Below, one piece after another: positions 1 through 64,000 of a stretch of 64,000 nucleotides of DNA (positions are counted from its first letter, which is position 1; each line of letters starts with the position of its first letter). The DNA is taken from the NCBI RefSeq assembly GCF_013388255.1, contig NZ_CP058215.1, positions 496,001 to 560,000 on the forward strand, written 5' to 3'. Below the pieces are notes generated by a model. That model saw nothing but the letters and a program-made list of their open reading frames with translations, did not search any database and was not told the origin of the DNA. The position numbers and the translations under genes were made by a program. The DNA comes from Methanolobus zinderi (GTDB taxonomy: Archaea; Halobacteriota; Methanosarcinia; Methanosarcinales; Methanosarcinaceae).

Positions 1-1
1 A

Positions 2-1267
2 TCTCTTATGGAATATGGTGTGGATGTCGATAGTATCGAAGGTGAAGAAAGAGCTCTGACATACGGGCAGGTTCACCCCGGTGGCGGATATATGGAAGAG
101 TACGGTGTAGATCTCGACTGTATGTCCTGCCATGAGCAGAACGACCTGTACGATTATGAAGCAAGGTCTGAGGCCATAGCTTCCGGTAATTTTGACATTG
201 CCACTGAGGCCGCTCTTGAAGAAGCGCGTACTGAAATGCAGCAGGAGCCACTATATGTTGTCAGCTATATGCTTGATGTACTGACCCCGCTACCGCTGGT
301 TACGGAAATACATGATGAGGTTAACGCAGGCCCAAGGGCTGAACAGTGTGCAAGCACCTGTCATATAGATGCAGCCTCACAGACCGGTGTAGCCTGGGCA
401 GATGAGGACTATGCCCAATACGATGTGCATGCTGATGTGAACTGTTACGAGTGTCATGAAACAGAAGACCACCAGATAGGCAGCCCTGAAGTTATCGATG
501 CTCCAGAATCAGTACTTGAAGACATGGGAGGTGAGGTTAAGAGTTGTGATTCAGCAGGATGCCACGAAGGCATATCCCATGGTGCGCTGGTGGATGGTCA
601 CCTTTCGGCTGTTGAATGTGAGACATGTCACATACCCGCACTGCCGGGAACAGGAATCGAAGGAGGGCCTGTGGTCAGTTCCTTTAGCTGGGCCAATGGT
701 AGCAGGGAAGAGGTGACCTATGATTCCGATTTCACTCCTACCATATCCTGGTATGATGGAATTCCCTACAACAGCCTGCCAGTGAAAACGAACATGAGTG
801 AGGATTCAATGCTGAAACCATTCAACACCATCACCGGTGTCTGGTGGGATGAAGGCCTTGATGCGGATGTTGCAGCTAATCCGAACACAAGTTCTGCTAT
901 AGGTGATCCGATCACACCTTCTATTGTACTGGAAGCTGATCAGAACAGCGATGGTGAGGTTACCGTGGATGAGATCCGCTCATTCGATGGAAATTCTGAC
1001 GGTAATCCCGATTATCCGAATGCAGTACTCAGACATGTTGAAATGTACTTCCCTGTAAGCCATAATATTGCAGGTTCAAACACAGGGCTTGCAGAGCCCC
1101 TTGTCTGCGCTGACTGTCATGGAAGCACTGCAACTGCCATTGACTGGCAAGGTCTGGGATATGAAGAGGACCCGGCCGGAGCAGACAGTGACTTTACAGG
1201 ATCGGAAATAGAGGTCTCGATACCGGATCAGGCACCTACCGAGGTAGAAAGGGAGCCGGCATTCTGA
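2..1267 (+). CDS. mmcA: Multiheme c-type cytochrome, MmcA type (5' partial)
   Basis: The reading frame is open to the left edge, so the signal peptide and N-terminus are missing. Six haem-attachment motifs are visible: four CXXCH (CMSCH, CYECH, CETCH, CADCH), one CX3CH (CASTCH) and one CX4CH (CDSAGCH). The known MmcA of Methanosarcina acetivorans is a seven-haem cytochrome at the head of the Rnf operon, so one haem motif probably lies upstream of the window. It is expected on the outer face of the membrane, exchanging electrons with Rnf and with membrane or extracellular carriers. An EF-hand-like loop, DQNSDGEVTVDE, lies at 938-973 between the last two haem motifs. The stop is TGA, and the SD of rnfC overlaps the end of this gene, so the two are co-transcribed. 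Confidence 0.93.
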   Translation, partial: SLMEYGVDVDSIEGEERALTYGQVHPGGGYMEEYGVDLDCMSCHEQNDLYDYEARSEAIASGNFDIATEAALEEARTEMQQEPLYVVSYMLDVLTPLPLVTEIHDEVNAGPRAEQCASTCHIDAASQTGVAWADEDYAQYDVHADVNCYECHETEDHQIGSPEVIDAPESVLEDMGGEVKSCDSAGCHEGISHGALVDGHLSAVECETCHIPALPGTGIEGGPVVSSFSWANGSREEVTYDSDFTPTISWYDGIPYNSLPVKTNMSEDSMLKPFNTITGVWWDEGLDADVAANPNTSSAIGDPITPSIVLEADQNSDGEVTVDEIRSFDGNSDGNPDYPNAVLRHVEMYFPVSHNIAGSNTGLAEPLVCADCHGSTATAIDWQGLGYEEDPAGADSDFTGSEIEVSIPDQAPTEVEREPAF

Positions 1268-1277
1268 GGTGAAAATC

Positions 1278-2624
1278 GTGGAAAGTAAAAGACTGAAAAA
1301 AATACCGGAAAAAGTAACTATCCCCTTAAAACAGCACCAGGGCACTATTTGCGAAGCCCTGGTTAAAAAGGGTGATCAGGTGCTGATAGGTCAGAAGATC
1401 GGTAAATCCACATCATATTATTCATCGGATGTGCATTCAAGTGTTTGCGGAGAGGTTCTGGCTATAGAAGAGGCACCACACCCAAACGGGAACAAGGTTC
1501 TGAGTGTGATCATAGAGCCAACAGACTCCATGGAAACTGTGGATTTTGTCTCCTCAGAGCATGCTTCCCCGGAAGAGCTGATCACGCTCATACAGGAGGC
1601 AGGTATCGTAGAACATTACGGGGCACCGACCCATGCGGTCCTGAAACCGGAGGGTAAGAACATAGATACCGTTCTTATCAATTCAACATCATCCGAATGG
1701 ATAGGTGGCAAGTACAAGACTCCAAAAGAGTATGCTGATCAGATGATAGATGCCCTGAAACTTCTTATGAAGGCTGCAGGTGCTTCAAAGGGAGCTATCA
1801 TAGTGAGAAAGGATGATAAGGAATCCATTGAGGCCTTCGAGGGTGTTGAGGTCAACGGGAAGGCATTAAAAGTTGCTCCCCTTGTGGGAAAGCGCAGACT
1901 GGGACACTATTTCAAAGATCAGGATTCAAATATCCTAGTAGCTTCCCAGGAACGTATCTATGGAAAGAAGATCCTTAATTTCTTTACCTATAATGTAACG
2001 GGACGTAAGGTCAAAATAGGCAACGACCCAACAGATGTAGGTGTTGCAGTATGTGGTGTCAAATCAGCGAAAGCTTTATATGACGCAGTGCATGAAGGTA
2101 GGCCATACTACGAAACAGTCATCACAATTGAAGGTAAGATAGACTGTCCGGAATATATGCTTGTTAGAATAGGCACACCTTTTAAAGATATTATAGAAAG
2201 CTGCAACTTTGAGGGAGAGATCGGAAAGATCGTTGCGAACGGAGTTATCACAGGTGTTGCACAGTATACTGATGAAGTGCCTGTGACCAAGGGAACCACA
2301 AGGATAAGTCTCCTTACAGAGGAAGAGGTTCTCCGTGATGAGGCCATTGCCTGTATCCACTGCGCACGCTGTGTTGATGCATGTCCCGTATCCCTTGTAC
2401 CGAGCAGACTTACTGTTCTGGCCGACCAGGGTCGTTTTGATGAAGCTCGTCAGATGCACATAGAGAACTGCATTGAATGTGGCAGATGTGCTGTTGTGTG
2501 TCCTTCAAAGATACCCACTCTGCAGTTGATCAGATATGCGAATGATGCTATAGGAAAAGCATATGAGGATGCTGCTCCCAAGGAATCGTCTAATTTGAAA
2601 CTTGGTTGCTGTGGAGGTGAGTAA
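1278..2624 (+). CDS. rnfC: Rnf electron transport complex subunit RnfC
   Basis: Peripheral Fe-S subunit of the Rnf complex, which couples ferredoxin oxidation to ion translocation. The N-terminal part is a barrel-sandwich/51-kDa-like region. Near the C-terminus are two ferredoxin motifs, CIHCARCVDACP and CIECGRCAVVCP, each holding a [4Fe-4S] cluster. GTG at 1278 is chosen because GAGGTGA (1266-1272) lies 5 nt before it; the in-frame GTG at 1269 would overlap that site. The protein ends in GCCGGE, two extra cysteines of unknown use. It lies between mmcA and rnfD in one operon with almost no spacing. Confidence 0.95.
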   Translation: MESKRLKKIPEKVTIPLKQHQGTICEALVKKGDQVLIGQKIGKSTSYYSSDVHSSVCGEVLAIEEAPHPNGNKVLSVIIEPTDSMETVDFVSSEHASPEELITLIQEAGIVEHYGAPTHAVLKPEGKNIDTVLINSTSSEWIGGKYKTPKEYADQMIDALKLLMKAAGASKGAIIVRKDDKESIEAFEGVEVNGKALKVAPLVGKRRLGHYFKDQDSNILVASQERIYGKKILNFFTYNVTGRKVKIGNDPTDVGVAVCGVKSAKALYDAVHEGRPYYETVITIEGKIDCPEYMLVRIGTPFKDIIESCNFEGEIGKIVANGVITGVAQYTDEVPVTKGTTRISLLTEEEVLRDEAIACIHCARCVDACPVSLVPSRLTVLADQGRFDEARQMHIENCIECGRCAVVCPSKIPTLQLIRYANDAIGKAYEDAAPKESSNLKLGCCGGE

Positions 2625-2625
2625 G

Positions 2626-3642
2626 ATGGTTTATACGATCTCAGCCCCACCACACAAAAAGCAGAGGATAACCTTCAGCTCGATCAACCGTGCTAAAATA
2701 TTGACACTTCTGCCTGTAAGTCTTATCTCGATCTATTTCTTCGGTTTACCGGCTCTTGGTATCCTGCTGGCAGGAATACTTGCAGCAGTCGCAACCGAAT
2801 ACGGCATACAGATGATATTCAAACAGGATGTCACGATAAAGGACGGCCATGCTGCAATGATCGGTCTTATGCTTGCATTACTTACACCACCGGAAGCTCC
2901 TCTGTGGCTGCCGGTGGTAGGTAGTTTCATTGCGATATCAATTGGAAAACACGCTTTCGGAGGAATAGGTTCCTATATATTCAATCCGGTGCTTGTTGCA
3001 TGGGTCTTTATCAGGAGTGCCTGGTCAGATCCCATGACACCATTATCCATCCCGCACATAGGTCAGTTTTCTGATCTTCTGCTTGAACCCGGTGCTGGTC
3101 TGCTTGTCGGAGTATCTCCTATAGCACTTCTGGCAGGTCTGTATCTGATCTATAAGAGATATGTGGAATGGAGAGTACCACTGCTGTTCTTCCTGACAGT
3201 ATTCTTCTTCAATCAGATCATAGCTTTTGTAAGCGAGATTGTAACCCTTGTACAGGAAGGCGTTTTGAATCCACTCCTGTATCTGGCTACGATGTTCACT
3301 TTCCTTGAATTGACAGAAGAGCTCTCATTTGCAATGGTAGGCGTGGTCATATTCGGTATAATCTTCCTTGCAACGGATTCACCGACAACCCCGGTCACAA
3401 AACAGGGACGCCTTATCTATGGTGTTGTGTGCGGACTGCTTGTTTCCATATACGGACTGTTCGGAAATTATGTGGATGGTACCCTCTATGGTATTTTCCT
3501 TGCAAATGGTGTGGCATCATTTGTTGAAGCAAGGACCATTCCGGCATCATTCAGTCAGGAATCGGTTCTCGAGCGCAGCTATAACCGTGTGATGGAAAAG
3601 ATTCCCTCTGCCCTGAAATTTGAGGTGATATCGGATGACTGA
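2626..3642 (+). CDS. rnfD: Rnf complex membrane subunit RnfD
   Basis: Polytopic membrane subunit of about 338 residues. In the family it carries covalently bound FMN; the motif ATDSPTTP, about 250 residues in, fits the RnfD/NqrB flavinylation region. Multiple hydrophobic segments run through the sequence. ATG 2626 is chosen because a perfect GGAGGTGA (2613-2620) stands 5 nt upstream; the in-frame TTG 24 nt earlier would overlap rnfC. The gene follows the rnfC stop by one base and overlaps rnfG by 8 nt, so translation is coupled. Confidence 0.95.
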   Translation: MVYTISAPPHKKQRITFSSINRAKILTLLPVSLISIYFFGLPALGILLAGILAAVATEYGIQMIFKQDVTIKDGHAAMIGLMLALLTPPEAPLWLPVVGSFIAISIGKHAFGGIGSYIFNPVLVAWVFIRSAWSDPMTPLSIPHIGQFSDLLLEPGAGLLVGVSPIALLAGLYLIYKRYVEWRVPLLFFLTVFFFNQIIAFVSEIVTLVQEGVLNPLLYLATMFTFLELTEELSFAMVGVVIFGIIFLATDSPTTPVTKQGRLIYGVVCGLLVSIYGLFGNYVDGTLYGIFLANGVASFVEARTIPASFSQESVLERSYNRVMEKIPSALKFEVISDD

Positions 3643-4201
3643 TTCAAACAAACAAACTGCTGTTGTCATAGGTAAACTTGTGCTAATATCGGTGCTTGCT
3701 GCACTGTTACTTGCGATTACATATATCCCTACCAGTGCACAGCTTGAAGAGAACATGATAGCTGCTCAGAAAGAAATATTGGGTCAACTGATGCCAAATG
3801 CCCAGAACTTCGAACCTGTCGAGGGAGCAGAAAATGCTGAAGGTGAAAGAGAGATACTCTATTATCGTGCAGTGGATGATTCCGGTAATATCATTGGTTA
3901 TGCCTTCTTCAGGGAACAGGGTGGTGCACAGGGTCCGATTGTCGTGGCCGGTGCAGTTGATTCATCATTCTCGAATGTACTGGGGATGGATGTTTTAAGC
4001 CATGAGGAAACCCCGGGTCTGGGCTCAAAGATCACCAATACTGAGTTCAGAAGTCAGTTTGAGGATATTCCTGTATCGCAACTTGCTCTTTCAAGTTCCG
4101 GAGGCTCGATAGATTCCATAACAGGTGCCACCATATCTTCACAGGCGGTGGTCGATGCAATGGATGCAAAGATAGAGGAGATAGAGGAAGCAGAGGCTTA
4201 G
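3635..4201 (+). CDS. rnfG: Rnf complex FMN-binding subunit RnfG
   Basis: 188 residues. One N-terminal membrane anchor (about residues 10-32) is followed by an extracytoplasmic FMN-binding domain with the motif SITGATISS, where the Thr of the SGAT-like box carries FMN through a phosphodiester in the family. It stands between the RnfD flavin and MmcA in the electron path. SD GAGGTGAT (3622-3629) supports the ATG. The stop is TAG, backed by an in-frame TAA two codons later, a pattern that would contain amber readthrough in a pyrrolysine-using organism. Confidence 0.95.
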   Translation: MTDSNKQTAVVIGKLVLISVLAALLLAITYIPTSAQLEENMIAAQKEILGQLMPNAQNFEPVEGAENAEGEREILYYRAVDDSGNIIGYAFFREQGGAQGPIVVAGAVDSSFSNVLGMDVLSHEETPGLGSKITNTEFRSQFEDIPVSQLALSSSGGSIDSITGATISSQAVVDAMDAKIEEIEEAEA

Positions 4202-4210
4202 GTGATATAA

Positions 4211-4825
4211 ATGGATCCATTAAGTGAATATATTCGTGGAATTACTAGGGACAATCCGATCTTCGGACTGGTACTGGGTCTCTGCCCGACACTGGCTGTG
4301 ACCACATCGGTAGAGAATGCGATCGGTATGTCCGCAGGTACGGCTTTCGTACTGGTGTTCGCAAACATTTTCGTTTCGGCACTCAGGAAGCAGATCCCTT
4401 CTGCTGTAAGGCTTCCGATATTTATCATAATCATTGCTACATTCGTATCCATTGTGGATATGTTAATGGAAGCCTACTTCCCGCCAATGTATGCGGCTCT
4501 GGGTGTTTTCATTCCCCTGATCGTGGTAAACTGTGTGATCATTGGACGTGCTGAAGCATATGCTAACAAGAACAATGTCTTCTATTCTTTCATAGATGCG
4601 CTTGGAATATCCACTGGTTTCCTGCTGGTATTGATGCTTATAGGTGGGATCAGGGAGATCCTTGGAACAGGACAGATTATAACTTTCGGTTACACATTGT
4701 TTTCTCTTCCTGCTAACCCTGATGTGACTACAATGATTCTGCCACCAGGTGCATTCCTTACAATTGGTGTTCTCATGGCTATCGTGAACTATCAGAGAGC
4801 AAAGAAAAGGGCGAAAGGTGGTTAA
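4211..4825 (+). CDS. rnfE: Rnf complex membrane subunit RnfE
   Basis: 204-residue polytopic subunit, paralogous to RnfA; both share the pattern of six membrane segments with opposite topology and form the membrane core of the pump. The start of the protein (DNPIFGLVLGLCPTLAVTTS) is characteristic of RnfE/NqrD. SD GGTGAT stands just before the ATG. The C-terminus is a short basic tail (KKRAKGG). It lies 9 nt after rnfG and 2 nt before rnfA. Confidence 0.95.
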   Translation: MDPLSEYIRGITRDNPIFGLVLGLCPTLAVTTSVENAIGMSAGTAFVLVFANIFVSALRKQIPSAVRLPIFIIIIATFVSIVDMLMEAYFPPMYAALGVFIPLIVVNCVIIGRAEAYANKNNVFYSFIDALGISTGFLLVLMLIGGIREILGTGQIITFGYTLFSLPANPDVTTMILPPGAFLTIGVLMAIVNYQRAKKRAKGG

Positions 4826-4827
4826 TT

Positions 4828-5415
4828 ATGGTAGAAAAAGCTTTATTTGCAATATTCATGGAAGGAGTTTTCATTAAGAACTTCCTTCTTATCCAGTTCC
4901 TTGGACTCTGCTCTTTTGTAGGAGTTACCAAGGACTTCAAAAGTGCTGCGGGAATGTCCGGAGCGGTCATTTTCGTTATGGCGATGGCTGCAACGGTATC
5001 ATATATGATATACACTTACGTATTGATACCAACAGGTATGGAGTTCCTTGACCTGATCAGTTTTATCGTGGTCATAGCCGCACTTGTACAGCTTGTAGAA
5101 TTCGTTGTCAGAAAAAATATTCCTTCACTCTATCGCTCACTGGGAATCTACCTGCCGTTGATCACAACCAACTGTGCCGTGCTTGGTGTAGTGTTGCTGA
5201 ATGTGCTTTCCGAATATAACCTGGTACAGAGTGTTGTGTTCGGTATTGCTGCAGGTGTTGGATATACCATTGTCATGATAATGATGGCATCAATAAGGGA
5301 ACGTTCGACCTTCGTACATATACCCTCATCAATAAGAGGTCTTCCACAGGCCTTCTTCATTGCAACCATGCTGTCACTGGCATTTGTTAATTACTTCTGG
5401 GTGATACCAATATGA
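4828..5415 (+). CDS. rnfA: Rnf complex membrane subunit RnfA
   Basis: 195-residue polytopic membrane subunit. The segment FLLIQFLGLCSFVGVTKD is typical of the RnfA/NqrE family and contains the conserved cysteine proposed to help bind a membrane-embedded Fe-S cluster with RnfE. The other half of the RnfA/RnfE pair is the gene immediately upstream. The stop TGA overlaps the ATG of rnfB (ATGA), so translation of the two is coupled. Confidence 0.95.
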   Translation: MVEKALFAIFMEGVFIKNFLLIQFLGLCSFVGVTKDFKSAAGMSGAVIFVMAMAATVSYMIYTYVLIPTGMEFLDLISFIVVIAALVQLVEFVVRKNIPSLYRSLGIYLPLITTNCAVLGVVLLNVLSEYNLVQSVVFGIAAGVGYTIVMIMMASIRERSTFVHIPSSIRGLPQAFFIATMLSLAFVNYFWVIPI

Positions 5416-6212
5416 ATATTCCTGGTAGTTTTCTGGTAGAGGCAATGGCCATCCTTGGAGGTCTAGGTCTTGCAGTGGGTATAATGCTCATTGTCGCTTC
5501 CAAGAAATTCAAGGTAGAGACCAATCCTCTTGTGGAAGAGATAATTGATGTCCTTCCGGGTGCTAACTGTGGAGCATGTGGATTTGCAGGATGTGCCGAC
5601 TTTGCAGAGCGTGTTGTTGACGAAGATGCCCCTATTAACGGATGTCCTGTAGGTGGCTTTGACGTTGCAAAGGAGATCGGTGGAATTGTCGGACAGGAGG
5701 TTTCCGAGGGTGAGACCCAGTATCCGTTTGTCCGATGTAACGGTGGAGTCAACTGTATCGACAGATTCGATTATGTGGGCTTTGAGGACTGTAAGGCTGT
5801 CATGATGCTCTCAGACGGTGAGAAAGGCTGTAATTACGGCTGCATGGGTCGTGGTACCTGTGTCAGGGCATGTCCGTTCGATGCCATAACCATCAGTGAG
5901 GACCGCCTTCCGCATATAAATAAGAACCTCTGTACCAGTTGCGGACTCTGTATAGCCTCATGTCCGAACGATATCCTTGTATTTGCAAAGGAATCTGAGA
6001 AGGTACATGTACTCTGTATGTCCAAAGACAAGGGTAAAACTGTCAAGCAGGTCTGTAACGTGGGTTGTATAGGCTGTAAGATATGTGAGAAGAACTGTCC
6101 GGAAGATGCTGTAAAGGTCACGAACTTCATTGCGGTGATCGATCAGGATAAGTGTACAGCTTGTGGAATATGTGTAGAGAAATGTCCGCAGAACACCATA
6201 GAGGCGAGGTAA
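5412..6212 (+). CDS. rnfB: Rnf complex Fe-S subunit RnfB (ferredoxin entry)
   Basis: 266 residues. An N-terminal membrane anchor (about residues 8-28) is followed by the RnfB four-Cys domain (CGACGFAGCADF...CPVGG) and then an array of [4Fe-4S] motifs: CMGRGTCVRACP, CTSCGLCIASCP, CIGCKICEKNCP and CTACGICVEKCP. RnfB is the subunit thought to accept electrons from reduced ferredoxin. It is the last of the six canonical rnf genes and is followed 4 nt later by a small membrane gene in the same operon. Confidence 0.95.
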   Translation: MNIPGSFLVEAMAILGGLGLAVGIMLIVASKKFKVETNPLVEEIIDVLPGANCGACGFAGCADFAERVVDEDAPINGCPVGGFDVAKEIGGIVGQEVSEGETQYPFVRCNGGVNCIDRFDYVGFEDCKAVMMLSDGEKGCNYGCMGRGTCVRACPFDAITISEDRLPHINKNLCTSCGLCIASCPNDILVFAKESEKVHVLCMSKDKGKTVKQVCNVGCIGCKICEKNCPEDAVKVTNFIAVIDQDKCTACGICVEKCPQNTIEAR

Positions 6213-6216
6213 GATC

Positions 6217-6549
6217 ATGACATACGATACAAGAATAGGTCTGGATGAGAATATAGTCGCAGCTTTGAGCTATGTCGGCATCTGGATAGCAGGGATCATT
6301 CTCCTGCTCATCGAGCCGGATAATAAGTTCGTAAGGTTCCATGCAATGCAGTCACTCATGGTATTCCTGCCGTTGTCCCTGATAGTATTCCTGGTTGCCT
6401 GGATTCCCTATGTGGGATGGATACTGGCCGATTTCATGGGATTCCCGTCTATGTTTCTGGTAATCCTGCTTGCTTTCCTTGCACTCAGGGGTATGAAGTT
6501 CAAGATACCTATAATAGGTGATTACGCCTACAGGATGGTATACGAATAA
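6217..6549 (+). CDS. Small membrane protein of the Rnf operon (MA0665-like, DUF4870-like)
   Basis: 110 residues with three hydrophobic segments (about 12-33, 48-65 and 72-92) and a conserved-looking FVRFHAMQSL motif after the first, as in DUF4870/UPF0132-type proteins. An SD (GAGGTAAG) spans the rnfB stop and supports ATG 6217. In Methanosarcina acetivorans the Rnf operon also ends in an eighth small membrane gene of unknown role, so position and topology match. The transcript ends directly after it at a hairpin terminator. Function unknown; an assembly or stability factor for Rnf is a guess. Confidence 0.85.
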   Translation: MTYDTRIGLDENIVAALSYVGIWIAGIILLLIEPDNKFVRFHAMQSLMVFLPLSLIVFLVAWIPYVGWILADFMGFPSMFLVILLAFLALRGMKFKIPIIGDYAYRMVYE

Positions 6550-6555
6550 GACTCC

Positions 6556-6600
6556 TTTGAGGTCGGTGTTGCCACCTTCCTCAAATATATTATTTTTATT
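6556..6600 (+). terminator. Hairpin terminator of the mmcA-rnf operon
   Basis: Stem TTTGAGG (6556-6562) pairs with CCTCAAA (6579-6585); inside, GGTG pairs with CACC around a short loop. The stem is followed by a T-rich tract (TATTATTTTTATT). The position right after the last operon gene fits a terminator. Confidence 0.7.
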
Positions 6601-6674
6601 GTACGAAAGGTTAAAAAATAACGCCAGCTATTTATGCGACCAGATAATACTTTTTCCAGCCGGAGGGTTTAGAG

Positions 6675-7631
6675 ATTAAAGAAGAGATATGGATTGAGAA
6701 ATACAGGCCCTTTAAGCTTGATGATGTGGTCGGCCAGAGCGAAACCGTCGAAAGGTTAAGATCCTATATTCAGACACGGAATCTTCCTCACCTTTTGTTC
6801 TCCGGTCCGCCTGGCGTGGGAAAGACTGCCACAGCCGTGTCCATTGCACGCGAGCTCTTTGCTGACTCGTGGCAGGAGAACTTCACGGAGCTCAATGCAT
6901 CAGATGAACGTGGAATTGATATCGTAAGAACCAAGATAAAGAATTTCGCAAAAACATCACCTATTGGCGGGGCGGACTTCAAGATCATCTTTCTTGATGA
7001 AGCCGATGCGCTGACATCCGACGCCCAGTCAGCCCTCAGGCGTACAATGGAGCGTTATACGAATAACTGCCGCTTTATTCTCTCCTGCAATTATTCATCG
7101 AAGATTATAGAACCCATACAGTCAAGGTGTGCCGTATACAGATTCCGGCCCCTTTCCGACGAGGCGGTTGCCGAACGTGTACGTCTGGTAGCTGAAAGTG
7201 AGGGTCTGGACATCGCTGACGATGGTGTTGATGCCATAAAATATGTGGCTCAGGGTGATATGAGAAAAGCTATCAACGGCCTTCAGGCTGCAGCATTGAT
7301 CGCAGATACGATACACAAGGACGCAATCTATAAGATTACTGCCACGGCACGTCCTGAGCAGGTTCGTGAGCTAATCGAGACGGCCCTGTCAGGTAATTTC
7401 ACTGCTGCGAGGGAGCATCTGGACAGCTTTTTACTGGAACAGGGACTCTCGGGTGAGGATGTTGTCGGCCAGATCTACAGGGCAATGTTCGAGCTGGATA
7501 TTCCTGAAAGGAAAATGGTCGAACTTGTGGATGTTATAGCCGAGGTTGATTTCAGACTGACAGAAGGTGCAAACGAGCGCATCCAGTTGGAATCACTACT
7601 TGCTCATTTTGCATTATCGGGAACGGAGTGA
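6675..7631 (+). CDS. rfcS: Replication factor C small subunit (non-AUG start?)
   Basis: Clamp-loader ATPase that loads PCNA. Visible are the N-terminal WIEKYRP box, Walker A GPPGVGKT (about residue 44), Walker B LDEADAL and the SRC motif (QSRCAVYRF). The WIEKYRP box is coded at 6690-6710, but no ATG, GTG or TTG lies in frame between it and the upstream TAA at 6645. The first in-frame GTG (6726) would remove the conserved box. A strong SD, GGAGGG (6662-6667), stands 7 nt before an ATT at 6675, which is used here as the tentative start. It could be a rare AUU start or a base error. The gene downstream begins 6 nt after the stop. Confidence 0.88.
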   Translation: MKEEIWIEKYRPFKLDDVVGQSETVERLRSYIQTRNLPHLLFSGPPGVGKTATAVSIARELFADSWQENFTELNASDERGIDIVRTKIKNFAKTSPIGGADFKIIFLDEADALTSDAQSALRRTMERYTNNCRFILSCNYSSKIIEPIQSRCAVYRFRPLSDEAVAERVRLVAESEGLDIADDGVDAIKYVAQGDMRKAINGLQAAALIADTIHKDAIYKITATARPEQVRELIETALSGNFTAAREHLDSFLLEQGLSGEDVVGQIYRAMFELDIPERKMVELVDVIAEVDFRLTEGANERIQLESLLAHFALSGTE

Positions 7632-7637
7632 GTCACA

Positions 7638-8153
7638 ATGCCTCTGGAGGAGCAGCTCCTTGAGCTTTTCAGCTCTGTCCCCCACTGGCTGGCGACCATC
7701 TTCATCAGCGCGATTCCGATTGCTGAATTAAGAGGTGCCATACCCATTGCAATAGGTGTGTATGATATGGCTCCTGTGTCGGCATATTTCCTGGCCGTGA
7801 TCGGGAATATGCTGCCTGTAATTCCCCTTCTCCTCTTCCTGGAGCCGGTATCAACGTATCTGAGACGTTTCAGGATTTTTGATATCTTCTTCTCTTGGCT
7901 TTTTGACCGGACACGAAGGAATCACACTGAAAGGTTTGAAAAGTATGGAACCCTGGCACTGACACTTTTTGTTGCCGTTCCTCTGCCTGTGACCGGTGCA
8001 TGGACTGGCTGTGCTGCTGCCTTTGTGTTTGGAATCAAGTTCAGACATGCCCTTCCGGCAATACTTATAGGTGTAATGATAGCAGGCCTGATAGTCAGCT
8101 TTGTTACGGTATCAGGTATTGGTCTGTTCGACCTGCTGTCGGGTAATGTATAA
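7638..8153 (+). CDS. COG2426-type small membrane protein (putative export protein)
   Basis: 171 residues with about four to five membrane segments. The motif SAIPIAELRGAIPIAIG near the N-terminus and VAVPLPVTGAWTG in the second half match the family annotated as putative small multi-drug export proteins (Pfam Sm_multidrug_ex). The two PxP-type re-entrant-looking motifs suggest an inverted repeat. It follows rfcS by 6 nt and may be co-transcribed. The real substrate is unknown; the family name rests on weak evidence. Confidence 0.8.
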   Translation: MPLEEQLLELFSSVPHWLATIFISAIPIAELRGAIPIAIGVYDMAPVSAYFLAVIGNMLPVIPLLLFLEPVSTYLRRFRIFDIFFSWLFDRTRRNHTERFEKYGTLALTLFVAVPLPVTGAWTGCAAAFVFGIKFRHALPAILIGVMIAGLIVSFVTVSGIGLFDLLSGNV

Positions 8154-8203
8154 ATTAAAAAAAACAGAAATAATAGAAGCTATACAAAACAAGAGTTGAG
8201 GAC

Positions 8204-8416
8204 TTACTTGTCCAGCATCTCTTTTGCGAGTTTGATATCTTCTGCTTTAACGGTTTTTCTTCCGGCATGCTCTGCCAGTTTTATTGCTTCTCTTGATATC
8301 TCGAGTCCATATGACTCAAGCATCTCTGTCAGGGCTATGGCCGCTGATTCGCTTACTCTCTGAGCTCCAGCATTTCTTATTACCCTTTCAATGGGTGCAA
8401 ATGGTATTATTGTCAT
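8204..8416 (-). CDS. Archaeal histone
   Basis: 70 residues, a single histone fold with no tails, the usual size of HMfA/HMfB-type proteins. Typical parts are the N-terminal IPFAPIERVIRNAG, the central long helix, and the C-terminal KTVKAEDIKLAKEM. It dimerises and wraps DNA into chromatin. It is transcribed alone, converging on the gene before it, from an AT-rich promoter to its right. Confidence 0.97.
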   Translation of the reverse strand: MTIIPFAPIERVIRNAGAQRVSESAAIALTEMLESYGLEISREAIKLAEHAGRKTVKAEDIKLAKEMLDK

Positions 8417-8483
8417 AAAAATCCCTCTATGTAACTTACATCTTCTAATGGAGCATTCTATATAAGTTAATTGGTAAATAAAG

Positions 8484-8491
8484 TATATAAA
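8484..8491 (-). promoter_or_regulatory. Probable TATA box of the histone gene
   Basis: TTTATATA on the minus strand, about 70 nt upstream of the histone ATG, in an AT-rich tract. A second candidate (TTATATA near 8459-8465) lies closer and would give a shorter leader; the sequence cannot decide between them. Confidence 0.4.
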
Positions 8492-8621
8492 TATGCTTAA
8501 TCCTGTATTAATGTTTCATAACTGCATTTAATACATATCCAGCTTGCAGTAAATGCAATTTCTTCATTAACAGCCTGATCTTGTCGATATAGAGTTCCGG
8601 GGATTCCAGAAACAGGGATGA

Positions 8622-9056
8622 TTATCTGTGTTTCATTTTCTCAGCCAGATCCTTTCCCAGACGGTTGCACTCAAAAAGATCCTTTTCCGTTGGTTTGTGC
8701 TGGATCCTGAGTACCGGGTCGATGACCTCCATTCCTCCGTTACGCAATTTATCAGCTATCTGTACAGGTGCTTCTCCGCTCCATCCGTATGATCCGAAAG
8801 CTGCGCCGATCTTCCCATCAACCCCTGCTTCCACAAGCTTGTCAATGAACTTTGCTATGGGATCAAGCATGGTGTAATAGAAGGTCGAAGAACCCACTGC
8901 AATGGCATCGTATTGTGCTGCTTCATTCGGATCCCATTCATAGAAATTATCGATGTCAACATCCACATGTCTTTCTTCTGCACCTTCTGCGATGGCTTCT
9001 GCCATCATCTTCGTGTGTCCCTGAGTACTCAGATATACAATTGCAAGTTTTGGCAT
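8622..9056 (-). CDS. Flavodoxin-family protein
   Basis: 144 residues, a stand-alone flavodoxin fold. The phosphate-binding loop STQGHTKMMAEAI near the N-terminus, the SSTFYY loop and the AAFGSYGWSGE segment around the isoalloxazine ring are all recognisable and resemble the flavodoxin domain of F420H2 oxidase/FprA-type proteins. It probably carries electrons via FMN. The start is supported by GGAGTGAT 8 nt upstream. A perfect inverted repeat lies just upstream (9074-9096), suggesting its own operator. Confidence 0.88.
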   Translation of the reverse strand: MPKLAIVYLSTQGHTKMMAEAIAEGAEERHVDVDIDNFYEWDPNEAAQYDAIAVGSSTFYYTMLDPIAKFIDKLVEAGVDGKIGAAFGSYGWSGEAPVQIADKLRNGGMEVIDPVLRIQHKPTEKDLFECNRLGKDLAEKMKHR

Positions 9057-9073
9057 TTATTATCACTCCATGA

Positions 9074-9096
9074 TTGGGACATATTAGTTGTCCCAA
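9074..9096. promoter_or_regulatory. Inverted repeat upstream of the flavodoxin gene
   Basis: TTGGGACA (9074-9081) and TGTCCCAA (9089-9096) are perfect 8-bp arms separated by 7 nt, 18 nt upstream of the flavodoxin ATG. This is the spacing of a dimeric repressor operator or a leader hairpin near the RBS. Confidence 0.5.
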
Positions 9097-9359
9097 GCAC
9101 ACTCCATAAAGCAATTGCTGTTTGCTTGTTGATATATATTTCCACAACACATGATATTATGGCATAAGCCGGGATACTTGATCTGAATGAATCTGCTGGC
9201 AGCCTGGAAATAAAACAAGTATGCAATGGCAAAATACAGGACTTATTTATGTCGTAACTCTATTTCACCTCAAAGATTCATAATCCTTATATTCAGTTTA
9301 TTGTATAGTAATTATTAATACAAGACAGAATTTGTGTGCTATAATATCGGGTGGGTAGT
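9097..9359. other. Intergenic region between divergent flavodoxin and HdeD-like genes
   Basis: No coding frame of note. It is AT-rich and should hold the divergent promoters; a TATA-like run (TATAGTAATTATTAATAC) lies around 9304-9321, some 40-55 nt before the next gene. No RNA gene is seen. Confidence 0.4.
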
Positions 9360-9872
9360 GTGGTAACTACAGCTTCAGCGGGCGGTGCTAACAGAAAGGC
9401 TCTGTTAATCGGAGGAATAATCTCCATAATTTTAGGATTACTGTTGCTGATATTGACTGAAGCAACCCTGTCGGTAATTATATTCTTTATAGGTATCTGG
9501 TGGCTTATCCAGGGATTGATCCTGATATTCTATGCCTATCTTGACAGGTCACGCTGGATATGGAAAGTAGCCGGTGGTATTACTGGTATACTGGCAGGTC
9601 TTATAGTCCTGATATCTTCTTCTCAACCCGGCTCCATCCTCCCGGAAATCCTTTTATTCATCCTGGGTTTCATGGGCATGTTCATAGGTGCCACATTCAT
9701 CATGGGAACTTTCAGGGAAGCCGTGGGCAGCAAAACTTTCGGTGTTATAAGTATTATCATCGGTGTGATCCTGGTGATGAATACATTATTGGGTGATCAA
9801 TTGACGCTATGGTTGATTGCAGGTCTTCTGATACTGGAGGGTATTGTGGCTGTATTTATCAGTTATCGGTAA
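9360..9872 (+). CDS. HdeD/DUF308-like membrane protein
   Basis: About 170 residues with six hydrophobic segments in three hairpin-like pairs, and the pattern GIWWLIQGLILIFYA and MGMFIGATFIMG typical of the HdeD (DUF308) family. In bacteria HdeD is linked to acid stress; the role in methanogens is unknown. GTG 9360 is preferred over the in-frame GTG 9351 because the G-rich GGGTGG (9349-9354) can act as its SD. It seems to be a single-gene unit. Confidence 0.78.
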   Translation: MVTTASAGGANRKALLIGGIISIILGLLLLILTEATLSVIIFFIGIWWLIQGLILIFYAYLDRSRWIWKVAGGITGILAGLIVLISSSQPGSILPEILLFILGFMGMFIGATFIMGTFREAVGSKTFGVISIIIGVILVMNTLLGDQLTLWLIAGLLILEGIVAVFISYR

Positions 9873-9984
9873 TGTCTTGCCTGCAAGTAGGAGGATTAGA
9901 AATTTTTAACCAGGCATATCGGTTGCATAGCTTATGGGAATGAGTAAGAATAGCTGATAATTTTAGCAAAACGTACCTAAAATG

Positions 9985-9992
9985 CTATATAT
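9985..9992 (+). promoter_or_regulatory. Probable TATA box of the first rpa operon
   Basis: CTATATAT, about 60 nt before the rpa ATG, preceded by A/C residues that could serve as BRE. Transcription would start near 10015-10020, leaving a leader of about 30 nt that contains the GGAGG SD. Confidence 0.45.
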
Positions 9993-10050
9993 TATTGCTG
10001 ATAACCGGATATTCTAAAACATCAACCTTCTTTCTTTAACGGAGGCCATC

Positions 10051-11364
10051 ATGGATGAAGTAACTGCGCCCCATGTAGAGGAATTAAGCAGGGCGCTTGG
10101 TAATGAATATAAGGAAGAGATAAAGGCGGAACTGGAAAAGTTACTTAATTTTAAAGTTCCGCTGGAAGAAGCAAAAAGGACTGTTATCAATAAATTCATG
10201 TTAAGTTCTCCTTCTGCAGTGCATGTAAAGGATCTTGTGGCAGGCATGAGCGGATTTGAGATAACGGGGCGTATCATTGGTATAGAAGAGAAAAAGGTAG
10301 TTGTGAAAAACGAGCACAGGACTATTTTCTCGGGTTCCCTTGGTGATTCCACAGGGATTTGCTCCTTTACCTGCTGGGACGATATGTCTCTTGAGGCAGG
10401 TGATGTTGTGCGGATCAAGAATGCATACGTCAGGATGTGGAACAATCGTACGGAACTCTATTTCGGTAAACGCTCAGTGGTGGAAAAGTTGCCGGATAAT
10501 TATTTACCTGATAGCGAAATACCTGCTCTGTCGGGCCCGAAGAAACTAAAGGATATCTCTTCTGTTGATGTGCTTGCAAGCTCTGTGGTGGTTATAGTCG
10601 AGATGTATCACAGGGATGTTTCCCTGAAAGGCAGGGTCCAGACCATAGTTGAAGGTGTGATGGCAGACGAGACAGCTAAACTCCCGTTCACTTCATGGAT
10701 ACCTCTTACAGGTATTGACATCGGCAGTTTCATAAGTTTTGAAAATGCGGCTGTCAGGGTTTTCCGGGGAATCCCTTCTATCAATTTCAATCAGGGCACC
10801 ACCGTAGAACCAGTCGAAGAGGCCTATGAGCTTCCTTTCACTTTTGATTCGGCAAGCAGGCCACCCGAAGCTCTGCCCGCTTCCCGTATACTTGATAACA
10901 GCGGGATGTTCGATATTATGCTTATCGGGGATATCATTTCCGTAAGGCCTGGCTCGGGGATGATCGAGCGCTGTCCGGTCTGTAACCGTGTCACACAGAA
11001 GTCAAACTGCCGGGCCCACGGACAGGTGGAGTGTATCTCCGATATGCGCATGAAACTGATACTCGATGACGGCACGGGCTCCGTTCATGTGATGCTGAAC
11101 AGTGAGCTTTCCGAAGCAATTTACGGGAAAAGTATGTATGAGGCTGAAAAGATGGTCCTTGATTCAATATCCAGGGATGTGGTGTTCGAGGATATGAGGC
11201 GTAAGCTTACGGGGAAATATATTGCCGTAAGGGGTAACTCTTCAAGGAACGAATTTGGTGTTACTGTGGTGGCAAAGTCTGCATGGTATCCGGACTATGA
11301 CCTGAAAGAAAAGGTCGGATCTCTCATCGGGCGGATTGACAGGAAGGTGACAGCTAATGGCTGA
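10051..11364 (+). CDS. rpa: Replication protein A, three-OB zinc-finger type
   Basis: 437 residues; single-stranded-DNA-binding protein of COG1599. A short N-terminal helical domain (about residues 1-60, with KVPLEEAKRTVINKF) is followed by two OB folds (about 65-150 and 170-270) and a third OB region with a zinc finger CPVCN...CRAH (C-x2-C-x8-C-x2-H, near residue 310). The same N-terminal domain and finger are in the paralogue at 17490. ATG follows GGAGG by 7 nt. The 3' end overlaps the next gene by 8 nt, so the pair is translated together. Confidence 0.93.
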   Translation: MDEVTAPHVEELSRALGNEYKEEIKAELEKLLNFKVPLEEAKRTVINKFMLSSPSAVHVKDLVAGMSGFEITGRIIGIEEKKVVVKNEHRTIFSGSLGDSTGICSFTCWDDMSLEAGDVVRIKNAYVRMWNNRTELYFGKRSVVEKLPDNYLPDSEIPALSGPKKLKDISSVDVLASSVVVIVEMYHRDVSLKGRVQTIVEGVMADETAKLPFTSWIPLTGIDIGSFISFENAAVRVFRGIPSINFNQGTTVEPVEEAYELPFTFDSASRPPEALPASRILDNSGMFDIMLIGDIISVRPGSGMIERCPVCNRVTQKSNCRAHGQVECISDMRMKLILDDGTGSVHVMLNSELSEAIYGKSMYEAEKMVLDSISRDVVFEDMRRKLTGKYIAVRGNSSRNEFGVTVVAKSAWYPDYDLKEKVGSLIGRIDRKVTANG

Positions 11365-12238
11365 AAGAGAGATGGCTTACAGATTATTTGCCAGGGAATT
11401 CAATGATTCACAGTTCCAGATAAGCCCGGGTGCCGATCAGTCTGGTGAACAGGACCTGCATTCTCCCAACTTCCTTGTTACAAGGGCAGGTGCCAAGGTA
11501 AACCGTCTTTTTATAGCCGGGGTCGTCACCGAGGTTGAGGATATAGGCAATCAGAAAGGCGGAGAGAAAGAATTATGGAGAGCACGCATCTCTGACCCCA
11601 CAGGTACATTCACGGTATACTCGGGCAATTATCAGCCTGAAGCCTCGGTATTTCTGTCCACCGTAGAGGTACCTTCATATGTGACAGTGGTGGGGAAGGT
11701 ACGATCATATGAACCGGGTGATGGTTCCGTGTTCGTATCTGTAAGGCCAGAGGAGATTAACATTGCGGATGAGAATGTCCGTAACAGATGGGTTGTTGAA
11801 ACTGCAAGGCTCACACTTGATCGTCTCGATATCTTTGAGGATGTCCTCTCATCGGACATGAGTGAGACAGGGATCATAGAATACCTGTCAAGCGAGGGTA
11901 CTCCTTCCTATATCAAAGAAGGGGTCTGCCTTGCAATGGACTATTATCATACTGATGTGACCTACCTTAAGGATCTAAGAGAGGACATCAGAAATGCCCT
12001 GTTAACAATTGACGAAGGCCTGTCATCGGAAGATGGTTCCCGGTCGGATACGGAAAGCATAATACTGGAACTCCTTGAACAAATGAATGAGGGTAAAGGT
12101 GTGGAATATGCTTTACTTTTAAAGGAAGCCGGCTTGAAGGATATATCAGCCGAAGAAGTGGATTCTTCCATACGTTCCCTTCTCTCCCGAGGACATGTAT
12201 ATGAGCCGAAAGTGGGTTTTCTGCGGATTGTAACCTGA
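11357..12238 (+). CDS. RPA-associated protein (COG3390) with C-terminal winged helix
   Basis: 293 residues. Residues 1-150 form the COG3390 OB-fold domain (REMAYRLFAREFN; GAKVNRLFIAGVVTEVEDIG; WRARISDPTGTFTVYSGNYQPEA), as in haloarchaeal Rpap proteins that bind RPA. Unlike its paralogue at 18420, it has about 100 extra residues. The last 60 (IILELLEQMNEGKGVEY...EVDSSIRSLLSRGHVYEP...GFLRIV) look like a winged helix placed as in eukaryotic RPA32. Eight-base overlap with rpa supports complex formation. Confidence 0.88.
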   Translation: MAEREMAYRLFAREFNDSQFQISPGADQSGEQDLHSPNFLVTRAGAKVNRLFIAGVVTEVEDIGNQKGGEKELWRARISDPTGTFTVYSGNYQPEASVFLSTVEVPSYVTVVGKVRSYEPGDGSVFVSVRPEEINIADENVRNRWVVETARLTLDRLDIFEDVLSSDMSETGIIEYLSSEGTPSYIKEGVCLAMDYYHTDVTYLKDLREDIRNALLTIDEGLSSEDGSRSDTESIILELLEQMNEGKGVEYALLLKEAGLKDISAEEVDSSIRSLLSRGHVYEPKVGFLRIVT

Positions 12239-12354
12239 TATTTTTGCAGGCTTTTTCATTTTCGTAAGTGTCCGCCATACTTAAATACAGATAACTATTA
12301 AACCAAAAAAAACATTCAAATCTTGTCAACATTATAAATATAGGAGGGTCGAGC

Positions 12355-12942
12355 ATGCAGCGTGAAGATATAATTGAACAGGTAAGTTGCAGTATTAAAA
12401 ATATGAAAGGTGTGGGTGATACCCTTATCCTGACAGAGGAGGACCGTGAGACCATAAGGGAACTCGAGAAGAAAGCCGACGAGATGACTCTCATGGGTCT
12501 TGGAAGAGGTGATAACAAAGGTGTCAAGCAGGTTCTGAAAAATGATGTCATCTTTGCCTTCACAACGAATATGGATTTTGAGTGGCCTGAAGGTCCGAAT
12601 GTCATCCTCATGCACGAGGGTTGTGTAGTTGGCGAGGATATAGCTGATGAGAAAAAACTTGAGGAATACAAATGCTGTAAAACCAATCTGGTCATAGGTA
12701 ATATTGTCATCTATGATGTAGGTGTACTCAAACGCATGGATGCTAAAAAGAATCCTCTTATTGTAGTTCTCCCTCCAAAACCCTGTTCAGAGGTAGATGA
12801 AGTTCCACAGGTCTGCAATGCAACACTTGCCTCCCCCTCTCCGCCAAGTGATGAATATATCAAGGAAAGACTGGGACTTGAGAACATACACGGTACAGGT
12901 AGTTTCCTGGTTGGCTTTGATTTTGACTGCTCCTGTAATTAA
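12355..12942 (+). CDS. Uncharacterised Cys-rich protein
   Basis: 195 residues, no family recognised. It is preceded by a strong SD (GGAGG, 7 nt before the ATG), so it is expressed. There is no signal peptide or membrane segment. Cysteines occur in YKCCKTN near residue 105 and are dense in the last third (KPCSEVDEVPQVC; DCSCN at the very C-terminus), which suggests metal or Fe-S binding. The middle (NDVIFAFTTNMDFEWPEGPNVI) looks like a folded alpha/beta domain. It stands alone between the RPA operon and a convergent kinase gene. Confidence 0.75.
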   Translation: MQREDIIEQVSCSIKNMKGVGDTLILTEEDRETIRELEKKADEMTLMGLGRGDNKGVKQVLKNDVIFAFTTNMDFEWPEGPNVILMHEGCVVGEDIADEKKLEEYKCCKTNLVIGNIVIYDVGVLKRMDAKKNPLIVVLPPKPCSEVDEVPQVCNATLASPSPPSDEYIKERLGLENIHGTGSFLVGFDFDCSCN

Positions 12943-12953
12943 AACAACTCTCT

Positions 12954-13955
12954 TTAGCGTACCGGGTAAATCCCGGTCGTTTTTTGGAAATTCATATCTG
13001 TTTCCGGAAGTTTTACGTGAACAGTTGTGCCTTTTCCTTCTTCACTTTCTATCCAGATGTTGCCATGGTGGGCTTTTACTATTGACCTGGCAACATATAG
13101 CCCCAGGCCGTTTCCGTTATACTTACGGGTGATCGAACCATCTGTCTGGTAAAATCTTTCAAAAACGTTTTCAATCTCTTCTTCAGGTATCCCGCTGCCC
13201 TTATCTGTGATCTTGACATGCAGGCTTTTATATCCTTCATATGCACAGATTTGAATTGAACTTTGCTCGGGTGAGAATTTGATGGCATTGTCCAGTATCT
13301 GAACAAATACCTCTTTCAGGTAAGCCCTGTCTCCGTAGATAAAGGGTAGCTCCTTTTCAATATCCTTCTCGATAAGTTGCTGCTTTCTGCTGATCTCAGG
13401 GTTCAGGCTGGATATCGCACCGTCTATTACATCCTCCAGCCTTAAATGACTGAAGGAATACTCGATATCCCCGGAACTTGCTATGCTCATAAAGATCAGT
13501 GAATCTATTCTGTGAAGTAGCCTTTCACAACTGTCTAGGATTTTACACAGGGCATCTTTCTGTTTCTCATTTATGCATCCGAGATCCTCTTCATGCATCA
13601 GTTCGGAGTAGCCTTTTATCGGTATAAGGGGAGTTTTCAGCTCATGCCTTAAGTTCGATATGAATTCGTCCTTCATTCTCTCAACAGAATCAAAATTATC
13701 ATAACTGTCTCTGAGTTCCAGGTAACGCCTGCGGGAAAAAATGAGTGAAATAATAAGCAGGAACATGAGTATTATTGACAGTTCTCCGATTCTGAATCTG
13801 ACAAAGAGGTCCGGCTCTTCTATTAAAATTCTTGATATGCCTGCCAGATTACTTACAATGAACAGGAAAACCGCAATGATAACAACCAGGATTACATCTC
13901 TTGATGTTTTTTCCTGTAGTGTTTGTTTTTTGAAGCTTAGCGTTTTTCCTTTCAT
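12954..13955 (-). CDS. Membrane histidine kinase
   Basis: 333 residues. Two membrane helices (about 20-40 and 58-74) with a very short outside loop are followed by HisKA with phospho-acceptor His104 in NLRHELKTPL, and a HATPase domain with N box (LDNAIKF), G1 (DKGSGIPEEE), F box (FERFYQ) and G2 (GNGLGLYVA). No sensor domain is present, so it may sense a membrane state or act with a partner. No response regulator is adjacent, common in methanogens. It converges on the 12355 gene with only 11 nt between stops. Confidence 0.92.
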   Translation of the reverse strand: MKGKTLSFKKQTLQEKTSRDVILVVIIAVFLFIVSNLAGISRILIEEPDLFVRFRIGELSIILMFLLIISLIFSRRRYLELRDSYDNFDSVERMKDEFISNLRHELKTPLIPIKGYSELMHEEDLGCINEKQKDALCKILDSCERLLHRIDSLIFMSIASSGDIEYSFSHLRLEDVIDGAISSLNPEISRKQQLIEKDIEKELPFIYGDRAYLKEVFVQILDNAIKFSPEQSSIQICAYEGYKSLHVKITDKGSGIPEEEIENVFERFYQTDGSITRKYNGNGLGLYVARSIVKAHHGNIWIESEEGKGTTVHVKLPETDMNFQKTTGIYPVR

Positions 13956-14149
13956 TTTGCCTACATGAATCTGCTTTCTTTTCTGACTGGTATTTATTTT
14001 CCAGTCTGGCCAGAAAAAATATTCCGACTATTAATATATAAATATTTCATAATAGTTTTATTTTGACAGAATCTCATCAATTATATTTCAATAATATCTA
14101 CCGGGTGACTATTCAAAAAAGAATAGCTTTCATGGATATAAGGCACGAT

Positions 14150-14185
14150 TTAAAAATAAAAGACGGTTTCAAGTAGAGAAACCGT
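14150..14185 (-). terminator. Hairpin terminator of the aldolase gene
   Basis: ACGGTTTC (14163-14170) and GAAACCGT (14178-14185) form a perfect 8-bp stem with a 7-nt loop. On the minus strand the stem is followed by CTTTTATTTTTA, a T-rich tail, about 48 nt after the aldolase stop. Confidence 0.65.
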
Positions 14186-14232
14186 ATTTGAACCTGTAAA
14201 AAGAAGGAAAGTATAGAATTTATCCCTGTGAA

Positions 14233-15156
14233 TTACTTATTATCGTATATTTTCAGGGCTTCATCCACCGATGCATCATCTATTGTGATAGCATAGATCG
14301 CATTGCACATTCTGACAGCTTCGTCAAGGGATTTCTGATGAACATTCCTTCCGGTTGCATTACCCTGAGCACCGCTTATGTGTATCTGTTTATGCAGTTT
14401 TTCCAGGAACTTTGCGCTGTCATCACTGGATCCGCCTGCACATACAACCTTTGTCCTTCCGGCGGCCAGAACTGCTTCCTTGAACACCTCTTCGGATTTT
14501 TCACCTTCCTTTTTCGGGTAGTTCACCTTAACGAAGTCAGCATTGAGGGTTGCACCGACACCGGTAGCTCCTGCTATCAGGTGTGGGTCCTTCTCGTCGG
14601 CAACCGCAGCTCCTCTCGGGTATATCCAGAGCACTGTTATGAGTCCATGCTTGTGTGCGTTGTATATCAACTGGGCTGCCTGGTTGAGCATATCAGCCTC
14701 GAACTCACTTCCAAGATAGATGGTATATCCGATCCCAAGGATCTTGAGTCCGCTGTTCTCGCGGAATTCCACGATCTGCTCAATGTCATATAGCTGGTTG
14801 CTGAACGGATCCATCTGCTTTGTCTTCACGAGATTTGTTTTTGAGTTTATCTTCACAAGGTATGGCACATCAGCGTAATCCATTCCGTATCTTGCAATAA
14901 GGCCTAGCTGGGTGGCAAAAACACCTATTTTTCCCTTTGATGCGATCCTGAAGAGGTGTTCCGGATCATTGTCATCTTCCGGAATATCTTCTCCGAAAAA
15001 GTCATCGTTAAGGTGCTCTACCTTCTGGTCACCTGCAAAAAGCATCATTCTGCCTGTTTCTCTTGTGATCTCCATATAGTTGCGGATATATGTTTCACGA
15101 GCAGCGAGCGGAACGTCTAAAGGTATCTTTATATCTTCTTCCCTAATTGAAACCAT
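14233..15156 (-). CDS. Class I fructose-bisphosphate aldolase (DhnA family)
   Basis: 307 residues, (beta/alpha)8 aldolase of the archaeal DhnA/COG1830 group. The Schiff-base lysine is in NADFVKVNYP (about Lys210) and the phosphate-binding segment is VVCAGGSSDD. Likely gluconeogenic aldol condensation of triose phosphates to fructose-1,6-bisphosphate, working with the bisphosphatase at 30195 and Pgk at 44891. ATG 15156 is chosen over a GTG three codons earlier because an AGTGAT SD lies just before it. Relatives include the ADH synthase of the archaeal shikimate route, which is shorter, so the substrate is likely but not certain. Confidence 0.8.
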   Translation of the reverse strand: MVSIREEDIKIPLDVPLAARETYIRNYMEITRETGRMMLFAGDQKVEHLNDDFFGEDIPEDDNDPEHLFRIASKGKIGVFATQLGLIARYGMDYADVPYLVKINSKTNLVKTKQMDPFSNQLYDIEQIVEFRENSGLKILGIGYTIYLGSEFEADMLNQAAQLIYNAHKHGLITVLWIYPRGAAVADEKDPHLIAGATGVGATLNADFVKVNYPKKEGEKSEEVFKEAVLAAGRTKVVCAGGSSDDSAKFLEKLHKQIHISGAQGNATGRNVHQKSLDEAVRMCNAIYAITIDDASVDEALKIYDNK

Positions 15157-15506
15157 TTGTATCACTTAAACCTGAAAATGTTTATTATGTAATCTGCTTT
15201 TTATTTCGTAAGTATCATTAATCATGTTTTTCTATTTTAAACATTGTGTGTGAAGTCCTAAATATGCGAAAGTAGTGACCCTGCTGGCAATACTGTCCGG
15301 GAAACAATGGTAATGTTTAATATAATATATTGCATTGTATAGACGAAAAAGATATAGTCCTGAATAATGTTACTGATAAAAGGCAATGCTTATGACCATT
15401 GTTGCGGGGATAAGAAATAAGATGATATTTTACAGATGGATCATATATCATGATCAGCTTAGTGAAATTAAGTGAGATTATATTACATTCATAACGGGGA
15501 TTTCTT
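15157..15506. other. Divergent promoter region, aldolase and antiporter
   Basis: No gene is seen in these 350 nt. The sequence is AT-rich. An inverted repeat, GATCAT (15439-15444) and ATGATC (15450-15455) around ATATC, encloses a TATA-like core about 55 nt before the antiporter start, a possible TATA/operator. A second AT-rich stretch is TTTAATATAATATATTGC near 15316-15333. Confidence 0.4.
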
Positions 15507-17342
15507 GTGAACTCTATATACTTTTTAGGTCTGGCGGTCTTCGTGCTCTCCATGAGCCTTATCGCCCAGTTTCTCAGCAGAAAATTCAAGGTTCCTATCA
15601 TACTTTTTCTTTTGTTTGAAGGTATAATTGCAGGACCTGAAGTACTTGGCATCATTAATCCGATGCTTTTTGGTGACGGACTGACCGCCATTGTTTCGTT
15701 CTCAGTTGCTATCATCGTTTTTGACGGTGGTCTTCATATTGATCTCAAGAGCATCAGGACCATTCAGAAAACAGCTCTGAAGCTCACGACAATCGGCGTA
15801 CTGATTACTTTCATAGGAGCCACTGCCGTAACCTATCTACTTCTTGACCTGCCAATAGAACTCGCAGCTCTTTTCGGAGGACTTGTGGCAGCTACCGGAC
15901 CGACGGTAATAACTCCGCTTGTAAGGAATATACACGTCAGCCACAAGATCAGCAAAATACTGGAAATAGAAGGTGTGCTCAATGACGCTGCAAGTGTTAT
16001 TATTGCTGCGTTCATGTTCGAATGGATAGTATCCCAGCTTTCAGGTTTTGAAGCAGTTGCTTTCATACTGCAGAGGCTACTGATCGGTCTGGTCATAGGT
16101 AGTCTCAGTGGTGAGCTACTCAAGCGTGCTCTTTCCAGTGGTTCGGTGGTAACCGACCAGACTGCAAGGTTGGTTACCCTTACTCTGGTTCTTGCAGCGT
16201 ATGTTACATCTGAACTTCTGGGTAATGAATCAGGAATCCTGGCTGTGGCAGTATTTGGAATTATGATCGGTACTTCAAAGATACCGCATAAAGAGGCACT
16301 CAAGGAGTTTAAGTCGGATCTTGTACTTGTAATGCTTTCACTGATATTCATTCTTCTTGCTGCCATGTTGCGTTTCCAGAACATTCTCAACCTGGGCTGG
16401 AACGGAATACTGGTTGTAGTGCTGCTTATGGTTCTGGTCAGGCCGGCAGCGGTCTTCATCTCGACCATCAGTTCCCGCCTTAAGGTACAGGAAAAAGCTT
16501 TCATTTCTTTTATCGGCCCAAGGGGAGTTGTTCCCGCATCCATTGCAACTTATTTTGCACTGAGGCTGGATGCCCTTGATATTGCAGGCGGGGACACGCT
16601 GGTAGGTCTTGTCTTCTTAACAGTAATAATCACAGTAATCTTGACAGGCACAATGGCCAAGAGTGTGGCCAATTTACTAGGAGTCATACCAATGGAAATT
16701 CTGATAATAGGTGGAGGAGAGGTCGGAAAGATTCTGGCCGAAAGATTTGAAAAGAGGGGAGAGAACGTCCTTGTAGTCGATAACTCCGAGGAGAAATGCA
16801 GCCGTTTGCTCAAACAGGGTATAAGGGCTGTACACGGGGATGCAGAGGACATCAATGTGCTAAAGGCAGCGGGTATTGAAAAAGCCAAATATGTGGTGGC
16901 AACCACAGATCAGGATAATACCAACCTGCTGGTCTCACAGATCGCCAAGAGTAAGTTCGGCCTGAAGGAAGAACAGATAGTTGCCAGGGTCAACAGTATG
17001 GAGAATCTCCACGCTTTCTGGGACCTTGGGATCCGCTCCATGAGTCCTCAGATGACCACCGCCCTGGTGCTGGATAATATGGTGGGCAGAAGCTCCATGT
17101 TCTCCCTGTGCGAGGTGGGTGAAGAAGGTGAGATACTGGAGGCCAGGGTTACAAATCCGAAGATCGTCGGCAAGGCCATCAAGGAACTGTCCCTTCCTGA
17201 GAACAGCCTTCTGCTTATGATACGCAGGGATGAGAAATCCCATATCGCAAATGGTAACTTCGTACTGGAGTATGATGATCTTGTGACCGTTATCGGTGAG
17301 GGTGACTCAGCAAAGGAAGTTGCCGATATCCTTCACCGGTAA
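15507..17342 (+). CDS. Cation:proton antiporter with RCK (TrkA-N/TrkA-C) domain
   Basis: 611 residues. The first about 390 are a polytopic CPA-type antiporter with segments such as FEGIIAGPEVLG, DGGLHIDLKS, GPTVITPLVRN (the unwound crossing region) and FIGPRGVVPASIA. A Rossmann RCK domain follows, beginning EILIIGGGEVGKILAERF, and then a TrkA-C domain. The RCK part suggests gating by nucleotide or ligand, as in K+ or Na+/H+ exchangers used for pH and salt homeostasis. The start is GTG with GGGGAT upstream. It stands alone. Confidence 0.9.
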   Translation: MNSIYFLGLAVFVLSMSLIAQFLSRKFKVPIILFLLFEGIIAGPEVLGIINPMLFGDGLTAIVSFSVAIIVFDGGLHIDLKSIRTIQKTALKLTTIGVLITFIGATAVTYLLLDLPIELAALFGGLVAATGPTVITPLVRNIHVSHKISKILEIEGVLNDAASVIIAAFMFEWIVSQLSGFEAVAFILQRLLIGLVIGSLSGELLKRALSSGSVVTDQTARLVTLTLVLAAYVTSELLGNESGILAVAVFGIMIGTSKIPHKEALKEFKSDLVLVMLSLIFILLAAMLRFQNILNLGWNGILVVVLLMVLVRPAAVFISTISSRLKVQEKAFISFIGPRGVVPASIATYFALRLDALDIAGGDTLVGLVFLTVIITVILTGTMAKSVANLLGVIPMEILIIGGGEVGKILAERFEKRGENVLVVDNSEEKCSRLLKQGIRAVHGDAEDINVLKAAGIEKAKYVVATTDQDNTNLLVSQIAKSKFGLKEEQIVARVNSMENLHAFWDLGIRSMSPQMTTALVLDNMVGRSSMFSLCEVGEEGEILEARVTNPKIVGKAIKELSLPENSLLLMIRRDEKSHIANGNFVLEYDDLVTVIGEGDSAKEVADILHR

Positions 17343-17489
17343 ACGGATCAGGTGAGGTATTCACAGAAATTGGGGCTCATATCTGCCTGAATACTTTCAC
17401 CCCGCTTACTATTTGTATTTATAGCAGTACTGCATACAATATATCTGCCTCTCCAAAAAGACGAACAAACAAGAGGCCGAGGTTTGAAA

Positions 17490-18419
17490 ATGAAAGACAT
17501 TGCACAAGAGATTAACTCAAAGTTTCTGGAATTAGGGGTAGAGATTCCTCTGGAAGACATTGAAGAAAGACTTGACAAGATGATCAATAAGTTCAAGGTC
17601 CCCAAAGAGGAAGCAAGAAGAAGTGTTGTGAACTATTTTTTGAAAGAACACAATATACCCAGAAATGATTTTTATACAGGTCAGTCAGAATCGCCCCAGA
17701 AAATGGTCTCTGATCTGAATTCCGATGGTAAATGGGCCAATGTGAAGGCAAAAGTGGTACAGCTCTGGGAGAATACCCATGAATCCATATCACAGGTGGG
17801 TCTTGTAGGTGATGAGACCGGCACTATCAAGTTTACAAAATGGGAAAGAGCCGAACTCCCTGATGTTGAGGAAGGCAAAAGCTATCTTTTCAAGAATATT
17901 GTTGTGAATGAATGGAACGGCAAATTCCAGATAAATCTCAACAAGACCAGTTCTATTGAAAGCATTGATGAGGATCTGGAAGTAGGAAGCTCCACCGCAA
18001 CATTCACAGGTGCCATGGTGGATATACAGTCAGGTTCCGGCCTTATTAAGAGATGTCCTGAGTGCAACAGAGCCCTGACAAAGGGTGCCTGTATGGAACA
18101 CGGGAAGGTCGACGGCATCTATGACCTGAGGATAAAAGCCGTAATGGATGACGGTACCACAACCCAGGATGCAATTATCAAAAGAGATATTTCAGAAGAT
18201 ATTACAGATATGACCCTGGAAAACGCCATAGCAATGGCTGCGGATGCCCTTGACCAGGGAGTCGTGCTTGAACAGATGAAAAAAGCCCTGGTCGGTAAAT
18301 ATTATACGATCAGCGGTTCAAGAATTGAAAGGTACCTGCTGGTTGATTCCATTGATCAAAAGCTTGCTCTGGATCAGGCGGAACTGGATGAACTCATCAC
18401 TGCTGCGGAGGCGGTATAA
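17490..18419 (+). CDS. rpa: Replication protein A, two-OB zinc-finger type
   Basis: 309 residues. An N-terminal helical domain (KVPKEEARRSVVNYFLKEH) like that of the 10051 paralogue is followed by one OB fold (about residues 70-165) and a second OB region with zinc finger CPECN...CMEH (C-x2-C-x8-C-x2-H). It lacks one OB fold relative to the paralogue. Methanosarcina acetivorans also has several RPAs of different OB number. ATG 17490 is used because GAGG (17479-17482) stands 7 nt before it; a TTG two codons earlier is less likely. The stop is directly followed by the ATG of its COG3390 partner. Confidence 0.93.
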   Translation: MKDIAQEINSKFLELGVEIPLEDIEERLDKMINKFKVPKEEARRSVVNYFLKEHNIPRNDFYTGQSESPQKMVSDLNSDGKWANVKAKVVQLWENTHESISQVGLVGDETGTIKFTKWERAELPDVEEGKSYLFKNIVVNEWNGKFQINLNKTSSIESIDEDLEVGSSTATFTGAMVDIQSGSGLIKRCPECNRALTKGACMEHGKVDGIYDLRIKAVMDDGTTTQDAIIKRDISEDITDMTLENAIAMAADALDQGVVLEQMKKALVGKYYTISGSRIERYLLVDSIDQKLALDQAELDELITAAEAV

Positions 18420-18986
18420 ATGGCGGGCTATACTAGGGAAGTTGCACGCAGGGTCTTTGCCCAGGAGTTCAGGGAATCAAACCTGACCTATAAGGATGGA
18501 GATGACCAGTATGCACCACAGTATCTGCTTATACCTACTGGTGCCAGGGTGAACCGTTTGTTCATAGTCGGTACCCTTGTGGAGAAAGAGGATATAGGAA
18601 GTGATTCCGAATACTGGCGTGGCAGAGTGATAGATCCTACGGGTTCTTTCATGATATATGCCGGACAGTATCAGCCGGAGGCTGCACAGATCCTTTCGGA
18701 ATGTGATACTCCTGCCTTTGTTGCAATAGTCGGTAAACCAAGTACCTACACAACCGGGGAAGGAGATGTACTTACGTCGGTACGTCCGGAATCCATTCAT
18801 GTGGTTGACGGACAGACAAGGGATCTGTGGGTGGTTGATACTGCAAAGAAGACGCTTGCACGTCTGAAGGAACTGGAGAACGGTTCTCCGGATTCTGTAA
18901 AGGCGAAGGAACATTATGACCCTGATCTGAAGCAGTATTATTCAATGGTCTCACAGGCTCTCAGGTCACTGAAAGAGACACTCTGA
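18420..18986 (+). CDS. RPA-associated protein (COG3390), short form
   Basis: 188 residues consisting mainly of the COG3390 OB domain (REVARRVFAQEF; GARVNRLFIVGTLVEKEDIG; WRGRVIDPTGSFMIYAGQYQPEA) plus a short C-terminal helical region. It starts at the base after the rpa stop, with GGAGG inside the end of rpa. In haloarchaea such partners bind their cognate RPA. It lacks the C-terminal winged helix of the 11357 paralogue. The transcript ends at the hairpin 19003-19020. Confidence 0.9.
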   Translation: MAGYTREVARRVFAQEFRESNLTYKDGDDQYAPQYLLIPTGARVNRLFIVGTLVEKEDIGSDSEYWRGRVIDPTGSFMIYAGQYQPEAAQILSECDTPAFVAIVGKPSTYTTGEGDVLTSVRPESIHVVDGQTRDLWVVDTAKKTLARLKELENGSPDSVKAKEHYDPDLKQYYSMVSQALRSLKETL

Positions 18987-19002
18987 TAATAAACATTTTT
19001 CC

Positions 19003-19050
19003 GGTGCATCTCTATGCACCTACTTTTCCGATACTTGCTTTTTTTATTCA
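19003..19050 (+). terminator. Hairpin terminator of the second rpa operon
   Basis: GGTGCAT (19003-19009) and ATGCACC (19014-19020) form a perfect 7-bp stem with a 4-nt loop, followed by pyrimidine-rich sequence ending in a run of T. Confidence 0.65.
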
Positions 19051-19116
19051 TATATTAAAAAATATAACCAAAAGTATCATAAGCCTCTGTATCATCTATT
19101 ATTTGAGGGTGATTCA

Positions 19117-19350
19117 ATGAAGACCTATCTTCTGCTCTGGTACAGTAGTGAAGGTACGACGCCTTCAGAGGTAAACAGGAGTCTTATGTCTCTTGGATTT
19201 AAAACAATGCAGGGCGCATATGACTATGTATATGAATGGAGCGATAATGTGGACCTGGATGAAATCCTGCGCTTTAGTGATAAAGTCCATATGACTTTGA
19301 AAGGCACAGGTGTAATGTTTAAAACAGAGACTGTGAACAATAAGGACTGA
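19117..19350 (+). CDS. Small uncharacterised protein
   Basis: 77 residues, no family recognised. A good SD (GAGGGTGAT, 4-5 nt from ATG) shows it is likely translated. The start MKTYLLLWYSSEGTTPSEVNRSL suggests a small alpha/beta (ferredoxin-like) fold; no membrane segment, no Cys. It converges on the phosphoesterase gene. Confidence 0.7.
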   Translation: MKTYLLLWYSSEGTTPSEVNRSLMSLGFKTMQGAYDYVYEWSDNVDLDEILRFSDKVHMTLKGTGVMFKTETVNNKD

Positions 19351-19375
19351 AATAATAAAAAAGTGAAGGACGATT

Positions 19376-19909
19376 TTATTTTTCCCCGAGCTTCCTGGAG
19401 AAATCAACGTAACTGCACGATTGTCCTGTGATCTCAATCAACTTCGTGCTCACAGAACCATTGTCTACAACTAGCTCTACTGCGCTTGGATCTGACATCC
19501 TGGGTTTATTCGGCGATCCGGGACAGATCAGAAGTACATCGCTTTTTTCTATAATAGGCCTGTGCAGATGTCCGAATATAAGTACATTAACTCCCATCTC
19601 CAGTGCTTTATATCTTATTGATGTGGTATCGACCACAGACAGTCCGCCCTGATGCACAACACCTATTTTAACGTCCTCGACTTCAAAGACCAGCTCCTCG
19701 GGAAGCAGCTCTTTCAGTTCCGTATGATCAGAGTTTCCGTGTACTGCCTTTAATTTCCCGGTAGATTCCAGTGCCCTGTAAAATTGCGGTGAACTAAAGT
19801 CTCCGGCATGTATTATCAGATCGTAATCCTCAATGAGTTCTGAAAGATACGGTGGTATTTCTTCCTTTTCAAGATGTGTGTCAGAAATTATGATGCATTT
19901 GACGGTGAT
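19376..19909 (-). CDS. MJ0936/YfcE-type metallophosphoesterase, no standard start codon
   Basis: The frame codes all motifs of a two-metal phosphoesterase: SDTH, HAGDF, HGNSDH, VVHQG and FGHLHRP. It has no ATG, GTG or TTG before the first motif. The only in-frame codons between the upstream TAG (19933-19931) and SDTH include ATC at 19909, which has GGGAT 5-6 nt before it, and GTC at 19903, where relatives would begin (VKCIIISDTH). The next GTG (19657) would lose the active site. It is in the same frame as the upstream regulator, separated by one TAG. Either a near-cognate start, amber readthrough, or a base error is needed. Confidence 0.8.
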   Translation of the reverse strand: MTVKCIIISDTHLEKEEIPPYLSELIEDYDLIIHAGDFSSPQFYRALESTGKLKAVHGNSDHTELKELLPEELVFEVEDVKIGVVHQGGLSVVDTTSIRYKALEMGVNVLIFGHLHRPIIEKSDVLLICPGSPNKPRMSDPSAVELVVDNGSVSTKLIEITGQSCSYVDFSRKLGEK

Positions 19910-19930
19910 TTGAAATCCCTTCTGTTTGAT

Positions 19931-20719
19931 CTATTGAATACTCAGGTCAACAAGCTCGTATTCCAGATTCTCTGCTTCGAGCCTGCTAAGGATCGTGGGG
20001 ACTTCCTCGTCTATTGCCAGCACAAGTGATGAGAGACCATGATATGCAGCTTCGATCACTGATTCCTTGGCACCGAACATAACATCCGGCTCCATGTCTA
20101 TCTTTTTCAGGGCGACTAAGGATTCCACGCCCACAATAGCAATATAGGCTTTAGATCTTGCAAGGGATCTCAGGCGTTCAAGATCAACATTCTTTGAACC
20201 GCCGCGCTCCACCCTTGGCACCCTGCATATGGTTATGCTGGCGTTCTCAAGGTCTATAAGGCCCATAAGGTCGGTAACTCCCACATCCTCTCCTTTCGTA
20301 GCATCGGATATAGTAGTGCCGGATGCGCTTGTAACCTCTTCAGTACCTACGTACAGGAGTCCTTCCCTCATCTTAAGATAGACCTTAGTGTCTTTTTCAA
20401 GGTCCTCTTCCGCTATTGCAGTCCAGGTTGATACATGACTTATGATATCACTCATTACATAGCGGGCATAACGTTTCATATCATTTGCGTTCTCAAGTAC
20501 CCATTCCACTCCCTGTTTGGTGATACGGTAGCGAACCCTTCCTTCTGAGTAGATGTGTCCCTCGGCGACGAGTTCTTTGATATACTCGGAAACCGCCTGG
20601 GGAGTGACGCCTATTTTTTCAGCTATCTCCTTTTGCCTGACGTTTGGCTGATGGGCAGCCACCTCGATCAGTATCTGGAATTTGGTTATGCCACTTTTGC
20701 TATGAAGGAGTTCTATCAT
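19931..20719 (-). CDS. Winged-helix transcriptional regulator (COG3888-like)
   Basis: 262 residues. An N-terminal winged helix (about 10-75: VRQKEIAEKIGVTPQAVSEYIKELVAEGHIY, in two parts around the recognition helix) is followed by a linker and a C-terminal alpha/beta domain (about 150-260) that looks like a small-molecule or nucleotide-binding fold. Similar two-domain regulators are common in methanogens. It starts 2 nt after the stop of the 20722 gene, so the two are one operon. The stop is TAG and the frame stays open into the phosphoesterase. Confidence 0.85.
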   Translation of the reverse strand: MIELLHSKSGITKFQILIEVAAHQPNVRQKEIAEKIGVTPQAVSEYIKELVAEGHIYSEGRVRYRITKQGVEWVLENANDMKRYARYVMSDIISHVSTWTAIAEEDLEKDTKVYLKMREGLLYVGTEEVTSASGTTISDATKGEDVGVTDLMGLIDLENASITICRVPRVERGGSKNVDLERLRSLARSKAYIAIVGVESLVALKKIDMEPDVMFGAKESVIEAAYHGLSSLVLAIDEEVPTILSRLEAENLEYELVDLSIQ

Positions 20720-20721
20720 TC

Positions 20722-21228
20722 TTATTCCTCATCCATCATTTTTAGCCTCTGTCCCATCACGGACAGTTTATCGGAACGTCTGGCAACAGCACGAATATAC
20801 AAAGGACTCTTGTTCAAGGCCCTGGTAAGGCTGCTCATCGAATTATTTCCCTGCTCTACAAGATTTTCAAGTTCTTCAATGATGTCCTGTACTTCCTCAT
20901 ATGGCATGAAGGTCAGCATTATAATGTCACTCATATCCTCAAAAGAACACTGAAAATTTGTCTGTACTTTTGAATATGATGTACGATATTCCTTCTCAGG
21001 CGTTTTTCCCGGTTCCGGCATATGCCATTGACTTTCGATGAGTCCGCTTTTCTTGAGTATACTGATACTTGATGTCACATCAGTACCTAATACCTCTTCC
21101 AGATCATCTTTGGTCATCCATAGATTAAGTAATTCATCAAAAACTTTCTTGTGTCTCTTTGATCCAAAAACTTGAAGCAGAGGTACGAGTTCAGAGGGGT
21201 CATTAATAATTCTTGTTCGTTTACTCAT
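20722..21228 (-). CDS. ArsR-like winged-helix regulator
   Basis: 168 residues. A winged-helix domain covers about residues 15-70 (KRHKKVFDELL...TKDDLEEVLGTDVTSSISILKKSGLIES), followed by a helical C-terminal half that may dimerise. It resembles small methanogen regulators of the ArsR superfamily. Its stop is 2 nt from the start of the next regulator, forming a two-regulator operon. It may control itself: a repeated motif sits upstream (21270-21339). Confidence 0.8.
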   Translation of the reverse strand: MSKRTRIINDPSELVPLLQVFGSKRHKKVFDELLNLWMTKDDLEEVLGTDVTSSISILKKSGLIESQWHMPEPGKTPEKEYRTSYSKVQTNFQCSFEDMSDIIMLTFMPYEEVQDIIEELENLVEQGNNSMSSLTRALNKSPLYIRAVARRSDKLSVMGQRLKMMDEE

Positions 21229-21616
21229 TTAATTACCTCATAATATGGACCTGTAATTACCACATTCGAACCTCTCAATTGGCTCCTGTGGGATGTCTCT
21301 AACTTAAATAAGTGTAATTTAGTACCTCTAATATTGGCTTTTGATAAATAAATGTGTTTTGTTTTCAGACAGTTTCAAAATACAACCCCATCCCGGTATC
21401 ACTTCAATCAAAGCAAGGAACATTACGTTTGTAGCTGTTCCTTTTTCATAAAGTCCACGGGCTACGGCGGGATGTGCAATGCCTGTCCACAAATACACGG
21501 AAGGACTTAGGTGTTATGTGATTTATTGTTCTTATACTTACCTCAACAGGAGTTTGCAAATAAATTTGACCGATAGGTTTATCCAAGTTTGTTATCAATA
21601 CTGGTACGAGAAAAAC
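21229..21616. other. Divergent intergenic region with a direct repeat
   Basis: About 390 nt between divergent genes. ACCTCTCAATTGGCT (21270-21284) is repeated as ACCTCTAATATTGGCT (21324-21339), a near match that could be an operator pair for the regulator operon to the left. An ATG at 21479 opens a frame into the next gene, but the added 46 residues look unlike the rest and have no clear SD. No RNA gene is seen. Confidence 0.4.
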
Positions 21617-22234
21617 ATGCCTGAAAATCTCTATTCTAGCATTTATGAAATCCTAGAAGGTAAACAGCTTTCTATAAGCGCTATCACACGTGAATTAAAA
21701 GAGGTCGGTGTCAATGAACATCGCCTTATAATGACAGGATATCTGCGTGCTCTCAGGGACATGAAGAAACTTGATGAGATCGACATCCCTCCCTCCAAGG
21801 TATACAGAAAGATAGATACGGAGGGTGATAATTCACAGCCTGATATTTACTCGCTGATAGCCAGAGAGATAAAACATTTTGACCACAATATTGGCCTTGC
21901 TCTCGCGGTCTACGTCATGACCACCATACTTGACAGGCCGGTTTTCAAAGAAGAGCTGCTGAAAATCGGTTTTACCACGAAAAGTATAAACGATCAACTG
22001 TCCGGTCCAGAGCATATGATAAAAGAATCGAATAATGAAAATCTGAGGGAATATATTTCAGGCATAACAAAGATAAGCATACCTCCGGGTGATCCTGCAT
22101 ATGAGGTCAGTATGGATGGCAGTGTTCTTCTTGAAGACGCCAACTGCCTGCTTGTAAAGATACTCAGACTTTCACTGGACATGAGTGGCCTGACACCACG
22201 GACCAAAAGAACGACTATCGCGGATTTCGGATAA
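21617..22234 (+). CDS. Uncharacterised protein with probable N-terminal winged helix
   Basis: About 205 residues from ATG 21617. Residues 1-75 (NLYSSIYEILEGKQLSISAITRELKEVG, read in two helices, then YLRALRDMKKLDEIDIPPSKVY) look like a winged-helix domain; the remaining part is mixed alpha/beta. No family recognised with confidence. An upstream in-frame ATG (21479) is possible but less likely. It lies 23 nt before the nitrilase gene on the same strand and probably shares its transcript. Confidence 0.65.
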   Translation: MPENLYSSIYEILEGKQLSISAITRELKEVGVNEHRLIMTGYLRALRDMKKLDEIDIPPSKVYRKIDTEGDNSQPDIYSLIAREIKHFDHNIGLALAVYVMTTILDRPVFKEELLKIGFTTKSINDQLSGPEHMIKESNNENLREYISGITKISIPPGDPAYEVSMDGSVLLEDANCLLVKILRLSLDMSGLTPRTKRTTIADFG

Positions 22235-22257
22235 AAATCAAAAGAAGCTACGTTAGT

Positions 22258-23049
22258 ATGACTGAAGTCAGAATTGCATGCATCCAGACAGATATATGCC
22301 TCTGCCAGAAAGAAAAGAATATAGAAAAAGCTATTTTCATGATAGATAACGCTCTCTCGCAGGGCGCAGAGATCATAGTACTCCCGGAAGTTTTCTCCAC
22401 CGGTTTTTGTTATGATGATATGCCCGGTTCGGCCGAGTATGAGGGCGGATCGACCTTAAGGAAACTTTCCGAACTTACAAGAGACAAAGGTTGTATCATA
22501 ATATCCTCTATCATCGAGAAAATATCATCAGATAAAGGGGAGAAATACTTCAACCTGGGATTTTGTATCGATAATGGTGTAATAACCGGTACCTATCGTA
22601 AAACCCATCCTTTCCAAAAGGAAAAGCAATATTTTTCCCCGGGTGATTCCATATTACCAATCAAACTGCAAAGCAAAGAACTTACAATAGGCCTTCAGAT
22701 CTGTTATGAGCTGCGCTTCCCGGAAGTCTCCAGAAAGCTCAGTCTCATGGGTTCCGATATGCTGGTAACAGTTGCCGAGTTTCCAAAACCACGCAGTGAT
22801 CTGTGGCAGACACTTGTCAGGGCAAGGGCCATAGAGAACCAGATACCTCATATTGCCTGCAACCGTACAGGCAGCGACCCCGATAAGTCCTTTTTCGGAA
22901 GTTCCATGATAGTGGACGCATCCGGCGAGCTTGTTAGAAAAGCAGGGGAAGAAGAGTCAATACTTGTGTATGATATAGACACAGAGAAGACATCAGATGT
23001 CAGGAAAGCTATAACAGCTCTTGATGACAGAAGGCCTGACCTGTACTGA
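22258..23049 (+). CDS. Carbon-nitrogen hydrolase (nitrilase superfamily)
   Basis: 263 residues with the Glu-Lys-Cys triad of the superfamily: Glu44 in VLPEVFSTGF, Lys115 in YRKTHPF, Cys149 in QICYELRFPE. It hydrolyses a C-N bond; the closest type is the omega-amidase/carbamoylputrescine-like group, but the substrate cannot be read from the sequence. Cytoplasmic. Same strand and close to the uncharacterised 21617 gene; convergent with the kinase at 23063. Confidence 0.88.
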   Translation: MTEVRIACIQTDICLCQKEKNIEKAIFMIDNALSQGAEIIVLPEVFSTGFCYDDMPGSAEYEGGSTLRKLSELTRDKGCIIISSIIEKISSDKGEKYFNLGFCIDNGVITGTYRKTHPFQKEKQYFSPGDSILPIKLQSKELTIGLQICYELRFPEVSRKLSLMGSDMLVTVAEFPKPRSDLWQTLVRARAIENQIPHIACNRTGSDPDKSFFGSSMIVDASGELVRKAGEEESILVYDIDTEKTSDVRKAITALDDRRPDLY

Positions 23050-23062
23050 AAATCGATTGTTT

Positions 23063-24745
23063 TCAGCGGTGAAGTGTAACCCAGAATAAACTTCCTTTTC
23101 CTTTGGGATTATCTTCCACTCCCACATCCCCGTCATGCAGTTCCATTATACGTTTTACAATGGCAAGACCCAATCCTGTTCCCTTTATGTTGGTTTTTCC
23201 GACACGTTCAAAACGGTCGAATATAAGTGGTTTGTCGGCATCAGGGATTCCTTCTCCTTCATCCATTATCGACACCTTCAAGCTTCTGTCATCAAATTCC
23301 GAAACCACAACTTCTATCGTTGATCCTTCGGGTGAGTATTTTATGCTGTTGGAGAGCAGGTTCGAGAATACTTCCTCTATTATCCTGTTTACCCTTGCAG
23401 TGTATTTTCCTTCGGGTCTGAAATCGATACTTATCTGTTTTTCATCGGCTTTTGGCTGAAGGTTTTCCACAACCTCCTCCAGAATATTTCCTATGTCCGT
23501 TTCCTCAAAGTCAAGCTCTTCAACACTTTCCAGCTTTGCCAGATTGGCTGCGTTCTCGATCATTTCAATAAGTTTCAGGTTGTTCCTTTCGATAGCTTTT
23601 AAGGCTGATATTTTCTGTTCGTTCTCCTCATATTCGATAAGGTACTCCACATATCCTTTTATCACTGTGGCAGGATTTATCAGATCATGCCTGAGTATAT
23701 CCGTGAAAAGGTCCTTCAGCTCATTGGAATGTTTGAGCTGGGTGAAATACAGTTTGAGTTTTGTTTCTGCAGCTTTCCTCTCCCTCACTTCTACTTCAAG
23801 CTCCTGGTTCTTTGAATTGAGTTCCGCCGTTTTTGTCTCTATCTTGTTCTTCAGGACGAAGCTTAAAATAATGAAGAGCAGGAGAAGCCCGCCACCGACA
23901 CCAACGCTGAGTTTGAGCCATGCAGGGCTCTCCCAGGTATTAAGATTCGGCTGGCTGCTCTGTGCGAAGTAGTATACTGATTGGGGGTCCTCCTTCAGTT
24001 GCCTGACATTAATATCAATGGTTTCTGCCATCTGTGGGTCCGCGCCGTCCGAAAGAGCAAATACCATGTCAGTAGGAGCTATTACTATAGACAGACCGGA
24101 AATTGAATAATCATCTTCAACGGATTCCCCGTAAAGATTTGAAACTATTCCGGCATCAACTTCTTCCTTCTCCACCAGACTGAGAACCTCGCTGTAACTG
24201 TCTGTTTCAACAAAGCTATAGCTTGAATTACTGCCGGAAGTACTTGCATTCAGGTCTTTGTAGAATATGTCTGAGCTCTGGACAGCTATTCTCTTTCCCT
24301 GAAGGTCCTGCATGGAGCCAATATCCGAACCTGAATAGGTATATACAACACCCCAGATGGTCGTGACACTTTCATTAGTAAGGATATACTCCTCACTCAT
24401 TTCCGGTGAGCGGGGAACAGAGACCATAATATCGATCTCACTATTCTTCAGCCTCTCAAGATTATCTTCCAGAGATTCCGGAATATAGTCAATTTCCCAT
24501 CCTTCGTTCTCTGCGATCGTCTCGATTATACTGGCATAAAGGCCTGTAACTTCTCCGTCCTGGCCAATAATTACGAGAGGTTCATTATGGAAAACACCTA
24601 CCCGGACAGTATTATCCTGATTGTCCGCAAGGGCTGCGGGCACCTGCACTAGAAAAGATATCAGTATTAGGCACGTCAAAATAGTTTTGAACAGGATTTT
24701 TCTGTTTTTCAGCCTTGCACCCTCTTTTGTGGTAGTATGCAGCAT
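23063..24745 (-). CDS. Histidine kinase with extracellular SBP_bac_3-type sensor
   Basis: 560 residues. A signal anchor (about 18-40) leads to an extracytoplasmic family 3 solute-binding-like domain (about 45-262: VRVGVFHNEPLVII; GLYASIIETIAEN; SEIDIMVSVPRSPE), then one membrane helix (277-298), a coiled coil (300-345), HisKA with His353 (ILRHDLINPATVI) and HATPase (FSNLLSNSIKYSP, DEGEGIPD, GTGLGLAIV). It should sense an amino-acid-like ligand or redox state outside the cell. No response regulator is adjacent. The start lies close to an AT-rich promoter, with no clear SD. Confidence 0.92.
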   Translation of the reverse strand: MLHTTTKEGARLKNRKILFKTILTCLILISFLVQVPAALADNQDNTVRVGVFHNEPLVIIGQDGEVTGLYASIIETIAENEGWEIDYIPESLEDNLERLKNSEIDIMVSVPRSPEMSEEYILTNESVTTIWGVVYTYSGSDIGSMQDLQGKRIAVQSSDIFYKDLNASTSGSNSSYSFVETDSYSEVLSLVEKEEVDAGIVSNLYGESVEDDYSISGLSIVIAPTDMVFALSDGADPQMAETIDINVRQLKEDPQSVYYFAQSSQPNLNTWESPAWLKLSVGVGGGLLLLFIILSFVLKNKIETKTAELNSKNQELEVEVRERKAAETKLKLYFTQLKHSNELKDLFTDILRHDLINPATVIKGYVEYLIEYEENEQKISALKAIERNNLKLIEMIENAANLAKLESVEELDFEETDIGNILEEVVENLQPKADEKQISIDFRPEGKYTARVNRIIEEVFSNLLSNSIKYSPEGSTIEVVVSEFDDRSLKVSIMDEGEGIPDADKPLIFDRFERVGKTNIKGTGLGLAIVKRIMELHDGDVGVEDNPKGKGSLFWVTLHR

Positions 24746-24910
24746 ATGAATTATATATAATTTTGATATATATTTATTTGCTTTAATACATCTTTTGCAG
24801 ATCTCCTTTTATATTCTTTTATTTTTCTTGTAAAGATATCATTGTCATTGCTTGCAATTATCCTCTTGCCGGCGATGTATTATTTCTGGAGCATAGCCTT
24901 TTTTTTAAAT

Positions 24911-25960
24911 TTATTTATCACGTAAAACATGGAACAAGCTTAAGATATTATGAGGCACATAAGCAAATGCGTCACAATCCTTGCATAAATTGAGCTTATT
25001 TCTCCCCTGAAGTATTTTATTTCTAATAGTCCAGAATTCTTTGCCATTCCATATCTCTACAATACTTTGTTTTGTCAGATCTCCCAGAGTATATGTTCCA
25101 AGGGCATCTCGGGTACACAGGCTTATTTTACCATCCGGCCTGACTATAAAAGTATTGAATGGACTAATACAGGGAGAAGTTAAATTAGAAATCTTACTTT
25201 TATTTGGTGCCTGTCCACCTCTCGTTGTTCTAATTGCATTCTTGCGTATAAGTCGGATTTTTACTTTTTTATGAAATTCTTGCTTTTCCTTTATAAAATC
25301 AAAAATATCCTGGACCGGATCATTAAGAGTGTCATTATCGTGATAGTTATCTATAAGGAGAAAATCCAGATTTGGAATCAGTTTTTGGAACATTTCCACT
25401 GTGAGTAGTGTTCCATTTGTAAATAAATGGATATGTCCGTCGGGCAAATTCAGTCTCGCAATTTCAGCGAATTCTATAATTCTTTCATCTAGCAATGGCT
25501 CATTATTTGAATAAAGGTTTAACTTGCCTGAAAAATTTAAATTGCTCAACTGATTAATTATAGAAATGAACAGTTCCCGTTCCATCAACTTAAAAGGTCG
25601 AGAATCCACTTTTTTGTTAACCGGACAAAAAGCACAATCACCATTGCATCTATTTATCGTTTCGATTTCAATAACCTCAAAAATGGGGTAATTTTCTTCA
25701 TCAAGTTTTTTTTCTATTTCTTTCTTTACCAAGGGTTTTATGATAAAATCCTGTACCAGCGATATGGAAGGAAGAATGTTCTTTTCATAAAATGATGGAT
25801 TGTTTTTTTGAATAAAGATTGCTACTTTACCACTTACTCCTCCATGGGTGATATCTATTATTTCAGATTTCCCAGACCCCATATATTTACTCTCAAATCT
25901 GACACTGATGATTAAAATAGTGCCCTTAGCTTTGTAGTATGAAACAAGAGTAATATGCAT
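24911..25960 (-). CDS. Radical SAM/SPASM-like protein
   Basis: 349 residues. The radical SAM cluster motif is CNGDCAFC (CX3CX2C), about residue 106-113, preceded by IEIETINRC. A C-terminal SPASM-like region has CISPFNTFIVRPDGKISLC followed by LCKDCD, giving sites for auxiliary Fe-S cluster ligands. Such proteins modify peptides or sugars; the target is unknown. The gene is visibly poorer in G+C than its neighbours and stands in AT-rich flanks, suggesting acquisition. An internal ATG (25882, MGSGKSEII) is an alternative start, since the first 26 residues look atypical. Confidence 0.82.
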   Translation of the reverse strand: MHITLVSYYKAKGTILIISVRFESKYMGSGKSEIIDITHGGVSGKVAIFIQKNNPSFYEKNILPSISLVQDFIIKPLVKKEIEKKLDEENYPIFEVIEIETINRCNGDCAFCPVNKKVDSRPFKLMERELFISIINQLSNLNFSGKLNLYSNNEPLLDERIIEFAEIARLNLPDGHIHLFTNGTLLTVEMFQKLIPNLDFLLIDNYHDNDTLNDPVQDIFDFIKEKQEFHKKVKIRLIRKNAIRTTRGGQAPNKSKISNLTSPCISPFNTFIVRPDGKISLCTRDALGTYTLGDLTKQSIVEIWNGKEFWTIRNKILQGRNKLNLCKDCDAFAYVPHNILSLFHVLRDK

Positions 25961-26190
25961 TTTGGATTTAATATCCCAAACATTAGTCTTAAGAAGATTA
26001 AATTCCAGAATTTAAAAGCTAATTCGAGTCTTTTTTGAGACTCTATCCTAATAACCTGGTGTGGATGATTTTATTCAAAAACTTAAATTTTAGCGAGCGG
26101 CTAAATAAATCATATGAGTGTATGTATAACTATTTGAATTAGAATAAAATATGGTATGGCAAAGTCTGTGTGACAATGCCACAAAAAGTA

Positions 26191-29079
26191 TTATTCAAGG
26201 TATATGGCAGGTCTCAGGGGTGCTGCAAACCTTGACTTGTTCTCGGGATCATAGTCCGGATCGTCTGCTGTGTATACTTCAACAGGACATCCGATCTCCT
26301 TCTCAAGACATCTGTCGTTCTCTTTGAGTATGCTCTGCTCGTCAAGGTCAAAGCCAAGCAATCTTTCAAGTCTCTCTGTTTTCATACTCTTGATGTCCGG
26401 GACAAGCTTCTGCACATACTTTGGTATCTCCTTGCCGTATCTGCGGTTTTCGGGGTCGGACATAAGTGTCTTGATGAGCTTGCCGGGATTTAAATCCTCT
26501 TCATGCAGCATCTTCAGAGCAAGTTTGAAAGCCTCTGTCTTCCATGAAGGAGCCGTATACAGCACAGCCTTCTTCGGGGTGAGCTTTGTGACCTTGATAA
26601 TCTCCTCGATGTCCGAGAGTGTATTACCTATAAGCTCTTCGGCAAGCTCTGCATCATTGTCCACATATTCCGGGTTAAATATCGGATATGGTGCCAGGGA
26701 TACATAGTCTCCTTCACCGTGTCCCATGGCAGACCAGATCTCCTCACAGATATGAGGTGTGAAAGGTGCCATCAGGCGTACCCATGTATCAAGTACGTCA
26801 TAGAGTACCGCGCTTCCGCCGCGTCTCTGGTACCATTTGACGTCATTATACAGCAGGAAGAAGGAATTCTGCAAGGCACCCCTTGTCCTGATGGATGTCA
26901 TGTCATTATTTGTATCTCTCACGAACTGCTGCAACCTGCTGAGCATCCAGCGGTCGATCAGCTGAAGTTCTCCATCAATTCCCGAACTTGCACCTGAGTC
27001 GATGATCTCCTTTGCCAGCTTGTAGAACCTTTCCATCTGCTTTTTGGCACTCTCGACACCTGCATTTCTCCAGTCAGCATCCTGTGTCTGCTCAGCACTG
27101 GATAGGATGTACATACGTGAGACATCTGCACCGTATGTGTCAACTGCTTCCTTCAGTGTGAGTATGGGTCCCTTGGACTTGCTCATCTTCTGTCCTTCAA
27201 GGGATACGAAACCGTTCACTGCCAGCGCACGGGGCCACCTGTCCTCGTCGAATATCGCTACATGGTGGAAGAGGAAGAAGAGCAGGTGATTTGGTACAAG
27301 GTCCTTTCCTGAGGATCTGAGATCCACCGGATACCAGTAATCGAAGTCTGACTTCATGTTTGCAATGAGCGGTTCATCAAGCCCTGTATCCTTTGCAACC
27401 TGCTGTACCGTACCTTTCCCAAGAAGTACATAATCAAAGAGTGAGGGTTTGAGCTGTTCCGGAAGTATGCCGTTTGAGAAGAACTTGTTGGTGATGTAAT
27501 AGGACATGTAGATAGTCGAATCTCCAAGGGATTCGATAAGCCAGTCCGTGTCAAAGGGCAGTCTTGTGCCGAGTCCCTTCTTCCTGGCACATGCCTTGTC
27601 CTTGAGCCAGTCTACTTTGTTGTTGAACTCCACCCTTATCTCTTCAGGGATTATCTCCATATTCTCGATACATCTGTAGACCTTATCCTTCCACTCGGGG
27701 TTGGAATAGTTCAGGAACCACTGACCCTTCACCATGTTCACAACACATGGCGTTCCGCAGCGACAGACAACAGGCTCGCTGAATTCGTAGAATATCTCTC
27801 CGATTCCTTTATCTAGAAGGTCTCTGGTGAGTACGTCCTTGATCTTGGAGACTGCAATTCCTGCGTACTCTCCGGTATTCTCCTTGAGCACACCACCGTG
27901 GAACTCGCGACGGTATACGAGTTTGGTTGCCTCTTCTGCTTTCGGGTCCTTCTGGTCCACTACTCCGAGCTGCTCAACAGCGTCTACAGCGGGATATTCT
28001 CCGAACTCCTTTACCTGGATAAGTGAAATGAATTCTATATCCCGGACATTTTCAGTAATGCCATATTCGGAAAGATCCCTGTCATAGAGGTCTTTGACCG
28101 CCAGATAGTCATATGGTGCGTGTGCCGGCACACTCATGACTATTCCGCTTCCGTTTCCTCCTTTTACAAATGATGCGGGCAGTGTGATAATCTCTTTTTC
28201 TGTGAGGGGATTCTTTACCTTGATACCTATTATAGATTCAGAGGGCACTTTTTCCACAAATTCTACTTCCCTGTCAGTGTAGGTCAGCTTATTGTACGCT
28301 TCCCTGCTTACTATCCAGAACTCCTCTTTTCCGTCCTGTTTTACCTTTACTTTGACATGTTCGATATCAGGGTTGACCCAGAGGTTCGTGACTCCGAAAA
28401 TTGTCTCGGGACGCAGGGTGGCACATGGCAGGATCATACCGTCATACTCGAACTTGATGAACGTGTAATCGACAATCGTTGCCTCTTCACCGTGGAGGAT
28501 ATCATGGTCCTCTACAGGATTATTGTCATTAGGACACCATTTTACAGGATGTGATCCCTTTACAATCAGGCCCTTGTCATGCAGCAGGTTGAACTGCCAT
28601 TCAATGAACTTCTTATATGTGGGATCTGTGGTTGTGAACTTCCTACGCCAGTCTATGGAATAACCAATGGAGCGCATTGCGATCTCAGCTTCCACACTGA
28701 AATAGTCCACTATCTTCTCGGGTGTGTCAAGTGATGGCAGGATATCTTCAGGGATCTTGTGCAACCTGGAATAAACATCCATTGTCTGGGGATCCCTGTT
28801 AGCGATAAGTTCTGCAAGTCCGACTATAGGGGTACCTGTTACATGGAAACCCATTGGGTAGAGTACATTATAACCCAGCATTCTCCTGTGTCTTGCGACA
28901 ACATCGCCTATTGTGAAGGTCCTGGTGTGTCCGGCGTGTAAGTTACCGTTTAAGTAAGGATAGGGGATCGTTATGAAGAACTTCTCCCTCTCGTCGGGTT
29001 CCGGTTCGAAGACCCGGCTTTCATTCCAGCGGCTCTGCCATTTATTTTCTACTGCATGCGGATTATAATCCTGTTCCAT
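26191..29079 (-). CDS. leuS: Leucyl-tRNA synthetase
   Basis: About 962 residues, archaeal/eukaryotic-type class I synthetase charging tRNA-Leu. The HIGH-type motif is NLHAGHTRTF (His48-His51); the KMSKS motif is EGQKMSKSKGP in the second half; the editing (CP1) domain lies between, with TLRPETIFGVTNLWV. ATG 29079 is used because AAGGTG stands 7 nt upstream; a GTG three codons earlier overlaps that site. It is monocistronic. Confidence 0.97.
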   Translation of the reverse strand: MEQDYNPHAVENKWQSRWNESRVFEPEPDEREKFFITIPYPYLNGNLHAGHTRTFTIGDVVARHRRMLGYNVLYPMGFHVTGTPIVGLAELIANRDPQTMDVYSRLHKIPEDILPSLDTPEKIVDYFSVEAEIAMRSIGYSIDWRRKFTTTDPTYKKFIEWQFNLLHDKGLIVKGSHPVKWCPNDNNPVEDHDILHGEEATIVDYTFIKFEYDGMILPCATLRPETIFGVTNLWVNPDIEHVKVKVKQDGKEEFWIVSREAYNKLTYTDREVEFVEKVPSESIIGIKVKNPLTEKEIITLPASFVKGGNGSGIVMSVPAHAPYDYLAVKDLYDRDLSEYGITENVRDIEFISLIQVKEFGEYPAVDAVEQLGVVDQKDPKAEEATKLVYRREFHGGVLKENTGEYAGIAVSKIKDVLTRDLLDKGIGEIFYEFSEPVVCRCGTPCVVNMVKGQWFLNYSNPEWKDKVYRCIENMEIIPEEIRVEFNNKVDWLKDKACARKKGLGTRLPFDTDWLIESLGDSTIYMSYYITNKFFSNGILPEQLKPSLFDYVLLGKGTVQQVAKDTGLDEPLIANMKSDFDYWYPVDLRSSGKDLVPNHLLFFLFHHVAIFDEDRWPRALAVNGFVSLEGQKMSKSKGPILTLKEAVDTYGADVSRMYILSSAEQTQDADWRNAGVESAKKQMERFYKLAKEIIDSGASSGIDGELQLIDRWMLSRLQQFVRDTNNDMTSIRTRGALQNSFFLLYNDVKWYQRRGGSAVLYDVLDTWVRLMAPFTPHICEEIWSAMGHGEGDYVSLAPYPIFNPEYVDNDAELAEELIGNTLSDIEEIIKVTKLTPKKAVLYTAPSWKTEAFKLALKMLHEEDLNPGKLIKTLMSDPENRRYGKEIPKYVQKLVPDIKSMKTERLERLLGFDLDEQSILKENDRCLEKEIGCPVEVYTADDPDYDPENKSRFAAPLRPAIYLE

Positions 29080-29313
29080 AGTTCGCACCTTCTCACGCCG
29101 GTTTTTGATTTTTGATAAAATCGTGATTTACTTGGTAAAATCTAAATATCAATTTTGTGTCTTAACTTTGTAAAGACAATCTTTCTTATATTAGGTTCTT
29201 GTGCTGCTAATAAGTGTCAAGCTAAATAAAACATACGGGAATTAAAGCTGTTTTTGCTCGGATATTGTTTTTGAAGTTAAAAAAGATAATAAAAATGTGT
29301 ATTTAAACTCATC

Positions 29314-29463
29314 TTATTCTTTTGGATGCATGTTCTCTCCGCAGCACGGACACATGATCCTGCCTTCGTCACATACGTCACAGGGAACGATCACTTCCAT
29401 CTCAAAGGCGCAGTTTTCACATGAATACTGGTCCCCGATTTGCATATCACAAGATTTGTCCAT
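29314..29463 (-). CDS. Zinc-ribbon microprotein (49 aa)
   Basis: A short gene with a clear SD (GGGAGGT, 7-8 nt before the ATG). The 49-residue product has metal-ligand pairs: CENC (15-18), CDVC (28-31) and CPCC (38-41), with a C-terminal HPKE. This is a small zinc-ribbon or rubredoxin-like domain of unknown role. It lies between leuS and the Cgi121 gene and reads away from the latter. Confidence 0.75.
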   Translation of the reverse strand: MDKSCDMQIGDQYSCENCAFEMEVIVPCDVCDEGRIMCPCCGENMHPKE

Positions 29464-29573
29464 AGGTCTAACCTCCCATAATTAATCTGCTTCCCCGGAA
29501 AATATAATTTGCGCAATCTTTAATGCTTACAGGATACCGTTATGCTTATCCGGGATAGCTCCAATTCCAGCAC

Positions 29574-30083
29574 ATGGATTTTAAGATATTCTGCGGTCAC
29601 ACGGATATAGAGAATGTTCCACGTTTTCTGAAGCGGATCTCTGATATCTCTTCAAATAACGGGACGATAATCCAGGCCATGAACGCAGAAAAGATCGCAG
29701 GAGAGAAGCATATTGTTTTTGCCATCGAGAAGGCACTACGTGCGATTGATAATAAATCCAACGCAGCCAATGATTCGGGAATTGAGATCATGAGGTACGC
29801 AGCAGGGAAAAGGCAGATAGGAGATGCTTTTTCCATGGGTTTACACGAAGGTGAAATGGACCTTGTGTTTGTAGTGCTGGGTAATCCGGAAAGTATATCC
29901 GCTTCTATCGCATCACTGGAAAAACTCATAAGCAGTAAAAATGTTATCGAATACGGTCCCGGCAAAAGGGATGCCATTCTCTCACAGTTCGATATAGGTG
30001 AAAAAGAGATTGAGGCCGCGGGAGAAGAAATGATACCCGATCTGGTTCTCGAGAGGGTGGCCCTTGTGGACTTACTGAAATAA
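29574..30083 (+). CDS. KEOPS complex subunit Cgi121
   Basis: 169 residues with the family's RQIGDAFSMGLHEG segment and the terminal helix LERVALVDL. Cgi121 binds the tRNA CCA end and Bud32 within KEOPS, which makes the t6A modification at position 37 of ANN-decoding tRNAs. No SD is seen before ATG 29574, so it may be leaderless. The t6A methylthiotransferase at 31293 acts on the same base, and only the bisphosphatase lies between. A weak hairpin terminator follows. Confidence 0.85.
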   Translation: MDFKIFCGHTDIENVPRFLKRISDISSNNGTIIQAMNAEKIAGEKHIVFAIEKALRAIDNKSNAANDSGIEIMRYAAGKRQIGDAFSMGLHEGEMDLVFVVLGNPESISASIASLEKLISSKNVIEYGPGKRDAILSQFDIGEKEIEAAGEEMIPDLVLERVALVDLLK

Positions 30084-30096
30084 GAATCTTAAATCT

Positions 30097-30113
30097 CCGG
30101 CCTGAAAGGTCGG
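30097..30113 (+). terminator. Weak hairpin after Cgi121 gene
   Basis: CCGGCCT (30097-30103) pairs with AGGTCGG (30107-30113) with one G-U pair and a GAA loop. There is only a modest T content after it, so its role as a terminator is uncertain. Confidence 0.4.
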
Positions 30114-30194
30114 GATTCTAATATGGAAATTGTTAATACATGTGTCACATAATCTGTTTATGTGGAAATTAATTGAAATCCGGGGAAATTAATT

Positions 30195-31286
30195 ATGTCT
30201 CATCCGAAAACCGCAGAAGAGATGATCAAGTGTGCAGGTTCGATAGAAGCCGAACTTTTGCCAAGGTTATTGCACGTTACTGAAGCCGCAGCTATAGCAG
30301 CATCCTACCAGATGGGTCGCGGGGATAAACACTATTCTGACCAGGTGGCAGTGGAAGCCATGCGCAGGATGCTCAATTGTCTTGATATGAAAGGCATTAT
30401 CAAGATAGGTGAAGGTGAGCGGGACGAAGCTCCTATGCTCTATATCGGGGAGAAGGTCGGAACATGGGAAGAGGACTTTGAAGTGGATATCGCCGTTGAT
30501 CCTCTTGAAGGTACCAACCTTGCAGCAAACGGTTTTCCCGGAGCTATCGCTGTTATGGCAATGGCTGAGAGGGGAGGACTTTTCCACGGACCCGATATCT
30601 ACATGGACAAGATAGTGGTGGGTCCGGAAGTCGTGAAGTATGAACGTGAGCATCCATATCATAAGATAGATCTCGATGCGCCTGTAAGGGACAATCTTGA
30701 AATTGTCGCCGAGGCACTTAACAGGAACGTGGATGAGCTTGTTGTTGTCATCCTTAAAAGGGACAGACATGAAAAGAAGATAAAAGAAATAAGAGATGCA
30801 GGGGCACGTGTCATACTTGTAGAAGATGGTGATCTCATGCCTGGTGTATCCACAGCGATAAGAGGATCGGGTGTACACATGGTGCTCGGTGCAGGAGGGT
30901 CCGGAGAAGCTGTTCTTACCGCAGCCGCCATGAAATGCCTTGGCGGAAAGATCCTTGCACGTCTTATTCTTCCGACTGTTGCCAACGGTAAATCCGATGA
31001 TGAGGTTGCAAAGGAAAAGGCAGAGAAGATGCCAAGGCTTGCTACCATGGGTATTACCGAAGACAACATTAACGATGTGCTTGACACAAATCGTCTGGTT
31101 CCCGGAAGGGATGTTATATTCTCGGCCACAGGTGTCACCTCAGGACCCATACTTAACGGAGTAAGCCTGTTCGGCGAAGGTGATGCAAGGGTACACAGTA
31201 TTACAATGGGCAGCTCCGGTGTTGTCAAATTTACAGATACTATTTATATCCACGATAAGGAAGAAACGCCTCTGCGTTACCAGTAA
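30195..31286 (+). CDS. glpX: Class II fructose-1,6-bisphosphatase (GlpX type)
   Basis: 363 residues. GlpX hallmarks are GRGDKHYSDQVAVEAMR, KIGEGERDEAPML, and the metal/phosphate motif DPLEGTN (about 102-108), with the Li+-sensitive phosphatase fold. It removes the 1-phosphate of fructose bisphosphate in gluconeogenesis (some members also act on sedoheptulose bisphosphate). Many archaea rely instead on the bifunctional type V enzyme, so a GlpX here is notable beside the separate class I aldolase at 14233. The next gene begins 6 nt after its stop. Confidence 0.92.
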   Translation: MSHPKTAEEMIKCAGSIEAELLPRLLHVTEAAAIAASYQMGRGDKHYSDQVAVEAMRRMLNCLDMKGIIKIGEGERDEAPMLYIGEKVGTWEEDFEVDIAVDPLEGTNLAANGFPGAIAVMAMAERGGLFHGPDIYMDKIVVGPEVVKYEREHPYHKIDLDAPVRDNLEIVAEALNRNVDELVVVILKRDRHEKKIKEIRDAGARVILVEDGDLMPGVSTAIRGSGVHMVLGAGGSGEAVLTAAAMKCLGGKILARLILPTVANGKSDDEVAKEKAEKMPRLATMGITEDNINDVLDTNRLVPGRDVIFSATGVTSGPILNGVSLFGEGDARVHSITMGSSGVVKFTDTIYIHDKEETPLRYQ

Positions 31287-31292
31287 TCTAAA

Positions 31293-32582
31293 ATGAAGGT
31301 TCACGTATCTACCTACGGATGCTCTGCAAGTCAGGCATCCGCAGAAATTATGAAAGCTGCTATCCGGGATAGTAAACACTCTCTTGTTCCCGAGAAGGAT
31401 GCCGATGTACTGCTTATCAACACATGCACTGTAAAATATTCCACAGAACAGAAGATCCTGCACAAGATAAGGCAGGCAGGAGAACTTGGTAAAGAAGTGA
31501 TTGTAGCCGGCTGCATGCCCGAGGTACAGCTTGACGATATCCTGGCTCAGAATCCCGAAGCTCACATCCTTGGCGTCAATTCAATCTCAAAGGTTTCCCA
31601 GATCCTTGATTCCCTTGATTCCGGGAAGAAAGGAACCCAGTTCTTCCAGCAGGAGCCGGAGGGTTTCCAGAACGTAGCTCGCATGCGCTTCAATCCCAAC
31701 ATACACATCTGCCAGCTCTCCCAGGGGTGTAACTATTCCTGCGCCTACTGTATTGTCAGTATTGCCCGGGGAAAGCTAAGGTCCTTTGAACCTGAGGAAA
31801 TCCTTGAGGATATCAAAAGTGCTATTTCCGAAGGTTGCCGGGAGATATGGCTGACCTCGCAGGATAACGGTCAGTATGGAGCAGATAGGGATGTGCTGCT
31901 TCCTGAACTGCTGAATATGATCTGCAGGATACCCGGTGACTTCAAGGTGCGTGTGGGTATGATGAATCCTTTTTCTGTAATCCCCATTCTGGATGATCTG
32001 CTTGATGCCTTTGAGAATGAGAAAGTATACAAGTTATTGCATCTTCCCATACAGTCAGCTTCTGATAGTGTTCTTGAAAGGATGAACCGCTATCATAGCA
32101 TAGAAGAGGCTAATAATGTGATCAGAAGTTTCAGGGAAAGGTTTGATGACCTGACACTTTTCACGGATATTATAGTGGGCTATCCGGACGAGAGTGAAGA
32201 GGATTTGCTGAAGACCCGGCAGTGGATCGAAGAATTCAGGCCGGATAAGGTGAATATTTCAAGATACACTCCCCGCCCTCTTACAAAAGCCCTGGAGTAC
32301 CGTCAGATTGACTCCCGTATCATTGTCAGCAGGTCCAACGAACTCCATGAGTTGTGCGAGAAGATAAAGCTTGATACCAAGAATTCCATGATCGGCCGGG
32401 AGTTCACCGTTTTTCTCTCCAAGGAGGCAAAACAGCAGGGTATGATGGCACGTACGGCTTCCTATCTTCCTGTGGTCATTCCCGAATGCAGCCCGGATTC
32501 CGGTGCTTCTCCCGGAACTTTTTGCAGGGTCAGTATATATGATGCTACGCCCGGATATTTCCTGGGCAATATCATAAGCTGA
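31293..32582 (+). CDS. tRNA t6A37 methylthiotransferase (MtaB/CDKAL1-like)
   Basis: 429 residues. The MTTase N-terminal domain has three cluster cysteines (Cys10, Cys45, Cys74); the radical SAM motif is CNYSCAYC (Cys146, 150, 153); a TRAM domain lies at the C-terminus. It adds a methylthio group to N6-threonylcarbamoyladenosine at position 37 of tRNA, giving ms2t6A. The substrate modification is made by KEOPS, of which Cgi121 is coded 1.2 kb upstream. Six-base spacing after glpX indicates co-transcription. Confidence 0.92.
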   Translation: MKVHVSTYGCSASQASAEIMKAAIRDSKHSLVPEKDADVLLINTCTVKYSTEQKILHKIRQAGELGKEVIVAGCMPEVQLDDILAQNPEAHILGVNSISKVSQILDSLDSGKKGTQFFQQEPEGFQNVARMRFNPNIHICQLSQGCNYSCAYCIVSIARGKLRSFEPEEILEDIKSAISEGCREIWLTSQDNGQYGADRDVLLPELLNMICRIPGDFKVRVGMMNPFSVIPILDDLLDAFENEKVYKLLHLPIQSASDSVLERMNRYHSIEEANNVIRSFRERFDDLTLFTDIIVGYPDESEEDLLKTRQWIEEFRPDKVNISRYTPRPLTKALEYRQIDSRIIVSRSNELHELCEKIKLDTKNSMIGREFTVFLSKEAKQQGMMARTASYLPVVIPECSPDSGASPGTFCRVSIYDATPGYFLGNIIS

Positions 32583-32605
32583 TGAGAATCGGTCTCTTAA
32601 ATCTT

Positions 32606-34345
32606 TTATATCTTTGATCGATTTTGCTGCTGAACTTTATCAATGATCTTCTTATCGTAAAGTTTGACAATATCACTTCTGGTTATTATCCCCAGAAGTT
32701 TTGTCTCGTCATTCCTTGATACCACAGGTAATCTTCCTATATCCTTTGCGGCAAGACGCCTTAAGACTGTATTGAGCGTCTCGTCGGGGTAAGCTACTTC
32801 CACTTCTCTGCTTGCTATTTCACAGATGCTCTTTTCAAATTCGTCTTTCTTTACCTTGTCTCTGAGATCTTTGAGGGTAACAATACCGCATAACCTGCCA
32901 TTGGGGTCAAGTACCGGAAATCCGGCATGTCGGCTCGATTGCATCAGGGCTATAAGGGCGGTCACCTTCTTGTTCTCGGAAACTGTCTGGACATTATGTT
33001 TCATGGCATCCCTGACAAGCAGTGATTCCATAATGTCGACCTCTTTACCTTTGCGTATGATGAAACCACGTTTGCGCAGTCCTTCTGTGAATATCGATTC
33101 AGGGTTCAATGCGCTTGAGACAAGATTACTGACAACGCATGCAAACATGATGGGTAGTATCAGGTTGTAATCGCGCGTCAGTTCGAAAAGGATCAGTATT
33201 GCGGCAAGAGGTGCATGGCTTGTGCCTGCCAGGACCGCCCCCATACCTGCAAGGGCATAGGCACCTGATTGTGCTGTTACTTCCGGGAATATCCCATGTG
33301 CTATGGTGCCGTATGCTCCGCCCAGCATGGCACCTGTAAAGAGTGCAGGCACAATCGACCCTCCCGATCCTCCGGACCCCAGTGTCAGCGAGAATGCAAT
33401 AATTTTCAGAAAAATCAACACGATCATGAGGCTAAGTGCCAGCTCGTTTGCAAGTGCGTCTGTTATTACATCATATCCGACACCGAATACCTGCGGGTAG
33501 AAGTACCCGATCATTCCTACAAAGAAACCACCAATTGCTGGTTTCAATACGGGATGAACCTTCAGGGACTGAAAAAGATCGTGTGTTGAATTCAGTGACC
33601 GCATTAACAGGACAGCTACAATACCCGCGCATATCCCGAGTCCCAGATACAGTACTGACTCGTAAAAGGGACTTACGAGCTCATAGTTTGAGGCATGGAT
33701 GATCCTGACACCAAATATGGTGTTGGCCACAAGGGTGGCAAAGACCGACGATATAACTATTGGTATGAAAGTACTGGCTTCCAGCTCTCCCAGTATGACT
33801 TCAACAACAAATACCACTCCTGCAAGAGGTGCGTTGAATGCCGCGGCTATACCGCCGGCAGCACCGCATCCTAGAAGTATCTTAACCCTGTTCCCGTATA
33901 TGTTGAGTGCCCTTGCAAGTGATGAACCGAGCCCTGATCCGGCAAGTACCACAGGTGCTTCTTTCCCCACAGAACCCCCGGAACCTATGGATATGACGGA
34001 TGCAAGGACCTCCAGGAAGGCGTTTCGGGCAGATATGCGTCCGCCTCTGAGTGTGGTGGCTTCGATGACCTCCTCAATATCATAGCGTCTGGTGCTTGTA
34101 AAGAAGTGAACAAGTATTCCTACGACCAATCCACCGATCGCCGGTATCAGGATTACATAGTATCGTGGCAGGCCATAGAAACTGCCAAAGAAGAGCTCTT
34201 CGCTGCCTTCAAGCACATGGTCATAAAGAACGATGGCCAGTCCTGTGAGTGTGCCGACAAGCAGTGCGAGAGAATTAGATATTACCGACTCGTTCTGTAG
34301 CCACTGATAAATGTTCTCTTTGATTTTTCCGGATATAAGATCCAA
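32606..34345 (-). CDS. ClC-type chloride channel/antiporter with two CBS domains
   Basis: 579 residues. Filter motifs of the family are GSGGSVGKEAPVV (GKEGP-like) and GSGGSGGSIVPALFTGAMLGG (GxFxP-like). About ten or more membrane helices are followed by a tandem CBS pair (about 455-570: RDAMKHNVQTV..., VSRNDETKLLGIITRSDIV). TTG 34345 is the likely start because no ATG lies in frame upstream. Chloride/proton exchange or channel function; the CBS pair likely binds adenosine nucleotides. Confidence 0.92.
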   Translation of the reverse strand: MDLISGKIKENIYQWLQNESVISNSLALLVGTLTGLAIVLYDHVLEGSEELFFGSFYGLPRYYVILIPAIGGLVVGILVHFFTSTRRYDIEEVIEATTLRGGRISARNAFLEVLASVISIGSGGSVGKEAPVVLAGSGLGSSLARALNIYGNRVKILLGCGAAGGIAAAFNAPLAGVVFVVEVILGELEASTFIPIVISSVFATLVANTIFGVRIIHASNYELVSPFYESVLYLGLGICAGIVAVLLMRSLNSTHDLFQSLKVHPVLKPAIGGFFVGMIGYFYPQVFGVGYDVITDALANELALSLMIVLIFLKIIAFSLTLGSGGSGGSIVPALFTGAMLGGAYGTIAHGIFPEVTAQSGAYALAGMGAVLAGTSHAPLAAILILFELTRDYNLILPIMFACVVSNLVSSALNPESIFTEGLRKRGFIIRKGKEVDIMESLLVRDAMKHNVQTVSENKKVTALIALMQSSRHAGFPVLDPNGRLCGIVTLKDLRDKVKKDEFEKSICEIASREVEVAYPDETLNTVLRRLAAKDIGRLPVVSRNDETKLLGIITRSDIVKLYDKKIIDKVQQQNRSKI

Positions 34346-34685
34346 GGCAATTCATCTCTGTTAGGACCTTTTGGTCGCACTGGCTGGATATTCCTGCATT
34401 GTAGAAATACTTTGCCGGTAGGGTTTTACAGAATCATTTTCTGAATCTTATTATATTAATTATAGATATATTATAAATTTGAGCAAAATAAATAAATTTA
34501 TAATATATTATTGACTATTGCTAATTAGTGGAGATTCGTGGGGGCATCAGTGAATGCACTGAATGTCCGCATAAACATACATAATACAGTAGATTATGCC
34601 AGCGTAGCCTGGCTAAAAAGTGGAGTAAAACTTTAGATCTTGTCAATCTGGAGTTTAATTAAAAATTGTCAACAAGGGTGGTACT
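34346..34685. other. Promoter and long leader region of surface-protein genes
   Basis: 340 nt. A perfect 14-bp inverted repeat, TATATTATAAATTT (34467-34480) and AAATTTATAATATA (34494-34507) with a 13-nt spacer, sits in an AT-rich promoter. Between it and the ATG at 34686 is a leader of about 180 nt. It contains a possible 32-codon frame (GTG at 34539 after a GGAG, ending in TAG), which may be a leader peptide or chance. Confidence 0.45.
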
Positions 34686-36425
34686 ATGCATCCTTTCACC
34701 AAAAACGATGTTAAAAATAGGTTATTGAATAATGTAAGAGTCCTTATAAGCATATCAATTATGCTTTCGATATTCAACCCTGTGTTCATTGCGAGCGCAG
34801 CAGCCAGCGAGCCTGTAATTTTAGATAATTCAACAGGAGACTCCTGGATTTTGCATACGTGGGAATCAGATAGTGGTGATATTGCAGACAGTTATAATAT
34901 CAGTCATGATGGAAGCTGGATCAATGACAGTATCTCCGAGTTCAATGATACTGGTCTTCTGGCACATGAGTGGTCCAACATCACAGTTTATGCTTACAAT
35001 GCAACCACTTCTACTCTGTCAAGTGGAGTAGCAGACAATGTTCAGCTACCTAACAATCCAATTTACATCACTGATGTTGATACACCTGTTACTATCAAGG
35101 AAGGAGAAACCGTTACTGTAGATATTAACTCAACAGATTCTGACGGTGATTCTGGTACTTTCACCTGTAACAGGACCGATCTGTTTGATGATTTCAATCC
35201 AACTTCTGGTGAAGGTTCCTGGACAAGCAATTATACAGCTAATGGAACCTATTATGTTGAGTTCAGTGTTTCTGACGGGTATGGTTCCAGTGATTCTGAA
35301 GTAATGGAGATCACTGTTACAAATGTTAATGTCCCTCCTGAATTCGAAGAAATTGATAACCAAACAGTAAAGGTGGACGAGAATCTCTAATTCACTATCA
35401 GTGCAACAGATACTGATGATGATGCCGAACTTACTTATTCAAATGTGAGTGCTTTGCCAGAAAATGCAACTTTCGACGCCTCAACCCAGGTTTTTGACTG
35501 GACTCCTTCTGAAGACCAGAAAGGAACTCACTCTGTTAAATTCAATGTTACTGATGAAGAGGGAGCTAATGACTCCATGACAGTTTCAATAACTGTAACT
35601 GATTCATCAAGCGACACAAGCTCAACCTCGGGTGGTAGTTCCGGCGGTGGTGGCGGAGGTGGCTCCCAGACCACCGGTGAGGCCTATGAGAACATTGAGT
35701 TCAAGGACTACACACTCAAGCCTGTTGTGAAGGACAGGGAAACAATGTTCGAATTCAGCAGAGAGGATAACAGCATCATCTCTGTAAGTTTCACTACCAG
35801 TATCAATGGTGGACAGACAAAGACCATTATTGAAGTGCTCAAGGACACATCCACACTGGTAAAAAGTGCTCCTTCTGGAAAGGTCTACAGGAACCTCAAT
35901 ATCTGGGTAGGGGATGGCAAGCTGATTCCACGTCTGATTTCCGATGCACAGATAGTGTTCAAGGTTGAGAAGAGCTGGATCGAGTCCAGGGGTGTAGATG
36001 CCGATTCAATCAAACTGCTCAGGTATTCTGGATCTTCCTGGACGCAGCTTCCGACCTCACAGACCGGCGAGAATGACGAGTACTTCTTCTACGTAGCCGA
36101 GACTCCTGGCTTCTCTCCATTCGCTATCTCCAGTATAACTGAAGAAATTACCAGTGTAGAGGCCAGCGAGGAGAAGACAGAATCGGTTTCAGGTGGAAGT
36201 GATGTTAAAAAGTCGGTTGATGAGAAGGCAGAACCTGAAAGCAATGTTGCGACCCAGGAGGAAAAGTCTTCAACGTTCATCTGGGTAACACTGGTTCTGG
36301 CTGGTGTTGTTTTCATAGGCCTGCTTGGTTACAGGAATAAGGAATATTGTGAAGAATGCTATGAAAGAGTTCGCTCAAGAGTCAGTAATCATGACGGAAA
36401 GCGCTATCGTCGCATCAAACGCTAG
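34686..36425 (+). pseudogene. PGF-pre-PGF surface protein interrupted by in-frame TAA
   Basis: The frame codes a signal peptide (about 1-38), Ig/cadherin-like domains, a Gly/Ser linker, a PGF-pre-PGF domain (GEAYENIEFKDYTLKPVV... to FSPFAISSI) and a C-terminal membrane helix with a basic tail (RRIKR). A TAA at 35388-35390, after VDENL, breaks it; the same frame continues at once with FTISATDTDDDAELTYSN, plainly the same domain. The downstream part has only a GTG at 35445 without SD and no signal peptide. TAA is not a recoded codon in this lineage, so this is a nonsense mutation or a base error. The final stop is TAG. N-glycosylation sites (N-x-S/T) are frequent. Confidence 0.82.
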
Positions 36426-36532
36426 GAAGTTAATTTCGAATTAGGATACTAAATAACTATAGCATTTTCTGAAGCCTTCCCGGTTCTATATTTTTCTGAT
36501 AAGATACTCTGATACTGAATTTAGTTTCTATA

Positions 36533-38608
36533 ATGTTTATTGCAGCCCGGACCAAAATAAGCTTGTTGTTGGTGGGTATGCACAAATTGTTCTCTTTCTT
36601 ACAAAGACCAGGAAACGGGGATATGGTCTGCAGTAACTATCGGAAAATAATTGTTTGGCTTATATGTATTGCTTTATTTCTGTCTGTCTCAGGATTGGCA
36701 AGTGCCGACTCTGATGATATTTCTAATATTTCTGATGAAGATAACGCTGATTCCTCTGGCGGAAAGGAAAAGGAAAAAAGTGATCCATCCACGGAAGATG
36801 ACTCCGATTCAGGCAGTAGTAGCTCTGATGATGAATCAGAAACAGGTGATTCTTCAAATTCGGAAACAGATGATAAAGACGCTGAAACCGAAACCACGAG
36901 CTCGGATGACAGTGAGGATACCGAAGATAATAACAGCAGGGATGATTCCTCTTCTGATGACTCAGAATCCAATGATACGGAAACTGATGGTTCTAACGAA
37001 AGCGAAGAAGATACTTCTGATGATAGTGAGACATCCGATAATGGTGTAACAAATGACAGTGAAAACGATAGTGAAACCGATGATTCTTCTGCCGATGACA
37101 CGGAATCTGGTGAAGAAAGCGCAGATGATAGTGGGAATGCTAATTCTTCTGATGACCCGGAAGCAGATAATGTAAGTGACAATGATAGTGAAAGTGGAGA
37201 GAGCAGTGAGAGTGCAAGTTTCTCTGAAGATGACAATTCCTCTGACGTGAATACAGAAGATAATAAGGAGGACGACTCCTCTTCAGAAGATGATTCAAAT
37301 GATGACGAATCTGATGATGAAAAAGATAATTCCGGTAAAGACAATTCCAAAAAGGATAAAGTAAAACCTGATAATACAAAGAAAGATAAGTCTTCCAGGG
37401 ATGAGAATGAGTCAGAGAATACAGATAATGATAATTCTTCTGGAGACGATAACGAAGCAGAGGACATAGATAGCGACAGTAGTTCTGAAGAAAACAACGA
37501 ATCAGAGGATAGCGAAGGCGAAAACTCTTCTGAAGAAAGCAGCGGATCAGACAATCCGGAAAATGACAGCAATGATTCCGATTCAGGCACTGACAACTCC
37601 AATGAAACAGATAATGAGGAAGAAGATCAGGCCAGCGACAGTGAATCTTCCGATAATTCCTCTCCAGATGACGATGAACCGAATGAGGGTGATAACCAGT
37701 CAGATTCTGAAACTGAAACCAATGACCTTACAGATGATAGTGTTGAAGAGAGCACTGAAGAATCAGCAGATTCTGCCGAAAATACGAATTCTGAAGACTC
37801 AGGTGATTCCGATGATTCCGAGCCTTCTTCTTCTTCCAGTTCAGGAGCTATGAGGGAAGGTACAAATACCCAGTCACAGGAAGCATACGAAAATATCGAA
37901 TTTACAGATCTTTCCTTTGCATCAATCGTAAGCGGAAAAGAAGTGACCTTTCAGTTCAATAAAGGCAGGACCGGTATCACATCGATCAGTTTCATCCCGC
38001 AATTGAGCGGTGGACAGGTAAAGACCATTGTCGAATCACTAAAGGACACTTCCGGTTTTGCAGCAGGGAATGCCCCCGGTCTGGTCTATGAGAACTCCAA
38101 CGTCTGGATCGGGAGCGGGTAGTATTCCCCTTACAAGCTTACTGAAGGAAAGGTCAATTTCAAAGTTGAAAAACAATGGCTGGAATCCAACGACGTAGAC
38201 CATGATGCGATACTGCTGTACAACTATCACGATAAATGGATTCCCCTGGATACGGAAAAAGTGGATGAGGACGAGGAATTTGTGTATTATACCTCTGAAA
38301 CTCTTGGTTTTTCAATATTTGCCATCTCAAGCATGGATGAGAGTACATCCGTAAGCCTTCCTGCCGCCAGGATAAACAACTCCTCTGAAGGCAATACAAG
38401 TCTTCTGAAAAATGATCCATCAGGTCAGGATGGGGCTGGAACTTTTGGCGACTCCGTAGCATCGTATGCTTTAACGCTGTTGGGCCTTGTTTTATTCTTA
38501 TTGTGGGCCGTTGGTTTTGTGCTTATAAAGCAGAATATAAGTTTTGATGAGATCGGGCCCCAGTTGAGAAGCCAGGGTGGAGAGGTAATCAGGCGTCTTA
38601 GAAGATAA
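36533..38608 (+). CDS. Acidic Ser/Asp-rich PGF-pre-PGF surface protein with in-frame TAG
   Basis: Signal peptide (hydrophobic core IIVWLICIALFLSVSG), then about 370 residues of almost only S, D, E, N, T and some K, then a PGF-pre-PGF domain (QEAYENIEFTDLSF...), a membrane helix and a basic tail (IRRLRR). A TAG at 38120-38122 lies inside the PGF-pre-PGF domain; the frame continues without a gap as YSPYKLTEGKVNFKVEKQW to the TAA at 38606. Gapless alignment to the paralogue at 34686 puts the TAG opposite a Lys (GDGKLIP versus GSG-TAG-YSP). It may be read as pyrrolysine, be truncated, or be a base error. ATG 36578 or 36623 are alternative starts. Confidence 0.8.
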
Positions 38609-38717
38609 TCCCTCCTATACAACAGGATATATTCTTACGTAGGACTTATCACTATCTTTCCCAATATTTTATGTACAATCGCAGCTTAGGTATAGCAAGG
38701 GAAATTCAGGGAAAATC

Positions 38718-40814
38718 ATGCTTGAGAGAATGTTTGATCCGGATGCTGTAGCAGTGATAGGTGCCTCCAGGAAAGAGGGAAAAGTCGGAAGGGCGGTACT
38801 TGAGAACCTGATATCAGGTGGTTTCGAGAATATCGTTCCGATAAACCCGAATGATGGTGAGATACTGGGCTTCCAGGCTTATAAAAGCATTCTTGACGTT
38901 CCGGAAGAGATGAACGTCGACCTTGCAGTAATAGTGATCCCGGCAAAATTCGTACCTGAGGCAATAGACCAGTGCGGACGCGCAGGTATATCGAATATTG
39001 TGGTCATATCCGCAGGTTTCAAGGAAGCTGGTGTGGAAGGTGCACGCCTGGAGCGCGAATGCCTCGAGCTATGTGAAAAATACGATATCAGGATGGTGGG
39101 GCCCAATTGTCTTGGTATTATTGACACAGATTCAGGACTTGATGCCACCTTTGCTGCAAATAAGGCACACAAAGGCAATATCGCAATGATGTCACAATCC
39201 GGTGCGATATGTACCGTGGCCCTTGACTGGGCTGACAGGACAAATGTGGGCTTTTCCAAGTTCGTAAGTCTGGGGAATAAGGCAGACCTGGATGAGAATG
39301 ATTTCCTGGAATTCTTTGAAACCGATGATTCCACTGCTGTAATTTCCGCTTATCTGGAAGGTGTGAAGAGCGGTCCTGATTTTATAGAAATAGCAAGACG
39401 TGTGAGCAGATCAAAGCCTGTGGTGATTGTTAAGTCAGGAAGAACTTCTGTGGGTTCAAGGGCTGTATCTTCACATACAGGAACACTTGCCGGATCTGAT
39501 GCTGCCTATAATGCGGCTTTCCGGCAGAGTGGAGTGATAAGGGCAGACTCCCTGATAGAGATGCTTGATCTTTCAAGGGCTTTCTCGGCATATCCTCTTC
39601 CTGAAGGCAGGAATATCGCAATCGTAACAAATGCCGGAGGTCTTGGGATACTCACAGCGGATGCATGTTCCAGTGCGGGACTGAATATTGCATCTTTCGA
39701 AGAAGATACTATTAATGAATTAAGGGAGACACTTCCCCCGGCTGCTAACATATATGATCCTGTGGATGTGCTCGGTGACGCCAGCGCGGACGTATATGCA
39801 CATGCTCTGGAAACGGTACTTGCTGACGGGAACGTGGACGGTATAATCCTTCTAGTTTCTCCCCAGGCAATGACCGACATTACTGAGATCGCAGAAAAGG
39901 TAGTGGATACCATAAAGGGCTCAGAGAAACCCATTCTGTGCAACCTTGCAGGAGGTACCCGTGTTGCAGAGGGTGAGGTGATACTGCAAAAGAACGGTAT
40001 CCCCAATTATCCTTCCCTTGAGCGGGCTGTTGCCAGTATGGATGCGCTCTGTACATACTATTCGATAAAGAAGAGAAAATACGTATCTCCACCTTCAATT
40101 AATGCGGACGGAGATACTGCCGGTAAGATCATCAGGGATGCAGTCTCAAACAAGAAACGCATTCTTGGTCTCGAATCCATGGACATATTGTCCTCCTACG
40201 GGGTCAATGTTGTTGACTCCAGGATAGTAAAATCACTTCCTGAAGCAGTAGAGGCATCAGAGGAGATCGGCTATCCGGTTGTGATGAAGATAGTCTCTCC
40301 TGACATATCCCATAAGACCGATGTGGGAGGTATACGCCTGAATCTGCAGCATGCGGATGATATCGAACGTGCCTATAATTCAATGATGTCGGACGTTCAC
40401 CGCTATATGCCGGAGGCGAGGATATCCGGTGTACAGCTGCAGAAGATGGTCTCAGGCGGAAAGGAGGTCATCATCGGTATGAACCGTGATCCACAATTTG
40501 GTCCCCTGCTCATGTTCGGACTCGGAGGCACCTATGTGGAATTCCTCAAGGATGTTTCCTTTGCTGTGGCACCCATAAGTAAAGAGGAGGCAAAGCACAT
40601 GGTCTCGTCCATAAAAAGCTATCCTCTGATCGCAGGTGTCAGAGGGGAGGCACCTTCGGATATAAATTCTATCATAGATACGCTTATGAGGATCTCACAA
40701 CTTGTAACAGATTTTCCCGAGATACTGGAATTTGAGATCAATCCTCTCATGGTAATGCAGGACGGGCAGGGTTGTGTCGCAATGGATGTGCGGTTCACCA
40801 TAGACGTAAAATAA
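38718..40814 (+). CDS. acd: ADP-forming acetyl/acyl-CoA synthetase (alpha-beta fusion)
   Basis: 698 residues. The alpha part has a CoA-binding Rossmann domain (AVAVIGASRKEGKVG) and the phospho-histidine site His253 in SSHTGTLAGS; the beta part is an ATP-grasp domain (SPDISHKTDVGGIRLNL). It converts acyl-CoA, ADP and phosphate to acid, CoA and ATP, conserving energy from acetyl-CoA or amino-acid-derived acyl-CoA. The fused form is common in archaea. It is followed on the same strand by a BioD/DRTGG protein, and Acs lies opposite. Confidence 0.93.
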   Translation: MLERMFDPDAVAVIGASRKEGKVGRAVLENLISGGFENIVPINPNDGEILGFQAYKSILDVPEEMNVDLAVIVIPAKFVPEAIDQCGRAGISNIVVISAGFKEAGVEGARLERECLELCEKYDIRMVGPNCLGIIDTDSGLDATFAANKAHKGNIAMMSQSGAICTVALDWADRTNVGFSKFVSLGNKADLDENDFLEFFETDDSTAVISAYLEGVKSGPDFIEIARRVSRSKPVVIVKSGRTSVGSRAVSSHTGTLAGSDAAYNAAFRQSGVIRADSLIEMLDLSRAFSAYPLPEGRNIAIVTNAGGLGILTADACSSAGLNIASFEEDTINELRETLPPAANIYDPVDVLGDASADVYAHALETVLADGNVDGIILLVSPQAMTDITEIAEKVVDTIKGSEKPILCNLAGGTRVAEGEVILQKNGIPNYPSLERAVASMDALCTYYSIKKRKYVSPPSINADGDTAGKIIRDAVSNKKRILGLESMDILSSYGVNVVDSRIVKSLPEAVEASEEIGYPVVMKIVSPDISHKTDVGGIRLNLQHADDIERAYNSMMSDVHRYMPEARISGVQLQKMVSGGKEVIIGMNRDPQFGPLLMFGLGGTYVEFLKDVSFAVAPISKEEAKHMVSSIKSYPLIAGVRGEAPSDINSIIDTLMRISQLVTDFPEILEFEINPLMVMQDGQGCVAMDVRFTIDVK

Positions 40815-40882
40815 GTACCAATTACTATCATAATATAAAGCAGGCTTTAAATAATGAAAATCAGGTTCAAGGGAGCAAGATA

Positions 40883-41956
40883 ATGGCATCGATATTGGTT
40901 AGTTCTTCAGAGAAGTTCTCAGGTAAAAGCTCTATCTGTATGGGGCTGGGCAAGATATTCCGTGACAAAGGTTATGCAGTCGGATACATGAAGCCGGTGG
41001 GAAATCTCCTGATCGACGTCCACGGCTCTCTTACGGATGAGGATGCCGAAGGCATTAAGATGATGCTGGAGCTCGATGACCCGACAAAGATCATCACTCC
41101 GATCCATCTGACCGACAGCCTGATAGACGATGCACTGACCGGCGTCAAAAAGGATCTTGACGACAGACTTATGGAGGCCTATTCTTCAATCTCGGAAGGA
41201 AAGGATGTTGTCATTATCGAAGGTACGGGCGGTATCGGAGGAGGAGCAATGTACAATCTTTCCGACCCTGAGATTGCCTCCAAGCTCGGGACAAAGATGC
41301 TGCTTGTGACGCGCTTTGATTCTATCTATGCGGTTGACCGTATACTTTGTGATCTCCGTATAATACAGGACAGGGATATACTTGCAGGCATAATACTTAA
41401 TGAGGTACCTGAGGATATGATGGAAAGAGTTACCGAACTTGTTGTTCCCTTCCTTGAAAAGAAAGGCATCAAGGTTTTCGGAGTCATACCACAGGATAAG
41501 ACGCTTCGATCCGTCCCGATTTCGGAGATTGTCGAAGGCCTTCGTGCGGAGGTTCTTGTGGGCGCTGACCGCCTTGACGAGTTTGTGGAAAACTACCTTG
41601 TAGGGGCAATGGAAGCAGGTTCTGCCATCAAGTACTTCAGAAGGATTCCCAACAGCGCCGTAATAACCGGTGGTGACAGGGCAGATATACAGATGGCTGC
41701 CATTGAGTCCAGGGTAAAGTGCCTGATACTTACAGGAAACATGCTCCCGAGCGGTGCTGTTCTTGCAAGTGCGGAGGAAGCGGATATTCCGGTAATCCTT
41801 GTGCGTGGTGACACCATGACAACCATTGAGAGGATGGAACAGTTGATCGGTCATGCTCACATAAAACAGCAGGTCAAACTTGACAGGATAGTGGACCTTC
41901 TGGAAAGTAACGTTGACTTGAGTTCGATTGCCGAAGTTATGGATCTGGAACTCTGA
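40883..41956 (+). CDS. BioD-like/DRTGG-domain protein (COG0857, Pta N-terminal type)
   Basis: 357 residues. The N-terminal half is a BioD-like P-loop NTPase (SSSEKFSGKSSICMGLGKIF, P-loop variant FSGKSS; VIIEGTGGIGGG), and the C-terminal half a DRTGG domain (SAVITGGDRADIQMAAIES). The same pair of domains precedes phosphotransacetylase in some bacteria, here without the catalytic Pta domain. Start ATG 40883 has GGGAG 7 nt upstream. Position after acd suggests a regulatory role in acetyl-CoA/acetate metabolism; this is inference. Confidence 0.85.
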   Translation: MASILVSSSEKFSGKSSICMGLGKIFRDKGYAVGYMKPVGNLLIDVHGSLTDEDAEGIKMMLELDDPTKIITPIHLTDSLIDDALTGVKKDLDDRLMEAYSSISEGKDVVIIEGTGGIGGGAMYNLSDPEIASKLGTKMLLVTRFDSIYAVDRILCDLRIIQDRDILAGIILNEVPEDMMERVTELVVPFLEKKGIKVFGVIPQDKTLRSVPISEIVEGLRAEVLVGADRLDEFVENYLVGAMEAGSAIKYFRRIPNSAVITGGDRADIQMAAIESRVKCLILTGNMLPSGAVLASAEEADIPVILVRGDTMTTIERMEQLIGHAHIKQQVKLDRIVDLLESNVDLSSIAEVMDLEL

Positions 41957-42021
41957 GCAAATATCAAAATATCAAAGAATGATGGTCAGGGAGAGATCTG
42001 TTCCTCTACTTCACCATCAAC

Positions 42022-43965
42022 TTAAACTGATTCAGCTTCTTTTGTCCTGTTTTTTAGTACATCGACAACATCAGGGTCCTGCAGTGTTGTCACATCACCT
42101 GTGTCTTTACCGTTGGCTATTGCCTTGAGAACGCGGCGCATGATCTTTCCGCTTCGGGTCTTTGGCAGTTCATCGGCAAAGATCACTCTTCTGGGACGCG
42201 CGAATGGTCCGATGTTTGCATCAACATGACCTGTAAGTTTCTTTTTGAGCTCATCGTTGCCGGATATGCCTGTTTTCAATATCACATAGGCATAGATCAC
42301 TTCACCCTTGATCTCATCCGATCTGCCCACAACGCCGGCTTCAGCAACCGACGGATGTGATACCAGTGTACTTTCGATCTCAGCGGTACCGATACGATGT
42401 CCGGAGACCTGTATGACATCATCGATACGACCACTTATAAGGAAGTAACCATCTTCATCCATTTTTGCTCCGTCTCCGGCAAAATATGTATCTCTGTCCC
42501 ATTTTGACCAGTATGTCTCAATAAACCTTTCTTCATCTCCGTGTATTGTCCTTACCATACTGGGCCAGGGTCTTGTGATTGCCAGCAGTCCGTCCTTTCC
42601 AGGAGGCATTTCCTTTCCTTTCTCATCAAGTACTGCCGCCTTTACCCCTGGAAACGCAAATGTGGCACTTCCCGGTTTGGTGCTTGTGACACCCGGAAGC
42701 GGCGATATCATCACCATTCCCGTCTCTGTCTGCCACCATGTATCCACAATAGGACATCTGCTATTTCCTATCTTCTCATGGTACCATATCCATGCACCCG
42801 GGTTGATGGGCTCTCCCACAGAACCAAGCAGCCTGAGTGTTGAAAGGTCATGTTTCGCGGGCCAATCATCTCCCCATTTCATAAAAGACCTGATCGCGGT
42901 CGGAGCTGTGTACAGTATGGTTGCCTTATGTCTTTCCACAATATCCCAGAACCTGTCCTTTTCAGGATAATCAGGCGCTCCTTCGTACATCAGGACAGTC
43001 GTGCCATTTGAGAGAGGTCCGTAAACGATGTAAGAGTGTCCTGTGATCCATCCACAGTCGGCTGTACACCAGTATATATCATCATCCTTGAGGTCGAATA
43101 TCCACTTAGCGGTTATGTGGGTTCCAACCATGTAGCCACCGGTGGTGTGTACGATACCTTTTGGTTTTCCTGTTGTACCGCTGGTATACATCAGAAACAG
43201 CATATCCTCGGAATCCATAACTTCCGGCTCACACACAGGATCGGTATCCTTTAGGATATCATGCCACCAGATATCTCTTCCTGACTCGATATCAATTTCA
43301 TTTCCAAGATTTTTGACCACGATGACCTTTTTCACAGACTCACATGAACTCAATCCGGTGTCTGCCTTTTTTTTCTGCTCGACTATCTTTCCCCTGCGGT
43401 AGTAACCGTCACAGGTTATAATAAGATCACTTTTTGCATCTTCGATCCGTGTACATAGCGAACCTCCGGAAAAGGCAGCAAACACCACACTGTGCGGAGC
43501 ACCTATTCTGGCACATGCGAGCATGGATATGATAATCTCGGGTATCATTGGCAGATAGATAGTAACAATATCGCCTTTTTTCACACCCTGCTCCTTGAGT
43601 GCATTGGCAAGGCGGGCAGTTTCCTCAAGAAGTTCCCTGTAGGTATATTTCCTGATATCTCCGTTCTCGCCTTCCCAGATGATAGCAAGTTTATCCGGAT
43701 TCTTTTTTACATTTACATCAAGGCAATTGTATGATGCGTTCAGTTTTCCGCCGATGAACCATTTAGAATGTGGTGCGTCCCATTCATGCACACGGTCCCA
43801 TTTTTTGAACCACTCGATCTCTTCTGCCTGTTCTTCCCAGAATCCTTCTGGATCATCATCCGCTTTTCTGTAGATCTCAGGATCATTGATATTTGCGTTC
43901 TTAACAAAATCATCAGGTGGGTCGAACTTGAGATCTTCTGTCTGAAGACTGGTATTTTCTCCCAT
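42022..43965 (-). CDS. acs: AMP-forming acetyl-CoA synthetase
   Basis: 647 residues, the usual length. Motifs: the AMP-binding loop YTSGTTGKPKGIVHT, GWITGHSYIVYGPL, and the C-terminal KTRSGKIMRRVLK with the catalytic lysine that is acetylated in other organisms. It activates acetate with ATP to acetyl-CoA. It converges with acd and the DRTGG gene, placing both directions of acetate/acetyl-CoA conversion together. A perfect 10-bp inverted repeat lies just upstream of its SD (43981-44004). Confidence 0.96.
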   Translation of the reverse strand: MGENTSLQTEDLKFDPPDDFVKNANINDPEIYRKADDDPEGFWEEQAEEIEWFKKWDRVHEWDAPHSKWFIGGKLNASYNCLDVNVKKNPDKLAIIWEGENGDIRKYTYRELLEETARLANALKEQGVKKGDIVTIYLPMIPEIIISMLACARIGAPHSVVFAAFSGGSLCTRIEDAKSDLIITCDGYYRRGKIVEQKKKADTGLSSCESVKKVIVVKNLGNEIDIESGRDIWWHDILKDTDPVCEPEVMDSEDMLFLMYTSGTTGKPKGIVHTTGGYMVGTHITAKWIFDLKDDDIYWCTADCGWITGHSYIVYGPLSNGTTVLMYEGAPDYPEKDRFWDIVERHKATILYTAPTAIRSFMKWGDDWPAKHDLSTLRLLGSVGEPINPGAWIWYHEKIGNSRCPIVDTWWQTETGMVMISPLPGVTSTKPGSATFAFPGVKAAVLDEKGKEMPPGKDGLLAITRPWPSMVRTIHGDEERFIETYWSKWDRDTYFAGDGAKMDEDGYFLISGRIDDVIQVSGHRIGTAEIESTLVSHPSVAEAGVVGRSDEIKGEVIYAYVILKTGISGNDELKKKLTGHVDANIGPFARPRRVIFADELPKTRSGKIMRRVLKAIANGKDTGDVTTLQDPDVVDVLKNRTKEAESV

Positions 43966-43980
43966 AATAACACCGCTTGG

Positions 43981-44004
43981 AATATTGTTCCCCAGAACAA
44001 TATT
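43981..44004 (-). promoter_or_regulatory. Perfect inverted repeat in the acs leader
   Basis: AATATTGTTC (43981-43990) and GAACAATATT (43995-44004) are perfect 10-bp arms around a 4-nt loop, 15 nt upstream of the acs ATG and next to its SD. It may be a repressor operator or an mRNA hairpin that affects translation. Confidence 0.5.
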
Positions 44005-44083
44005 GTATCAATTTGTTTAAATCGTTTGTTATGGGAGATAAAATGAGAACAGGGGATCTGAACCCCTGAAAAAGTATTTATGC

Positions 44084-44644
44084 TTATTTCATCAATTCCA
44101 GAACATCACACATCTTATTGATGGTATCTTCTGCTGTTTTCATACCTTCGTCATCTTCTGCGGCAGGTTTGCGGAGTATTCCTCCGAAGTGTCCTCCGTC
44201 GCCTACAACAACCATGCCATGGATATGCATCCATTCGTGTACTGACTGTATTGTCTTTTCCTGGCCTCCGTTCCTTGATCCGCCGATAGCCATCGCAGCA
44301 CCCACCTTGTTACTCAGTTTGAAACCCTGTCTTCTGAGGAGGACGCTTCTGTCACAAAGTGCTTTGAGCTGTGCGGTCATGGTTCCGAAGTATACCGGGG
44401 ATGAGACCACGATACCGTCTGCATCTAATAGTTTATCATAGACCGGTTGCATATCGTCATCTATCGGACACTTTTCTCCTTTGCCGCAGACTCCACATGC
44501 TGTGCAGGGGGCAATTTCCGAATCCGATATAAGGATATTATCGATTTCAAAACCTCTGTCTTTTGCTATGCCAAGCATCTTCTCTACAAGCTGATCATTG
44601 TTGCCGCCTGGTTTTGGACTTCCTGAAATTCCTATAATCTTCAT
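44084..44644 (-). CDS. Iron-sulfur flavoprotein (Isf type)
   Basis: 186 residues with a flavodoxin-like NADPH-FMN-reductase fold (GISGSPKPGGNN phosphate loop) and the compact cluster motif CTACGVCGKGEKC (Cys47, 50, 53, 59; CX2CX2CX5C), diagnostic of methanogen Isf. Isf accepts electrons from ferredoxin and can reduce O2 and H2O2, so it is linked to oxidative stress. SD GGTGAT stands 4 nt before the ATG. The promoter holds a perfect palindrome at 44671. Confidence 0.93.
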   Translation of the reverse strand: MKIIGISGSPKPGGNNDQLVEKMLGIAKDRGFEIDNILISDSEIAPCTACGVCGKGEKCPIDDDMQPVYDKLLDADGIVVSSPVYFGTMTAQLKALCDRSVLLRRQGFKLSNKVGAAMAIGGSRNGGQEKTIQSVHEWMHIHGMVVVGDGGHFGGILRKPAAEDDEGMKTAEDTINKMCDVLELMK

Positions 44645-44670
44645 ATTATCACCGTTGAAAATTACGGGTC

Positions 44671-44684
44671 AACTAATATTAGTT
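44671..44684. promoter_or_regulatory. Perfect palindrome upstream of the Isf gene
   Basis: AACTAATATTAGTT is a perfect 14-bp palindrome 26 nt before the Isf ATG, the expected place of a transcription start or operator. Three partly repeated TTAGCA/CTAGCATA elements follow at 44717-44758. Confidence 0.4.
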
Positions 44685-44890
44685 TTTGGATTAGGGTTGG
44701 CTTTAGTCTTCACTTAGCACTACAGTTAGCATAGACAATTCGACTAGCATACACAAAAAATATAATTGTGCCGGTCCATTCACATCAAAACTAATGATAA
44801 TTGTCTGTATTTATATCACATAAACATATTATGTATATAGAGTCTATATTGCCAGAGATTACAGGTGACAAATATAACGGTGATGGAACT

Positions 44891-46123
44891 TTGACTTCTA
44901 GAGATTATCTTACTATCGATGATTTTGATGTGGATGGAAAAACTGTCCTTGTGAGAGTGGACCTGAATGTACCGATGGACCCTGAGGAGAATATCCTTGA
45001 TGATATGAGGATAAAAAGCCATATACCCACATTAAAGGACCTTGAAGACGCCAAGGTCGTTTTACTGGCACACCAGAGCCGGGCCGGAAAAAGTGATTTC
45101 ACGACCACGAAGCCACATGCTCGAAGGATGTCGCAGTATCTGGGAAAAGAGGTGGAGTATGTGGATGATATTTTCGGAAGTCATGCCAGGACCAGGATAG
45201 CTTCCATGGAAAAAGGAGATGTCATCCTGCTTGAGAATGTCAGGTTCTATGCCGAGGAAAGCCTGAAACGTCCTGCAAAAGAACATGCTCAGACCCATAT
45301 GGTAAAAAAACTGTCACCTCTTATGGATATATTCCTAAACGATGCTTTTGCCGTATCACACAGGTCCCAGCTATCTATCACCGGCTTTACAGAGGTTCTG
45401 CCAAGCGGAGCCGGACGGGTCATGGAAAAAGAGATAACTTCCCTTGACAGGGGTCTTAAGGGCAGTGAATGTCCCTGTATCTTTGTGCTGGGTGGTGCAA
45501 AGGTGGACGATTCGCTTAAGGTTGCCGAGAACGTACTTACAAACGGAAGCGCTGACCGTGTGCTCCTGACCGGTGTTGTTGCAAACGTCATGCTTGCTGC
45601 CATCGGTGTTGATATAGGTAAGACCAGTATGGATTTCATAGAATCCCAGGGTTACCTTGACCAGATCGAACGTGGAAAGCAGATAATGGACAAGTTTGAC
45701 GGTCAGATCGGCCTTCCCGAAGATGTTGCACTCAACGATGACGGAAAAAGAGTTGAGGTTATGGTTGATGAGCTTCCTGCCGATGGTTTACCTATAAATG
45801 ATATTGGTATCGAGACCATTGTGGCTTATTCAAAGGAGCTCAGGAATGCAAAGACGGTTGTACTCAACGGACCTGCAGGCCTTTCTGAAGTTGAGCCCTT
45901 TGCACTGGGGACTCATGAGGTAATAAAGGCGGCGGTGCACTCGGAATATTCCATAGCAGGTGGAGGTCACATCTCTGCAGAGGTTCGAAATATGGGATAT
46001 GATGACAGATTCTCCCATCTTAGTACCGGCGGTGGTGCATGCATTGATTATCTTGCAGGTATGGTTCTGCCGGGAATCGAGGCTTTTAAAAAGGCTGCCT
46101 CGCGATACAAACATAACTCATGA
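44891..46123 (+). CDS. pgk: Phosphoglycerate kinase
   Basis: 410 residues from TTG 44891, the usual archaeal length. Motifs: GKTVLVRVDLNVP, DDMRIKSHIPT, LLAHQSRAGK, VFVLGGAKVDDS, NGPAGLSE and the terminal STGGGACIDYLAG. It interconverts 1,3-bisphosphoglycerate and 3-phosphoglycerate, here mainly in gluconeogenesis. TTG is preferred because GGTGAT (44879-44884) is 6 nt upstream and the protein then begins MTSRDYLTIDDF as in relatives; upstream in-frame ATGs would add about 20 to 30 unrelated residues. Confidence 0.93.
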   Translation: MTSRDYLTIDDFDVDGKTVLVRVDLNVPMDPEENILDDMRIKSHIPTLKDLEDAKVVLLAHQSRAGKSDFTTTKPHARRMSQYLGKEVEYVDDIFGSHARTRIASMEKGDVILLENVRFYAEESLKRPAKEHAQTHMVKKLSPLMDIFLNDAFAVSHRSQLSITGFTEVLPSGAGRVMEKEITSLDRGLKGSECPCIFVLGGAKVDDSLKVAENVLTNGSADRVLLTGVVANVMLAAIGVDIGKTSMDFIESQGYLDQIERGKQIMDKFDGQIGLPEDVALNDDGKRVEVMVDELPADGLPINDIGIETIVAYSKELRNAKTVVLNGPAGLSEVEPFALGTHEVIKAAVHSEYSIAGGGHISAEVRNMGYDDRFSHLSTGGGACIDYLAGMVLPGIEAFKKAASRYKHNS

Positions 46124-46211
46124 GCTACACATTTTAGATTATAGTCTGTAAAGACCTGCAGCTTGCTAGGTAAACTGAGCCTGCAGTAATCAACTTAATC
46201 GGAGTGTGTGT

Positions 46212-46847
46212 ATGGAAGATAAATCAGTATTGCTTACGGAAGAAGAAGGCAAGACGGCTGTACATCTTGCAAGGGATGCAATAGAGACATACCTGCGTAC
46301 AGGAGAGATGATAGACGGCTCGGAGATGCAGCTTCCGTCTATTTTTGACGAACCCAGGGGAGTTTTCGTAACCCTTAATAAAAGCGGAGAGCTGAGAGGA
46401 TGCATAGGCCATCCGTATGCCGATTCCCCTCTGAAACATGCGATAACGGATTCGGCCATCTCGGCTGGTTTCAGGGACCCCCGCTTTCCGCCTGTGCGTA
46501 TCGATGAGATGACCTTTGTTACGGTGGAGGTGACTGTTCTTACACAGCCCCGGCAAATGGATGTGGAACCCGAGGATCTACCGTCTTCTATTGAGATCGG
46601 CAGGCATGGTCTTATAGTCAAGAGCGGCTACAGACAGGGTTTGCTTCTTCCTCAGGTGGCACCGGAGAATAAAATGGATGAGGTAGAGTTTTTGAGCCAT
46701 ACTTGCTTAAAAGCCGGTCTTCCTCCTGATGCATGGTCAGAAGGTGCCGAAGTCTACTGTTTTGAAGGCCAGATATTCTCAGAAAAAGATCCAAACGGGG
46801 AAGTCTTTGAAAAGGATATCAGGGAAAAAGCCTGTCTGAACGAATAA
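46212..46847 (+). CDS. AMMECR1-domain protein
   Basis: 211 residues. The family signature LRGCIGH is present ([14 protein letters not shown]), with [10 protein letters not shown] and the C-terminal [17 protein letters not shown]1-like proteins are widespread in archaea, and their exact function is unknown; in some contexts they sit with MEMO1 and radical SAM genes, absent here. ATG 46212 is chosen since GGAGTG precedes it; an ATG or GTG two codons earlier is poorer. Confidence 0.88.
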
Positions 46848-46895
46848 TTTCCTGAAAGCTTCTTTTTATTTTTTAATTTTCCTAAAGCAGTGTAC

Positions 46896-47810
46896 TTATT
46901 CCTGAATTTCTTTACCTGACCAGTAAGACGCAAGGAAGGACCCGGATATATTGTGCCAGATACTGAAAAGTGCACCCGGAAGGGCTGCTATTTCTGAGAA
47001 ATGCTCGATTGCAAGGGCAACGCTGAGTCCGGAGTTCTGCATTCCTACTTCAAAGGAGATCGTCCTGGCTTCTATTTCACTAAAACCTGCAAGTCTTGAA
47101 AGACCATAACCACCTGCAAGCCCGAGCAGGTTATGTATGACAACCACACTTATGATCAGCAGGCCGGCAGCCATAACAGTTTCTCTGTTCAGGGCCATGA
47201 TTATTGCTATTATGAAAACTATGGTAATTACTGAAATTGCGGGAAACACATGCCGGATGCTGTCAATTCTGGAACCAAGAAGGGTGTTGAGTCCTATGCC
47301 CATGGCTACCGGTACTATTACTATCTGCAGGATGCTGATCACCATCCCGTAGATATCAACAGGTACTGTCTGGCCGATGTAGATCCATGTGAGCAGTGGT
47401 GTGGCCACAAAGGACAGGAGAGTTGATACAGAGGTCAAAACAATGGAGAGTGCAACATCACCCTTTGCAAGGTAACATATGACATTGGAAGCTGTACCGC
47501 CGGGGCATGAACCAAGGAGTACGACACCTGCGGTAAGCTCCGGTGAAAGCGAGAAAGCCATTGAGAGGGCAAAACCGATCAAGGGCATCAGAATGTACTG
47601 AATCGCAGTTCCGAAAAGTACTACTCCGGGTCTCCTGAAAACAAGCAGGAAATCACTGATGGAAAGCGTCATGCCCATTCCGAACATCACTATCCCGAGC
47701 AGGAGGGGGATTGCACTGCTGTAGGGCAGGAATATGCCCGGATAGAACAAAGCGACTACCGAGAACAGTATTGCCCACACCGGGAACAGGGAAGTAAACC
47801 TTTGTAACAT
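46896..47810 (-). CDS. Bile acid:sodium symporter (BASS) family transporter
   Basis: About 304 residues with nine to ten membrane helices. Family segments include LGIVMFGMGMTLS, LGSCPGGTASNVICYLAKGD (sodium site region) and SFEVGMQNSGLSVALA. Sodium-coupled uptake of an organic anion is expected; the substrate is unknown. The ATG at 47810 has AGGTGG very close before it; a longer in-frame start 46 codons upstream adds a non-membrane, unlikely extension. Confidence 0.88.
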   Translation of the reverse strand: MLQRFTSLFPVWAILFSVVALFYPGIFLPYSSAIPLLLGIVMFGMGMTLSISDFLLVFRRPGVVLFGTAIQYILMPLIGFALSMAFSLSPELTAGVVLLGSCPGGTASNVICYLAKGDVALSIVLTSVSTLLSFVATPLLTWIYIGQTVPVDIYGMVISILQIVIVPVAMGIGLNTLLGSRIDSIRHVFPAISVITIVFIIAIIMALNRETVMAAGLLIISVVVIHNLLGLAGGYGLSRLAGFSEIEARTISFEVGMQNSGLSVALAIEHFSEIAALPGALFSIWHNISGSFLASYWSGKEIQE

Positions 47811-47931
47811 GCCACCTTTCCATTGGATTTTGAAATAAAGATGATGGCAACTATTAAGAACGTATCCGATTTGGCCGGCAGTTACTGTAGAAAAGAAAAA
47901 ATGGCTGATCGGCCTATCAAAAAAGTGCGGC

Positions 47932-48360
47932 TTATCTGTAATCTTCAAGCACTTTCAGGATATCCTCGACGTCCCTCTCCAGTCTGTCCATTGACATCTC
48001 CATCATGAGGTTGACAATTCCTTCGTCTCCGAATGTCCGGAAATCTGTTTTAAGACCAAGCACAGGTATTCCTTTTGCATAGGCATATCCCATTTCCCAT
48101 GCTGTTCCGGAATCAACGTCACTGCCACCGTCCAGAACGGCAAGCACAATATCCGACTCATCGATACCTTTTACGTCATTCATGAAGATGTTCTTCATCC
48201 GATCTTCAAGCCGGCTTGAAATTGTGTCATCCCCATCTTCCTGTGGGAGGAATACACTGAATCCGATCTCCACCAATCTGTCCCTGAGATACAGGTTAAA
48301 GTCCCTTTCAGCCTTCGAAAAAAGGGGGCCTGCAAGGTATATCTGTTTTTTCCCGTCCAT
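47932..48360 (-). CDS. Nucleoside 2-deoxyribosyltransferase-like protein
   Basis: 142 residues with the family's IYLAGPLFSKAE start, DIVLAVLDGG and SGTAWEMGYAYAKGIPV, which holds the catalytic Glu. Relatives cleave or exchange the base of deoxynucleosides or hydrolyse nucleoside monophosphates (nucleotide salvage or sanitation). Cytoplasmic. Short gap to the BASS gene on the same strand. Confidence 0.88.
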   Translation of the reverse strand: MDGKKQIYLAGPLFSKAERDFNLYLRDRLVEIGFSVFLPQEDGDDTISSRLEDRMKNIFMNDVKGIDESDIVLAVLDGGSDVDSGTAWEMGYAYAKGIPVLGLKTDFRTFGDEGIVNLMMEMSMDRLERDVEDILKVLEDYR

Positions 48361-48445
48361 AATTCTCGTCCTTGAATTTTGAGGATACCTACATAGTCGG
48401 GATGGTTAATAATTGTGTTGTGAGCAGGGTGAAAATAATGTTTCC

Positions 48446-49069
48446 TCACTCTTCATCAAGAACTATTTTCTCGATCTCATCCAGAAAATCCCCTACCACA
48501 GATTCGAGTTTTACTATTTGCCTGTAGTAGCGTAGAATGATCTCCAGTTCATTGCGAGCTTTTTCAGAGCTCTCCTGCTCATACTTTTCAATGATATCTG
48601 GCAATATCCTTTTGGATGGAAGGATCACATTGTCGTATTTGATTCTCAGTGCCTGCGCACCAATTGATATGAGGTTCTTGTCCAGAAAGAAGAAAGCTTT
48701 TTTTGAACCCGGTTTCTGGAATCTCCTTACAATGTGGAACTGAGAAAGGTTCTTCATGGCTGTGCTGACCGCAGACAGGCTGTATCCTGTTTCGATGGCA
48801 ATCTCTTCAAGTGACATTTCCTCGGGTTCTATGAAAAGAACTCCTATGATCCTTGAGGAGATCTCATCGAATCCTTCAGCTTTCAGATTTTGGGTTATAA
48901 GCTCGGTGAATTCCTCTTTTGGACTTGCAGGATCACTGGGTATCCAGGATACATTTTTTGTCTCTTTTTTTGGTGAAAGCAATGGGGAATGCTGTGTATT
49001 ATTGTTTCCTCTTTCATCACAAGGATGCAAAGGTGCTACTTTTGCCACCTTTTTTCTTTTTTTATCCAT
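48446..49069 (-). CDS. GbsR/MarR-family transcriptional regulator
   Basis: 207 residues. A Lys-rich, probably disordered N-terminal 45 residues is followed by a winged helix (about 60-130; ISSRIIGVLFIEPEEMSLEEIA..., GYSLSAVSTAMKNL as recognition helix) and a C-terminal coiled-coil that should dimerise. GbsR-type regulators (COG1510) often control osmolyte or transporter genes. Monocistronic; no target can be named from context. Confidence 0.85.
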   Translation of the reverse strand: MDKKRKKVAKVAPLHPCDERGNNNTQHSPLLSPKKETKNVSWIPSDPASPKEEFTELITQNLKAEGFDEISSRIIGVLFIEPEEMSLEEIAIETGYSLSAVSTAMKNLSQFHIVRRFQKPGSKKAFFFLDKNLISIGAQALRIKYDNVILPSKRILPDIIEKYEQESSEKARNELEIILRYYRQIVKLESVVGDFLDEIEKIVLDEE

Positions 49070-49195
49070 GGAATAGCCTCAATTTCAAATGGAAGGATGC
49101 CAGATAGCTATATCTTCGTTGTTTTAGTCTGAGGTCTATGCCTATAACGTTTTCTCTAAAAAAGTTATGCGGATTTATCTAATCTGGCATGTTCG

Positions 49196-49480
49196 TCACT
49201 CATCAGTTATCGTTTTCCACGTATAATTCAGCCCCGAACCCAGCCTGATCAGTGAGGCAACTAATATTGCTTCCTCGATTTCCTCGTCTGAAATACCGGC
49301 TTCCTTTGCAAATTTCCGGTTTGTTGAAAAACAGGTGTCACAACCCACAGCAACCGCGCTCGCAACTGCAAGGAGTTTCTTTGTTCTCCTGTCAATAGCT
49401 CCATCCTGCATGATAGCTTTTTTCATGCTGTAAAAGCCGATCTTCCTGTCGATCTCATCGGCTTTATCCTGTATGGTCAT
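49196..49480 (-). CDS. Carboxymuconolactone decarboxylase (AhpD-like) family protein
   Basis: 94 residues. The CXXC redox pair is in AVGCDTCFSTNRKFAKEAG, but the His usual three residues after the second Cys in AhpD-type proteins is Asn. A thiol-disulfide or peroxide-related role is likely. Its ATG overlaps by one base the TAA of the ArsR-type regulator upstream (TAATG), so the regulator and this protein are translated together. Confidence 0.85.
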   Translation of the reverse strand: MTIQDKADEIDRKIGFYSMKKAIMQDGAIDRRTKKLLAVASAVAVGCDTCFSTNRKFAKEAGISDEEIEEAILVASLIRLGSGLNYTWKTITDE

Positions 49481-49818
49481 TATTTGCTCTCCTCCACATT
49501 CATTAGAAAAGCTTCACCCCGGGGGGATAGTTGATAAACTGTGGGTTCACTGTTCTCTACTTTATCGATATATAGTGCATTCTCCAGCATATCTGCGTGG
49601 AACTTTGCCTGTGTGTTGCTGATATTCAACTTTTCACCGATCTCTTCTATGCAGAGCGGACAGTCCTTAAGCATCCCGAGTATTTTACGACGTGCCGGAT
49701 TTTGAAGGGTCCTGAGTCCTATGGCATGGTCTTCGCTGGGGTTAGACTTCATTCTTCCTTCCTTTTCCATTTTGTTCATCCATTCGTATTTTTTCTTTGC
49801 AAGGTCTTCTCCTGTCAT
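49480..49818 (-). CDS. ArsR-family winged-helix regulator
   Basis: 112 residues from ATG 49818, chosen because AGGTGG lies 6 nt upstream; a start nine codons earlier is possible. The winged helix spans about 35-95 (LQNPARRKILGMLKD; IEEIGEKLNISNTQAKFHADMLENA). A CPLC motif (DCPLCIEEIGE) in the first half of the fold could be a thiol or metal switch. Coupling to the AhpD-like gene suggests a redox-responsive pair. Confidence 0.85.
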   Translation of the reverse strand: MTGEDLAKKKYEWMNKMEKEGRMKSNPSEDHAIGLRTLQNPARRKILGMLKDCPLCIEEIGEKLNISNTQAKFHADMLENALYIDKVENSEPTVYQLSPRGEAFLMNVEESK

Positions 49819-50018
49819 ATTATCCACCTGTTCCTTATATTTCAACTTTCAGTATTTACTGAAAATAGAGAAACTTGAAATTATTTATAATTATGGTTTT
49901 TAGTCGCTATGGCATGCTGTAATCGAAAGCACCTTTTTGGCAATCATATAAAACCATTCACCAAACCCTTTTATTCCCTCAGAACCAATTTTAATTAAGC
50001 AAAATTCGGGGTTATAAG

Positions 50019-51203
50019 ATGCTAGACGATTCTTCAGGCAGGAGTTTTTGGTGGAGCTTACTTTTTATTTTAGTGTTTGTAATTATCCTTGCTTTTGTAG
50101 CCTATGATTATCTGGGTGTGCGTCCTTCAGCGGGGTCTGACGGAACCGCTGATATATCTCTTCCTCCTGGTTTTGCTATAGATACCTATGCTGACAATCT
50201 GGGAAGCAGTCTGGTATCCTACCCGGGTCCCGACCCCGGACCACGTATGTTACTTGAGAAGGACGGAGTGGTATACGTATCAATACCTAACAGGGAACTG
50301 ATCGCTGTACTGCCTGACAGGGATGGTAACAATGAAGCCGACGAGGTCGGTGTTTTCATTTCAGGACTGAATTACCCTCATGGTCTGGACTACTCGGATG
50401 GCTGGTTCTATATTGCAGAAGAGAATCGTGTGATCAGAGTACGGGATGATGATAATAATCTTAGGGCAGATGCCAATAGTACCGAGGTCCTCATCGATGA
50501 TCTACCAAGCGGTGGTCATTCCACGAGAACGGTGAAGGTAAACAACGATTCTCTTTATCTGAGCATGGGTTCCTCATGCAATGTCTGTTATGAAGAGGAT
50601 GAGCGCCGGGCTGCCATAACCAGATGTGATCTTGATGGGAGCAACTGCACTGTGTTTGCCAGTGGATTGCGAAACTCCGTGGGTATGGTATTCCATCCGG
50701 AAACCGGAGAATTGTATGCCACGGACAACGGACGTGACTGGCTTGGAGATGATCTTCCTCCTGATGAGATCAACCTGATCGAAGAAGGTAATGACTACGG
50801 ATGGCCTATCTGTTATGGTCAGAATATCCATGATACCGAGTTTGATACTAACAACTCGACCGGAAATCCCTGTGAGAACAGGACCCCGAGTCTGGTTGAT
50901 CTGCAGGCACACTCCGCCCCTCTAGGTCTTGCGTTCTATGATGGGAATATGTTTCCTGAAGAGTATCAGGGTGACCTGTTCGTATGCTATCATGGGTCCT
51001 GGAACCGGGAAGTACCCACCGGATACAAGATAGTGAATATTGATATGGATACGCTGGGTGTCAATGACTTTGCCACAGGCTGGTTGAGACAGAATGAAAC
51101 AGTTATCGGCAGACCGGTAGATGTTATTGTAGCAGAGGACGGCTCGCTTTTGGTAAGTGATGATAATGCCGGGAAGATATACAGGATATATTATGAAGGC
51201 TGA
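50019..51203 (+). CDS. PQQ-type sugar/sorbosone dehydrogenase-like beta-propeller, membrane-anchored
   Basis: 394 residues. An N-terminal membrane anchor (about 10-30) precedes an extracytoplasmic six-bladed propeller of the GSDH/sorbosone dehydrogenase family: GLNYPHGLDYSDGWFYIAE, GLRNSVGMVFHPETGELYATDNGRD, DEINLIEEGNDYGWP, CYHGSWNREVPTGYK. The catalytic His may be the one in GGHSTRTV. Methanogens are not known to make PQQ, so its cofactor and substrate are open. SD GGGG lies 7-8 nt before the ATG. Confidence 0.85.
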   Translation: MLDDSSGRSFWWSLLFILVFVIILAFVAYDYLGVRPSAGSDGTADISLPPGFAIDTYADNLGSSLVSYPGPDPGPRMLLEKDGVVYVSIPNRELIAVLPDRDGNNEADEVGVFISGLNYPHGLDYSDGWFYIAEENRVIRVRDDDNNLRADANSTEVLIDDLPSGGHSTRTVKVNNDSLYLSMGSSCNVCYEEDERRAAITRCDLDGSNCTVFASGLRNSVGMVFHPETGELYATDNGRDWLGDDLPPDEINLIEEGNDYGWPICYGQNIHDTEFDTNNSTGNPCENRTPSLVDLQAHSAPLGLAFYDGNMFPEEYQGDLFVCYHGSWNREVPTGYKIVNIDMDTLGVNDFATGWLRQNETVIGRPVDVIVAEDGSLLVSDDNAGKIYRIYYEG

Positions 51204-51284
51204 TGGTTTCAGTCCTGATAATTTATTCTGGTGCTTAGATACATATAATATATGATTATTAACTAATAGTGGAAGTTACAGTAT

Positions 51285-54200
51285 TTGCGGGGTCATAGCA
51301 TCAGGGTCGATACAATAAATTCAAACATTGATTTTGTAAGTGACATGCCTCAGGGGAATTACTTTTCTCTTCTCTACGAGACCACTGAAGAATTCATGAG
51401 TGTGGTAGCAGCATTTCTGGATGCAGGTCTGAAAGAGAATGAATGCTGTATCTGGGCGGTTTCAGGACAGATCACCCGCGAGAGTGCTGAAAATTTCCTC
51501 AGGGACGAAGGTATTGATGTAGATTCTTATCTCCGGAGCGGCCAGCTAATAATAATGCCCTGTACGGAATGCTATATTGCAGATGAAGGTCCCGTATCCG
51601 AAAGAACCCTCAGGAAGTGGCAGGAAATACATGATACGGCTATTTCCGGTGGATTCAGCGGGCTCAGGATCGCTGATAAGTTCACGATAGTGGGTGAGGA
51701 CTCCTGGAAGAGATTCATGGAATTTGAGAAGAAGGGCATTGATATCATACGCAGGAAAAATATCATTGCTCTGTTCGCATTCCTCCTTGAGGCCCGTACA
51801 AGGTCCGAGATACTTGATATTATAGAGATGCATGACGGTACGGTAGTAAAACAAAAAGGTATATGGACCCTTCTCCAGAGTTCTTCCACATGCAAACCTC
51901 TTGTCAGTGAAAGACGCTTTCCTGAGAACATACTCGAGGATATATGGACCGGTGTCTGGGCTGTTGACAGGTACGACAGGATTGTATATTTCAATAAAGG
52001 TATGGAAGCGATCTCCGGTTTCTCAAAGGACGATGTTCTGGGACAAAAACTGGACAAGTTCGTACCAAGACAGGTAAATCAGGAGGAACTAAGCTTCATT
52101 GAGCTTTTTAACCTTGCAAAGGAAAACCTGCGTTCGAAAAGTTATGATATCTTCCCTTTCATAAAACCGGATGGTCAGTATGTCTATCACAGTGGGGTCC
52201 TGCTACCCCTGACCGATGAAAATGGCTCATACGCCGGGATGATCGGGACAGTTGGTAAGACCTCCCAGCAGGAGATAAGCCACAAGAAACTGAGAGACCA
52301 GTTCAAATCCATTGAAAGACTGGAAGAGATATACAAGAGAAGTCCGGTGGTTGCTGTTCTCTGGCGAGCGGAAAAAGACTGGCCAATAGAGTTCATATCC
52401 GAGAACATAGCTCAGTTCGGTTATATCCCTGAAAATTTCACATCCGGAGAGCTGACCTATGCGGATATTGTCCATCCTGATGATCTTGATATTGTAAAGA
52501 CTTCTGCTGAACAACTGGAGATCGAAGGGAAATTCTATTACTCAAAGGATTACCGCCTATTGACAAAGTCAGGAGAGCCGCGATGGGTGACCGAAAGGTC
52601 CTACCTTATAAGGGATGAGAACGGGGAGCCTGCCTACTATCAGGGTATAATAATAGATGTCACTGAGCGTAAACGTGCTGAAGAAAAACTTGTTAAGAGT
52701 GAAGCTCTTCTCACTGAGGTCAGCAGGATTGCCAAAATAGGAGGCTGGGAATTTGATGCATCAACTGGCAAGGGGACATGGACACCTGAAATTGCTAGAA
52801 TTCATGAATTAGACTCTTCAACACCTACAGATGTTGAATTTGGATTAAGTTTCTACCCCCCGGGGTCAAGAGAAATTATTGAAAAAGCTGTCCATGATGC
52901 TGTAGAAAAAGGCGAACCTTACGACATTGAATTGGAATTGATCACAGCTAAAGGTACACATAAATGGGTTAGGACTATCGGAAATCCAGTAACAAAAAAT
53001 GGTAAGGTCGTGAGTGTCACCGGAGCATTACAGGATATCACTGAACGCAAAAAAGCTGAAGAAGCTGCTCTTGAAAATGAAAAAAAATACCGCCTGATCT
53101 TCGAGAATTCTCCTCTTGGCATCTTTCATTTTAACGAAAAGGGCATGCTAACACACTGTAATGAGAAGTTCCTGGAAATAATGGGACTTAAGAAGAAAGA
53201 AGATATCATAGGTTTCAATCTGGTTGCTTCAATCGTAGATGAACAGATGAAAAAAGCAGTCAAAGATGTCTTTTCAAGGAAAATCGGACATTTTGAGGGT
53301 GAGTATCATACTGTTTCAACTGATATTACCGTCAATATCAAGGCTGATTACAGTCCGAATATAGCAGATGACGGTACTTTTCTTGGCGGAATTGGGGTAT
53401 TTGAAGATATATCTGAGCGTAAAAAAGCTGAAATAGCTGCTCTTGAAGCCGAAAAGAAATTCCGTCTTATATTCGAGAACTCTCCTCTGGGTATTTTCAA
53501 TTTCAATCAGAATGGAATGGTAACCCATTGTAATGAGAAGTTTTTACAAATTATAGGCCTGGAAGACAAAGAAGATATCATCGGCTTCAATATGGTCACA
53601 CAGATCAAAGACCCAAAGATGAAAAAGGCGATCAATGATGTTCTTTCAAGAAAGGCTGGTCACTTCGAGGGTGAGTATCATACAGTAATCAGTGGCAAAG
53701 AGGTCTTCATCAAGGCTGACTACAGCCCGAATATTGCGCACAATGGTACTTTCCTTGGTGGCATAGGTATTTTTGCAGATATCTCTGCCCGCAAAAAAGC
53801 TGAAGAGGCATTACGTCTTGACGAGTCCAGGCTTGAAACCCTTCTCAGGCTCAACCAGATGACAGATAAAACCTTCAAGGAAATAGCCGATTTCGTACAG
53901 GAAGAGGCCGTGAAACTGACACAGAGCAGGATGGGATATCTTGCCTTCCTTAATGAGAAAGGAACTGTACTGTCCATATATTCCTGGTCAAAGAACGTGA
54001 TGACGGATTGCAATGTGAAACAGGAGAAGAAGTTTGATTATCTTCTTGATTCCACCGGTCTGTGGGGAGAACCTGTCCGTCAGAAACATCCGATCATAGT
54101 CAACGATTACGAGGCTTCCAATAAGTTCAAACGTGGTTATCCTAAGGGTCATATAAAGATGAAACGCTATATGAGCGTTCCAATCATCGAAGGCGGAAAA

Positions 54201-55130
54201 GTGGTGGGTGTTGCCGGTGTAGGTAACAAGGAAGATCCTTACGATCAGGCCGATGTCAGGCAGCTTACACTCCTTATGGAAGGAATGTGGCAGATGATGG
54301 AGAAAAAGAGGGCAGAGGATACTCTTCGTGAATTTGCTTCCAAGCTGGCACAGGCAAACAGGGACCTTTCAAAGGCCAATGCCGAACTGTCACAGGCTAA
54401 CGAGGAATTAAAATCCCTTGACCTGATGAAGGATGAGTTCCTGTCCAATGTGAGCCATGAATTCAAGACCCCGCTAACATCCATACAGGGTTACAGTCAG
54501 TTAATATGGGACGGTACGCTCGGCCCGGTGAACGAACAGCAGAAAAAAGCAGTTGATACCGTTATCCGCAATTCCGAACGTCTCCGCAAACTTGTGGATT
54601 CTCTCCTGTATATCAGCAGGGCACAGGCCGGTAAGCTCTCCTATTCCTTTGACGATCTCATGATATCCGATGTTATTGACAATTCGATACAGGATTTGTC
54701 TTTACAAGCCGAGAAAAAGGACATCGAGATCAATAAGTATGTTGAGGAAGACCTGCCACTGATAAGGGGCGATAAGGACAAACTTACGGATGTGATGATC
54801 AACCTGATCGATAATGCGATCAAGTTCACTCCGCAGGGTGGTAGGATCGATGTTGGTGCGGAAGTGGATGACGGTTCCCTGCACATATATGTCAGAGATA
54901 CCGGGATAGGTATTCCCGAAGACAAGATCTCAAATCTCTTCCAGAGATTCTACCAGGTGGACGCTTCTGTAAAAAGGAGGTATGGTGGAACCGGTCTGGG
55001 TCTGTATATATGCAAAAAGATCATCGAGGACCACGAAGGCAATATATGGGTCAAGAGTCAGGAAGGAGAGGGAAGTACTTTCCATATCTTACTACCCCTA
55101 AAAAACGATGACTCATCCGACAGTGAATGA
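51285..55130 (+). CDS. Multi-PAS histidine kinase with MEDS and GAF domains
   Basis: 1281 residues, soluble. Order: MEDS (DcmR sensory) domain about 15-205 (GNYFSLLYETTEEFMSVVAAF, in two parts; IWAVSG; SGLRIADKF), then five PAS domains, a GAF domain (about 845-1005), a coiled coil, HisKA with His1058 (SNVSHEFKTPLTSIQGY) and HATPase (LIDNAIKFTP, DTGIGIPED, GTGLGLYIC). PAS 4 and 5 (53080-53430, 53440-53790) are near copies. The start is uncertain: TTG 51285 has a weak SD and no ATG lies nearby in frame before the MEDS domain. Confidence 0.9.
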   Translation: MRGHSIRVDTINSNIDFVSDMPQGNYFSLLYETTEEFMSVVAAFLDAGLKENECCIWAVSGQITRESAENFLRDEGIDVDSYLRSGQLIIMPCTECYIADEGPVSERTLRKWQEIHDTAISGGFSGLRIADKFTIVGEDSWKRFMEFEKKGIDIIRRKNIIALFAFLLEARTRSEILDIIEMHDGTVVKQKGIWTLLQSSSTCKPLVSERRFPENILEDIWTGVWAVDRYDRIVYFNKGMEAISGFSKDDVLGQKLDKFVPRQVNQEELSFIELFNLAKENLRSKSYDIFPFIKPDGQYVYHSGVLLPLTDENGSYAGMIGTVGKTSQQEISHKKLRDQFKSIERLEEIYKRSPVVAVLWRAEKDWPIEFISENIAQFGYIPENFTSGELTYADIVHPDDLDIVKTSAEQLEIEGKFYYSKDYRLLTKSGEPRWVTERSYLIRDENGEPAYYQGIIIDVTERKRAEEKLVKSEALLTEVSRIAKIGGWEFDASTGKGTWTPEIARIHELDSSTPTDVEFGLSFYPPGSREIIEKAVHDAVEKGEPYDIELELITAKGTHKWVRTIGNPVTKNGKVVSVTGALQDITERKKAEEAALENEKKYRLIFENSPLGIFHFNEKGMLTHCNEKFLEIMGLKKKEDIIGFNLVASIVDEQMKKAVKDVFSRKIGHFEGEYHTVSTDITVNIKADYSPNIADDGTFLGGIGVFEDISERKKAEIAALEAEKKFRLIFENSPLGIFNFNQNGMVTHCNEKFLQIIGLEDKEDIIGFNMVTQIKDPKMKKAINDVLSRKAGHFEGEYHTVISGKEVFIKADYSPNIAHNGTFLGGIGIFADISARKKAEEALRLDESRLETLLRLNQMTDKTFKEIADFVQEEAVKLTQSRMGYLAFLNEKGTVLSIYSWSKNVMTDCNVKQEKKFDYLLDSTGLWGEPVRQKHPIIVNDYEASNKFKRGYPKGHIKMKRYMSVPIIEGGKVVGVAGVGNKEDPYDQADVRQLTLLMEGMWQMMEKKRAEDTLREFASKLAQANRDLSKANAELSQANEELKSLDLMKDEFLSNVSHEFKTPLTSIQGYSQLIWDGTLGPVNEQQKKAVDTVIRNSERLRKLVDSLLYISRAQAGKLSYSFDDLMISDVIDNSIQDLSLQAEKKDIEINKYVEEDLPLIRGDKDKLTDVMINLIDNAIKFTPQGGRIDVGAEVDDGSLHIYVRDTGIGIPEDKISNLFQRFYQVDASVKRRYGGTGLGLYICKKIIEDHEGNIWVKSQEGEGSTFHILLPLKNDDSSDSE

Positions 55131-55235
55131 TAATTTATAAATGGAGGTAGGAGCTGATTCTGCCGGGCGTCAAAATGATATAAAATCACCGGCACCTTTT
55201 CTATATTCATTTTATTGCAATCGAGGCTGATATAA

Positions 55236-56276
55236 TTGAAAGTTATAATCATTGGCGGTTTTCTGGGAAGCGGAAAGACCACGACTTTAAGAAACCTTGG
55301 AAAACACCTTATTTCCAGGGGACACAAGATAGCTATCATAGTTAATGAGATAGGAGAAGTGGGTATAGATGGAGAGACTATCTCCGATTCTGGTCTTGTT
55401 ACAAAAGAGCTGACAAGTGGTTGCATATGCTGTTCACTCAGGATCAGCATGGAATTCACGCTGCAAACCCTGGTGGAGGAATACAATCCTGATATCGTTA
55501 TCATTGAACCAACCGGCATTGCTTTCCCAATGCAGATCAAGGAACATATAGAGCTCATGGACCTTGAGGATCTGAGCTTTGCCCCGGTGGTATCACTGGT
55601 CGATGCAAGCAGGATCGAGATGGAGGTGGACCAGATTCCGGTATTTATAGCCAACCAGATAAAGGAAGCAGAGATTGTCTGCATCAACAAGATCGACCTG
55701 GTGGACGCGGAAACCATAGCTAAATCAACAATGACGGTTCTCCAGTTAAATCCCGATGCACTGGTGGTTGAATTCTCTGCAAAGAAGGAAGATGCCAATT
55801 TCCAGCGTTTCCTGGATTTGCTTGCAGGTGAAAGCCACGCAGCATATACGGGCAGCAACCTCAACTCCATTGAGATGTCAGATGTTGGCAACTATTCCGG
55901 TGAGTATTCACTGCATGCCGATGAGCTGCACCCTGACCGGGTAACAAATATCCTTGTACATCTGCTGTCCCAGATTAAGGAGAAACTTCAGGAAGTAAAC
56001 CCTGAGTTCATAGGTCATGTGAAGATGACCATGAAATTCGGGGAAGGACTGATTAAGGCAAACCTTACATCCGCACATGGCGAGCCTTTTGTGGAGATTC
56101 TCGATGAATCAGTTGATGGCGAACAGCACCTGAGATTCCTGTCAGCCGTGACCCTTGTACCAAAGGACACTCTTGTTGGTATTATTGATGAGGCAATTCA
56201 GAAAGTACTAACAGAAGAAGGTATTGGTTTTGATAAGAAAGACCTTTCATCAGGCTCAGCTCCTATCAGCCTTTAA
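55236..56276 (+). CDS. CobW/COG0523-family G3E GTPase
   Basis: 346 residues. P-loop GGFLGSGKTT, the metal-binding CXCC motif in SGCICCSLR (Cys63, 65, 66), Walker B IIEPTG and the guanine motif NKIDL. COG0523 proteins are metallochaperones that deliver Zn, Co or Ni to target enzymes. The C-terminal half departs from classical CobW_C. TTG start with GAGG upstream. It is followed by a hairpin terminator and then the Fe-S DUF2148-type gene on the same strand. Confidence 0.9.
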   Translation: MKVIIIGGFLGSGKTTTLRNLGKHLISRGHKIAIIVNEIGEVGIDGETISDSGLVTKELTSGCICCSLRISMEFTLQTLVEEYNPDIVIIEPTGIAFPMQIKEHIELMDLEDLSFAPVVSLVDASRIEMEVDQIPVFIANQIKEAEIVCINKIDLVDAETIAKSTMTVLQLNPDALVVEFSAKKEDANFQRFLDLLAGESHAAYTGSNLNSIEMSDVGNYSGEYSLHADELHPDRVTNILVHLLSQIKEKLQEVNPEFIGHVKMTMKFGEGLIKANLTSAHGEPFVEILDESVDGEQHLRFLSAVTLVPKDTLVGIIDEAIQKVLTEEGIGFDKKDLSSGSAPISL

Positions 56277-56315
56277 CCTGGAAATTAAAATAAGGTCAAT
56301 CCGGTATTTTTGAAT

Positions 56316-56343
56316 CTCCGGCCCAATTGCCGGAGAATCTTTT
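56316..56343 (+). terminator. Hairpin terminator after the COG0523 gene
   Basis: CTCCGGC (56316-56322) and GCCGGAG (56329-56335) form a perfect 7-bp GC-rich stem with a 6-nt loop, followed by AATCTTTT. Confidence 0.7.
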
Positions 56344-56383
56344 CATCTTAAGGCATAAATAGGAGTTTCTCATTCTATTTTTC

Positions 56384-56932
56384 ATGAAACTGAACGCTGA
56401 AACCGAAGTAATGGAATCGCTCGCAAAGACAATACTTGTTGCTGCAAGGACCGCACCAAAGGGCAAGGGTATTGATGATATCGTAACCTGTATGCTGGAT
56501 GAAAGTGAGAAGAACGAACTTGCAGATAAGATGGAAGAGCTCAGCGAGATCAAAGGTTTGAAGTTCCTGATAAGGGATGCAAAGAATGTCAGGGATGCTG
56601 ATTCACTAATTCTCATCGGTTTGAAATCATCCGGTGCAAGTGGGCTCGACTGCGGAGCCTGTGGCTTTGAGACATGTAAGGAAATGCTTGATACTAAGAA
56701 GGTAAAAGTTGAGTTCACAGGCCCGCATTGCATGATCAAGTATATGGACCTTGGAATTGCAGTGGGATGTGCAGCTGCAAAAGCAAAGGACCTCTGTGTT
56801 GATAACCGTATTCTGTACAGTGCAGGAGCAGCAGCATGCTATTTTGATATGATGGATGCGGATGTTGCAATGGCTCTTCCGTTGAGTGTCAAAGGAAAGA
56901 ACATATTCTTTGATAGGTCGCCTAAAAAGTAG
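56384..56932 (+). CDS. DUF2148-type ferredoxin-domain protein
   Basis: 182 residues. A [4Fe-4S]-type cluster of cysteines CGACGFETC (Cys90, 93, 98) with Cys116 in GPHCMIKY; further DIAVG-like and MMDADVAMALPLS segments match the DUF2148 family, small redox or metal proteins of anaerobes with no fixed function. The stop is TAG, and the final codons are part of the first unit of the hairpin array at 56912. No clear SD before the ATG; probably leaderless. Confidence 0.82.
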   Translation: MKLNAETEVMESLAKTILVAARTAPKGKGIDDIVTCMLDESEKNELADKMEELSEIKGLKFLIRDAKNVRDADSLILIGLKSSGASGLDCGACGFETCKEMLDTKKVKVEFTGPHCMIKYMDLGIAVGCAAAKAKDLCVDNRILYSAGAAACYFDMMDADVAMALPLSVKGKNIFFDRSPKK

Positions 56933-57073
56933 GTGACCGTTAGACCTTCTAGGAACTAGAAGGTCGATAGACCATCTACAAGGTGAATGGTCGATGAGCC
57001 TTCTACGAAGTAGGCGGTCGACATGCCGTCTACAAGGTAGATAGTCGTTTGGACATCTGCGAAGTATGTGGCT
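56912..57073. repeat. Six tandem 27-bp units, each an imperfect palindrome (hairpin array)
   Basis: Units start at 56912, 56939, 56966, 56993, 57020 and 57047 and abut without spacers. Each has a 4-nt lead, then two 10-nt arms around a 3-nt loop, approximately GRCCNTCTAC and GTAGANGGYC. Eight to ten of ten possible pairs form in every unit (unit 56939 is perfect). The arms differ between units in a compensatory way: for example arm pair 3 is C-G in most but T-A in the first; pair 5 is T-A, A-T or G-T. The first unit includes the TAG stop of the DUF2148-type gene; the last ends 64 nt before the arsC-like gene. No T-run follows, so it is not a plain terminator. Confidence 0.85.
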
Positions 57074-57079
57074 GACAAT

Positions 57080-57093
57080 AGATTATATAATCT
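57080..57093 (+). promoter_or_regulatory. Palindromic TATA region of the arsenic genes
   Basis: AGATTATATAATCT is a perfect 14-bp palindrome containing a TATA-like core, 44 nt before the first arsC-like ATG. A factor bound here would compete with TBP. Confidence 0.5.
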
Positions 57094-57136
57094 CTATAGG
57101 TAAAGTTTATCTTTCCTGCTTTGGCACAATGAACTT

Positions 57137-57598
57137 ATGGCATCTAGTAGTGATAAGACAAAAGTACTGTTCATCTGCGTGCATAACAGTGGAAGGAGTC
57201 AGATAGCTGAGGAGTACTTAAAAAGGATTGGAGGGGACAGGTTTGAAGTTGAAAGTGCAGGATATAAACCAACCAGTCTGAATCCTTTTGTCCTGAAGGT
57301 TATGGAGGAGGAGGGATTTGATCTCAGCGAAAAGAAACCCCAGTCAGCATGGGATCTTTTCAAAGAAGGGAGGCATTTCAGGTATGTGATCACTGTATGT
57401 GACAGAGCACATGAAGAGGAATGTCCTTTGTTCTCAAAACCATTTGTTCAGTTAAACTGGCCTTTCCCGGATCCAGAATCCTTCACAGGTACTGATGACG
57501 AGAAACTGGAACAGGCACGTACTCTCAGGGATTCCATTAAGAAAAGAGTAGAAGAATTTGCTGAAGAAACAACATCCGATATTAAGGGAAATCACTGA
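57137..57598 (+). CDS. ArsC-like low-molecular-weight phosphatase family protein (1)
   Basis: 153 residues. P-loop CVHNSGRS (CX5R), the WPFPDPESF segment with the general-acid Asp, and VCDRAHEEECP with further cysteines, as in thioredoxin-coupled arsenate reductases. It reduces arsenate to arsenite, exported by Acr3 coded downstream. No SD, so leaderless expression from the palindromic promoter is likely. It is 20 nt before a second ArsC-like gene. Confidence 0.85.
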   Translation: MASSSDKTKVLFICVHNSGRSQIAEEYLKRIGGDRFEVESAGYKPTSLNPFVLKVMEEEGFDLSEKKPQSAWDLFKEGRHFRYVITVCDRAHEEECPLFSKPFVQLNWPFPDPESFTGTDDEKLEQARTLRDSIKKRVEEFAEETTSDIKGNH

Positions 57599-57618
57599 TC
57601 ATATCTCCAGGTGTTGTC

Positions 57619-58116
57619 ATGCAAAAGAATGTAAATGCAGTAGTAAGTCCAGAGCTGCAGGAAAAGAAAAAGGTCCTCTTTCTGTGCTATCACAACTCCG
57701 CAAGGTCTCAGATGGCCGAAGGTCTTCTAAGATCCATGTACGGTGACAGTTATGAAGTCTACAGTGCCGGTATCGAGGCTACAATTGTTGATCCACGGGC
57801 TATTAAGATTATGGAGGAGATTGGTATTGACATCTCCACCCACCGATCCAAAGCCACACAAGAATTTAAGGATACGGTATTTGATATTGCTATCACTGTC
57901 TGTGACCGGGCCAGGCAGAACTGCCCCGTCTGCAGCACGTCTCTTGAACTTCCTGATGAGCCGGCAAAAACTGTCGGGCAGCCTCAGGCAAAAGAAGTCA
58001 TTCACAAAAGCTTCAGGGACCCCGCCGATGCTGTCGGGTCAGAGGAAGAACAGCTTGAGGTTTTCCGGCATGTAAGGGATGAGATAAAAGACTGGCTATC
58101 TCTTACTTTTGCTTAG
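57619..58116 (+). CDS. ArsC-like low-molecular-weight phosphatase family protein (2)
   Basis: 165 residues. P-loop CYHNSARS, VCDRARQNCPVC with three cysteines near the middle, and FRDPADAVG with the general-acid Asp. It is a paralogue of the gene before it, with an N-terminal extension of about 17 residues. Two such proteins may act on different substrates or donors (one could be a true tyrosine phosphatase). The stop is TAG, backed by TAA two codons on. Confidence 0.85.
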   Translation: MQKNVNAVVSPELQEKKKVLFLCYHNSARSQMAEGLLRSMYGDSYEVYSAGIEATIVDPRAIKIMEEIGIDISTHRSKATQEFKDTVFDIAITVCDRARQNCPVCSTSLELPDEPAKTVGQPQAKEVIHKSFRDPADAVGSEEEQLEVFRHVRDEIKDWLSLTFA

Positions 58117-58226
58117 GCATAATTACTGTGTTTCTTGAAGCAATCGAGTATCTATAAATTCTACATCTCTTACTGAATATTTTTCTTTTGTAAGTATGCA
58201 TATCTTTATATTCTTGCAGGTCTTTG

Positions 58227-58244
58227 TTTCAAATATATTTGAAA
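58227..58244. promoter_or_regulatory. 18-bp perfect palindrome upstream of acr3
   Basis: TTTCAAATATATTTGAAA is a perfect palindrome about 70 nt before the acr3 ATG. It has the size and A/T core of a dimeric winged-helix repressor operator and contains a TATA-like element. Confidence 0.55.
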
Positions 58245-58262
58245 TACTTGATAATTGCATTG

Positions 58263-58274
58263 AAGTATATACTT
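58263..58274. promoter_or_regulatory. 12-bp perfect palindrome upstream of acr3
   Basis: AAGTATATACTT, a perfect palindrome 39 nt before the acr3 ATG, centred 33 nt downstream of the 18-bp palindrome. It also contains a TATA-like core. Confidence 0.45.
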
Positions 58275-58313
58275 AGTGATAATTTGTGAAATGGAAATAA
58301 TGAGGAAAATCCT

Positions 58314-59492
58314 ATGGCAGAAGCATGTGTAACCAAGGAACCCCAGGGACTGAGCTTTTTTGAAAAATATCTTTCTCTCTGGGTGATTCTATGTATCATC
58401 GGGGGAATTCTGCTTGGAAGGTTCGCCCCGGATCTGGCACTCTATCTTGACAGTCTTTCAATATACGTGGGTGATGCCCCGGTTGTCTCTATTCCCATAG
58501 CCATTGCATTGTTTTTCATGATGTATCCGATCATGGTGAAAATTGATTTTGGTGAGGTGCTCAGGGCCGGGAAGAACATCAAGCCTGTAAGCCTGACCCT
58601 TTTCATCAACTGGGCGATAAAACCGTTCACAATGTATGCGATCTCTCTGTTCTTCCTTGGAACGGTCTTCCTTGGCTTTATAGGCCCCGAAGCTACCGAC
58701 CTTGTTAAGATGCCCCTGGGTCTTGACCTGCCTGTGGGAGCGAGCTACGGTGAGGGTACCGTTGTCATGAACGATGGTGTAAAAATGCTGGAGATTCCCC
58801 TCTGGCGCAGTTATCTTGCAGGTTGTATCCTGCTCGGTATCGCACCCTGTACCGCGATGGTACTTGTATGGGGCTATCTGGCAAAAGGCAATGACGGGCA
58901 CACTCTTATTATGGTCTCGATAAACTCCCTTGCAATGCTCCTGCTCTACGGTCCTCTGGGCGGTTTCCTGCTGGGTGTGGGAAGGCTTCCGGTTCCCTGG
59001 GAGGCACTTGCACTGTCCATCGGGATATATGTGGCACTGCCGCTCTTTGCAGGTTACGTTTCCAGAAAACTGATTATACGGACAAAGGGTGAGGAATGGT
59101 TCAATACGAAATTCGTACACCTGCTCACACCGGTAACCATTGTTGCTCTCCTGCTTACACTGGTTCTGCTCTTCAGTTTCAAGGGCGAGGTGATCCTTTC
59201 GGATCCGCTGACCATACTCTGGATTGCAGTTCCCCTGTTCATCCAGACCGTTTTCATATTCCTGCTAGGATATGGTCTTTCCAAGCTGTTGAAACTCAGT
59301 TATGAAGACGCTGCTCCCTCTGCAATGATAGGAGCATCGAACCATTTCGAGGTTGCTATAGCCACTGCAACAATTCTGTTCGGACTCTCATCCGGGGCGG
59401 CACTGGCAACTGTTGTGGGTGTGCTCATCGAGGTACCCGTGATGCTCATGCTGGTGCGGTTCTGTCTGAGGACGAAAGGATGGTTTGATTGA
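58314..59492 (+). CDS. acr3: Arsenite efflux transporter Acr3
   Basis: 392 residues with about ten membrane helices. The family segment [23 protein letters not shown] contains the essential Cys of helix 4; [18 protein letters not shown] and [18 protein letters not shown] also match Acr3. It exports arsenite formed by the ArsC-like proteins coded just upstream. It has its own promoter region of about 200 nt with two perfect palindromes. No arsR or arsM gene is in the cluster. Confidence 0.9.
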
Positions 59493-59707
59493 CTGTCCTT
59501 TAATGTTTATAAATTTCTATCCAGAAAACTACAAAATGGATATCGTTTTGGTTTTTACATAAAGGCTAGTATGCGGATTTAGTCAACTGCGATTTTAGAG
59601 TCAAGTTGGAAAAAATCCCTGCATCTTCCTAGATGGCATACTTATATGGCTTATAGATTTGTGATTGAATGCAATTCTTATTAGGTTCGAGTATTTGAAG
59701 AAAATTA

Positions 59708-60034
59708 TTATTTTTGAACTGGTTCAGGTGACATGTCTACAACTTTTACCATGGTATGTGGTTCAATTTCATTACACAGCTCTTTGAATTTCACAAAAGC
59801 ATCCTTAAACTCGGGAGTTTTCCGCCATTCTTGCAAGCTTTCAGCATTATCCCATGGACCAAGAGAAATATACCTGTTCTTTTGCTCTGAATCCTGCAAC
59901 ATTATAACACTACGAGCTCCTTTTTGATTTTGAATGGTCCAATTAGCAAAATCTTTCCAGTTTTTTAGAAAATCATCTTCCTTACCGGTTTTGACAGACC
60001 ATATCCCGAGTGAGTATATGACTCTTTCATCCAT
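59708..60034 (-). CDS. Antibiotic biosynthesis monooxygenase (ABM)-like small protein
   Basis: 108 residues from ATG 60034, chosen because GGGGA lies 6 nt upstream. A single ferredoxin-like dimeric alpha/beta-barrel domain: IYSLGIWSVKTGKEDDF, ARSVIMLQDSEQKNRYISLGPWDN, PEFKDAFVKFKELC. Members include monooxygenases and haem-binding or stress proteins; function here is unknown. Stands alone. The 215 nt between it and acr3 hold no evident gene. Confidence 0.8.
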   Translation of the reverse strand: MDERVIYSLGIWSVKTGKEDDFLKNWKDFANWTIQNQKGARSVIMLQDSEQKNRYISLGPWDNAESLQEWRKTPEFKDAFVKFKELCNEIEPHTMVKVVDMSPEPVQK

Positions 60035-60141
60035 TATAATTCCCCTATTTATACTAAGTATCATTTAGTTAAATGTTTGTGGTAATGTTGTTTAAGTATA
60101 GGCTGGCAACGCTGAAATAGAATTAAGCAATAGGTATATCC

Positions 60142-60606
60142 ATGAAAGTTAGAGATGTGATGAATCCGGATGTTGTGATGTGCAGTCCTGAGGATACTAT
60201 CGGGGATGTTGCACGTCTGCTTAAGCAGAACGATATAAGCGGACTTCCTGTTGTGGAAGATGGCAAAGTGGTTGGTATCGTATCCGAAGGTGACCTGCTC
60301 AGGCTGCTTGAAGTGCCTGAACACGGTGGACTCTGGCTTCCCAGCCCTTTCGAGGTCATCGAGGTGCCTATCAGGGAACTTATCAACTGGGAGGACACAA
60401 AACGCATGCTTGAGGATGTAGGCTCACAACCTGTGGCAGATATCATGAAGGAAAAGGTGTACACAGTCTCTCCCGATGACACTATTGAGAAGGCTTCCGA
60501 AAGCATCACAAGGCACAAGATCAACAGGCTGCCTGTGGTCGAGGATGAGAAACTTGTCGGAATTGTCACACGCGGAGATATCATCCGCGGACTTGGTAAA
60601 CTGTAA
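60142..60606 (+). CDS. Two-CBS-domain protein
   Basis: 154 residues made of a tandem CBS pair: MKVRDVMNPDVVMCSPEDTI...GIVSEGDLLRL and VADIMKEKVYTVSPDDTI...GIVTRGDIIRGL, with a linker of about 50 residues. CBS pairs bind AMP, ATP or SAM and act as sensors. The stop is 9 nt before argJ, so it is co-transcribed and may sense energy or SAM state for arginine synthesis; the link is inference. Confidence 0.9.
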   Translation: MKVRDVMNPDVVMCSPEDTIGDVARLLKQNDISGLPVVEDGKVVGIVSEGDLLRLLEVPEHGGLWLPSPFEVIEVPIRELINWEDTKRMLEDVGSQPVADIMKEKVYTVSPDDTIEKASESITRHKINRLPVVEDEKLVGIVTRGDIIRGLGKL

Positions 60607-60615
60607 AGGGATTAT

Positions 60616-61800
60616 ATGAATTTCATTGAAGGCGGTATCTGTGCGGTAAAAGGCGTACGTGCCGGCGGTATCAAACCCACAAAGATGGGAATGGCGGTCG
60701 TTCAGGCTGAGGGAAATGCTGCCGGGGTGTATACCAGGAACAAGGTAATTGCAGCTCCGCTGGTGGTAACTAGGGAGCATATCTCAAAGAACGGCAGGCT
60801 AGCCGGACTGATCGTTAACAGTGGCAATGCAAATGCTTTCACAGGTACTCAGGGTCTTGATGATGCCAGAACCATGGCGTCCATACTTGCATCAAAACTG
60901 GGTGTCCATGAAGAAGTCATAGGCGTGGCTTCCACTGGAGTTGTGGGACGTAAACTGGATACAGACTGGATCAGCAATCATCTGGATGAGGTCATGGAAT
61001 CCATGGGCGAGGATGCAGATGCAAGCATGAAAGCAGCCCGCGCGATCATGACGACCGACACAGTCCCCAAGGAAGTTGCCATCGAGATGGAGTCCGGTGT
61101 CCGCATTGGAGGTATCGCCAAGGGTTCAGGTATGATCGAGCCGAATATGGGTACCATGCTTGCCTTCGTCTACACGGATGCAGAAGTATCATCCGATGTG
61201 TTGGAGTCGTGCCTGAAAGTTGCAGTTGACAAGAGCTTCAACATGATAGTGGTGGACGGTGATACGAGCACCAACGACATGGTACTGCTGACAGCCACAG
61301 GACAGTCCGGCATCACTCCCGAACAAACCGACCTTCAGGCAGGTCTTGACCTCGTACTCACCGAGCTTGCCAAGATGATAGCCATAGACGGCGAAGGAGC
61401 CACCAAGCTGATAGAATCCAAGGTCACAGGTGCAGCAAGTTCGGAAGATGCCCGCCTTGTCGCCAAGTCGATAGTCCGCTCCCCGCTGGTCAAATCCGCC
61501 ATCTTCGGAGAGGATCCCAACTGGGGACGTGTCGTTGTGGCAGCAGGCTACTCAGGTGCCGATATGGACCAGACGAAGGTATCTCTCTCCTTCTCAGCCG
61601 GAACCGAGGTTGTCGAACTTGTAAAGGACGGTCAGGTTGTCAGGAACGATGAGGAAAGTCTGTCACAGCTCAAATCTATTATGGCTAAGGAAGAGATATG
61701 CATCATAACCGACCTCGGTATGGGACATGAGAGTGCGACTGCATGGGGCTGTGATTTGACGTACGATTATGTCAGGATCAATGCCGAGTATACGACCTAA
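60616..61800 (+). CDS. argJ: Glutamate N-acetyltransferase (bifunctional ArgJ)
   Basis: 394 residues. Self-cleavage precedes the nucleophile Thr180 in EPNMGTMLAF; the oxyanion motif is near STGVVG. It transfers acetyl from N-acetylornithine to glutamate in the cyclic arginine pathway (and in bifunctional forms also from acetyl-CoA). NAG for the pathway enters argC, coded at 63446. It follows a CBS gene and ends at a hairpin terminator. Confidence 0.95.
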   Translation: MNFIEGGICAVKGVRAGGIKPTKMGMAVVQAEGNAAGVYTRNKVIAAPLVVTREHISKNGRLAGLIVNSGNANAFTGTQGLDDARTMASILASKLGVHEEVIGVASTGVVGRKLDTDWISNHLDEVMESMGEDADASMKAARAIMTTDTVPKEVAIEMESGVRIGGIAKGSGMIEPNMGTMLAFVYTDAEVSSDVLESCLKVAVDKSFNMIVVDGDTSTNDMVLLTATGQSGITPEQTDLQAGLDLVLTELAKMIAIDGEGATKLIESKVTGAASSEDARLVAKSIVRSPLVKSAIFGEDPNWGRVVVAAGYSGADMDQTKVSLSFSAGTEVVELVKDGQVVRNDEESLSQLKSIMAKEEICIITDLGMGHESATAWGCDLTYDYVRINAEYTT

Positions 61801-61816
61801 TACTTATTCGTGATCT

Positions 61817-61845
61817 GAGGGAGTAATCCCTCTGAGGTTCTTTTT
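61817..61845 (+). terminator. Hairpin terminator after argJ
   Basis: GAGGGA (61817-61822) and TCCCTC (61827-61832) pair around a GTAA loop, followed by TGAGGTTCTTTTT. Confidence 0.65.
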
Positions 61846-62007
61846 ACATTGTTGCTTTTTTTCCTTTTTCAAACTCTATTCTTTATTATTTTGAGCCAAT
61901 TTAGAAAAATATATATAATGATTCTATTAATTGCTGTTGTAATTATTTTAATATGATTGGTAACCTAATAGACACTTTGATTTGACAGCAATAATTGGAT
62001 AGTTATC

Positions 62008-63354
62008 ATGTTTTCTCAAAAAAAGACAATTTACATACTTATATCCCTTTTATTCATCATCATAACATTCTTACCTCAGGTGTCTGCCACAAATGAACCG
62101 GTCCCGATCAAGGTTTCTTATCCATCTATAACCAATGTACATACAATGGATTTTTCTCCTGATGAAAAGTTCCTTGTAATTGGGGACTATTATGGAGATA
62201 TCCTTATCTGGAATCTCGAGACTGGAGAGAACATATCTGATCCTAACAATGTAACAGAAAAAGAGCGTTTAATGGCTCTTCTTGGTAAACATGACAAAAC
62301 ACATGTGTATTCTGTAAAATTCTCTCCTGATGGAAAGTATGTTCTGACAGGAGGGACTCTATTTGATTTTGAATCATATGCTATAGGATACCGTGAACGT
62401 GACAACCCTGGAATTTCTATATCCGAGGTCTACTTATGGGATGTTGAAACAGGCGAATATCTAAAACACTATATGAAAAATGATGTAGTAACAAGTGTAG
62501 CATTTTCTCCTGATGGAAAGTACTATGCAGCTTCTTTTAGCAATGATATATCAAATGGAACTAACATTGTTAAAATTTGGTCAATATTGCCGCAAACATC
62601 AATCGTATCTCTGGAAAGTAACAATGACGAGGTATCCTCATTAGCATTTACTCCAGATGGTCGTTACCTTTCTGTGAATTACCTTAACGATGAAAAACCC
62701 TCAAAAACCATTTTTTGGGATTGGAAAAATGAAACTCCCAGCTTTAGTTTGAACACAGGGTCTCTAGAAGAGATTCAATTTTCAAATGATGGAAGTATAT
62801 TTGCAGGTCGTTCCAGAAATACGAATTCAATACAAATATTCAATTCTACGAATGGAAATCTATATCGGGACTTTAAAATGTATGGGATGGCTGATTCATT
62901 TGTTTCATATGACCTTTCTCCAGATGGGAAATATGTTGCAGTTGTTTACGATGGCAATCTGCTGGTATGGGATGTTGATACCGAGGAAAAGATTGCAGAC
63001 TTTTCTATGAGCTCAAATGCTTATTGGCTTGATTGTGTTTCTTTTTCTCCAAATATGACTTATCTTGCAAACGGTGGCGACCTTTTTGAGAGTTCGGAGT
63101 ACTATCAATCAGCTGAGAAGGCATTTTCAAATGCATATGAAGATGGAATTTTCTTTGAGGTTTATAGTACAATGCTAAGCGGTGATGCTGTTTTTCTCTG
63201 GGACTTTCAGGATATAAAGGAAAATGAGTATATAGAGGATACATTGGATACACTTTTTTATATCACCAGAATAGCTTTTGCTGTCACTTCTATTCTGGTT
63301 TTTTTCATAATATTCTTTATTGCCCCGATACGAAGAAAGAAAGCTGAAAAGTAG
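62008..63354 (+). CDS. Membrane-anchored WD40-like propeller protein
   Basis: 448 residues. A signal peptide (core YILISLLFIIITFL, about 8-25) leads to an extracytoplasmic domain with about seven WD-like units (FSPDEKFLVIGDYYGDILIW, FSPDGKYVLTGG, FSPDGKYYAASF, FTPDGRYLSVNY, LSPDGKYVAVVYDGNLLVW and others) and a C-terminal membrane helix with a basic tail (RRKKAEK). A propeller outside the cell suggests a binding or scaffold role. The gene is more AT-rich than its neighbours. The stop is TAG. It interrupts the argJ-argC arrangement. Confidence 0.82.
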   Translation: MFSQKKTIYILISLLFIIITFLPQVSATNEPVPIKVSYPSITNVHTMDFSPDEKFLVIGDYYGDILIWNLETGENISDPNNVTEKERLMALLGKHDKTHVYSVKFSPDGKYVLTGGTLFDFESYAIGYRERDNPGISISEVYLWDVETGEYLKHYMKNDVVTSVAFSPDGKYYAASFSNDISNGTNIVKIWSILPQTSIVSLESNNDEVSSLAFTPDGRYLSVNYLNDEKPSKTIFWDWKNETPSFSLNTGSLEEIQFSNDGSIFAGRSRNTNSIQIFNSTNGNLYRDFKMYGMADSFVSYDLSPDGKYVAVVYDGNLLVWDVDTEEKIADFSMSSNAYWLDCVSFSPNMTYLANGGDLFESSEYYQSAEKAFSNAYEDGIFFEVYSTMLSGDAVFLWDFQDIKENEYIEDTLDTLFYITRIAFAVTSILVFFIIFFIAPIRRKKAEK

Positions 63355-63445
63355 TGGTTTCATGTATCTTTTTTGAAATATGAAAAACATTTCAGGGCCG
63401 AAATATAGAATAACAATACAATAGTTAGGGTATCTGAGGAAGACA

Positions 63446-64000
63446 ATGTACAAAATATACGTGGACGGACAGCATGGAACCACTGGCTTACTGGTAAATG
63501 AACGTCTGGCGAACCATCCAGAGGTGGAGATTCTGGAAATTCCCTACGAAAAGCGCCATGACAGGGAACTAAGGAAGAATTTGCTCAACGAGGCTGACCT
63601 GGTATTCCTCTGCCTTCCGGATGAAGCGGTCGAAGATACCGTGGGTCTGGTCACAAATCCGAACACGAAGATCATCGACGCATCAACAGCTAACCGTATC
63701 AATGATTCATGGGCTTACGGATTACCCGAACTCTCCGCCGCACACAGGGAAAAGGTGGCCGGTGCAAGCAGGGTTTCCAACCCCGGCTGCCACGCAACGG
63801 CATCTATCGTTGCACTGTATCCACTGGTAGAGGAAGGCATCATTTCAAAGGAAACAGCTGTCCCGTTGTTCTCGATCACCGGCTACACCGGTGGCGGGAA
63901 GAAAATGATCGAAACCTATGAAACTACAGAATTGCAGGCCTACAAAGCACCAAGGCAATACGCATTGGGTCTTACTCACAAGCATGTGCCTGAGATCATG
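63446..64000 (+). CDS. argC: N-acetyl-gamma-glutamyl-phosphate reductase, short type (3' partial)
   Basis: The first 185 residues are in the window. The start YVDGQHGTTGL is the NADP-binding turn of the short (type 2) ArgC group, and the catalytic Cys is in SNPGCHATA (about Cys115). It reduces N-acetylglutamyl phosphate to the semialdehyde in arginine synthesis. SD TGAGGA lies 6-7 nt before the ATG. It works with argJ coded 1.6 kb upstream. The C-terminus lies beyond the right edge. Confidence 0.93.
   Translation, partial: MYKIYVDGQHGTTGLLVNERLANHPEVEILEIPYEKRHDRELRKNLLNEADLVFLCLPDEAVEDTVGLVTNPNTKIIDASTANRINDSWAYGLPELSAAHREKVAGASRVSNPGCHATASIVALYPLVEEGIISKETAVPLFSITGYTGGGKKMIETYETTELQAYKAPRQYALGLTHKHVPEIM

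Follow-up and report, generated by a model that had tools for sequence, protein, structure and literature searches.

The window, i.e., the whole stretch of 64,000 nucleotides of Methanolobus zinderi DNA analysed here, belongs to a genome assembled as a single contig of 2,704,953 bases (99.96% complete) and carries the gene of a PGF-pre-PGF surface protein whose reading frame is interrupted by one amber codon (Table 1). The frame comprises 691 codons from the ATG at 36533 to the TAA at 38606-38608, and its read-through product of 691 residues displays an N-terminal hydrophobic signal-like stretch, then approximately 380 Asp/Ser/Glu-rich residues and, towards the C-terminus, the PGF-pre-PGF domain, a linker, a single membrane helix and a basic tail, with the signal-like stretch and the helix being judged by eye. 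The preliminary description had placed the TAG inside the PGF-pre-PGF domain with 161 further codons in frame behind it, and both points hold up: the TIGR04213 (PGF_pre_PGF) model covers residues 450-599 and thus brackets codon 530 (E = 6e-45), and the frame stays open to its TAA with codon usage that still scores as coding 3′ of the TAG (0.16 over 30 codons and 0.12 over 160 codons). The match scores 153 bits with the TAG read through and 156 bits with the stop, against a curated cut-off of 28, and a Pfam search of the same product returned no match. No further lesions were found in the remainder of the frame, and the genome has 12 TIGR04213 domains, of which the other 11 contain no stop. Going by the layout of the frame, termination at the TAG would strip the product of its membrane anchor.

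Table 1. Features at the amber-interrupted surface-protein locus of M. zinderi (window coordinates)
Feature	Coordinates	Strand	Basis or remark
PGF-pre-PGF paralogue, interrupted by TAA; own terminal stop is TAG	34686..36425	+	ORFs and TIGR04213 match
In-frame TAA within Ig-like domain of the paralogue; M. halotolerans has CAG (Gln) at the aligned position	35388..35390	+	
PGF-pre-PGF surface-protein gene, Asp/Ser-rich, secreted, with membrane helix and basic tail	36533..38608	+	one TAG interruption
PGF-pre-PGF domain (TIGR04213), spans the TAG	37880..38329	+	profile match
Codon 530, an in-frame TAG (amber); the sister species M. halotolerans has CAG (Gln) here	38120..38122	+	
161 codons 3′ of the TAG: remainder of the domain, linker, membrane helix, basic tail; coding-like, conserved	38123..38605	+	
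ADP-forming acyl-CoA synthetase gene; follows the orthologue directly and serves as anchor for synteny	38718..40814	+	family match

The TAG could be taken as an ordinary gene end, with a second gene starting after it, and same-frame neighbours split by a TAG do exist: on the minus strand of the window (19379-20719), a regulator (DUF7839, winged helix) ends in a TAG at 19931-19933 and a same-frame phosphoesterase follows, such that reading this TAG as anything but a true stop would fuse two families. At 38120, however, a single TIGR04213 model spans the TAG, the ORF behind it does not begin until 38261, already within the domain, and the intact orthologue of M. halotolerans is one 539-aa frame; on the last ground, we rejected the two-gene reading, whose probability we regard as negligible.

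How TAG is used elsewhere in the genome was gauged by a scan of 864 kb (32% of the genome) for in-frame interruptions that have coding-like codon usage to either side and lack a nearby ATG. These startless interruptions number 12 (4 TAG, 4 TAA and 4 TGA), several of which are gene ends or doubtful ORFs, and no excess of TAG over TAA or TGA interruptions is seen in the 864 kb; a stricter scan did not pick up the 36533-38608 gene. The four TAGs fall in this gene, at the gene end before the next gene at window position 19931, at a site (L029) some distance 3′ of the end of a methyltransferase domain, and in a short doubtful ORF (L098). With three of these four searched by family and the fourth being the short ORF, the codon at 38120 is, among the cases so covered outside the methylamine methyltransferases, the only TAG that a domain spans. 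An ORF of unknown family at L096:3022-3543 has an in-frame TGA with coding-like usage on both sides and is a possible pseudogene. Certain archaea reportedly read all their TAG codons as pyrrolysine. In M. zinderi, the sequence argues against such full reassignment because 58 of the 603 ORFs that reach 150 aa within the 864 kb end in TAG and because TAG separates two families at 19931.

The preliminary description had proposed a search for the pyl genes, and the set is complete: pylS, pylB, pylC and pylD are all present, each above its curated NCBIfam equivalog cut-off (e.g., PylS matches NF007083 with 749 bits against a cut-off of 550), and ARAGORN detects a tRNA-Pyl with the anticodon CUA on the minus strand at C1:182840-182911 (L036:1501-1572). 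The organism thus has the combination of pylSBCD and tRNA-Pyl(CUA) by which a pyrrolysine decoder is recognized. The tRNA gene shows 93% identity to what we take to be the M. barkeri gene; it lies about 17 kb from pylSBCD on the opposite strand, not directly 5′ of pylS. The methylamine methyltransferase genes, two for dimethylamine (MtbB) and one each for trimethylamine (MttB) and monomethylamine (MtmB), have their TAG inside the Pfam domain, and in the two stretches scanned with Rfam as a positive control, a match to the PYLIS family begins at the TAG in all four. Given this full pyrrolysine kit, readthrough of the TAG at 38120-38122 is possible, and some insertion of pyrrolysine there is plausible.

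A dedicated recoding element at the TAG at 38120 was looked for and rejected: Rfam gave no match, to PYLIS or any other family, up to E = 1 between 36400 and 38800, and the predicted folding of the 103 nt that begin with the TAG does not surpass that of shuffled versions (z 1.22). In the same comparison, the methyltransferase TAGs of the genome gave z values of -4.06 (mtbB), -0.35 (mtmB) and -1.19 (mttB); since mtmB and mttB, unlike mtbB, score near their shuffles, folding energy alone is a weak discriminator that decides little, and Rfam is the clearer test. PYLIS itself is reportedly helpful and not essential, according to excerpts of PMC2933860.

To place the site in its family, we searched 27 genomes of the Methanolobus group (M. 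zinderi and 26 relatives) with the domain and tail as the query. The best match outside the own genome, at 59% identity and without a stop, is from G003, which we take to be M. halotolerans SY-01, and there the orthologue (L070:9075-10694) is intact and syntenic. It lies directly 5′ of the acyl-CoA synthetase gene, as do the orthologues of four further genomes (G002, G019, G006 and G012), and a fragment at a contig end in G009 is also beside that gene. In the acidic region, a long repeat of the ERDDD type in the M. halotolerans protein corresponds to an Asp/Ser stretch of lower regularity in M. zinderi, and this part of the protein evolves fast. Among the best-scoring matches listed of the 333 to TIGR04213 in the 27 genomes, none has a stop inside the domain, the domain of the 36533-38608 gene scoring lower than these. 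Some longer matches in the domain-and-tail search contain stops, mostly TAA.

A tree of 30 domains, built from a subset of the matches (the loci returned by the search, one best per genome and three further), groups the M. zinderi gene with six orthologues (ultrafast bootstrap 100, SH-aLRT 99 for this clade), and within the clade the M. halotolerans gene is its sister (98/96). The codons of the six orthologues at the site are CAG (three), CAA (two) and GAG (one), i.e., Gln in five and Glu in one; TAG occurs in none of them and at the aligned column in none of the 29 other domains. The column is variable, with 17 Lys, 5 Gln, 3 Asn, 2 Gly, 1 Glu, 1 Thr and the one stop, and as it adjoins single-residue gaps, the position probably lies in a loop. 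The preliminary description had aligned the TAG with the Lys of GDGKLIP in the upstream paralogue (L069), had noted that pyrrolysine is a lysine derivative, and had pointed to the orthologues as the place to look for Lys or TAG. The alignment is correct, but a lysine-like role of the residue is not borne out: neither Lys nor TAG is present among the orthologues (5/6 Gln, 1/6 Glu), Lys is a trait of the paralogue group, and the tree together with the site codons led us to reject lysine equivalence for the orthologue clade. A pyrrolysine selected for its chemistry in place of Lys would accord with Lys being the commonest residue of the column (17/30) and with the pyl genes, yet the orthologues have Gln or Glu, the column also takes Asn, Gly and Thr, and the TAG has no counterpart in the other 29 domains; the conservation of TAG among orthologues expected of such a protein is not seen, and we view this reading as extremely unlikely. 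What is found instead is the pattern known for Thg1, i.e., a private TAG at a variable position, where the sister species has a sense codon that differs by a single step.

We also asked how the part behind the stop has evolved. Relative to M. halotolerans, pN is 0.213 for the domain before the TAG, 0.172 for the rest of the domain and 0.317 for the tail, and dS is saturated or nearly so, which leaves dN/dS uninformative. Lineage-specific changes counted with five outgroups range from 7 to 8 in M. zinderi versus 5 in the sister before the TAG and from 3 to 8 versus 4 to 6 in the tail; for the domain after the TAG, they are 11 versus 5 with three of the five outgroups and 8 versus 5 and 10 versus 4 with the others. 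Relaxed evolution 3′ of the TAG is not evident, no clear excess of substitutions emerging with the five outgroups tried. This lack of clear decay suggests either that the mutation is young or that the full protein is still partly made; the half of the domain downstream of the TAG being as conserved as the upstream half, this and the unclear excess would equally agree with continued production of the complete protein, and to that extent they speak against the nonsense-mutation reading set out below.

The adjacent paralogue upstream has a lesion of its own: its TAA is residue 235 and lies within a Pfam Big_9 match (residues 217-303) that spans the stop. Pyrrolysine is not expected to be inserted at TAA. 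Two adjacent surface-protein genes thus each have one nonsense codon where M. halotolerans has Gln, and these paired stops point to a local loss of constraint, to loss having been selected during culture or, with lower probability, to two errors. Under the last option, the true codon at 38120 would be a sense codon, probably for Gln, and likewise in the neighbour, and a pair of stops less than 2.7 kb apart in adjacent genes, both at Gln positions of the sister species, is what such errors could produce. Against this, the assembly is one 2.7 Mb contig of 99.96% completeness, it is not error-rich judging from only 12 startless interruptions in 864 kb, and the 36533-38608 frame is intact apart from the TAG; a sequencing or assembly error is, accordingly, improbable in our estimate.

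A chance nonsense mutation explains the private TAG, the absence of a PYLIS match, the Gln/Glu orthologues and the TAA of the neighbour. We are fairly confident that the codon is a lineage-private amber mutation that is mostly terminating, perhaps leakily read as pyrrolysine, and tolerated. In this proposal, one C>T transition would have turned a CAG Gln codon into TAG in a variable stretch of the protein, and this in a cell whose methylamine methyltransferases have UAG decoded as pyrrolysine. Translation would for the most part probably stop at the TAG to yield a 529-residue secreted protein without a membrane anchor, and where Pyl-tRNA is available, a minority of ribosomes would probably insert pyrrolysine and complete the anchored protein, the residue acting as a tolerated substitute and not a catalytic one. 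The change would be nearly neutral and perhaps recent, the species being represented by one genome. An introduced amber codon in a reporter of M. acetivorans gave 20-30% readthrough according to excerpts of PMC2933860, and some full-length, pyrrolysine-bearing product is therefore plausible during growth on methylamines. One could go further and posit a selected UAG switch of anchoring, with cells rich in Pyl-tRNA (methylamine growth) displaying the pyrrolysine-bearing anchored form and others shedding a soluble form. The complete pyl system, the position of the TAG ahead of the C-terminal membrane helix and the conservation of the part downstream would suit such a switch, which we nevertheless consider very unlikely, as the TAG is kept in none of the six orthologues, no PYLIS match is present at the site and the TAA of the neighbour removes that protein's own anchor likewise.

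We see in this amber codon a natural test case of how pyrrolysine-decoding archaea buffer amber mutations, in which the TAA lesion of the adjacent gene of the same family, which tRNA-Pyl should not suppress, constitutes a built-in control. It also counsels caution: a TAG that falls opposite a paralogue's Lys does not count as evidence of pyrrolysine, and it is the orthologues that decide. At the level of listings, a literature search brought up no report of pyrrolysine in a protein of the PGF-pre-PGF type.

Among known systems, the MtmB, MtbB and MttB genes of the same genome resemble the 36533-38608 gene in having an in-frame TAG within a read-through frame; unlike it, they have this TAG within a Pfam methyltransferase domain of full length, and PYLIS matches at that codon. 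Their TAGs are presumably at the conserved site of each family, and the one at 38120 has no such site. A closer parallel is the gene for the tRNA-His guanylyltransferase Thg1 of Methanosarcina acetivorans, whose amber codon is said, in work of Heinemann from 2009, to have been gained by neutral evolution. Pyrrolysine was physically seen in that protein, according to excerpts of PMC2933860, and the M. zinderi case differs in being known from sequence alone. In both, a pyrrolysine-decoding methanogen has a lone in-frame TAG in a gene other than a methyltransferase gene, private to the species and unconserved in homologues; unlike Thg1, the M. zinderi product is a surface protein that loses its anchor upon truncation, and its neighbour bears an undecodable TAA. 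In excerpts of PMC3639795, UAG candidates of Thermincola potens and others, which are from other organisms and other genes, are likewise described as arising by single mutation and tolerated because pyrrolysine is not obstructive. The amber codon at 38120 is probably a further instance of the kind known from Thg1.

Follow-up and report, generated by a model that had tools for sequence, protein, structure and literature searches.

In Methanolobus zinderi, the 3' end of a DUF2148 gene carries six abutting 27-nt hairpins, the first of which is built from the gene's own final codons, and comparable arrays with matched arm changes stand at the same gene end in most Methanolobus relatives. From the comparison of these loci, we tentatively propose, with a confidence that falls somewhat short of even, that the array is a cis-acting, Methanolobus-specific 3'UTR hairpin barrier protecting the 3' end of the DUF2148 mRNA. 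Archaeal 3' ends are generally attributed to U-tracts, and to our knowledge structured elements of archaeal 3'UTRs are little known. Our literature search, incomplete in coverage, turned up no paper naming DUF2148 and no account of tandem, covarying hairpins that extend from the stop codon of an archaeal gene. In about 27 related genomes, one orthologous gene shows how such an array arises, expands, undergoes compensatory change and is lost. With hairpin-free outgroups at hand, this is a natural series for asking whether archaeal mRNA is protected by 3' hairpins and whether RNA stems can be produced by template switching.

A hairpin array on the stop codon of a DUF2148 gene

The window, which is the whole 64,000-nt stretch of M. 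zinderi DNA analysed here, contains the array at positions 56912-57073, as six units of exactly 27 nt each without spacers (Table 1). Every unit follows the structure ....((((((((((...)))))))))), in which positions 5-14 pair with positions 18-27 around a three-base loop, leaving a 4-nt linker between hairpins. The preliminary description had reported six abutting units with 8-10 of 10 arm pairs, a first unit holding the gene's stop, no T-run behind the array, and no CRISPR; these observations proved correct, with the stop codon located in the 3' arm of unit 1 and the units both abutting and diverging. The folding energy of the array is -70.1 kcal/mol on the + strand (z -5.9) and -58.4 on the - strand (z -5.2). 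As genomic background, we used the window and a 400-kb sample of the same genome. A six-unit run with at least 7/9 pairs in one register occurs once in the window, at this array, and in 0 of 20 block shuffles, and the 400-kb sample contains no array with 3 units at >=26/27 pairs. Tandem Repeats Finder detected the array only in part (65% matches) because its units are strongly diverged.

Table 1. Features of the array and its surroundings (window positions; pairs out of 10 with G-U counted; bits from covariance model R1)
Feature	Position	Strand	Details
TATA box TAAATA of DUF2148 gene	56356..56361	+	~25 nt before ATG
DUF2148 ferredoxin-domain protein gene, 182 aa	56384..56932	+	Pfam PF09918, E 3.4e-30; ORF; final codons make up the 5' arm of unit 1
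Hairpin unit 1	56912..56938	+	9/10 pairs; 30.2 bits; includes TAG stop 56930-56932
Hairpin unit 2	56939..56965	+	10/10 pairs; 28.2 bits
Hairpin unit 3	56966..56992	+	9/10 pairs; 36.2 bits
Hairpin unit 4	56993..57019	+	8/10 pairs; 26.9 bits
Hairpin unit 5	57020..57046	+	8/10 pairs; 28.6 bits
Hairpin unit 6 (weakest)	57047..57073	+	8/10 pairs; 24.7 bits
Dyad AGATTATATAATCT with TATA-like core	57080..57093	+	seen in sequence; outside array

The DUF2148 protein is 99% identical in Methanolobus sp. UBA118 and has orthologs in M. halotolerans, M. profundi and M. bombayensis. Nearly every one of 28 aligned DUF2148 genes has a TA(A/T)ATA motif at the same spacing from its ATG; with this conserved TATA box, the array would therefore fall in the gene's 3'UTR. 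Downstream, at least 6 different genes follow the array across relatives. In many genomes these are an LMWPc (arsC-like) gene or an SBF transporter, elsewhere argC (G003), an FwdE-like gene (G004, G013), a sensor-like gene (G020) or small exported proteins (G009, G012, G017, G018, G019), the product names being read from sequence except for the window's own Pfam matches. Since the downstream genes vary while the array stays with DUF2148, we assign it to the mRNA of that gene rather than to the ars genes, and reject the earlier suggestion of an RNA leading into the latter.

Several neighbouring features were noted. In the window, positions 57137-58116 contain two successive arsC-like genes of the LMW phosphatase type and, after them, an SBF-family transporter. 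The dyad AGATTATATAATCT is likely the promoter or operator of the first of them, because similar dyads precede the same LMWPc gene in relatives. Between a CobW-like gene and the DUF2148 promoter, a GC-rich hairpin (56316-56335, CTCCGG-CCCAATTG-CCGGAG, then AATCTTTTC) seems to form the 3' end of the preceding gene.

The claim that no protein frame fits the array holds in the sense that no protein is encoded, but the frames are partly open, since 27 nt equals nine codons. On the + strand, RPST(K/R)-stop-x-V-D recurs in frame, and on the - strand a single stop interrupts an otherwise open frame. A protein-coding repeat was nevertheless rejected: the 27-nt period explains the frames, TGA and TAG alternate at the stop, and units of 26 and 28 nt in G016, G020 and G120 interrupt the repeat frame. 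Pyrrolysine read-through of TAG was likewise set aside, TGA standing at the same site in many relatives.

Occurrence and turnover of the array in Methanolobus

The DUF2148 gene is present in all 27 genomes of the genus, in G011 as a remnant only. The preliminary description had suggested seeding a covariance model with the six units and searching relatives; such a model (R2), for which only the window's six units were used, matched units at the DUF2148 3' end in most other loci, always on the same strand as the gene, so that most Methanolobus relatives carry them directly on the DUF2148 stop. A wider model (R1), for which most of the searched sequences were in the training set, placed units in 22 of the 27 genomes at E <=0.05, as well as in G118 and G120, two genomes from a different genus. 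In the relatives, the first unit starts in the last Asp codon and holds the stop (TAG or TGA) within its 3' arm. By contrast, orthologs in Methanosarcina and related genera have no hairpin, though their ending codons are similar (RESTRK, RPSTR).

Within Methanolobus, the number of units ranges from 0 to 6 and varies even between sister genomes (2 units in G004 versus 1 in G013; 3 in G023 versus 1 in G025). The culturable M. profundi and M. bombayensis have 2-3 units. In G018, G023, G001 and G017, adjacent units match exactly or almost exactly, which shows tandem duplication; degenerate units tend to be the terminal ones, and the array was lost in G007, G022 and G024, the first of these also being without a nearby U-tract. 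Copy number has thus shifted as units were duplicated in tandem or decayed. The pattern is consistent with a single origin in Methanolobus, in which the sequence past the stop would have become complementary to the last codons, array size being altered thereafter. In G118 and G120 (loci L029 and L030), the DUF2148 gene and its array nest inside Methanolobus (p 0.0006 in an AU test of a clade restricted to Methanolobus), and gene and array therefore probably moved together into the other genus by horizontal transfer.

Each genome carries the array at one locus, which excludes a mobile or dispersed repeat. Enterobacterial REP elements are palindromic units of 3' regions, able to block 3'-to-5' exonucleases, and are dispersed genome-wide. 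The array resembles them as a set of palindromic 3'-region units, but its confinement to one locus, with none in the 400-kb sample, rules out REP or other dispersed palindromic repeats. Nor is it a CRISPR array, which would show near-identical repeats and unique spacers. An integrase/Xer attachment site is disfavoured by a search for a second locus at the far end of an inserted element, which gave no convincing one; candidate second sites in G018 (C19) and G004 (1565227) had chance-level scores among 27 genomes, the former lying within a coding region. Weak matches in other genera, such as one of 27.9 bits in G108, are expected by chance across 112 genomes. Rfam 15 gave no family at gathering score in the window and none up to E 5 in 56850-57140.

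Two assemblies show peculiarities at this locus. In G010, the closest relative (L003), the assembly consists of N from within unit 2 onward, perhaps broken by the hairpins. In G014 (L004), a second short tandem repeat, AAGGACAGGT, is present in about 3 copies after the array, about 240-280 nt past the DUF2148 stop.

Compensatory change between the arms

The preliminary description had noted that changes in one arm are matched in the other. Taken by themselves, the six window units give a modest signal, with 4 pairs altered in both arms versus 1.7 expected, but genus-wide it is strong. Across 46 distinct units, 86.7% of cells pair and 60 cells are double-changed compared with 20.7 expected, a count found in 0 of 500 shuffles; the covariation score of 0.455 (0.292 expected) was reached by no shuffle either. 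The signal disappeared when the partner was shifted by one base, and the closing pair 14-18 also covaries. The orthologous first units alone gave 27 double-changed cells versus 10.3. Because related sequences inflate double-change counts, we also ran a tree-aware simulation for unit 1, in which the two arms evolve independently along the gene tree and undergo equally many changes: it yielded 10.6 +/- 4.6 double-changed cells against 32 observed, a value reached in 0 of 1000 runs. Changes extend into the coding sequence. In G020, GGCCATCC...GAATGGCC is replaced by GACCACTC...GAGTGGTC, and G018 has GGGTGTCTA...TAGGCATCC; in both, the encoded protein tail is altered along with the pairing. The pair 11-21 is recurrently mismatched because a TGA stop fixes A at position 21, opposite the second base of a serine codon at position 11.

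These results only partly agree with the initial reading of selection for structure in place of recent copying. Pairing is indeed maintained, by selection or another process, but the units did arise by tandem duplication, followed by divergence with pairing kept. The main rival to the barrier is that the array is a mutational by-product with little or no function, its arms being copied by template switching (quasi-palindrome correction) and its units duplicated by slippage, so that mutation itself would preserve pairing and copy number. Template switching creates and maintains hairpins through a reverse-complement copy, a mechanism documented for RNA stems in work on RNA genes (PMC8794818). 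The array is similar to those hairpins in that its linked changes would likewise stem from a reverse-complement copy and keep pairing, and differs in that a coding end seeds a tandem array. Template switching could produce part of the covariation without function. Several double changes fall on single branches (about 11 from WC to WC), G020 re-paired three positions together, including a Ser-to-Leu change, and the array is dispensable in some lineages and unequal in copy number in sister genomes. However, stepwise G-U routes are also seen (about 19 WC-to-GU and 8 GU-to-WC), A-C mismatches are rare within intact arrays, the arrays occupy one locus per genome though the mutation process acts genome-wide, and gene and array persisted following their probable transfer to another genus. 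We regard this explanation as doubtful, though it is the one that most deserves to be kept in mind beside the barrier.

A folding transcript is expected to tolerate G-U and to avoid A-C. In intact arrays, with pair 11-21 left out, we counted 24 G-U versus 5 A-C (ratio p ~0.07, A-C depletion p ~0.03), but this wobble asymmetry is only a trend: with pair 11-21 and decayed arrays included, there was no G-U/A-C asymmetry, and the wobble ratio favoured neither strand. Of the 22 non-tied arrays, 16 are more stable when folded as sense RNA (Wilcoxon p 0.016, kinship not corrected for). Better sense-strand folding and G-U tolerance in intact arrays are as expected for the transcribed strand, and selection on RNA rather than DNA is favoured, not proven.

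The same data bear on the protein-binding option listed in the preliminary description, in which the units would be DNA-level palindromic sites for a dimeric protein, such as a tyrosine recombinase or a regulator, or would form cruciforms. Each unit is a near-perfect inverted repeat with 9-10 bp arms round a short core, the units stand in tandem at a gene end, and the downstream neighbour genes were exchanged several times, all of which speaks for this option. By contrast, wide sequence divergence with symmetry kept suits structure over the recognition sequence of one protein, each genome has a single locus and lacks the second site that would bound an inserted element, and sense-strand RNA is the more stable in most arrays. 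We consider a DNA-binding array or cruciform unlikely, and, like the hairpin-cluster terminator discussed below, less well supported than the barrier and the by-product.

A possible barrier at the 3' end of the message

Of the three options initially offered, a 3' RNA stabiliser fits best. Where the array lies, how it folds and covaries, which lineages carry it, its copy-number turnover and the conserved promoter are established, whereas its transcription, its protection of the RNA end and the part played by redundancy are inferred. Transcription would start from the DUF2148 gene's own TATA box, pass through the stop codon and enter the row of 10-bp hairpins, which could hinder 3'-to-5' decay by the exosome or trap the 3' end, so defining and protecting the end of the message without a close U-tract terminator in this genome. 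Multiple units would form a redundant barrier, and a ribosome at the stop is predicted to open unit 1 and not the later units, a possible reason for having several. The archaeal exosome degrades single-stranded RNA from 3' to 5' (PMC7667871), and the genome has two RNase PH genes, as expected of an exosome core. The simplest mechanism would therefore be a redundant hairpin barrier that guards or sets the mRNA 3' end where no U-tract is present. Counting against this reading are the loss of the array in some genomes, including G007 with no U-tract nearby, the wobble ratio over all pairs, and the capacity of template switching to make hairpins that have no RNA function.

Archaeal transcripts usually end at U-tracts without hairpins (PMC8716108). 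The array would take the same position at the transcript 3' end as those terminators, a further point against the barrier being that they usually do without hairpins; in this genome, the array is not followed by a U-tract. An intrinsic terminator (hairpin and U-run) and an archaeal U-tract terminator (with 4-7 U where the transcript ends) were both rejected on the sequence behind the array, where the longest T run within 80 nt is 3 and the scanned stretch contains no T5+. Across the genus, a T5+ tract lies within about 60 nt in 8 of 12 genomes with 0-1 intact units versus 3 of 15 with at least 2 (Fisher p 0.022), a relation that is not tree-independent (6 independent pairs give about 0 in the same direction, 2 in the opposite one and 4 with no difference, too few differing for a test). 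The best reading is that the barrier would be used most where no U-tract terminator follows. A bolder version, in which a stop-codon-seeded, self-expanding array replaces the U-tract for 3'-end formation and copy number serves as an mRNA-stability dial, seems to us quite improbable.

Hairpin clusters near stop codons have been described in bacterial genes (PMC8355165) and, like the array, comprise several hairpins close to the stop, often without a U-run; the array differs in being archaeal, in its regular covarying 27-nt tandem units and in having the stop codon within the first stem. That it terminates transcription, as proposed for such bacterial clusters (within 80 nt of the stop, no U-run), is the least probable of the readings weighed here: hairpins do cluster at the stop codon with no U-tract here, and array and U-tract tend to be mutually exclusive, but archaeal RNA polymerase stops at U-tracts without strictly needing hairpins (PMC8716108), and a U-tract lies directly behind the arrays of G004, G015 and G023.

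Elsewhere in the window, a tandem 372-bp repeat (53034-53804, 2.1 copies, 75% matches) within a 1281-aa sensor kinase-like gene is apparently a duplicated sensor domain.
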